Below are positions 1 through 31,477 of a DNA stretch of 31,477 bases, piece by piece. The notes beneath the pieces are model-generated. The model was not told the origin of the DNA. It saw only the letters and a list, made by a program, of their open reading frames with translations, and made no database searches. This DNA is from Myxococcales bacterium (GTDB lineage: Bacteria > Myxococcota > Polyangia > HGW-17 > SLPX01), in contig SLPX01000248.1 in assembly GCA_007131745.1 (NCBI GenBank), positions 1-31,477 of the forward strand, given 5' to 3'. Position 1 is the stretch's first letter; each line of letters opens with the position of its first letter. A program made the translations under genes and the position numbers.

Positions 1-160
1 CTTTCAGTTCTTCAGCGGATCGCGTTCCCAGTTTTTCCAGTTCTCCACGATCCAGCCACAAACCGCCGCAAACGGGGCAATGATCAACTTCCACAGCTGC
101 GATTGTTGTTCTGTCCAAGACATTGGTGCACTTTACGCACACGATATTTTCCGTGACCAT
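1..160 (-). CDS. zinc-ribbon (TFIIB-type) protein, partial
   Basis: This is the N-terminal 53 codons of a gene that leaves the window at base 1. The ATG at 158-160 is preceded by AGGAGA at 164-169 with good spacing. The translation has a CxxC pair near residue 8 (CVKC) and then CPVCGGLWLDRGEL, which is the signature of the zf-TFIIB family of short bacterial zinc-ribbon proteins (CPxCxGxWLDxGEL). Four cysteines can bind one zinc ion. The molecular role of the family is poorly defined, so I give none. It is divergent from the P-type ATPase gene, with a 200-bp spacer. The family assignment is secure; the full length is unknown. Confidence 0.8.
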   Translation of the reverse strand, partial: MVTENIVCVKCTNVLDRTTIAAVEVDHCPVCGGLWLDRGELEKLGTRSAEELK

Positions 161-179
161 CTTGTCTCCTTCATTTAAA

Positions 180-196
180 AGTCAAACCTTTTGACT
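180..196. repeat. 7-bp inverted repeat, possible operator
   Basis: AGTCAAA (180-186) and TTTGACT (190-196) form a perfect dyad with a 3-nt centre. It lies about 20 bp upstream of the start codon of the leftward zinc-ribbon gene, inside the divergent spacer. It could be a regulator site or chance; no regulator gene is adjacent. Confidence 0.25.
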
Positions 197-360
197 GACA
201 AGGTTCTAATGGGACCCGGAGAACCCGGTATCAATTTCAACGATTTTTGTTTTATGATGCCAGGGGACGTGCTCTTGTCAACTACCAAACTACCAATTGG
301 TTTGGAAATCCGTATAAAATGCCTGACCGTCGAGGAAATAAATAATCCAGCGAGGAAAAA

Positions 361-3096
361 ATGAATAAAAGCGAACTTGAAATCATTGCCTGGCACGGGC
401 TGGATGCTGACGAAGTCATCAAACAACTGGAGTCTTCTCAAGAAGGGCTGTCCCGGGAGCAGGCCCGGGAGAGGTTGCAGAAACACGGTCCGAACAGACT
501 TCCTTTCAGTGCAGGTCAGGGGCCTGTTGTGCGTTTTCTCAAGCAGTTTCACAATGTTTTGATTTACATCCTCATCGTGGCAGGAATTGTCACCGGGTTG
601 CTCGGGCATTTCCTGGACACAGTGGTGATTGGGGCGGTGGTGGTGATCAACGCACTTATTGGTTTTTTCCAGGAAGGCAAGGCTGAAAAGGCGCTGGACG
701 CGATTCGGGGGATGCTTTCGCATGAATCGAGGGTGATGAGAGATGGCAGCGAGATCACGATTCCGGCCGACGATGTGGTTTTAGGGGACATTGTCCTGCT
801 CAAAGCGGGTGAAAAGGTCCCCGCGGATCTCAGGTTGTTGCGAACACGAGATCTTAAAATAGAAGAAGCGGTGTTGACGGGCGAATCGGTTGCCTCGGAC
901 AAGGACATCGAGAAGGTGGCGGACAAAACAGTGCTCGGAGATCGTTCTTGCATGGCTTTTTCCGGAACCCTGGTGACTTATGGAACCGCGTTGGGGGTTG
1001 TGACAGCGACCGGAGCGCAAACCGAGTTGGGCCGTATAAACGAGATGCTGGGAAGTGTCGAAAAAGTAACCACCCCTTTGTTGCGCCAGATGACCAAATT
1101 CGGCCATGTTCTTTCCTTTGTGATTCTGGGTCTGGCCGCGATTGCGTTCTTGTACGGCTGGCTGGCGATGAGCCAGGAGATGGGGGAGATGTTTATGGCA
1201 GCTACAGCCCTTGCCATTGCAGCGATCCCCGAGGGTCTGCCCGCTATCATGACGATAACGCTCGCGATCGGCGTGAGACGGATGGCCGTCCGCCACGCTA
1301 TAATCCGGAATCTTCCCGCTGTGGATACCCTGGGTTCGGTCACCGTGATTTGCTCGGACAAGACCGGAACCCTCACCCGCAATGAAATGACCGCTACATC
1401 AGTGATCCTTGCCGGACGTACAGTTGAAGTAAAGGGGGTCGGCTACGAGCCGGTAGGGGAATTCATTTCACCGGGCAAAGATTCGAATCCAAAGGATTTG
1501 GATGAAAAAGACCGGTCGGATCTACAGACTCTTTTGACCGTGGGAATGTTGTGCACCCGGTCTCATCTCCGACGGGTGGAAAACGAATGGCGCCTCGAGG
1601 GTTCGCCCACCGACGGAGCGGTGCTTGCAGTCGGCATGAAAGGCGGGCTGGATCGAGAAAAACTGAAAGAGCGATATCCGGAAATCGACGCCATTCCCTT
1701 TGCATCGGAAAACAAGTTCTCCGCCGTATTGGTCCGAAAACCCGAGGGCGGGTCGCGAATCGCGATGATCGGCGCGCCGGACGCTCTGCTTCCCAGGTGC
1801 AGGATGGAACTCCATGAAGACGGGCCGCAGCCCCTCCAAGAAGATGGATGGAGTGAGAGGCTGACCGAACACGCGGCCCGGGGATTGCGCGTTTTGGGGG
1901 TAGCGTTCAAGGATCTCGACTCTGCTTCTGAAGAGCTGGGCATGGATGAGGTGGCTGGAGACATGGTCTTGGCCGGCATGTTCGGGATCATCGATCCTCC
2001 TCGCGAAGAAGCAATAGAAGCCGTGGCTGAATGCAAGAGCGCGGGAATAAGGGTCATCATGATAACCGGGGATCACAAGCTCACCGCTCAGGCGATTGCG
2101 GGACAAGTAGGAATAAACAACGAGAGGGTCATCACAGGAGCGGAACTCGAAGAGGCGGATGACGAAGAACTCAGGAAATGGGTCCGCGAATGCAGTGTAT
2201 ACGCGCGGGTCAGCCCGGAACACAAGCTGCGCCTGGTGACAGCATTACAGGCCGAGGGAGCGGTCGCTGCCATGACGGGAGACGGCGTGAACGACGCTCC
2301 CGCGATCAGGCGGGCCGATGTAGGGGTCGGTATGGGTGTAACCGGCACCGAAGTCACGAAAGAAGCTGCAGACATGGTCCTCACCGATGACAATTTTGCT
2401 TCCATCACCCATGCGGTCGAAGAGGGACGCACAGTTTACGACAACCTCAGGAAATCCATCTTGTTCATACTCCCATCCAACGGGGGAGAAGCACTTACTT
2501 TGTTGGCGGCGATCTTTCTCGGGCGAAGTCTTCCCATGACCGCGGCTCAGATACTCTGGGTCAACATGGTGACGGCTGTGACTCTGGCAATGGCCCTCGC
2601 ATTCGAGCCGAGCGAAAGCGACATCATGAAAAGGCCTCCCAGGCCTGTAAACTCCTCTTTGCTGGACCGATATTTCATCACGCGCATCATTTACGTATCC
2701 GCGCTTATCGGCCTGGGAACATTCGGAATGTTCACCCTCACCCGAAGCTGGGGTTATTCCCTTGAGCGCGCCCAGACCATGGCAGTAAACACCCTGGTAA
2801 TGTTCGAGGTGTTTTACCTGTTTAACACCCGGTTCATCGTCCGGCCGGTGCTTTCATGGAAGGGTTTCTTTGGAAGTCCCCTCATCCTGGGAGCTGCCGG
2901 GGTGGTCATCGCTGCTCAGTTTCTCTATACCTATCTGCCCCCGATGCAATGGCTTTTCGGGTCAGCGGCGCTCTCGGCTCAGGACTGGCTGTGGTGCGTA
3001 TGGCCGGGTTTCGTCCTGTTGTTTCTGGTTGAGCTGGAAAAAAAGGTCATCGGCCTTCCGACCGTGCCCAAGCCGGCGCACGCAAACAATATTTGA
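361..3096 (+). CDS. P2-type cation-transporting ATPase
   Basis: This is a complete 911-residue P-type ATPase of the SERCA/PMR1-like class, which pumps cations across the inner membrane using ATP. In order it shows the N-terminal cation-ATPase domain (about 5-75), the first membrane pair, the actuator loop TGES (173-176), the M4 motif PEGLP (290-294), the phosphorylation site CSDKTGTLT with Asp333, the hinge [10 protein letters not shown] (638-647), and a six-helix C-terminal membrane block. The M6 segment reads [16 protein letters not shown] from Asn735. The position matching SERCA Asp800 appears to be Ala739, so a standard Ca2+ site is doubtful. The related M. tuberculosis CtpF group has a similar M6 as I recall it. 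The ion is unassigned. The ATG has GAGGA six bases upstream. Confidence 0.93.
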
Positions 3097-3202
3097 ACAT
3101 GCTGTAGCGAGGCCTTTCGTTTTCGCAACCTCCGATTGAGAGTTCTTCCGACTTTTGCATGGATGCTCTTGCCTTGTAGTATTCCACGCGTATTATCGGA
3201 GC

Positions 3203-4111
3203 ATGTCGCTCCATTACGCAGGAGAGTTGGCGGCCCTGGCAACTGCATGTTGCTGGACCGTTACTTCCATGTCCTTTGAAGCAGCGGGCAAGCGCATCGG
3301 CTCCTTGTCGCTCAACGGTATCCGTCTTACCCTTGCTCTGGGATTTCTGACCCTTTGGTGCTGGATCCGGCGTGGGCAAGCTCTGCCTCTGGATGCTTCG
3401 GGCCATGCCTGGGTTTGGTTGTCGATATCCGGGGTTATCGGCTTTGCCGTAGGTGACCTGTGCCTTTTTCGCGCGTTCATTCTTATAGGTGCCCGGCTGT
3501 CCATGTTGATGATGTCCCTGGTGCCGCCCATTACTGCCTTGGTTGCGTGGGCTTTGATGAATGAAAAGCTCTCCGGACCGGAGTGGGTGGGCATGGGTTT
3601 GACGATAGCGGGGGTATCATGGGTGGTTATGGAGCGACGCAAAGACGAGAGAGGACGTCCGATCAGAGCGCCGATCAAAGGCGTCCTTCTGGGCTTAGGC
3701 GGAGCAGGGGGTCAGGCCCTTGGGCTGGTGCTGTCCAAGTACGGCATGCGTGACTACGATGCGTTCGCCAGCACTTGGATCCGGATCCTGGCCGGTCTCG
3801 TCGGTTTTGCCGTCATCTATACGGCAGTGGGGTGGTGGCCCCGAGTCAAAGCGGCTTTTCGGAATAAATCGGGCATGGCCTACGCCGGGCTGGGGGCCTT
3901 CTTCGGGCCTTTCCTCGGAGTTTCCCTTTCCCTTGTGGCTATCCAGCGAACACACGCCGGGGTGGCGGCCACTCTGATGGCATTGGTGCCGGTGTTAATC
4001 CTTGCGCCGGCACATTTTATAACGAAAGAAGATATTTCTCTGCGAGCTGTGGCGGGAGCGGTTTTGGCAGTATCAGGATGCGCTCTGCTTTTTTTGAGCG
4101 CCACCCCATGA
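3203..4111 (+). CDS. EamA/DMT-family membrane transporter
   Basis: The product is about 302 residues long with ten hydrophobic segments arranged as two tandem EamA repeats (roughly 5-140 and 155-300), the usual architecture of drug/metabolite transporters that export amino acids or other small metabolites. The second repeat begins after a basic linker around residue 150. I chose ATG 3203 because the first membrane helix starts a few residues later. An in-frame ATG at 3155 would add 16 residues, and neither start has a well-spaced Shine-Dalgarno sequence. The gene starts 106 bp after the ATPase on the same strand with no clear terminator between them, so readthrough is possible. The substrate cannot be told from sequence. 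Confidence 0.85.
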   Translation: MSLHYAGELAALATACCWTVTSMSFEAAGKRIGSLSLNGIRLTLALGFLTLWCWIRRGQALPLDASGHAWVWLSISGVIGFAVGDLCLFRAFILIGARLSMLMMSLVPPITALVAWALMNEKLSGPEWVGMGLTIAGVSWVVMERRKDERGRPIRAPIKGVLLGLGGAGGQALGLVLSKYGMRDYDAFASTWIRILAGLVGFAVIYTAVGWWPRVKAAFRNKSGMAYAGLGAFFGPFLGVSLSLVAIQRTHAGVAATLMALVPVLILAPAHFITKEDISLRAVAGAVLAVSGCALLFLSATP

Positions 4112-4198
4112 GGGTGATGTGCGGTTATGTGCTCAGGCTGAGTGAATCGCCATACAACGGTTGGGATTAATTATCTTCGATTTGTCTTTGCGCCGTCT

Positions 4199-5101
4199 TT
4201 AAGGTTCCAACAAAATATCTCTTAAAATGACAAGAATGGCGGAAGGGGCGAGCAGTTTGCAATAAAGATTGCCACCCACCAAAGGGATCCAGTCTTCCGA
4301 CACCAAAGAAGTGGATGTAATAAAATAGTCTTTATCGTTTTCTATTTCGATCGTTAATTGAGAATCGACCCATTGGTCCCCTCTGGCATAAACCACATCA
4401 TCTTCAAAGCTGATATTGATTTCCGAATCGAGGAATTTTTGAAGGCAATCATTACTAACATTTTCAAGCACCCATTCCAGAGCATACTGATTAACTTCTG
4501 CACAGCTTTTTGCTTCTCCGATCACTATCGCTTCTCCGAAAGCATCCGCTAAAGGATTCTGCTTCTTCATTTTACACCAGATTTGACAGTCAAGCGGAAA
4601 CAGGCAGGACGGTGAAGTCGTGTCGTAACTGTGAATTGTCAGTTCTTTTTTGCTTTTGTCTATACCGGGTTTTGCATTGACGAACTCCCCCTGATCATCA
4701 TGAATTATGTTTTCAACTGTCACACCATCTCCCTCTACGATTCCCATATCAACGGAAGCTGCAATCCCCTGTGCAATTTCACACCATGCAGAGTGAACTT
4801 CCATGATATCTTCAATAACAATTTCCGAACATGAATTGGCAACGTCGGCATCTTTGTTATCATCATCATTTCCATCGGTTTGGTTTTCATTCTGACCTGA
4901 TGAATCATTCCCTATCGTACCGTCTTCATACAGATGAGCCGCATCAATGTGATCATTATTATCATTAAAGGATGATTTATCGCTTTCTCCGCAAAATGCG
5001 AAGAGCAAGAAAACCAAAGTGTAAATCGAAACCGGAAATTTCGCAAAACAGGATCTTCTGTTTTTGTGTGAGAAAACTATCTTATGACTTTGTAAATCCA
5101 T
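4199..5101 (-). CDS. putative lipoprotein, unknown function
   Basis: This 300-residue protein has a basic N-terminus, a hydrophobic stretch (about 26-36) and a Cys in the context LLFAFCGES. That is a loose lipobox, since Phe sits where Gly/Ala/Ser is usual. An Asp/Asn-rich, probably disordered linker follows (about 40-90), then a folded region with about eight further cysteines that could form disulfides in the periplasm. The start overlaps the last 25 bp of the upstream FG-GAP lipoprotein gene, so the two are probably translationally coupled. There is no strong Shine-Dalgarno sequence. Base composition is visibly more AT-rich than in the flanking transporter genes. I recognise no known domain. 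Lipidation is inferred. Confidence 0.65.
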   Translation of the reverse strand: MDLQSHKIVFSHKNRRSCFAKFPVSIYTLVFLLFAFCGESDKSSFNDNNDHIDAAHLYEDGTIGNDSSGQNENQTDGNDDDNKDADVANSCSEIVIEDIMEVHSAWCEIAQGIAASVDMGIVEGDGVTVENIIHDDQGEFVNAKPGIDKSKKELTIHSYDTTSPSCLFPLDCQIWCKMKKQNPLADAFGEAIVIGEAKSCAEVNQYALEWVLENVSNDCLQKFLDSEINISFEDDVVYARGDQWVDSQLTIEIENDKDYFITSTSLVSEDWIPLVGGNLYCKLLAPSAILVILRDILLEP

Positions 5102-6633
5102 ATTTTGTTGTCTTCATAGCTGGTAACGATAATTTCATTGTACCCGTCGTTATCAAGGTCAACGATTTTCATTCCTCCCGCCTGCCCGAATTCCGACCGC
5201 ATCAAAGGTTCGTCCTTAATGCCGTCAAGGACATGCTGAATGAATTCACCTGGTTTAGCCTGCTGATACCAGAAAACTCTTGAGTCGCCGTCTCCGCTTA
5301 CAACAAGGTCTGTAAGTCCGTTTCCGGAAATATCTCCGTACCCCAAAAGTCCGGGCGCTGCCTGGGGACCTGTCATTGGTGACTTTCTTGATTTGATTCC
5401 ATGCGATATTGTTGTTTTCGGCCAGAGTTCTCTAGGGTTTTCCGGTATATCGAAAATGAAAACACCTTCTTCGGGTCCATCCGGAAAATCATTTGTGTTT
5501 ACATGGTTGACTCCCACGCCTCTTAAAACACCGTCTCCATAGAAATCATGGATCATTTCAATCATGAAACCTTCACCGGAATCAGCATTGATGATGTGAG
5601 TTTCCCAGTGGTCGATTGAAATCTGCTCAAACCACAGAAAGCTGCCGTATTGTGATGTGTCCATAGTGAAGTATTGTGCCGTCACAATATCAAGCTTGCC
5701 GTTACCGGTAAGATCAAGAACTCTCGGAAAGGGTCCTCCCGCGTGATCGGATATTATTCTCGGCTCAGGGTCGAATCTTTGGGGAGAATCGACTCCTTTA
5801 AACCACATGAGAACTTCTTTCTTTTCAGAAATAGTTCCCATCAGGTTTTTCTTCATATAGCTTCCGTTTGTCACTATGTCTTTGATGCCGTCTCCGTCCA
5901 GGTCAACAAGCACAACATCAAAAAAGAAAAGATCGCTTCCATCGGGAACTATGTCGTGTCTTGTCCATCCGTTATCTGTTTGTTCGAGCCAGAAGAGGGC
6001 TCCGCATGGGCCTCCTCCCAATGGATTTGATTCGCAGGCAAGAAAACCAACAGGAACTATCATGTCCATTTTTCCATTGTCGTTAAGATCTTCAACAAGC
6101 ACAGGATGAGGAAATCTTACATCTCCGCTTGTATCAAGCGTCTCTCTGTCCCAGTCATTGAGGTTGCCGGTGCCCCAGTAAATATCGATTCTTCCTTTCA
6201 TTGAAATATTAGTGGGAGGCCCATATTGACAAACTATGACGTCCTTGAATCCATTCTGATTAAGATCAACTACTGTGACAAAAGCCGGATTCATCGGATC
6301 GTCATCCATCAAAATTTTTTCAAATTCTATGGGCCCTGTTTCATAATCAGGCTTTTCGTCCTCCTCGGTAAGACACCCGGAAAAATCCCACTTGCACTCT
6401 TCGGTGCAAACCGCAAGACCACTGACATAAGAAGAATCGAGGTCTGCACAGTCTTCAAATCCCCCGTCACACTCTTCCCCGGGATCGACAACTCCGTTTC
6501 CGCAAAGATTATCTGTCTTGTTGTCATTGTTTCCCGGTTCAGCATCGTTATCTCCACCGGTTTCCGAAGAACCTTTACAACCGGAGAAAATAAACAATGC
6601 AAATAACAACAAAACAATTTTGTTTATTCTCAT
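5077..6633 (-). CDS. FG-GAP/VCBS-repeat lipoprotein with myxococcal Cys-rich repeat
   Basis: The product is 518 residues. ATG 6633 is preferred over an upstream in-frame codon at 6702 because it is preceded by GAGAGGGG and begins a classic lipoprotein signal (lipobox FSGC, Cys19). After an Asn/Asp-rich linker comes CGNGVVDPGEECDGG from residue 44, matching the myxococcal disulfide-repeat motif. From about residue 105 to the end there are repeated D-x-N-x-N/D-G-x-x-D units (for example DLNQNGFKDVIV, DLDGDGIKDIV, DLDNDGYNEIIV), the calcium-binding FG-GAP/VCBS pattern that folds into a beta-propeller. It is probably an exposed or periplasmic lipoprotein of structural or binding role; the partner is unknown. 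A good promoter lies just upstream (6681-6709). Confidence 0.85.
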   Translation of the reverse strand: MRINKIVLLLFALFIFSGCKGSSETGGDNDAEPGNNDNKTDNLCGNGVVDPGEECDGGFEDCADLDSSYVSGLAVCTEECKWDFSGCLTEEDEKPDYETGPIEFEKILMDDDPMNPAFVTVVDLNQNGFKDVIVCQYGPPTNISMKGRIDIYWGTGNLNDWDRETLDTSGDVRFPHPVLVEDLNDNGKMDMIVPVGFLACESNPLGGGPCGALFWLEQTDNGWTRHDIVPDGSDLFFFDVVLVDLDGDGIKDIVTNGSYMKKNLMGTISEKKEVLMWFKGVDSPQRFDPEPRIISDHAGGPFPRVLDLTGNGKLDIVTAQYFTMDTSQYGSFLWFEQISIDHWETHIINADSGEGFMIEMIHDFYGDGVLRGVGVNHVNTNDFPDGPEEGVFIFDIPENPRELWPKTTISHGIKSRKSPMTGPQAAPGLLGYGDISGNGLTDLVVSGDGDSRVFWYQQAKPGEFIQHVLDGIKDEPLMRSEFGQAGGMKIVDLDNDGYNEIIVTSYEDNKIWIYKVIR

Positions 6634-6680
6634 GGAACCCCTCTCGCTTGAAAACCTATCGAGCACAATAAATTTAATTT

Positions 6681-6709
6681 CATATACGAAAGATTGATTC
6701 AACTGTCAA
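6681..6709 (-). promoter_or_regulatory. sigma70-like promoter for the FG-GAP lipoprotein gene
   Basis: On the minus strand, TTGACA (6704-6709) is separated by exactly 17 bp from TATATG (6681-6686). Transcription would start near 6674, giving a leader of about 40 nt before ATG 6633. The -35 is perfect; the -10 matches four of six positions. Confidence 0.5.
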
Positions 6710-6857
6710 TGAATATGGACAGGTTGAGTTCGACTCATCACCCATTTTGATTGTGGTCCTCATCCGACTCTCCTTCATACGTGTCCGTGATCGTAAAAAC
6801 CCAGGTGTTTGTTGGGAGAACAATCGTAATGATTCCGTTCATGGGCGAATTGAACGG

Positions 6858-8246
6858 TCACAGAGAAAACGCTCGGGAGATTGTGAAAGCAGCTGTGTGA
6901 CTGGAGGTTTTTCTTGTTGTAGCAGGGATCATGGGCGGTTCGATTCCGAACGGGTATGGTGGAGGAGGTTGCATCGGTGTGAAAGTTTCTCGTGAAAAGC
7001 CGTATCCATAGCCGAGATCGATCCTGGTACGTTCAAAGTGAATAGCTATTCCGGCTGTTGCAAGGTTGGACAAGTTTTTCCGGGGTGAGACGGGGTTGAG
7101 GGAAAATTCCTCCGGGTTTTGCAACATGGATGATCGTAACGCGGAAAAACCTGTTCTCAGGAAAAACATTCGTTTGATGAGTGCAATCTCGGTGGCAGCC
7201 GACAACCGGGTGGATGATTGGGGGAAGGGGAAGGGGAACGGCATGCTTTCCCACGGGTTGAGTCCATCGGTTAGGCCGCGGCGGAAGTTGAATTCATCCG
7301 CGTGGATTTCCACCGGCTTTTTTCGGCGGAGCACGTGGGTTATTTCTACGGCGAAATGGAAACGGCCGGCAGAAACAGCCGCGGACCCGATGATTTCCAG
7401 TTCCCAGGGAAGGGTTGCTGTAGCCTTGTTGTCTCCGGAAAAACCGGCGAGAGGATCTCCCGCCGGCGGTTGGGCGTCTATGCGACCGGAGAGTCGGGCT
7501 CCCCTTCGTATCGAAGCAGCCAAACCGATGTCCAATGTGGAGAACGGGTTGACCAGCGCGCCGAGTGAGCAGCGCGGAACCCACCTGTCTTTCATGTACA
7601 CAGACACCGGCATGTCCCAGGTTGTGTCTTCAAAGGGTCGTGGATCCTCTTCTTGAGGAAACGCCGAAAGGTGTCTTTTGTGTCTGAGCGTTACACGATC
7701 GAGGCTGCCACCCGCGCCGATTGAAATCCTGCCGTCCAGGAAAACCCGGGAAACGGCCATTGAAGCGGATTGCTTTGTGTAGCGGGTTTTGATGGAGGCG
7801 AAACGCAGGGGCGAAGTTGTGATGGCTGAACCTCTTGTTGTTGGAAACGCTATCAGGTCATCCGTAGTCGCAAACCATCCCATTGAAATGATAAAACGCG
7901 TTCCCGGTACGAATCCCCTGATTGCTGCAAAACCCGTCAAACCGGGAGGCGAACCATCTTCGGGCCGCGCTTGCATCGAAGGTTCTTCGGGGTCCAAAGG
8001 TTTCCACATCCGTTCCGTTGAATTTATTATGAGTCCTGCACCGGCTTGCAATTCATACGGGTCGATGCGCGTGTCGAGAGATATTCCAGGATTCGAAGTC
8101 CACGCTGTGTAACTGTCTCTTCGAGTCCCCGACGCTCCGGCAAGTCCCAGCGACTGTGCGTCCGAAGGGACGGCTACTGAACGCGTTGGTTGAAACAAAA
8201 CGGCCGGGACTGCGAGATATGCAAGCAACCATGCTCTGAAATTCAT
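6858..8246 (-). CDS. FadL/OmpP1-like outer-membrane beta-barrel protein
   Basis: This 462-residue protein has a signal peptide (about 1-25, ending near RSVA). It is followed by AQSLGLAGASGT and SYTAWTSNPG, which resemble the conserved N-terminus of the OmpP1/FadL/TodX family. The rest alternates polar and hydrophobic residues as expected of membrane beta-strands, with a mid-protein segment NPFSTLDIGLAAS that fits the family. FadL-type barrels let hydrophobic compounds such as long-chain fatty acids diffuse through the outer membrane. The substrate here is unknown. No strong Shine-Dalgarno sequence precedes the ATG. The gene is divergent from the Kal-Kce enzyme gene and upstream of the FG-GAP lipoprotein gene, which has its own promoter. 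Another outer-membrane barrel family is possible. Confidence 0.6.
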   Translation of the reverse strand: MNFRAWLLAYLAVPAVLFQPTRSVAVPSDAQSLGLAGASGTRRDSYTAWTSNPGISLDTRIDPYELQAGAGLIINSTERMWKPLDPEEPSMQARPEDGSPPGLTGFAAIRGFVPGTRFIISMGWFATTDDLIAFPTTRGSAITTSPLRFASIKTRYTKQSASMAVSRVFLDGRISIGAGGSLDRVTLRHKRHLSAFPQEEDPRPFEDTTWDMPVSVYMKDRWVPRCSLGALVNPFSTLDIGLAASIRRGARLSGRIDAQPPAGDPLAGFSGDNKATATLPWELEIIGSAAVSAGRFHFAVEITHVLRRKKPVEIHADEFNFRRGLTDGLNPWESMPFPFPFPQSSTRLSAATEIALIKRMFFLRTGFSALRSSMLQNPEEFSLNPVSPRKNLSNLATAGIAIHFERTRIDLGYGYGFSRETFTPMQPPPPYPFGIEPPMIPATTRKTSSHTAAFTISRAFSL

Positions 8247-8262
8247 GAAGTCAATCTAACCC

Positions 8263-8281
8263 TGAAATAAGGTTTATTTCA
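8263..8281. repeat. perfect 8-bp inverted repeat between divergent genes, candidate operator
   Basis: TGAAATAA (8263-8270) and TTATTTCA (8274-8281) form a perfect dyad around GGT. It sits 17 bp upstream of the FadL-like start and about 45 bp upstream of the candidate rightward promoter for the Kal-Kce gene. This placement suits a dimeric repressor or activator controlling both genes. No regulator is encoded nearby. Confidence 0.4.
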
Positions 8282-8325
8282 ACATAGGATGCAAGGTGGG
8301 TTAAAAGCATTTGTGTATTTCACTG

Positions 8326-8353
8326 TTGATTTGCCGCTGAATTAGGTTATGTA
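8326..8353 (+). promoter_or_regulatory. possible promoter for the Kal-Kce gene
   Basis: TTGATT (8326-8331) is followed by 16 bp and TATGTA (8348-8353), giving a leader of about 47 nt. The match is modest. Confidence 0.3.
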
Positions 8354-8406
8354 TCGGGTTTCGGGTTTGGTTGAGGAACTGCTGTTTTTTTTCCGGGAGA
8401 TTTTTC

Positions 8407-9609
8407 ATGAGGGCAGTGCTCAGATACAGAGTTCCGGAAGCGTTGTGTTCCGGAGAGTGTAACAGGCGGATCGGAGCGTGGTTGATGGAAGCGGCGGGAG
8501 ATGCCGCCGATGAAGTGCTTATCAAGTTCGACGGTGTTACGGCTCGAATCAAGTCGTTTCAGAAAGTCGAGTTTTTGTCTTCCGTTCGACCTGGTGATTT
8601 TGTCGAAATCACAGCGTCGCTTAAAAAGTGGGAAGGCAATGTGCGGCACCTGGATGTTGAAATAAAACAGCTTGTCACCCGGCTGGAATCCGATGCTCCG
8701 GATGTTGGAAGGATGTTTCCCGAGCCTTGCCCGGCGGCTTCGGCCGAGTTGGTTTGCGAGGCGCGCGAGACTCCGAACCTGGCCACGGGTGCGCCGGAAC
8801 CTCTCATGGTGACAGTGGCGCCGGTGGGATTCGAGGTGGGCCGGGAAGACACGCCCCACATCCCCCTGACTCCGGCGGAGATTGCAGCCGACGTGGCGAG
8901 ATGTGCGGTGGAAGGAGCCTCGGTTGTTCATCTCCATGCTCGTGCGGCCGACGGTTCAGCAGTGCACGATGCAGGCTATTATGCAGAAGTGATTCGCCTT
9001 ATAAAGGCGCAATGTGACATCATCATACAGGTGACGACCGAAGGGGATGCTTCTCTCGACGTTGGGACCCGGTGTGCTCATTTGGGGGTCCAGGGAGTCG
9101 AGATGGCATCTTTTACAGCGGGCACGATAAACGCAGGTGAGCACATCTTGTTCAATTCCAAGCCTGTCATGGAGCATACGTGCAGGATAATTAACGGCCA
9201 TCGTCTTTTGGCTGCCGTAGAGGTGTACGATTCGGCTTTTCTTGAAAACGCGCGTGCGCTTGCAAAAAAGGGGTTGCTGCATCTTCCAGGCAACTTCGTG
9301 TTGATTTTCGGAGGCAAGGGAGGCATGGGCGCCAGGTCGACCAACATCGACAACTTGATCAATCTCGCTCCGCGCGGATCCAGAATTACGATTGCCGGCC
9401 GCGGGAAACATGCCTTTCCGGTTCTCAAAAAAGCCCTTGACCGGGGAACCCATGTACGGGTAGGGCTTGAAGACACAATTCACATTGAGGGCAAGACTCT
9501 TGCACAGGGCAATTCGCCTTTGGTATCGAAGGTGGTTGGAATGGCGGTCGCACAGGGCAGAAAAATAGCTGATGCTCCCACTGCGAGAAAACTGTTGGGG
9601 TTGAAGTGA
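8407..9609 (+). CDS. kal-kce: fused 3-aminobutyryl-CoA ammonia-lyase / 3-keto-5-aminohexanoate cleavage enzyme
   Basis: The product is 400 residues. ATG 8407 has GGGAG seven bases upstream; the longer reading uses an unsupported TTG at 8371. Residues 1-100 resemble the hotdog-fold Kal enzyme (conserved-looking VEFL and GDFVE). Residues about 130-400 are a complete BKACE/DUF849 domain. The Kce active-site residues, numbered as I recall them for the Cloacamonas enzyme, map in order: Glu14 to Glu143, zinc ligands His46/His48 to His175/His177 and Glu230 to Glu355, Arg226 to Arg351, Asp231 to Asp356, with Ser82 replaced by Thr211. Kce makes 3-aminobutyryl-CoA and acetoacetate; Kal removes ammonia to give crotonyl-CoA. 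The fusion therefore covers two consecutive steps of lysine fermentation. Other pathway genes are not in the window, and BKACE enzymes vary in substrate. Confidence 0.82.
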   Translation: MRAVLRYRVPEALCSGECNRRIGAWLMEAAGDAADEVLIKFDGVTARIKSFQKVEFLSSVRPGDFVEITASLKKWEGNVRHLDVEIKQLVTRLESDAPDVGRMFPEPCPAASAELVCEARETPNLATGAPEPLMVTVAPVGFEVGREDTPHIPLTPAEIAADVARCAVEGASVVHLHARAADGSAVHDAGYYAEVIRLIKAQCDIIIQVTTEGDASLDVGTRCAHLGVQGVEMASFTAGTINAGEHILFNSKPVMEHTCRIINGHRLLAAVEVYDSAFLENARALAKKGLLHLPGNFVLIFGGKGGMGARSTNIDNLINLAPRGSRITIAGRGKHAFPVLKKALDRGTHVRVGLEDTIHIEGKTLAQGNSPLVSKVVGMAVAQGRKIADAPTARKLLGLK

Positions 9610-9788
9610 GCGAGCCTTCGGGAATTGGTAAGGCGGCTGGTAAGACAGGGGGTAGTCAATTTTTGGTCCCAAAAGTATTTGCCTTGACAATGATTTTGAA
9701 AGATTCGAAGCTGGAAAATGGTTTCTTGTGATTTTTTCAGTATGCTTTTAAATGTTAGGTTTCTACGGCATGGAAGGAGGGAAACCGC

Positions 9789-10091
9789 ATGACCAAGGCT
9801 GAGTTGATTGAGCAGGTTCACAATGTATACGGAAGAGAGCTTACAAAAAAACAGGTCGCCGAGATAATCGACGGGGTTTTTTTTACGATGTCGGAATACT
9901 TCGTTAAGACGAGAATCACAAAAAGCCACTCACCAAAGCTTACTTACCCCGGTTTCGGAACATTCAAGAAACGAAAGAGAAAGGCGAGGAAAGGCAGAAA
10001 TCCCAAAACCGGCGACATAATGAAAATTCCTTCCTCTATAAGCCTCACGTTTTCGCCCGGTCAGGAACTGAAACAACGTTTGAACAAGTGA
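9789..10091 (+). CDS. HU/IHF-family DNA-binding protein
   Basis: This 100-residue protein follows the HU/IHF pattern throughout. It has an N-terminal helical dimerisation part (MTKAELIEQV... then LTKKQVAEIIDGVF), the GFGTF turn (about 56-60), a very basic beta-arm start KKRKRKARKGRNPKTGD, and the C-terminal FSPGQELKQRLN helix. It is slightly longer than the usual 90 residues because of a few extra residues before GFGTF (around 40-50). Such proteins bind and bend DNA in the nucleoid. A strong GGAAGGAGGG Shine-Dalgarno sequence precedes the ATG. It lies 179 bp after the Kal-Kce gene. A perfect TTGACA at 9684-9689 has no convincing -10 partner. Confidence 0.9.
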   Translation: MTKAELIEQVHNVYGRELTKKQVAEIIDGVFFTMSEYFVKTRITKSHSPKLTYPGFGTFKKRKRKARKGRNPKTGDIMKIPSSISLTFSPGQELKQRLNK

Positions 10092-10092
10092 G

Positions 10093-10107
10093 TCTGCTCT
10101 AAGCAGA
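10093..10107 (+). terminator. short stem-loop after the HU-like gene
   Basis: TCTGCT and AGCAGA pair with a three-base loop two bases past the HU stop codon. No U-tract follows, so it is more likely a 3'-end stabiliser or chance than an intrinsic terminator. Confidence 0.2.
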
Positions 10108-10273
10108 GGGGATGTATGTTTGCGTGGATGAATGTCCGTGCACACATTTTTCGGAAGTATTGCGAAACCCGGAACCCTTTCTCTGTTGATTCCATATAGA
10201 AATTGAAAGATCTCCCCAGGCTGAATAGTGATCAGTTGATAAAGATTCAAGAATCAGAATGGTCATATATCAA

Positions 10274-10302
10274 TTGAAACCACATTCCATCTATCATATA
10301 AA
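10274..10302 (+). promoter_or_regulatory. sigma70-like promoter for the RND operon
   Basis: TTGAAA (10274-10279), a 17-bp spacer and TATAAA (10297-10302) make one of the best promoter matches in the window. Transcription would begin near 10309, about 230 nt before the RND start codon. Confidence 0.5.
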
Positions 10303-10349
10303 TGCCAAGATGCATGAAACGTCATTTCGCTTAAGAATAGACTGAAACC

Positions 10350-10541
10350 TTGTTGAACAAAGATGTTTTCTTGAGAGAGGAAAAGAAGTCGAAACCCTGC
10401 GAATGGCGGATACAGAAACATTTTTTCCTTTTCGGGAAGATTCTCTGTGCGTTGGACGACTTTGTTGAATGTGCCGCGGAGTTTGTGTATGAAGCACGGG
10501 ATATCAACCTGAGGAAGGTTCGGAACGGAATTTTATCATGA
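10350..10541 (+). CDS. doubtful 63-codon ORF overlapping the RND start by ATGA
   Basis: This frame begins at a TTG without a clear Shine-Dalgarno sequence and ends at the TGA of an ATGA overlap with the RND start codon, the arrangement of translationally coupled genes. The C-terminal half (LDDFVECAAEFVYEARD...) has a normal amino-acid mix and predicted helix. I recognise no family. It may be a leader ORF, a decayed gene or chance. Confidence 0.2.
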   Translation: MLNKDVFLREEKKSKPCEWRIQKHFFLFGKILCALDDFVECAAEFVYEARDINLRKVRNGILS

Positions 10542-13500
10542 GACGTTTGGGCCGTTTTGTTTCCCGTTATGCTGTCTGGGTGATCGGTGTTTTTCTGCTG
10601 GTAGGCGGCTTGGTGGCGTACATTGGCGTGGATCCCGGGTCTGAAAGCGATGTGCTCAAGTTTCTACCCAGAACAAATCCCGATGTTGAGAGATTTTACA
10701 ATGTCAACGAGAAGTTTGGAGCGCTGAACATTGCGATAATCGGCATAAAGGAAGACGACATATTCAACGCGGATTTCATGACCAGGCTGGATGAAGCCAC
10801 GAGGGTGTTGCAAAACGAGGTGCGTGGAATCCACAGGGTCCTCAGCCTGACCACGCTTTCGGATTTTGAAATAATAGAGGGAGAAGAGGGGGGGGTTCAG
10901 CCCAAGGTGCTCGTGGATGTGGAGCATCTTCCGAGAGACGAAAAGGGATGGGAGGAACTGAAAGCAGGGGTTCTTGCAAAGCGACATGTAAGAGGGCACT
11001 TCGTGAACGAAGAAGGCAATGCCACTGTGTTGCTCTGTTACTTGGCGCCCAAGGGTCAGGTGGTTCCGATTACAAATGAGATCAAGAGAGAGATCCGGCA
11101 GAGGTTTCCGGATGCCGAACTTTACTGGGGAGGAAACCCGATTATTTCGGCTCACATTTTCGAGGTCACAGAACGGGACATGAGGCGGCTGACTCCGTGG
11201 GCCGTGGGCTTGATCCTGCTGGTGACCCTGCTCAGCTTCAGGGATCCCGTCGGCGTATTGTTGGCGCTCGTTGCTACGGTTTTCGGTGGAACAATCGCGT
11301 TTGCAGCCATGAGGCTGATGAACGTAAAGGTAAACATCGTCCTGAGTTCGATGCCCGTGATTCTTTTTGCCGTAGGAAGCGCGTATTCAATACATTTCCT
11401 TGTGAGCTACTACGATCTCAGGAAAAACAAGGAAACCGGAGAGGCGGTGGAGAGCGCTTTTTCGAGCGTAGGGCCGGGTATTTTGGCGGCCGCGCTTACA
11501 ACAGTGTCGGGTTTCTTCTCGTTTCTTGCAATGGATATGCAACCGATGCGGGAGTTCGGTCTCTTCACGGGGATCGGGATTCTATCATGCATGTTGGGCG
11601 CTTTGCTGCTGATTCCCGCGGTGTTGGCGATATCCAAACGCAAGAGAAAGGTCAAAGCGGAAAAGGAAGAAGCCGGAGTGTTGGTGCGATGGATGGCGGT
11701 CGTAGCCGGGTTTGCGTCCCGGAAACGGGTCTACATTCTTCCGGGCCTTTTGCTCCTGGGGCTTTTCGGTGTTTATTATTCCATCCAGGTGAAGCTGGCC
11801 ATGGAGACCTCTTCGTTTTTCAGGGAGGGGAGCGAACCGGACCTTGCCAACAAGTTTTTGAGCCGTGAGTTCGGCGGATCTCAGTATGTGCAGATCCATG
11901 TCCAGGCCGACATGGATGATCCAGCGGTATTGAAGGAAATCAGGCGGTTGGGCGACAGGATCGAAACCGTTGGCCATGTTTCTGCGGTCCAACACGTGGC
12001 GCAACCTTTTGGTCTCGTAAGCGAAGCGTGGGTGAAGCTTAGGCGGATCCCGGATACCCGGGAGAGGGTTCAAACGCTTGCCAATTTTGTTTTGACCGAC
12101 CCGGCGAGTCTTCAGCTCATGACCGGGACCCGCGACGAAGCCTTGATTCATGCGAAGGTTCGCACAAACGACGCTGATGAATTGGTCAAGGTGGTGGACG
12201 AAATCAGGTCCATCGTGGAGAAAGAGTGGGGGACTCCTTTTGTGAAGGTGACCCTGGCGCCGGATTCGCCTGCAAAACTTCGCGAAGCAGTTATCACCGC
12301 CCGGGCTTCCATGGTGGCCGAGCACATCACTGCATTGTTGAGGCGGGCGGGTGCTCCGGTTGAAAAGAAAGGTGAAACCGGGATCAAGGAAAAGCTTGTC
12401 AGCGTCCAGACCGATTGGAAATTCAAGCCCGGTAAAGAAGATATCAAAGCGGTGGAAGACAAAATATTCGCTCATTTGCGATCAGCCGAGACGATTATCG
12501 AACTTCCTCCGGCCGGAGAGCAGGGGGATCCGGCGCGGAATCTTGCGCACGCGGTTGCATCCTTGGGTCCCGAGCCGCCTGAAGACGATCTGGACGCAGC
12601 CGGGCTGAAAGCTTTGGAAGGTGTTTTGGATGAAGGATCGGCTATGAGCTTGACAGCCACCCTGGATCCGTACCTGGAGGACGCCTGGAAAATACAGGAA
12701 AGCAGATCGGTTCTTTCCATGCTCGGTCGGGCCGTTGATGTAGATGTCTCCTCTTTTGATGAGGAAAAACTTGCTCTGCTTGAAACCGCGCTTTTGGATC
12801 TGCAAGCCGAAAACGTGGCGGTTCGTAAGCCTGCGATCGAGGGCGTGGCCTTGGATCAAGCCGATACGTTGAAGATGAAGGGTTTTTTGACCGGTGCTCC
12901 CGTGTTGAACCAGGGGCTTTCAAAATCAGTTGAAATGAATCAGATAAAAAGCCTGGTTGTCTCAGGTGTGCTGGTGCTCCTGGTCATGGGAATTATTTTC
13001 AGGTCTTTCCTGGCCTCCTTGGTAGCGTTTCTTCCCGCGGGCATGACGATTCTCTTGATTTTTGGATACATGGGTTTTCGCGGCCTTTATTTGGATGTTG
13101 GAACATCAATGATAGCTTCGATAGCTTTGGGTGTGGGTATAGATTACGCTATTCATTTCATGGTCTGGTGGAGGCGTTCGGCAAAGGCTCTTTCCGATGA
13201 AATGAAACGGGTGGAACCTGGTTTCAAGAAGGCCCGGCTGGCTGAGCGGTCCGCCGTGGAGGCGGCAGGCAAGTGCGGAGGCGCCATTTTGACGAACGCT
13301 TTGATGGTGGCCGGCGCTTTTTCGGTGCTGGCGATGGGAGAAGCCGCGCCCTTGAAAACTTTTGGAACAATGACCGCGGGAGCGATGTTCCTGGCTGCCG
13401 CTATGGCTTTTACTGCTGTGCCTGCATTATCCGGGTTAATCCTCGTAGACAGGTGGGCCATGAAATCGAATATCGAAGGAGCGGAGCGCTCCAGAGAATC

Positions 13501-13576
13501 GGCCCTGTTGGAAGAAAAAACGGATGGAGATGGGAGTTTTTCGGTTTCCGCTGCCAAGGAAGCGGAAAAGAAATGA
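10538..13576 (+). CDS. RND/MMPL-family transporter (HAE-3-like)
   Basis: This 1012-residue inner-membrane protein has the duplicated RND layout: TM1 (13-29), a periplasmic loop (30-218), TM2-6 (220-366), TM7 (399-415), a second periplasmic loop (418-804) and TM8-12 (805-970). The TM10 motif GIDYAIH (867-873) is typical of the MMPL/HAE-3 branch, which moves lipids, hopanoids or other hydrophobes and often works without a classical membrane-fusion partner. The second loop is about twice as long as the first; the extra charged, helical stretch lies around 575-770. The C-terminal tail is hydrophilic. GGAACGGAA lies about eight bases before the ATG. It heads an apparent operon with LolA-like and outer-membrane barrel genes, which supports envelope lipid transport. 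The substrate is unknown. Confidence 0.9.
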   Translation: MRRLGRFVSRYAVWVIGVFLLVGGLVAYIGVDPGSESDVLKFLPRTNPDVERFYNVNEKFGALNIAIIGIKEDDIFNADFMTRLDEATRVLQNEVRGIHRVLSLTTLSDFEIIEGEEGGVQPKVLVDVEHLPRDEKGWEELKAGVLAKRHVRGHFVNEEGNATVLLCYLAPKGQVVPITNEIKREIRQRFPDAELYWGGNPIISAHIFEVTERDMRRLTPWAVGLILLVTLLSFRDPVGVLLALVATVFGGTIAFAAMRLMNVKVNIVLSSMPVILFAVGSAYSIHFLVSYYDLRKNKETGEAVESAFSSVGPGILAAALTTVSGFFSFLAMDMQPMREFGLFTGIGILSCMLGALLLIPAVLAISKRKRKVKAEKEEAGVLVRWMAVVAGFASRKRVYILPGLLLLGLFGVYYSIQVKLAMETSSFFREGSEPDLANKFLSREFGGSQYVQIHVQADMDDPAVLKEIRRLGDRIETVGHVSAVQHVAQPFGLVSEAWVKLRRIPDTRERVQTLANFVLTDPASLQLMTGTRDEALIHAKVRTNDADELVKVVDEIRSIVEKEWGTPFVKVTLAPDSPAKLREAVITARASMVAEHITALLRRAGAPVEKKGETGIKEKLVSVQTDWKFKPGKEDIKAVEDKIFAHLRSAETIIELPPAGEQGDPARNLAHAVASLGPEPPEDDLDAAGLKALEGVLDEGSAMSLTATLDPYLEDAWKIQESRSVLSMLGRAVDVDVSSFDEEKLALLETALLDLQAENVAVRKPAIEGVALDQADTLKMKGFLTGAPVLNQGLSKSVEMNQIKSLVVSGVLVLLVMGIIFRSFLASLVAFLPAGMTILLIFGYMGFRGLYLDVGTSMIASIALGVGIDYAIHFMVWWRRSAKALSDEMKRVEPGFKKARLAERSAVEAAGKCGGAILTNALMVAGAFSVLAMGEAAPLKTFGTMTAGAMFLAAAMAFTAVPALSGLILVDRWAMKSNIEGAERSRESALLEEKTDGDGSFSVSAAKEAEKK

Positions 13577-13640
13577 TAAAACCATGTATGTTAAACATAA
13601 CGAGAGTAATTTGAAGAAACAGATCAAGCGAGGTGGCAGA

Positions 13641-14408
13641 ATGAAGAAATCAATTGCATGCACGGCGTTTTTCGCGCTGATTGTTATAGCGGCCGGGGTT
13701 GTGGGCGTTCAGGCGAATCCACGATCCAAGGGCGATAGGATCTTGAGGAAATATGAAAAATCCTTCAGCAACTTCAAGGATCAATATGCAAGATTCAGGA
13801 TGGTGATTCACGAAAAGAGCGGGAAAAAGAACGTGGAGTTCACCCTGTATAACCGGCCGGGATGGACCAGGCTCATGAGGTTCACCGATCCGGGCGATGT
13901 GCGGGGCCAGTCGATCCTGGTTATGAGCAGGCAGGAAATGTACATATGGCTTCCGGCCTACAGGAGGGTGAGGCGTATCGCGGGCCACGTGAGAAACCAG
14001 GGGTTCATGGGGTCGGTGATGACTTTTGACGATATGGCCATCGGCCAATGGTCCGGGGATTATGACGCTCGATTCCTCAAGGAGGATGCGAACCACTGGT
14101 ATATCAGGCTTACTCCCAAGAAAGGTAAGAACGTGGCGTTTCCGCAACTCTGGATGAAGATAGAAAAGAACATGAGGCAGGCGGTTGAAATTCGTTACCT
14201 GAGCGAGAAGGGAAGGCTGCTTAGAACACAGACCATGACCGGGTGGAGTTGCGAGCAGAAAGACAAGCATTGCGCTCCCAAGAGAGTAAGGATGGTGGAT
14301 CACCGTCAGGGAAACGCTACCACCGACCTGATTCTTCTTGAGAGTAATTTCAATCACGGCATTCCGGACAGGTACTTCACGGTCCGGCATTTGCAGCGTG
14401 GAGGTTGA
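13641..14408 (+). CDS. LolA-like outer-membrane lipoprotein-sorting family protein
   Basis: The product is 255 residues. ATG 13641 is chosen because GAGGTGG precedes it and it begins a clean signal peptide (about 1-26, ending VQA); an open extension to 13524 overlaps the RND gene and has no signal. The mature part fits the LolA-like family (PF17131, TP_0789 type): FRMVIHEKSGKKN, the strand RLMRFTDPGDVRGQSIL, IWLPAYRRVRRI, and the late IPDRYFTVRHLQRGG. LolA-like folds are half-open beta-barrels that carry acyl chains across the periplasm. It starts 64 bp after the RND gene, and this family is often encoded next to MMPL/RND transporters. It therefore probably shuttles the RND cargo. The cargo is an inference. 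Confidence 0.85.
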   Translation: MKKSIACTAFFALIVIAAGVVGVQANPRSKGDRILRKYEKSFSNFKDQYARFRMVIHEKSGKKNVEFTLYNRPGWTRLMRFTDPGDVRGQSILVMSRQEMYIWLPAYRRVRRIAGHVRNQGFMGSVMTFDDMAIGQWSGDYDARFLKEDANHWYIRLTPKKGKNVAFPQLWMKIEKNMRQAVEIRYLSEKGRLLRTQTMTGWSCEQKDKHCAPKRVRMVDHRQGNATTDLILLESNFNHGIPDRYFTVRHLQRGG

Positions 14409-14482
14409 AAATATCTTAACACGGCGACCGAGCCTGACGTCATGCCGTCCTTTATTGAATGTGAAACAGCAAGAGGTGAAAC

Positions 14483-16279
14483 GTGCGCGTCAAAACCGGA
14501 TTGATATGTGTATCGGCCCTTGCAGTCATATTTGGCTCAGTGGTTTTCGGATTCGTTCGAACGGCTCATGCTCAACTTGAAACGACTTATTCCATTACCC
14601 TTCAGACCGATCTTCGCTACATCGTGCAGGAGAAGACAACGAGAGAAAGGATCCCAAGGGCCGAGGCTCTGCGCAATCCTTGGCTGCAGGAAGCATGGCG
14701 GACCGGTCAGCTGAGGGAAATTACCCTTATACCGCACGGCTTTTCCAGGAATGAGAACCGGGTGAAATTCAAGGCCGAGGCACGGGGCCGAAGGGTCAGG
14801 GGTGTAGCGGACGTGGATCTCGTAATGCTCGGCTACAACACCGAGTTGACCAATCTTCCGTCCATGACACAGAGAAACATGATGGATCCATTTCGGATCG
14901 AAGCCCATGCTCTGTATGTGGACATACTGGGATTGGGTACGGAGAAGCTGGATCTTCGCATAGGTCAGCAGATAGTGAACTGGGGCACCGCGGACCAGTT
15001 CAATCCTACGTCCAATCTGAACCCGTTGAACCTGGAAGACAGGCTGATGTTTGGGGATCTGCTTGCAACGCCGATGGTGCGGGCGGATTTCGCGATAAAC
15101 CTGGACTGGAACATTACGGCCGCGTGGGTGCCCATTTTCAGGCCTAACCTGCTTCCCCGGTCCGCTTCCCTGGGTCTTGCCTCGCCCGACAGGATTCCTA
15201 TCGTGGAGGACCATTACCGTTGGCAGCTCAGCGCGGAGCGCTACGTTGGTGAAATCCTCACCGACGGACCCACCCGAGTCACCGAGGCCCGACTCTTGCT
15301 GCCCGACACCGATATAAAAAATTCCCAGGTTGGGGTCAGGATCAGGGGCAGGGTGCTCAAGCAGGACATTTCGTTCAGTTACTACTACGGGCGCTCAAAA
15401 ATGCCCCAGCCTGTCTTCAGCAAGACATTCATGAATCCCGATGAGAACATCATACAGACGCGAGTGGATCTCGCATTTCCGAGAATGCATGTGATCGGCT
15501 TCGACATGGCTGGCCAGATTCCATGGGCGCGGGCCTTGCGGCGTGCCGTCAGAACCCTTGAGCCTGTGGGCTGGTGGTTTGAAGCCGGCGTGTTTTTCCC
15601 GCAGCGGATGACCATGGCTCTATTCCAGGAGAATTTCGGAATTATTGAGGATGGTGAGTACGACTATTCGAGAATCGACCCTGAGAATCCGCGTCGACCC
15701 ACGGTAGTCGACAACACCCCGTTTTTAAAATGGGTTCTGGGTTTTGACTATACTTTTTCCCAGAACTGGTGGGCGAACGTGCAATGGGTGCACGGATTTC
15801 CGGATGAGTTCGGTGCGGGCGACTGGCTTTCGAATCTATGGGCGGCTCAGCAGGGTTGGGCGCCCACAAGGTTTCGAACGGACGAACCGTCCGCGGGATA
15901 CTTTGCATGCATGTCCCATGAAACCGTTGGAGAGTGCGCTCACGAATGGGTGCGACCCAGGATCAGCGATTACCTGGTAACCGGTGTCGACTACAAGTTC
16001 TACCGGGATGCAATGCTTTTGCGCCTCTTCTTCATCATTGATATGGGCGGAGTCCACGAGCGGTATTTCGACGGCACCAAAAGGGTTTCCAAGTGGCACC
16101 ACCCCTTCAGCAAGGAAGGTTACTCGGTAATGCTTTACCCGCAATACACCTGGTCTTTGGGACAGGGAGCGGAGTTGAGCGCGGGAGGTCTGATAATGCT
16201 GGGCAGGAATCATACTCGTTTCGGGGATCCGGCCGCGGGAAGCTCGATGGTGTGGACCCGTGCCAGATTCGCATTTTGA
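14483..16279 (+). CDS. DUF1302-like outer-membrane beta-barrel protein
   Basis: This 598-residue protein starts at a GTG with AAGAGGTG four bases upstream and has a signal peptide ending near TAHA. The segment DLRIGQQIVNWG followed by FNPTSNLNPLN matches the conserved core of the DUF1302 family of large outer-membrane barrels. The remainder shows many amphipathic aromatic-rich strands and ends in Phe (RARFAF), as usual for a BAM substrate. In other Gram-negatives DUF1302 proteins are encoded with DUF1329 and MMPL proteins; here a LolA-like protein takes the periplasmic place. The likely role is the outer-membrane end of the hydrophobe route formed with the two genes upstream. No substrate can be inferred. 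Confidence 0.78.
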   Translation: MRVKTGLICVSALAVIFGSVVFGFVRTAHAQLETTYSITLQTDLRYIVQEKTTRERIPRAEALRNPWLQEAWRTGQLREITLIPHGFSRNENRVKFKAEARGRRVRGVADVDLVMLGYNTELTNLPSMTQRNMMDPFRIEAHALYVDILGLGTEKLDLRIGQQIVNWGTADQFNPTSNLNPLNLEDRLMFGDLLATPMVRADFAINLDWNITAAWVPIFRPNLLPRSASLGLASPDRIPIVEDHYRWQLSAERYVGEILTDGPTRVTEARLLLPDTDIKNSQVGVRIRGRVLKQDISFSYYYGRSKMPQPVFSKTFMNPDENIIQTRVDLAFPRMHVIGFDMAGQIPWARALRRAVRTLEPVGWWFEAGVFFPQRMTMALFQENFGIIEDGEYDYSRIDPENPRRPTVVDNTPFLKWVLGFDYTFSQNWWANVQWVHGFPDEFGAGDWLSNLWAAQQGWAPTRFRTDEPSAGYFACMSHETVGECAHEWVRPRISDYLVTGVDYKFYRDAMLLRLFFIIDMGGVHERYFDGTKRVSKWHHPFSKEGYSVMLYPQYTWSLGQGAELSAGGLIMLGRNHTRFGDPAAGSSMVWTRARFAF

Positions 16280-16295
16280 CGGCCCGGGGTTACTT

Positions 16296-16299
16296 GGAG
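16296..16299 (+). promoter_or_regulatory. ribosome binding site deciding a TTG start
   Basis: GGAG lies seven bases before TTG 16307. No ATG or GTG in frame gives a full-length protein; the next in-frame Met is residue 29, inside the fold. Confidence 0.6.
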
Positions 16300-16306
16300 C
16301 GATTGT

Positions 16307-16960
16307 TTGGAGCAGTTGATCGGAAAGAAGAGCGGGAACATAAACCGCTCGGATCTTGATGAAGCCGCGGCCGGCTTCAAACGAGTGTGCATGGATCTTG
16401 GTTGTGGTGACGGAAAGCTTGTCTACCGAATGGCCGGCGAGGATCCGGAGACGTTTTTTCTGGGGGTGGATGCAGCCAGGGAAAACCTTCAGCCGATAGC
16501 ATCGAAAAGTTCGCGATCTTTGAAAAAAGGTGGACGCGGGAACCTCGTGTATTTGATTTTGGCTGCTGAATGTTTGCCCGGTGAACTGTTCCAAATAGCT
16601 GATCTTTTAATGATCAACTTTCCATGGGGAAGCTTGCTTAGAAGTTTTCTCACGAATGAAGATTCATTGCACGAAAGACTGTGTTCCTGTCTCAAGAGAG
16701 GCGGAGAACTCGTGGTTTTGCTGAATGACAGTCTCTACGCGGATGGTGAACTTGTTCAACGATTGGAGATCCCGCGGTTGGACGATTCCCATCTAAATGA
16801 TTTTATAGTTCCGGCTCTGGACGGGGCGGGATTCAATATTTTGGAATCGACCTTGGTAAAAAACGTTCTACTTCCGGTACGGACAAGCTGGGGTCGCAAA
16901 CTCACCCAGACCCATCAACACGGCGCTTCATGGATGCTGCGCGCTGTAAGAGTTGATTGA
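16307..16960 (+). CDS. NpmA/KamB-like 16S rRNA (adenine1408-N1)-methyltransferase
   Basis: The product is 217 residues and starts at TTG. From residue 1 it aligns almost without gaps to NpmA as I recall that sequence. It has the SAM motif MDLGCGDGK (Asp30, Gly32, Gly34), LGVDAARENL (Asp55), the KKGGRGNLVY and AAECLP segments, NFPWGSLL with Trp107, and TSWGRKL with Trp195. In NpmA, Trp107 and Trp197 stack around the flipped base A1408, and both have counterparts here. NpmA/KamB methylate N1 of A1408 in the 30S decoding site, which blocks many aminoglycosides. The gene is 27 bp after the DUF1302-like gene and probably cotranscribed. There is no transposase, integron or antibiotic cluster in the window. 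Family membership is strong; activity and resistance are inferred. Confidence 0.85.
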   Translation: MEQLIGKKSGNINRSDLDEAAAGFKRVCMDLGCGDGKLVYRMAGEDPETFFLGVDAARENLQPIASKSSRSLKKGGRGNLVYLILAAECLPGELFQIADLLMINFPWGSLLRSFLTNEDSLHERLCSCLKRGGELVVLLNDSLYADGELVQRLEIPRLDDSHLNDFIVPALDGAGFNILESTLVKNVLLPVRTSWGRKLTQTHQHGASWMLRAVRVD

Positions 16961-16995
16961 ACACACCCTTTTGTTCATAAATGTGTGGATTTCTT

Positions 16996-17024
16996 TTGCG
17001 ATCGGAGGCTGTTATGCCTATATT
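16996..17024 (+). promoter_or_regulatory. possible promoter for the AbgT-family gene
   Basis: TTGCGA (16996-17001), a 17-bp spacer and TATATT (17019-17024) resemble a sigma70 promoter. It overlaps a 17-codon ORF that has its own Shine-Dalgarno sequence, so at most one of the two readings is likely to be right. Confidence 0.3.
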
Positions 17025-17067
17025 GCGCTTGCCGCGGCGCGGAAATTTTGATAATTCCTTGCGATGA
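17014..17067 (+). CDS. possible 17-codon leader ORF
   Basis: An ATG at 17014 is preceded by GGAGG with a 5-nt spacer and encodes a 17-residue basic peptide ending 48 bp before the AbgT-family start. It could be a leader peptide. It may also be chance, since a candidate -10 element overlaps it. Confidence 0.2.
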   Translation: MPILRLPRRGNFDNSLR

Positions 17068-17115
17068 TGCACCGGTTTCCTTGTCACGACGATTGAAAGG
17101 AGTGCTCCCTTCGAT

Positions 17116-18849
17116 ATGGAACGGTTTCTGGACTGGATAGAACGAACCGGCAATCGTTTGCCCCATCCCTTTTGGATCTTTTTCTATCTTAGTTGTTTCG
17201 TCCTGGTCTTGTCTTTGATCCTCGGTCTTGTGGGTGTTTCCGTTACTCATCCGATCACCGGCGAGACGGTTGCTGTTCAGAGCCTTTTTTCCAGGTACGG
17301 CCTTCAGAAATTCGTATTGGAGATGGTGGACAATTTTGCTCATTTCGCCCCGATGGGTCTCATGCTTGTCATGTTGATGGGAGTTTCCATGGCCGTGCAT
17401 ACCGGGTTGTTGGAGACCGTGCTGGGCAGTATGACGCGCGTGCCCGATTTCTTGCTCCTTCCCATCATCGTGGTGACCGGTATCATGGGTAACCTGGCAT
17501 CCGATGCGGGCATAGTGGTTGTTCCGCCTCTGGCAGCGCTCGCGTTCAAGAAAACGGGAAAAAATCCGCTTGCAGGTGTTGTGCTGGGTTACGCCGCGTG
17601 CACCGCGGGGTTTACCGCGACGCTCATACCAAGGGGCACGGATGTGCTGCTCGCCGGTTTCACCAATGAGGCACTGGAAGATCCGAACTTGCACGTGGGA
17701 GCCGCAGCGAATCTCTACTTCATGATAGCGTCGGTGCTCATGCTTTCCATCGTCATGACATGGGTGGGCCGCAGGTATACCATTCCAGCGTGCGGCGAAC
17801 CCAAGGATGTCAAGCCCGACGAGGAACAGGATCCGGCAGAAATCAAAATCCGCAAAAAGGGTCTGCTCTGGGCGCTTGTGAGTATGGTGATTTTTACAGG
17901 CCTGATCCTGCTAACGTTCATCCCCGAGGACGGGTTGCTCAGATATAACGTAAAGGAAATAGAAACGATAAAGATAAGCGAAGTCTCCGAGGGAACGAAA
18001 GTTCGGAGAGTTCTTGGAACCACGATGACGGAGACCCAAGACGGCCGAGTCATCCGCCAGATCGCGTTTGAAAAGCGAAGACTTGTTCTTGAGGAAGTAA
18101 ATGAACAGACGTGGAGGGACGGCGCGACCGTACACGTGTTTCTCGCGGACAAAGCGCCGCGCGGGGATCCTGCCGAAGTAGTCAGGGTCGAAATAATGCC
18201 GGATCACATGAGGGGGCCTTTTTTCATGGGCATGGTTGCGATTCTGTTCTTTTTCTTCGCGATCCCCGGAGTTGTGTACGGTGTTGTCACCCGCAAAATC
18301 ACCAAGCTGGTGGATATCCCAAACATGATGGGCAAGAGCGTGAAGGGAATGAGCGGATTGATCGTGTTGATCTTGATAATCGGTCAGTTCGTGGCGCTCT
18401 TCCAATGGTCGAACCTGGATCGGGTGGTGGCCATATCAGGAGCCAACCTTTTAAATGATCTCCAAATCCAGGGCGCGCCGTTGATGGCCGTGACCGTTGT
18501 TGTAGTGGCGGTATTGAACATATTCCTGGGATCCAGCGCGGCCAAGTGGGCGATGTTGGCCCCGATAATTGTTCCCATGTTCATGTTCTTGGACAAGCCC
18601 TTGACGCCTGCGATATCCCAGCTTGTTTATCGTATCGGCGATTCCATCACAAACGGCATCTCGCCGCTGTATCCGTATTTTCCACTCGCGCTCGCCTGGG
18701 TTAAAGAATACCGGAAGGACGCGGGCGTCGGAACTCTCATCAGGCTGCTCCTGCCTTTCGCCGTATTTACCGGCATCGCCTGGATTGCATTGCTTGTGAT
18801 CTGGTATTGGCTGGGAATTCCTGTGGGCCCCGGCGAAGCCATGCCTTAA
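17116..18849 (+). CDS. AbgT-family transporter with extra soluble insertion
   Basis: This 577-residue inner-membrane protein carries the AbgT hallmarks: LASDAGIVVVPPLAALAF (Asp130, first hairpin), GSSAAKWAMLAPIIVPMF (Trp478), and YRIGDSITNGISPLYPYF (Arg506, Asp509), with Pro498 in the second hairpin. AbgT proteins move p-aminobenzoyl-glutamate or export sulfonamides by a proton- or sodium-linked mechanism. E. coli AbgT is about 510 residues. The surplus lies between helices at about 277-365, a charged beta-rich segment with no membrane helix. AAAGGAG at 17095-17101 is a somewhat distant Shine-Dalgarno sequence. The stop codon overlaps that of the convergent BCCT gene. The family call is firm and the substrate open. 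Confidence 0.9.
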   Translation: MERFLDWIERTGNRLPHPFWIFFYLSCFVLVLSLILGLVGVSVTHPITGETVAVQSLFSRYGLQKFVLEMVDNFAHFAPMGLMLVMLMGVSMAVHTGLLETVLGSMTRVPDFLLLPIIVVTGIMGNLASDAGIVVVPPLAALAFKKTGKNPLAGVVLGYAACTAGFTATLIPRGTDVLLAGFTNEALEDPNLHVGAAANLYFMIASVLMLSIVMTWVGRRYTIPACGEPKDVKPDEEQDPAEIKIRKKGLLWALVSMVIFTGLILLTFIPEDGLLRYNVKEIETIKISEVSEGTKVRRVLGTTMTETQDGRVIRQIAFEKRRLVLEEVNEQTWRDGATVHVFLADKAPRGDPAEVVRVEIMPDHMRGPFFMGMVAILFFFFAIPGVVYGVVTRKITKLVDIPNMMGKSVKGMSGLIVLILIIGQFVALFQWSNLDRVVAISGANLLNDLQIQGAPLMAVTVVVVAVLNIFLGSSAAKWAMLAPIIVPMFMFLDKPLTPAISQLVYRIGDSITNGISPLYPYFPLALAWVKEYRKDAGVGTLIRLLLPFAVFTGIAWIALLVIWYWLGIPVGPGEAMP

Positions 18850-20684
18850 CCGTTCGAGCGATCTTGCTTCAAGCCTTTCACAAGGCTCACGCACATGATT
18901 ATGATGAGAATGCAAAACGGGAGCCCCAGAGCGATGGAGCCTGTTTGCAGGGCGGCAAGGCCTCCGGCCGTTAACAACACCGCCGCGAGAAACCCTTCAA
19001 GAATGCCCCAAAACAACCGGGTTCCAAGCGCGGGATTTTTGCTGCCACCGGAAGCGATCATGTCGGCCACCAGGGATGCGGAGTCCGATGAGGTAACAAA
19101 GAACAGGATTATACAAAGGGTTGCAAGCAGGCTGGTGAGCCAAGACAAGGGGTATGCATCGAGCAGCAGGAACAACGCGGTGGCTGTCGTATCCCGCTTT
19201 CCAGTGCCCTTGTCGTTCATCACAGGGAGTAAAAGATACTCTCCGATCGTGAGATCTTTTTCCTTGTAGCGGTATTTTCCGGTGAAGACTTCATCGTTCG
19301 AAGGTCTGTAAGGCTTTTTCGTGTAACCGTCTATCAAGACGCCGTGCTTGTAATCCAGAGGTCTGCCGCGCACGGCAGACAACAAAGAGCCGCTATCGCT
19401 TTTTTTCACCAGGATATTTCTCGGATCGGACAGAGCGAGAGCATCGGGCGCGGTGAGGCGGCCTTCTTTGGTCAGGAAGAGTCCGTGGTCCTTGTCTTGC
19501 AAAACGATTTTGTGAGCATGCCTGTTTTTCGTAATTGTTTCCTGGTGTATGGCGGTGTTTCCGAAGACAGTCATCCATACAACTGATACTCCCGTCGGGA
19601 CGAGCAGAACCCCGGCTATGAACTCCCTGATTGTGCGCCCGCGCGAAACGCGGGCGATAAACATCCCTACAAAAGGCGACCATACGATCCACCACCCCCA
19701 ATAAAACACCGTCCAATTTCCCAACCATTCAGAACCACCGCCCGGGGAGTTGGCCGCGGTCCAAAATGATCGACGGACGATGACCTGCATGTAGCTGCCG
19801 ATATTTTGAACAAACGCGTCGAGCAGGTAAACCGTGGGTCCTGCAATGAAAAGGAAAATCATCAGCATTGTCGCCAGCCCGATGTTGAGTTCGCTGAGGC
19901 GCCTGATTCCAACGTGCAGACCGGATACGAGAGATGCAACAGCCATGGCGGTGATGCACGCTATCAAAATGATTTGCACAGTCGCTCCTTCCGGAAGGCC
20001 GAACACGTGGGTCAAGCCGGCGTTTACTTGTTTCGCGCCGAGACCGAGGGATGTCGCAAGGCCGAAAAGAGTCGCTAAAAGTGCCATGACATCAACAATA
20101 TCTCCCAATCGACCGTGAATGCGTTTGCCCAACAGAGGAAAAAACACCGAGCGGAAAGATAAGGGCAGCCCACGCCTGAAACCGAAATAAGCCAGGCTCA
20201 GGGCCACCACGGAATAAAGCGCCCAAGGGTGAAAGCACCAGTGCAACAAGGTGACAGCCATGGCTTGACCGGGGCCGGTAAGAGAAGAGATGCTTCCTTT
20301 CGGAGGGTGAATGAGATGGTGCATCGGCTCGGCAACCCCGAAAAAAAGCATGCCGATTCCCATTCCCGCGCTGAACAACATGGATAGCCATGTTAGCCGG
20401 CTGAATTCCGGTTTTTCATCATCCCGCCCCAGCTTGATTTGTGCAAAACGGCTGAAGGGAAGGTAGAGAGCGAAGAGCAAAAAACCGGTCATGGAAAAGA
20501 CATAGAGCCAGGAAAAATGTTCGGGTATGAATTCCCTGATCCGGTTGAAAAGCATCAATGCTCTTTGTTGCATCAAGACGGTCAGAAGGGTAAAGGCAAG
20601 GATCAATCCGGCGCCGATCGGAAAGACAATGGGATGGATTTCTATCTCGATTCCAAATATACGCCTACGAATGGAGTTCTTCAT
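18846..20684 (-). CDS. BCCT-family (betaine/choline/carnitine) transporter with large insertion
   Basis: The product is 612 residues from ATG 20684; a longer frame starts at a TTG without support. BCCT signatures are clear: the unwound TM3 segment AGMGIGMLFFGVAEP (106-120), the aromatic TM4 region LLHWCFHPWALY, and the TM8 signature YWGWWIVWSPFVGMF with RVSRGRTIREF (328-355). Gly-x-Gly-x-Gly in TM3 is typical of members that take betaine or choline. These carriers import osmolytes or methylamines, driven by sodium or protons. Between two membrane helices, about residues 380-495 form a long charged, soluble insertion where the family normally has a short loop. The gene runs head-on into the AbgT gene. 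The substrate is not proven. Confidence 0.9.
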   Translation of the reverse strand: MKNSIRRRIFGIEIEIHPIVFPIGAGLILAFTLLTVLMQQRALMLFNRIREFIPEHFSWLYVFSMTGFLLFALYLPFSRFAQIKLGRDDEKPEFSRLTWLSMLFSAGMGIGMLFFGVAEPMHHLIHPPKGSISSLTGPGQAMAVTLLHWCFHPWALYSVVALSLAYFGFRRGLPLSFRSVFFPLLGKRIHGRLGDIVDVMALLATLFGLATSLGLGAKQVNAGLTHVFGLPEGATVQIILIACITAMAVASLVSGLHVGIRRLSELNIGLATMLMIFLFIAGPTVYLLDAFVQNIGSYMQVIVRRSFWTAANSPGGGSEWLGNWTVFYWGWWIVWSPFVGMFIARVSRGRTIREFIAGVLLVPTGVSVVWMTVFGNTAIHQETITKNRHAHKIVLQDKDHGLFLTKEGRLTAPDALALSDPRNILVKKSDSGSLLSAVRGRPLDYKHGVLIDGYTKKPYRPSNDEVFTGKYRYKEKDLTIGEYLLLPVMNDKGTGKRDTTATALFLLLDAYPLSWLTSLLATLCIILFFVTSSDSASLVADMIASGGSKNPALGTRLFWGILEGFLAAVLLTAGGLAALQTGSIALGLPFCILIIIMCVSLVKGLKQDRSNG

Positions 20685-20789
20685 GCACCTGCTTTTTGTG
20701 TTTCGGGACAAAGAAAAAAACACTGCGGAAACCGGCTGCAATATAACATGAAAAGTTTTTTTTTGAACCCGGCCGGAAAAAGTGGATGT

Positions 20790-23561
20790 CTAGCCTACGA
20801 CGACAAGGCACCACAGATCGTGGATCGTAGCGGAAGCCGTGTCGGGGTTACAATCCTCCACCGGTGAGTTCTCGCCATCGTCGTTCGCGACCACCCGGAA
20901 GTTCAGAGCTGTGTTTTGGAGTTCCGCCGGCACTTCGTAGAAAAAAGACACCACACTGGTACCGCCGGGAAGGATGGGTTCTTGTACCTCAACAGTTTGA
21001 AGTAAAATGTCGCCATCCAAATTGTAGAGGCTCACCGGGAGCCCGGCCGGTATTCCGGCCGTTCCCAGGTTTTGTATGGTTGCCTGCAAATGAATATGAG
21101 GCGGGCAATTCAGCGTATTGGCCTGTAGATAGCTGACCACCACGTCCGGGGAGTTGAGCGGACGTTCTCCCTGGCGGTTGGCCCGGAAGGTGTTGTGGGA
21201 AGCCCATGACTTCGCCTGGACCATGGGCACGCTTCCATCGTCCATGATATTGTCTATCGAGTAGGCGTGTTGGTTCCAGATAGGCCGGGTGCGCACCCAC
21301 AGGTCTGCCGTGTCCTGGAACGCGAAGACCCCACTCGTGCCGGTGTCGCACTCGGGCGGCCGAGGGCCGTCTCCGAAGCACTCGGGGAACCAGTCGGGGC
21401 GATTGCTCGGGCTCGCCGGGTTGAGCCACGCTGCGCAGTCCCTATTATATTGGTCCCGGTTGGCTATCACCACGAGGTTGCTTCTGCCGTCACCGTTTAC
21501 GTCGACCACCAGCGGGTACTCGGTGGCGGTCCGGGACGTGTTGAGACGCATCATGTGCGGTTGGCCTGTTTGACCGTCAAGGATGTAGAGACGGCATTCG
21601 TCATTATATACTATTTCGTTACGGCCGTTGCCCTGGAAGTCGAAGACCGAGCTGCCGGTGGTCATGGAACCGTCCTGGGTGCGAATGGACCAAAGCACCC
21701 CCGGGCCGACGCCTCCTTCGAGATTCGCGTCCGGGCAAGGTTCCACGAGGCAATCTATTCCCGGCGTGCATTCCGGGAAGACCGGATGATCGCAGAGGCC
21801 CCCGGCATCCACGCCTTCGAGGCAGTCCAAGTCGAACACGGTGTAGCAATCCGCGCCGGGAAGACCGATCTCCACGGTTCCGTCTCCATCGAAATCCGCG
21901 ATGTTCGGGGGGCCTCCTGCTCCTCCGCCCGGGACATTCACTTCGTACAGTGTTTCGCCGGTCTGCCCGTCGAGAATGCGCAGGACACCGTTTCGCACAA
22001 CCGCAACCTCGGGAAGGCCGGCGCGGCCGCCGGTGGTCACGATATCGGCCACCGCCGGTATTCCGTTGTTGAACGTATCGTTGCACCAAAGCATGTCGAG
22101 GGCTCCGGAGCCGATCCCACCCGTTCCGTCCCGGTCGAGCCGCCATGCGCAGTCTCCGGTTAGGATTTCCAGGGTGCCGCTTCCGTCCAGGTCCGCGGCC
22201 GCGGCGCTACCCCAGTTTGCGAGCCCGTTGTGTCCCCGGCTCGCCTGGGTTCCGTCCGCCAGGATCTCCCCGCTCAGGGCGTCGATCACCATGGTTCCGA
22301 TTATGGCTTCCACCATGCCGTTGCCGTCAAGGTCAGCGAAGAGGGGTCCCATGCCGTTCATTTGGATACTCAGCGTGCCTTGCTGCACGTGCCAGAGCAA
22401 GCAACCGTCGGGATCCGCGTCCGGATCGGGGCAGGCTACCACGTTTTTCACGAGAGCGGCTCCTGCATTCGTCCCGCCCATGGTTACGAGCATTTCCGGG
22501 TAGCCGTCTCCCGTGACGTCGCCGAGAGCGATGTGCCCTTGGCCGGAGAACACGCGTGCAGTGTTGACATAGATTGGTTCGCCGTTCGTGCCGTCTAAAA
22601 CCACGAGAATTGCGTAGTGTTGGTTGGAGCCGGCGTAGACTGTAACCGCGACGTTGGGGGTGCCGCTCCCGTTCATGTCCGCAGTAACCGGGATGCTTTG
22701 GACGTTTTCATAAATCAGGCCGTTGTGTTCGATGCCCGCGAAATGCCACAACTCTTCGAGATCAAAGAGGTCGAAATCAACCTCCCTTGTGCACTCTATG
22801 CCTTCGGGAAAGTCGTCCGGCATGCACTTTCCGATGGATTCGTCGCAGTACTCACCAAAGTCGCAGTCCGAGAATATATCGCAGGGTCCTCCCGGAGTGC
22901 GGCATTCACCGAAAACACAGAAATCTCCGGATGGACAGCACTCATCAAAGTTTTCTCCACACAGCTCACCCAGCCCCGCACAGCTTGGCGCGCAGTTTCC
23001 CGCGGGCCCGCATTCGGGGGTGTCGCCTTCACAGCAGAGCTCGCCGAAGAGTCCGCAGACCGTGCCGGCACAGATGGGCCGGCATGCAAGCTCGATCCGG
23101 CAATCGTCCCCCTCGCAGACCCGGTGTGGCGCGCATTCTTCATTTTCTCCACAACAGGATCCCGCGCAGTAGACGGATGAGAGACACTCACACAACCCCT
23201 CAATACACTCCTCGCCTTCAACACAGTCGGCCTCGGAAGAGCATCCGCACCGTCCATCGACGCACACGCTGGATGCACACTCATGCGGCGCGCCAAAACC
23301 GCTCCCGATTTCGTTGCATGTCATTACCGAGCCGTTTTCACAGACCGACTCGCCCGGAGTGCAAACATTCGGCGTGCAATACCCACCACCTTCCGGGCAA
23401 TGCATGGATTCAGGGCAGTCAGCCTGGTTTTCGCACAAAATGCATTCATCGAACGGGCAGACATCCGTGCCGATTGAATCCCCTCCGCATGCCGATACCC
23501 CGAAAACCGCAATCACAAACCCTAAGACGCACCCTGAAAAAAAACCGGTTTTATGTTTCAT
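20790..23561 (-). CDS. large Cys-rich FG-GAP-repeat lipoprotein
   Basis: This 923-residue protein has a lipoprotein signal (lipobox VSAC, Cys25) and a textbook AGGAGG before the ATG. Residues about 30-270 hold some 45 cysteines in short repeated units (such as CSSEADCVEGEECIEGLC), a disulfide-rich stalk common in myxobacterial surface proteins. Residues about 285-740 hold repeated D-x-N/D-G-x-G-x-x-E/N calcium-site motifs of the FG-GAP type, likely a beta-propeller. A segment with WNQHAYSIDNI and HNTFRANRQG follows, seen in related myxococcal proteins. The last 90 residues look like a CARDB/Ig-type beta-sandwich. It is probably an outer-surface adhesion or binding protein. There is no operon partner; the TA pair next to it is divergent. 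Confidence 0.85.
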   Translation of the reverse strand: MKHKTGFFSGCVLGFVIAVFGVSACGGDSIGTDVCPFDECILCENQADCPESMHCPEGGGYCTPNVCTPGESVCENGSVMTCNEIGSGFGAPHECASSVCVDGRCGCSSEADCVEGEECIEGLCECLSSVYCAGSCCGENEECAPHRVCEGDDCRIELACRPICAGTVCGLFGELCCEGDTPECGPAGNCAPSCAGLGELCGENFDECCPSGDFCVFGECRTPGGPCDIFSDCDFGEYCDESIGKCMPDDFPEGIECTREVDFDLFDLEELWHFAGIEHNGLIYENVQSIPVTADMNGSGTPNVAVTVYAGSNQHYAILVVLDGTNGEPIYVNTARVFSGQGHIALGDVTGDGYPEMLVTMGGTNAGAALVKNVVACPDPDADPDGCLLWHVQQGTLSIQMNGMGPLFADLDGNGMVEAIIGTMVIDALSGEILADGTQASRGHNGLANWGSAAAADLDGSGTLEILTGDCAWRLDRDGTGGIGSGALDMLWCNDTFNNGIPAVADIVTTGGRAGLPEVAVVRNGVLRILDGQTGETLYEVNVPGGGAGGPPNIADFDGDGTVEIGLPGADCYTVFDLDCLEGVDAGGLCDHPVFPECTPGIDCLVEPCPDANLEGGVGPGVLWSIRTQDGSMTTGSSVFDFQGNGRNEIVYNDECRLYILDGQTGQPHMMRLNTSRTATEYPLVVDVNGDGRSNLVVIANRDQYNRDCAAWLNPASPSNRPDWFPECFGDGPRPPECDTGTSGVFAFQDTADLWVRTRPIWNQHAYSIDNIMDDGSVPMVQAKSWASHNTFRANRQGERPLNSPDVVVSYLQANTLNCPPHIHLQATIQNLGTAGIPAGLPVSLYNLDGDILLQTVEVQEPILPGGTSVVSFFYEVPAELQNTALNFRVVANDDGENSPVEDCNPDTASATIHDLWCLVVVG

Positions 23562-23654
23562 GGCCGAAAACCTCCTGCAAAGAGTTTTTCAAAAAACAGT
23601 GTGTGCTGTCAACCGGCTTTATTTCCAGGATAATTTTCAGGATGCAGATGGAAC

Positions 23655-23682
23655 TTGATATGCGGTCCGAATATGGTACTTT
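23655..23682 (+). promoter_or_regulatory. promoter of the toxin-antitoxin pair
   Basis: TTGATA (23655-23660), a 16-bp spacer and TACTTT (23677-23682) precede the antitoxin start by 22 bp. Short leaders and promoters near the start suit autoregulation by the antitoxin, which is known for the family. Confidence 0.4.
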
Positions 23683-23704
23683 ATTTGGACAGGAGGATTG
23701 TAGT

Positions 23705-23983
23705 ATGAATATTACTAACGATATTAAGCCTGTTACTTATTTGAAATCACGGGCGGCCGATTTGCTCAAACAGATTAATGAAACGCATCGACCAGTGATA
23801 ATAACCCAAAACGGTGAGCCTCGGGCTGTAATTCAAGATCCGGAAAGTTATGAAAACATGCGTAATGCCATCGGTCTTTTGAAGCTTATTTCGGTTGGGG
23901 AAGCCGATGTAAGGGAAGGGCGAACAAAGTCACAAGAAGATGTGTTCGATGAAATCGAAAGCGCACTGAAAAAAAAGAAGTAA
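23705..23983 (+). CDS. Phd/YefM-family antitoxin
   Basis: The product is 92 residues. AGGAGG lies eight bases before ATG 23705; a much longer open frame through this start is a shadow of the Cys-rich gene on the other strand. The N-terminal part (PVTYLKSRAADLLKQINETHRPVIITQNGEPRAVIQDPESYE) is written here only by its features: the alternating helix and strand, and the ITQNGEPRAV motif, of the Phd/YefM DNA-binding fold. The charged C-terminal half (about 60-92) should be the toxin-wrapping tail. It would neutralise the ParE-like toxin encoded next to it and repress the shared promoter. The stop codon directly abuts the toxin ATG. Confidence 0.88.
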   Translation: MNITNDIKPVTYLKSRAADLLKQINETHRPVIITQNGEPRAVIQDPESYENMRNAIGLLKLISVGEADVREGRTKSQEDVFDEIESALKKKK

Positions 23984-24313
23984 ATGGGAAAAAAGTATCA
24001 TGTTGGATGGGCTTTGGCTGCACAAAGCGATTTAGAGCAAATAATTGATCGGATATCGGTTGATGGCCCTATCAATGCACTAGAAATATTGAAGAAAATC
24101 AGAAATAAAGCGTGGCGCCTCCGTACCTTGCCCCATCGGGGTAGGATTGTACCTGAACTGAGAGATCAGGGTATACATATTTATCGAGAAATAATTGTTC
24201 CACCCTGGCGAATCATATACAGAACATCAGATAGCAATGTTTTCATTTTGTCCGTTATAGATTCCAGACGGAATGTTGAAGATATTTTGCTGGATCGATT
24301 TTTCAAAGAATAG
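23984..24313 (+). CDS. ParE/RelE-superfamily toxin
   Basis: This 109-residue protein fits the ParE-like toxin fold: helix-rich start with AAQSDLEQIIDRI, the basic LRTLPHRGRIVPEL segment, IYREIIVPPWRIIYR, and a final VFILSVIDSRRNVEDIL. The pattern Y-R-E-I-x(4-5)-W-R-I-I-Y is typical of ParE rather than mRNA-cutting RelE, so gyrase poisoning is the likelier mode, but this is not decisive. The ATG follows the antitoxin TAA with no gap, so the two are translationally coupled. The pair is AT-richer than its neighbours, which suggests acquisition by transfer. Confidence 0.85.
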   Translation: MGKKYHVGWALAAQSDLEQIIDRISVDGPINALEILKKIRNKAWRLRTLPHRGRIVPELRDQGIHIYREIIVPPWRIIYRTSDSNVFILSVIDSRRNVEDILLDRFFKE

Positions 24314-24461
24314 CAAAATAAAGGATTTGCCGACAATTTTTCTTGAAAGGTGGATTCGGATTCCCTAAAACCGATTATATTACACCATTGCAGGGCTGCC
24401 TGCCACGGCTGACGACCTGACACGGCTGTTGCCCGCGTTTGAGGTTAGAAAGGTTCCATCA

Positions 24462-24998
24462 ATGACAACACCCAGAGTTCTATCCCTTTTCTTGGTAACC
24501 GCCATGCTTCCGGCCTGCAGCGGGAACAAGGAGCCCGGAACGACGGTTGCTTCCGGCCACCACGCAGAGCCGGCCGCCGAGGAGGAGCAGTCCTCGACCA
24601 AAGAATGGACTGGAGAGCCTTCGACAACAGAACCTTCGAAAACGGATCAATCTCAGGAGCCGGAGTTGAGAATCACTCGGGTGTCCGGGAGCGACACCGC
24701 CCCCGCCACGAGCGGAGACGAGACGACCTCGGTCACAGTCACCGCCGAGCGCAACGCCCTGGTCCTGACCCTGGAAAACTTCGTCTTCTACTGCTCTCCC
24801 TCGCCTACATTTTCGGCGCGGATTGAGGGCAACATCGTGGTGGTTCAGGTTGAAAAACCCACAGAGGATGTTACCCGCTGCATCGGCCCCCACTCCGCCC
24901 GCCTTCGCCTCGAAAACGTCCCCGTCGGCCGGTATGATTTGAGCGTCCGAAACCTTACGGGACGGGAGGTCGCAAGGACGCCGCTTACCGTCCGCTGA
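24462..24998 (+). CDS. small putative lipoprotein with Ig-like C-terminal domain
   Basis: The product is 178 residues from ATG 24462; a longer reading uses a TTG at 24429. The signal peptide ends in lipobox LPAC (Cys19). Residues about 20-90 are rich in Glu, Thr, Ser and Pro and probably disordered. The last 90 residues look like a single beta-sandwich domain with two cysteines that may pair (YCSPSP and RCIGPH), ending with a typical Ig-like phrase RLRLENVPVGRYDLSV. No family recognised. It sits 40 bp before the HAL2-like phosphatase gene and could share its mRNA, although a functional link is not evident. Confidence 0.7.
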   Translation: MTTPRVLSLFLVTAMLPACSGNKEPGTTVASGHHAEPAAEEEQSSTKEWTGEPSTTEPSKTDQSQEPELRITRVSGSDTAPATSGDETTSVTVTAERNALVLTLENFVFYCSPSPTFSARIEGNIVVVQVEKPTEDVTRCIGPHSARLRLENVPVGRYDLSVRNLTGREVARTPLTVR

Positions 24999-25038
24999 TT
25001 CCTCGTCCTGCCGGCCGGGCTCGGAAGGAGTTTGATTT

Positions 25039-26037
25039 ATGAAGGGGATAGAGGAAAAGTTGAATGCAGCGATAGAGGCGGTCGGAAAAGCCTGCCGGGT
25101 ATGTGGGAGGATACAAGGTGCTTTGTCCCGCGACGGGATATTGAACAAGGACGACGGGAGCCCGGTAACCGTGGCCGATTTTGCTTCCCAGGCGGTTGTG
25201 TGCGGGTTTTTAGGCCAAGCATTCAAAGAGCGGGCGGTCATAGTAGCGGAAGAGGGCGCGGATGCTTTGAGATCTCCGGAAAACTCCGGGATTTTGGACG
25301 CTGTTTTAGGCGCGGTTCAAAAAGAGATGCAACATGTGACCGCGGAAAAAGTACTGGAGTGGATACAAGTCGGTGGAGGAGACGCAGTGGATGACGGATT
25401 CTGGACTTTGGATCCCATCGATGGAACAAAAGGTTTTTTAAGGGGCGACCAATACGCTGTCGCGCTTGCATACATTGAAAAAGGAATGCCCGTGCTGGGA
25501 GTTCTGGGTTGCCCGAACCTTGATATAGGCGACCGCAAGGGAGCGATCTTTGCCGCAGCGAGGGGTGAGAGTTGCGAAATGTATTCGGTGTTTCCGGAAG
25601 CCGGGGAGCGGGACGGTGCATACGCGCATTTGCGAACCGTGCGTGCGCCCGTGAAAACGGACTCGGCACGGGCAAGATTCTGTGAGTCCGTGGAAAAAGC
25701 TCACACGAACCAGTCTGTTTCCGCGCGCATAGCGGCCGTGGCCGGGCTTTCACCCGAGCCGTATCGCATAGATTCCCAGTGCAAGTACGCAGTGGTGGCA
25801 ATGGGCGAGGCTTGCCTGTATTTGCGGGTGCCGACAAAGAGAGGTTATCGGGAAAAAATATGGGATCATGCAGCGGGAGCGCTTGTCGTGGAGTGCGCCG
25901 GAGGAATGGTAACCGACCTGGATGGAAGGCGGTTGGGTTTTTCCACGGGTTGTCGTCTTGAGCAGAATCGGGGTGTGGTTGCTACGAGCGGCTCTATCCA
26001 CTCAAGGGTGCTGGATGGAGTGCGAGTCAGCCCTTAA
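25039..26037 (+). CDS. 3'(2'),5'-bisphosphate nucleotidase (HAL2-like)
   Basis: This 332-residue, inositol-monophosphatase-superfamily enzyme is closest in pattern to HAL2/SAL1-type bisphosphate nucleotidases, which hydrolyse PAP to AMP in sulfur metabolism. Visible metal and catalytic residues are Asp47 in DGSPVTVADFASQ, Glu71/Glu72, Asp125 and Asp128 in WTLDPIDGTKGFLRGDQ, and Asp276 in KIWDHAAG. The GTKGFLRG extension after the DG motif separates HAL2-like enzymes from plain inositol monophosphatases. The length is near that of yeast HAL2 and longer than typical CysQ. GGAAGGAG precedes the ATG. HAL2-type enzymes are inhibited by lithium or sodium in the characterised cases. The 3' end is four bases from the end of the convergent SLC12-like gene. 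Confidence 0.85.
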   Translation: MKGIEEKLNAAIEAVGKACRVCGRIQGALSRDGILNKDDGSPVTVADFASQAVVCGFLGQAFKERAVIVAEEGADALRSPENSGILDAVLGAVQKEMQHVTAEKVLEWIQVGGGDAVDDGFWTLDPIDGTKGFLRGDQYAVALAYIEKGMPVLGVLGCPNLDIGDRKGAIFAAARGESCEMYSVFPEAGERDGAYAHLRTVRAPVKTDSARARFCESVEKAHTNQSVSARIAAVAGLSPEPYRIDSQCKYAVVAMGEACLYLRVPTKRGYREKIWDHAAGALVVECAGGMVTDLDGRRLGFSTGCRLEQNRGVVATSGSIHSRVLDGVRVSP

Positions 26038-26041
26038 AAAC

Positions 26042-28462
26042 TCAGTTGTCGGCTTTTCTTTTCAGCTTTGCGAAAAGGGATTTCTTTTTCGCCGGGGGAG
26101 TCCATTCTTCTTCAAACAACATCTGAGCGCCTTCGAATTCGCTTGATGCTCTTATGAGCAGGGTGGTGGGCAGGCGTTCAACCAGGTTGTTGACCCGGGC
26201 AATAAAATCAATTCCTTTTTCTGATGGATCGGGAGGACGCAAACCCATCATTACCAGATCGGCAGTGCTGTTTTCAGTTATCATGTCGCCGATGCTGCCG
26301 TCTTTTTGCACAAGGATTACAGCTTCGGCATCAAGCCGGGCTTCACCAATTATTCGTTCCAGGTTGCGCCGCGTTAAGCTCAGTGGGGCGGTTTCGTCGA
26401 CGATCATCTTCACTTTTACATGAGCGCCTTCCCATTCGCCCTCTTCAGTGAGCATGGCGGCAAGCATAAGCATCAGCCCGCCGTTGCATTCCAACCCACC
26501 CCACCAGATGTCGATGGAGCGATGGTTTCCGAATCCCTTGTCCTGCTTGTAGCTTACAAACAGCAAACTCTTGTCTAGACTCGCTAATCTGCGGACCAGG
26601 TTCGCTGCTTCTTCCGGTTCGTCGGTTGCGTCCGGCCAGCCCATTAGGATCGAGTTGGCTGCAAAGCCTGTGACTCCATGGGTTTGAGCCACGGAAATGA
26701 TTCCTTCGTAGACTTTGTTGCACACATGCACTTCGGTCAATACATCCGGGAACTCCTTCCTGATATGATCTTGGAGACTCTTGGTCGTGGATTTGAGGCG
26801 TTTCCCCAGTTCAAGCAAGTCGCCTTGCATGATGAAAAAATAAGTCACAATGCCGCGGGTGGACTTTCCGCAAATCCAGTCGGCGGTTTCCAAGAGATAA
26901 CGACGCGCCTTGGGCGATCCGCCCATGATGACCAAGTGAGGTTGCCAGTTTAGTGGATGATACTCCACGTTTTGAAGAGTCAGGAGTCCTTTTCTGATGA
27001 GCGCGGACCAGATTCCGTGACGCATGTCTCCCCAGTTCTTGTTCAGGTGTCTCTTTTGAAGCCCCATGTATATCAAGGACATCAGCACGACCGCCGCAAT
27101 CATTGCCGGAAGATTGATCATCGACATCATGTAAAAACAACCGCCCGCTCCGGCAAGGGAAATGACCGCGGGAACCCGGAAGGTGGGACGGAAAGAAGGC
27201 GTATTCGACCACTTGGCCAGGCCGCACGCAAGGTTCAAAAATCCGTAAGATGTCAGGAAAAACATTGTGATGATCGACGCGATTGCATTCAATCCGGATT
27301 CTGAAGTAAAAGCGATGCCGAAACCGCCCAGCGCTACGACAAGCGCTGCAATAGTTGCGATTCTGGGCATATCCGTGGGTCCGTGGCCTTTGCCCAGAAA
27401 CCTCGGTACGATACGGTCTTTTGCAATGGCTTGAAGAATGCGGGGCGAACCCAGGATCGAACCCATGGCCGATGACAGTGTTGCGCCCAGGATGCCCAGT
27501 GTGACCAGGATGGAAATCCTTGCGAGTTCTTTCATCAAGATCTTGTCCGGGTTGCGAAGCGCCAGCGGGTCCATTTGATAGGCCATGAAAACCATCAGCG
27601 CGACGTAGATTACCAGGCCGACTCCCACCGCGGCGAACGTTCCGACAGGCAGGGATTTCCTGGGGTCTTCAAGATCGCCGGACATGGAAACGCCCTGGGT
27701 GAAACCGGTCACCGCGGGGAAAAAGACCGCGAAAACCACGGCAAAGGTTTCCGGCCGGTTTCCGTCGATGGTTTGAGCCCAAAGGGAAACCTCTTGCGGA
27801 GCGCTCTCACCACCGCCGGTAAACACGGAAATCAGGCTAAGCCCTATGAGAATCATTATGATGAACTGGGTCTTCAGGGCCAAAGACGTGTCCCAAAATG
27901 CCAACCCTGCAACAAGCAGTGTGCTGACGATACACGTTATTTCATAAGGCAATAGAGGTATGGTGTCGACGAGGGCCTCGGAAAAACCCAGGATGTATAG
28001 TGTCACCGACAGGGCCTGGGCGAAAAAGAGAGCGATGCCGATAGCGCCGCCCACTTCCAGGCCGAGAGAGCGGGAAATCATGTAATAATCACCCCCCGCT
28101 TTTACGGTGCGGTTTGTTGCAATGGACGCCACGCTCAACGCAGTCGGTATTGTCAGCAAGTGAGCGATTAGCACGATGAGAAGCGCGCCCGCGAGGCCGG
28201 CATGTCCCACGACCCACGGAAATCGCAGGAACATGATAACTCCCAGGATCGTCAAAATTGAGGGAGTGAAAACACCGGTGAAAGTTCCGAACTTTCCGGA
28301 TGGAGGCGTGCCGAACACAGCGGAGAACAAACGTCCAATCCCTTTTGGGGGGGTGACGGGTTCGGAAACAATGGGCTTAGTGGGTGGTTTTTTCGGTTTG
28401 GTTAAGCCGGTTTCTTTGTTTGATGTGTTGTTGCTTCCGTTTTTTCGGGGTTTGTCGTCCAT
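26042..28462 (-). CDS. SLC12-type cation-chloride cotransporter homologue (APC superfamily)
   Basis: This 806-residue protein has a Lys/Pro-rich cytoplasmic N-terminus (1-60), twelve predicted helices (about 62-500) and a 300-residue C-terminal cytoplasmic domain. The TM1 segment GVFTPSILTILGVIMFLRFPWVVG, noted here by its GVF-TILGVIMFLR core, the KAGGDYYMISRSLG stretch and GVSMSGDLEDPRKSLPVGT are hallmarks of the cation-chloride cotransporter branch. The C-terminal DLVMMGLRPP resembles the conserved late motif of eukaryotic NKCC/KCC proteins (LVLLNMPGPP type). It may co-transport chloride with potassium or sodium, or carry amino acids as in related bacterial APC proteins. Only a weak GGGTG precedes the ATG, which directly abuts the stop of a doubtful 69-codon ORF. 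Confidence 0.87.
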   Translation of the reverse strand: MDDKPRKNGSNNTSNKETGLTKPKKPPTKPIVSEPVTPPKGIGRLFSAVFGTPPSGKFGTFTGVFTPSILTILGVIMFLRFPWVVGHAGLAGALLIVLIAHLLTIPTALSVASIATNRTVKAGGDYYMISRSLGLEVGGAIGIALFFAQALSVTLYILGFSEALVDTIPLLPYEITCIVSTLLVAGLAFWDTSLALKTQFIIMILIGLSLISVFTGGGESAPQEVSLWAQTIDGNRPETFAVVFAVFFPAVTGFTQGVSMSGDLEDPRKSLPVGTFAAVGVGLVIYVALMVFMAYQMDPLALRNPDKILMKELARISILVTLGILGATLSSAMGSILGSPRILQAIAKDRIVPRFLGKGHGPTDMPRIATIAALVVALGGFGIAFTSESGLNAIASIITMFFLTSYGFLNLACGLAKWSNTPSFRPTFRVPAVISLAGAGGCFYMMSMINLPAMIAAVVLMSLIYMGLQKRHLNKNWGDMRHGIWSALIRKGLLTLQNVEYHPLNWQPHLVIMGGSPKARRYLLETADWICGKSTRGIVTYFFIMQGDLLELGKRLKSTTKSLQDHIRKEFPDVLTEVHVCNKVYEGIISVAQTHGVTGFAANSILMGWPDATDEPEEAANLVRRLASLDKSLLFVSYKQDKGFGNHRSIDIWWGGLECNGGLMLMLAAMLTEEGEWEGAHVKVKMIVDETAPLSLTRRNLERIIGEARLDAEAVILVQKDGSIGDMITENSTADLVMMGLRPPDPSEKGIDFIARVNNLVERLPTTLLIRASSEFEGAQMLFEEEWTPPAKKKSLFAKLKRKADN

Positions 28463-28672
28463 CTAAAACACCCAACCGGTTCTAGGCCGCCGTGGTCCAA
28501 GCGGGTTCTTTTCATTGAGCGGCGGGAGATTGTTTACATCGAAATCAGGGAGAATTGCAACAGGATTGAAAGATTTTTTGAAGAGCCTTAGCCGGTAACC
28601 ATGTTTGCGGTGTAAATCCGTGTTTTGGTTTTGAGTCTTTTGTAGAAGTTTGATATAGGTTGGTTTCGTCAT
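28463..28672 (-). CDS. doubtful 69-codon ORF abutting the SLC12-like start
   Basis: This frame runs from ATG 28672 to a TAG whose last base directly precedes the ATG of the SLC12-like gene (TAG-ATG). It has no Shine-Dalgarno sequence. The peptide is rich in Lys, Arg, Asn and Pro and matches no family I know. It could be a leader ORF or the untranslated leader read by chance. Confidence 0.22.
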   Translation of the reverse strand: MTKPTYIKLLQKTQNQNTDLHRKHGYRLRLFKKSFNPVAILPDFDVNNLPPLNEKNPLGPRRPRTGWVF

Positions 28673-28707
28673 CTTGGCGTGTCTGAAGATTTGAGGGAGT
28701 GGCTGCT

Positions 28708-30732
28708 ATGATGGAAGCGTTGATGAGTCGGAGACCGGTAGGGTTGGCTTTTTGCGACGACCGGGACGTGGTGACGTATGTAAACGATGCGCTTGCCGGT
28801 TTCCTGGGAGTTGGACCGGAATGTATGGTAGGACACCAAGCCGAAGAATTTCTAAAGGAGTTTATCGGGGATCGCGTGGATGAACGAAGCCGGGATTTGT
28901 TTGGTTATTTTCTGTGCGAAAGGAGAAAGCTTGCAAACGCGGGCCCATTTGAGTTTCGGTTGGCGGAGGCGCCGGGAAAAAGGGAACTTTGGATCAGGTG
29001 TGAAAGCCTGTTGCTCAAAAACGGACCGAATGGGTCGGGGCGGTTGGAGAGTTTCGTGGATGTTGCTTTCACGGCCGGACAGGTTGCATCGCGGAGCGGA
29101 CGGGAGAGCATTCGGATTTCTGACGGGCTGAACTTTCAACAGACTGCCCTGGAACATGCGGGCGAAGCGATAATAATCACCGATTACGAAGGCGGGATCC
29201 TGTATGTGAATCCGGCTTTTACACGTCTGATGGGATACTGCTCCGAGGAAGTCATGGGCCGATCCGTGACCATGCTCGAAAGTGGAGATCACGATCCCGC
29301 ATATTACGCGCAAATGTGGGATACCTTGAGAAGCGGCAGAATGTGGAAAGGCATTTTTTGCAACGAAACCAAGGAAGGGAGGAAAATCCTGGTCGATGCC
29401 ACTATTTCGCCGGTGCGTGATAACAAGGGCGATGTGGTCGAGTTCGTGGCGGTCGAGCGCGATGTAACGAGAGAAAAGGCGATGGAAAAACACTTGCGGA
29501 CCGTGCAGAAAATGCAGGCCGTTGGAACCTTGGCCGGAGGTATCGCGCACGACTTCAATAACGTAATTCATGTAATCTCCGGATATACTCAACTCGCCAT
29601 CCAGCGAATGGAAAACATCGACCGGTTGGAACGGTATCTGAAGATGGTCTTGAAGGCTTGCCGCCGAGCGGACAACCTGGTGGTCCAGATTCTTTCTTTT
29701 TGTCGCCAAGGAGAGCAGCCGTTCAAGCCGGTTTACTTGGGAAGTGCGGTCAGGGAGACGGTCAGGCTGCTTCGGGCCACGTTGCCTTCGCATATTGAAA
29801 TTTCCTACGAAGAACTTTCGGATATTGCAGTCTCCCAACCTCCATCGCCCGCGCAGCCTTCTTCTTCTGCTGTAGTTTCTTCCATGACGTTTCCGGATGT
29901 CATTCTGGCCGATCCCACGCAGATACACCAGGTCGTCATGAACTTGTGCACGAATGCTTTTCACGCCATGGAGGAAAATGGAGGTGTCCTCGAGGTGGTG
30001 GTGGGACCGGTTCTGATCGAAGATCCCGTTAAGTTCGATACCCCGAGCCTTGAAAAAGGAAGGTACGTAAAGCTTTGTGTGATCGACAGCGGTTGCGGCA
30101 TGTCGCAAGACGTGCTGGAACGGATATTTGAACCTTACTATACAACTAAAGAGAAGGATAAGGGCACGGGGCTGGGTTTGACCATAGTACACGGAATCGT
30201 TCGAAATCACGGCGGAGATATCAAGGTGAAAAGCTCACCGGGAAAGGGAACCGTTTTCGAGGTGTACTTTCCTGCTGTCCAGGATGCTGTTCCCGAAGAA
30301 GATTTGACACCTGTGATCAAGGAGAGCAAGGGTGGAGGCCGACGGATACTATGTGTCGACGATGAGCAACCGGCTCTTGACGTTGCCGGGGAAATGCTGA
30401 GGGAATTGGGTTACGAAGTAACCATGGTGCGCGGCGGACTCGAAGCCCTTGAAGTTTTCAGAAAATCTCCGGATTTGTTCGATGCGGTGTTGACCGACAA
30501 GGTGATGCCGCACGTAGGAGGCCTGGAGCTTACACGCAAGATAAAACAGGTGAATCCGAATCTTCCCGTGATTTTGTGTACCGGTTACCTGGAAAATATT
30601 TCACAGAGCGAACTGGAGGGGATGGGATTCTTCGGCTTGCTTCACAAGCCTTTCGCCGCGGACCAGCTTGGATGTATGCTCGAAGAAGCATTGAATAAAA
30701 AACCTAAGACTCCGAGCGAGGACATTTCCTGA
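28708..30732 (+). CDS. cytoplasmic PAS-PAS hybrid sensor histidine kinase
   Basis: The product is 674 residues from ATG 28708, eight bases after GAGGGAG. It has no membrane helix. Domains in order: PAS (about 8-120); PAS with PAC (about 142-258, including YEGGILYVNPAFTRLMGY); HisKA with GGIAHDFNNV, phospho-acceptor His281; HATPase (N-box Asn412/Asn416, DSGCGM from Asp460, GTGLGL 486-491); and a receiver domain (546-665) with acidic pocket Asp551/Asp552, phospho-Asp597, Thr625 and Lys647. A Ser/Pro-rich stretch (376-392) interrupts the early ATPase domain. The soluble PAS pair points to an internal redox, energy or small-molecule signal. The output partner is not adjacent, so it is an orphan whose targets are unknown. 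Confidence 0.92.
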   Translation: MMEALMSRRPVGLAFCDDRDVVTYVNDALAGFLGVGPECMVGHQAEEFLKEFIGDRVDERSRDLFGYFLCERRKLANAGPFEFRLAEAPGKRELWIRCESLLLKNGPNGSGRLESFVDVAFTAGQVASRSGRESIRISDGLNFQQTALEHAGEAIIITDYEGGILYVNPAFTRLMGYCSEEVMGRSVTMLESGDHDPAYYAQMWDTLRSGRMWKGIFCNETKEGRKILVDATISPVRDNKGDVVEFVAVERDVTREKAMEKHLRTVQKMQAVGTLAGGIAHDFNNVIHVISGYTQLAIQRMENIDRLERYLKMVLKACRRADNLVVQILSFCRQGEQPFKPVYLGSAVRETVRLLRATLPSHIEISYEELSDIAVSQPPSPAQPSSSAVVSSMTFPDVILADPTQIHQVVMNLCTNAFHAMEENGGVLEVVVGPVLIEDPVKFDTPSLEKGRYVKLCVIDSGCGMSQDVLERIFEPYYTTKEKDKGTGLGLTIVHGIVRNHGGDIKVKSSPGKGTVFEVYFPAVQDAVPEEDLTPVIKESKGGGRRILCVDDEQPALDVAGEMLRELGYEVTMVRGGLEALEVFRKSPDLFDAVLTDKVMPHVGGLELTRKIKQVNPNLPVILCTGYLENISQSELEGMGFFGLLHKPFAADQLGCMLEEALNKKPKTPSEDIS

Positions 30733-31065
30733 CAAAGTTTGACAAACATTTGCACTGATGTTGCTACCGGAGAGGTTAGAGCCGGTGGAAAGAGCCGAAA
30801 CTGCAATGCCGCCTATTGAAACGAGATTACCGGAGCCGAAACCCATTTTGATTTTTGGTCAAGGAGGCAGTGCAAAAACGTTCTTCCAGTTTTGCGGCAT
30901 GCGATCCTCCGTGTTGTCTTACAGGTTGGGATCGCTCTATTGCTCAACTTTTCAAGACTTGGTCTTTCGGACGGTTACTGATGCTGGACGGAGGTGTTTT
31001 CATTGCGGCTGGTTCCACGGATTATGGTGGAAAAGCCGGTACAGTGAAAGAAATGAAATATGTAT
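30733..31065 (+). other. 333-bp intergenic stretch without a secure gene
   Basis: Two overlapping open frames (30758-31069 and 30855-31076) cross this stretch in different phases, but neither has a recognisable domain or a well-placed Shine-Dalgarno sequence. The end of the second (GGVFIAAGSTDYGG, about 30984-31025) resembles a Kelch-type blade fragment and could be a gene remnant. No terminator is visible after the kinase. Confidence 0.4.
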
Positions 31066-31477
31066 ATGAAAAATGAGATCTTGTTTGCAAAAGCGCTTTT
31101 TTTACCGGCCTTGCTCGTTCTCTTCGTAGGATGCCCAAAAAAACCAACCCGCGAAACTACCGATGCATCCCCGGATGTAACTGAATCCAAAGGGGACACA
31201 GCGGTATTTCAGGAACACGTGGAAAGAGAATTCCGTGCAGATGTCTATATTTTTCCCGAATCGTTATCGGATGAACCAAAGCTTCTCGGACGCACATCCC
31301 TTGCAGATATCAAAAAATTCTCCATTCCTGAGAACTCGAAATGGTTTATTCAACCAGCTGACAAGAACATAACTGCTGAAGATCTGCTTTTGTTTTTGGG
31401 AGAAGCAGCGGATTCCGGAATCCGTGGATTGTCTTTGAGAGAATGCAGAAAGTTTACAAATGCCGGATTGGCGCATC
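31066..31477 (+). CDS. putative leucine-rich-repeat lipoprotein, partial
   Basis: The first 137 codons of a gene cut by the window end. The signal peptide (1-23) ends in lipobox FVGC, Cys23, followed by a Lys/Thr/Asp-rich linker. The body holds an unassigned domain with a WFIQPADKNITAEDLL segment. The last residues read GIRGLSLRECRKFTNAGLAH, which matches the start of a leucine-rich repeat of the cysteine-containing type (LxLxxCxxxTxxGLxxL). The start ATG has no strong Shine-Dalgarno sequence and overlaps a doubtful upstream frame by 11 bp. It is probably an envelope lipoprotein with a binding role. Repeat number and full length lie outside the window. Confidence 0.7.
   Translation, partial: MKNEILFAKALFLPALLVLFVGCPKKPTRETTDASPDVTESKGDTAVFQEHVEREFRADVYIFPESLSDEPKLLGRTSLADIKKFSIPENSKWFIQPADKNITAEDLLLFLGEAADSGIRGLSLRECRKFTNAGLAH

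Follow-up and report, generated by a model that had tools for sequence, protein, structure and literature searches.

We propose that the gene at 16307..16960 on the plus strand of the window, by which we mean the whole stretch of 31,477 nucleotides that was analysed, encodes an active A1408 methyltransferase that would block many aminoglycosides, and that it is a tolerance gene of patchy occurrence, placed at the end of an MMPL-LolA-DUF1302 gene set. We consider this joint reading probable, and it draws directly on the sequence, the family, the predicted fold, the conserved residues and the gene order; within it, methylation of A1408 by the window protein is very likely, judging from its likeness to characterised enzymes, and the patchy tolerance role is our best guess.

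The frame at 16307-16960 (+) is open over 217 residues from a TTG start, begins 27 nt past the DUF1302 stop codon, and encodes a protein of the NpmA family of 16S rRNA (adenine-1408 N1) methyltransferases. A GGAG at 16296..16299 (+), 7 nt before the TTG, is from its sequence a possible ribosome-binding site. The protein database version of this gene (P0002) has 189 aa and begins at an internal ATG at 16391, a short start that we rejected given that the N-terminal hairpin would be missing; the TTG is the better choice because in the PDB sequence search the alignments of the solved relatives start at residue 2-5 of the 217-aa form, and because of the GGAG 7 nt upstream. The reverse complement of 16307-16960 has several stops in its frame 1, and a 252-aa antisense frame at 15836-16594 that overlaps the gene gave no match to any Pfam family. 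Promoter and terminator scans were not clearly above shuffled sequence, and an Rfam search of the window gave no match, with no rRNA gene present in it.

An earlier note, made from the sequence alone, had called the product an NpmA/KamB-type homologue, and had named a structure prediction and a tree with NpmA, KamB and CacKam as ways of checking this, and placement in another methyltransferase family as an outcome that would speak against it. The membership is now supported by the profile, the predicted structure, the tree and the active-site residues. PF24675, the Pfam NpmA family, matches the window protein with 184.6 bits (E 1.9e-54, cut-off 60), and besides it only the general PF02390 passes its Pfam cut-off (29.6 bits vs 24). 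The ten best PDB sequence matches are all m1A1408 enzymes, with E-values of 1.3e-43 for Kmr, 5.4e-32 for NpmB1, 7.7e-28 for NpmA, 1.8e-23 for CacKam and 1.1e-19 for KamB. The AlphaFold2 model (pLDDT 94.6, pTM 0.91) predicts a class I SAM fold with an N-terminal beta-hairpin, nearest to the solved members of the family. When this predicted model was searched with Foldseek, ranks 1-19 went to chains of Kmr, NpmA, CacKam, NpmB1, KamB or UncKam (E 6.8e-25 to 2.2e-17, against 2.6e-11 for the chain after them), and with VIA ranks 1-15 were m1A1408 enzymes (Z 29.0 to 20.4), followed by TrmB at 17.9. Assignment to another methyltransferase family was looked for and rejected, given that TrmB and the general class I models score far lower; TrmB, the tRNA m7G46 methyltransferase, has 12% identity to the window protein, and its model TIGR00091 gives 28.1 bits vs a cut-off of 112.65. 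The protein also stays below the NCBIfam cut-offs of the named resistance proteins NpmA, NpmB, KamB and WarA (NF000030, 91.4 bits vs 470; NF040634, 107.5 vs 460; NF000363, 100.2 vs 350; NF051863, 84.0 vs 305).

Near relatives are few. A single-sequence search of 5.8 billion proteins gave 13 matches at E <= 1e-5, the window's own protein included, and five proteins at 39-58% identity (P0003-P0007, with P0007 annotated as from a deltaproteobacterium) form one clade with it. This six-member clade has 100/99 support in both trees, the second of them built on a thinned set of 58 rows and both excluding the fragments L043, L037 and L029; inside it the window protein groups with P0003 and P0004 (100/98), and these with P0005-P0007 (100/99). 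Next to the clade, with weak support (85/66), is Kmr of Sorangium cellulosum (PDB 4RWZ, 4RX1), the nearest characterised enzyme (41% over 196 residues) and the best PDB sequence match, whose aligned sequence is also carried by L001, strain So0157-2. Kmr differs from the window protein in having Q at the position of E88, and K and A at those of S71 and K73. NpmA, from an E. coli clinical isolate (3MTE, 3P2E), is 35.6% identical over 205 residues and lies on a different branch, and the window, unlike NpmA, has no sign of a mobile element. NpmB1 (7EHF) groups with acidobacterial members (95/89); KamB (3MQ2) and CacKam (4X1O), at 27% and 29% identity to the window protein, both group with L101 (100/99); and UncKam (7JLZ), an A1408 methyltransferase of an uncultured bacterium according to its PDB title, is more distant. 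As observations in their own right, L100:6891-7574, from a genome (G503) in the phylum of an Oligoflexia genome, is 53% identical to clinical NpmA and is its nearest tree row (99/93), which makes it a candidate lead to where NpmA came from, and L101:616-2604 (G327, in the phylum of a Chloroflexi genome) holds a CacKam/KamB-like member, 44% identical to CacKam, adjoining a DUF371 protein.

In the family alignment the window protein keeps Asp30, Asp55, Glu88, Trp107, Thr193 and Trp195. D30, D55 and W107 are where the earlier note puts them, and W195 does align with NpmA W197; W107, W195 and D55 are each invariant in 79/79 aligned rows, and D30 is found in 77/79 (one E, one gap). Passages of PMC4705659 report that the equivalent Asp and Trp substitutions abolish resistance in CacKam, that docking on 16S rRNA is through the basic beta2/3 loop, and that of the basic docking positions tested in CacKam (R43, R73, R76, K77 and K80) four gave inactive Ala variants, K77 included. 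Four of these five positions are basic in the window protein (K37, K67, R70, K74), which has S71 at the position of K77, so that three of the four positions with an inactive CacKam variant are basic, and it carries an extra Lys, K73, in the same region. Compared with the five aligned enzymes that have been characterised, the window protein departs at S71/K73 and in a C-terminal stretch. The S/K arrangement occurs in 12/89 rows, six being those of the window clade and six of alphaproteobacterial type, and we dropped it as a clade-specific mark because of these latter, four of which have a DUF371 neighbour. In the beta6/7 linker, R197 and K198 stand at CacKam R205/R206. The Arg that holds the flipped A1408 is R207 in NpmA and R206 in CacKam; an evident counterpart of NpmA Arg207 is missing in the window protein, in a column that depends on the alignment, and in place of the Arg205/Arg207 of NpmA the six members of the clade carry an HPDG-type stretch, HQHG in the window protein, again with the alignment unsure, so that we put no weight on the Arg207 difference. 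For Kmr, no single basic-residue substitution in the beta6/7 linker reduced activity, as stated in a passage of PMC4705659. Elsewhere in the family, the position of E88 is Leu in the rsmI-linked members L095-L098, which may therefore differ in detail, and a 20-row, mostly Chloroflexota tree clade (e.g. L030:10001-10600), together with some others, has no basic beta2/3 docking segment, rows being gapped at window residues 73-76 in 23/79 and at 73-75 in 32/89, so that those members may dock differently or act elsewhere.

The methyltransferase gene lies in a row of genes on the same strand: an MMPL/HAE3-type RND transporter gene (10538..13576, +, 1012 aa; PF03176, E 9.1e-36; TIGR00921, E 4e-67, below its cut-off), a LolA-like outer-membrane lipoprotein-sorting protein gene (13524..14408, +, 294 aa; PF17131, E 4.4e-39), a DUF1302 family gene (14483..16279, +, 598 aa; PF06980, E 2.5e-11), the methyltransferase gene itself, and, 155 nt downstream, an AbgT family transporter gene (17116..18849, +, 577 aa; PF03806, E 7.4e-146). 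The neighbours identified over the 31 kb consist for the most part of transporters, FG-GAP proteins, a BKACE-type enzyme, a phosphatase, a toxin-antitoxin pair and a histidine kinase, and apart from the histidine kinase they had no match in the flanks of 49 family loci (blastp, 1e-8); a conserved operon with MMPL-LolA-DUF1302 is accordingly unsupported, none of these genes being found in those flanks. Seven relatives of the MMPL neighbour are 49-71% identical to it; among the 120 relatives listed, 9 of the 11 named by organism are Myxococcota, Polyangiaceae/Polyangium or Deltaproteobacteria, at 34-39%, and a distant relative occurs in 17/266 genomes of Sorangium's phylum. The methyltransferase gene has a GC3 of 0.51 vs 0.61-0.66 in its four nearest genes and a mildly atypical codon usage (z -2.2, with 3/16 tested window genes deviating more), which leans towards a later arrival of the gene, a weak indication for 217 codons.

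No transposase or integrase model matched among the 28 window frames scanned with Pfam, so that, as far as these scans reach, the description of the gene as lying outside any resistance element holds within the 31 kb. No aminoglycoside biosynthesis family was recognised among the neighbours. Searches for relatives, run without a positive control, gave nothing in viral contigs, nor by tblastn in 72,556 plasmid and 50,697 phage records. Three other features of the window may be mentioned. At 4199-6702 there are two minus-strand genes, of 300 aa without a family and of 541 aa with FG-GAP repeats, with a GC of 0.40-0.44 and a codon usage that deviates strongly (z -4.5 and -4.6), a possible foreign segment. 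At 23720-24313 a Phd/YefM-type antitoxin, which is the C-terminal part of a long frame at 22787-23983, is followed by a ParE-type toxin frame as a type II toxin-antitoxin pair. The gene at 8371-9609 fuses a 3-aminobutyryl-CoA ammonia lyase-like part to a BKACE/3-keto-5-aminohexanoate cleavage enzyme-like part, with PF05853 (BKACE) over its Pfam cut-off and the NCBIfam models below theirs.

The family itself is large and scattered. A passage of PMC4705659 counted eleven members in 2015 and a passage of PMC12406665 named a handful of clinical members in 2025, whereas our profile search gave at least 4,001 related proteins at E <= 1e-10 among 7,996 scored, with patchy copies in several phyla. The 120 matches listed carry PF24675, and among the 7 of them with an organism or sample name 5 are Acidobacteriota or Pyrinomonadaceae. 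Among the loci that a scan of GTDB representatives gave, at least 55 and spread over Chloroflexota, Acidobacteriota, Pseudomonadota, Myxococcota, WWE3 and others, a profile score of 80 bits or more marks 49 as members (L050-L055, with a weak or no profile match, were left out). The family was found in 2/282 genomes of Sorangium's phylum, both of them carriers already known (G001, G007; a second search centred on G007, apparently of the same draw, gave 1/282), in 22/80 genomes of an acidobacterial genome's family, of which four or more were known beforehand (G005, G004, G581, G612), and, with the centre genome included in each case, in 19/201 genomes of the phylum of a Chloroflexi genome, 2/45 of the phylum of an Oligoflexia genome, and 8/367 of the alphaproteobacterial class of G616. 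In none of the sampled groups, therefore, is the NpmA family a core gene present in most genomes of the lineage, and it is patchy even inside a taxonomic family, though many of the assemblies are incomplete. The suggestion of the earlier note that the gene belongs to an ancestral pool of this resistance stands as far as a large environmental reservoir is concerned; the window gene itself is not close to clinical NpmA, to which L100 is closer.

In some of these genomes the family gene lies beside rsmI. By tblastn, an RsmI/DUF371-type protein is found near 6/49 loci (L003, L004, L011, L012, L014, L005), the remaining 43 being without it; all 49 entered this search, and for 7 of them the target frame could not be resolved in the table of neighbours. 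In L003, L004, L011 and L012 (Alphaproteobacteria) and in L014 (Myxococcota) it is an RsmI-type C1402 2'-O-methyltransferase fused to DUF371; the DUF371 part is at the N terminus in the alphaproteobacteria, and at the C terminus in L014. These fusions, at L011:10648-11967, L012:10648-11967, L004:10540-12021, L003:11387-12658 and L014:10528-11943, with a further one at L093:7505-8779, exceed the TIGR00096 cut-off in L003, L004, L011, L014 and G617 (the genome of L012), and in four of the five loci first named the fusion gene adjoins the family gene, L003 having one 240-aa gene between. In L005 (Thermoanaerobaculia), L094 (G656) and L101 the DUF371 part is joined to a remainder matching no Pfam or NCBIfam model. 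In the 367-genome sample, the one class in which this operon was looked at closely, 6/8 carriers have, immediately downstream and on the same strand, an RsmI that exceeds the TIGR00096 cut-off, with DUF371 in G616 (the genome of L011, titled Rhodospirillaceae) and G929 and alone in G903, G686, G808 and G711, and the distances from the methyltransferase stop to the first rsmI start are -14, -8, -4, +6, +31 and +35 nt, so that three overlap; the arrangement with unfused rsmI, at -14 to +6 nt, is seen at L095:6249-7764, L096:7578-9072, L097:6740-8337 and L098:6358-7854. The two carriers without an adjacent RsmI are G656, with a convergent DUF371 gene, tail to tail, and G702, with an lpxK neighbour. 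In 4/6 genomes tested (G615, G616, G617, G007) the linked RsmI is the only TIGR00096 match found; G614 has a second RsmI copy, and the only recognised RsmI of G003 is on another contig.

DUF371 was found in 3/367 genomes of the class, all three of them carriers and all near the family gene; without the centre genome this is 2/7 carriers vs 0/359 others, a hypergeometric probability of about 3e-4 computed by hand and ignoring kinship. Among 30 family-carrying genomes it occurs in 6, each time no more than about 1.1 kb away from the family gene, and among 14 control genomes in three archaea only, so that in the bacterial genomes searched it was seen only near an NpmA-family gene. We found neither an NpmA-rsmI operon nor a bacterial DUF371 in such a role in the titles or abstracts that our searches of the open-licence literature gave. 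Another RNA-modification neighbour, a TruB-like gene upstream on the opposite strand, is present in two WWE3 records (L002:9126-9974, L016:2806-3585), with PF01509 in L002 and 47% identity between the L016 protein and that of L002. RsmI and NpmA both act in the 30S decoding centre, as a passage of PMC5053481 states, and according to a passage of PMC12406665 ArmA blocks RsmI at C1402 and NpmA blocks RsmF at C1407. The adjacency to rsmI, the fusion in both orders and the recurrence in more than one phylum suggest, from gene order, that decoding-centre modification may be cooperative in the hosts of rsmI-linked members, and a native modification operon in these lineages, and with it a native role for part of the NpmA family, is plausible.

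This native role is not automatically transferable to the window gene, which lies on another branch and has neither partner, no RsmI or DUF371 being found in the window by tblastn at E <= 1e-3. The proposal that the window gene may be a native rRNA modification enzyme gains from the family members that sit beside rsmI elsewhere and loses for this gene, with its few near relatives, patchy family, atypical GC3 and codon usage, and missing partners. The rival reading in which m1A1408 would be a constitutive mark tuning decoding in the host, with resistance as a side effect and, in the apparent rsmI operons of other lineages, two marks on helix 44, we regard as unlikely: the rsmI linkage in the six alphaproteobacterial carriers, its recurrence in L004, L012 and L014 and, with one gene between, in L003, the linked RsmI as sole copy in four genomes and the decoding centre shared by both enzymes speak for it, and they are countered by the carriers without adjacent RsmI, by the minority standing of the family everywhere sampled, known carriers counted, and by the Leu at the E88 position in L095-L098, besides what was said of the window gene. 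A reading of the whole family is likewise doubtful: the A1408 family would originally be a native ribosome-modification system, an rsmI operon partner in several lineages and sometimes with DUF371, from which clinical NpmA and the producer enzymes would have escaped, the window gene being an unlinked descendant kept for tolerance. If true, it would place m1A1408 near Cm1402 in the decoding centre.

Change of substrate, for example to another 16S nucleotide or a tRNA, is an improbable alternative for the window protein. Its scores far under the curated cut-offs for the named enzymes, its S71/K73 and C-terminal stretch, and TrmB as the next fold outside the family would fit such a drift; the stacking Trp pair, the SAM residues and four of the five basic docking positions are nevertheless kept, and all the nearest structures of the predicted model are A1408 enzymes. 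Very improbable in our judgement is the self-protection of an aminoglycoside producer in the manner of KamB, with the biosynthetic cluster outside the window. In its favour, the closest relative that has been characterised, Kmr, comes from the natural-product-rich genus Sorangium. KamB is from a tobramycin producer, as given in a passage of PMC4705659. Against this, the 31 kb show no recognised aminoglycoside biosynthesis family, and none was recognised among the 25 commonest of 175 neighbour families at 42 other loci, where 137/144 neighbours were scanned, the 7 left out of the tally being very long or at contig edges.

Our preferred reading remains that of an active A1408 methyltransferase held patchily as a tolerance gene. 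With the substrate, product and resistance taken from the characterised relatives, the window protein would dock on the assembled 30S subunit through its basic beta2/3 loop (K67, R70, K73, K74) and its beta6/7 linker (R197, K198), A1408 would be flipped out of helix 44 and held between W107 and W195, and, with SAM held by D30, D55 and E88, its N1 would be methylated, after which many aminoglycosides would no longer bind the modified ribosome. According to passages of PMC4705659, which also discuss the kanamycin MICs conferred by Kmr, m1A1408 makes bacteria highly resistant to kanamycin, neomycin, apramycin and others. The host, an uncultured bacterium, may have deltaproteobacterial or Myxococcota affinity, and in it the gene would be translated, and might be co-transcribed, at the tail of the MMPL-LolA-DUF1302 transporter gene set; as for its physiological role, the patchiness fits resistance, and also fits an accessory modification. 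Where the family gene is linked to rsmI, the question of whether it is native or for resistance becomes a simple test, namely the presence of m1A1408 in the host of a linked gene. Relatives are scattered over environmental bacteria, and the pairing of some of them with rsmI hints that this kind of resistance may go back to routine upkeep of the ribosome.
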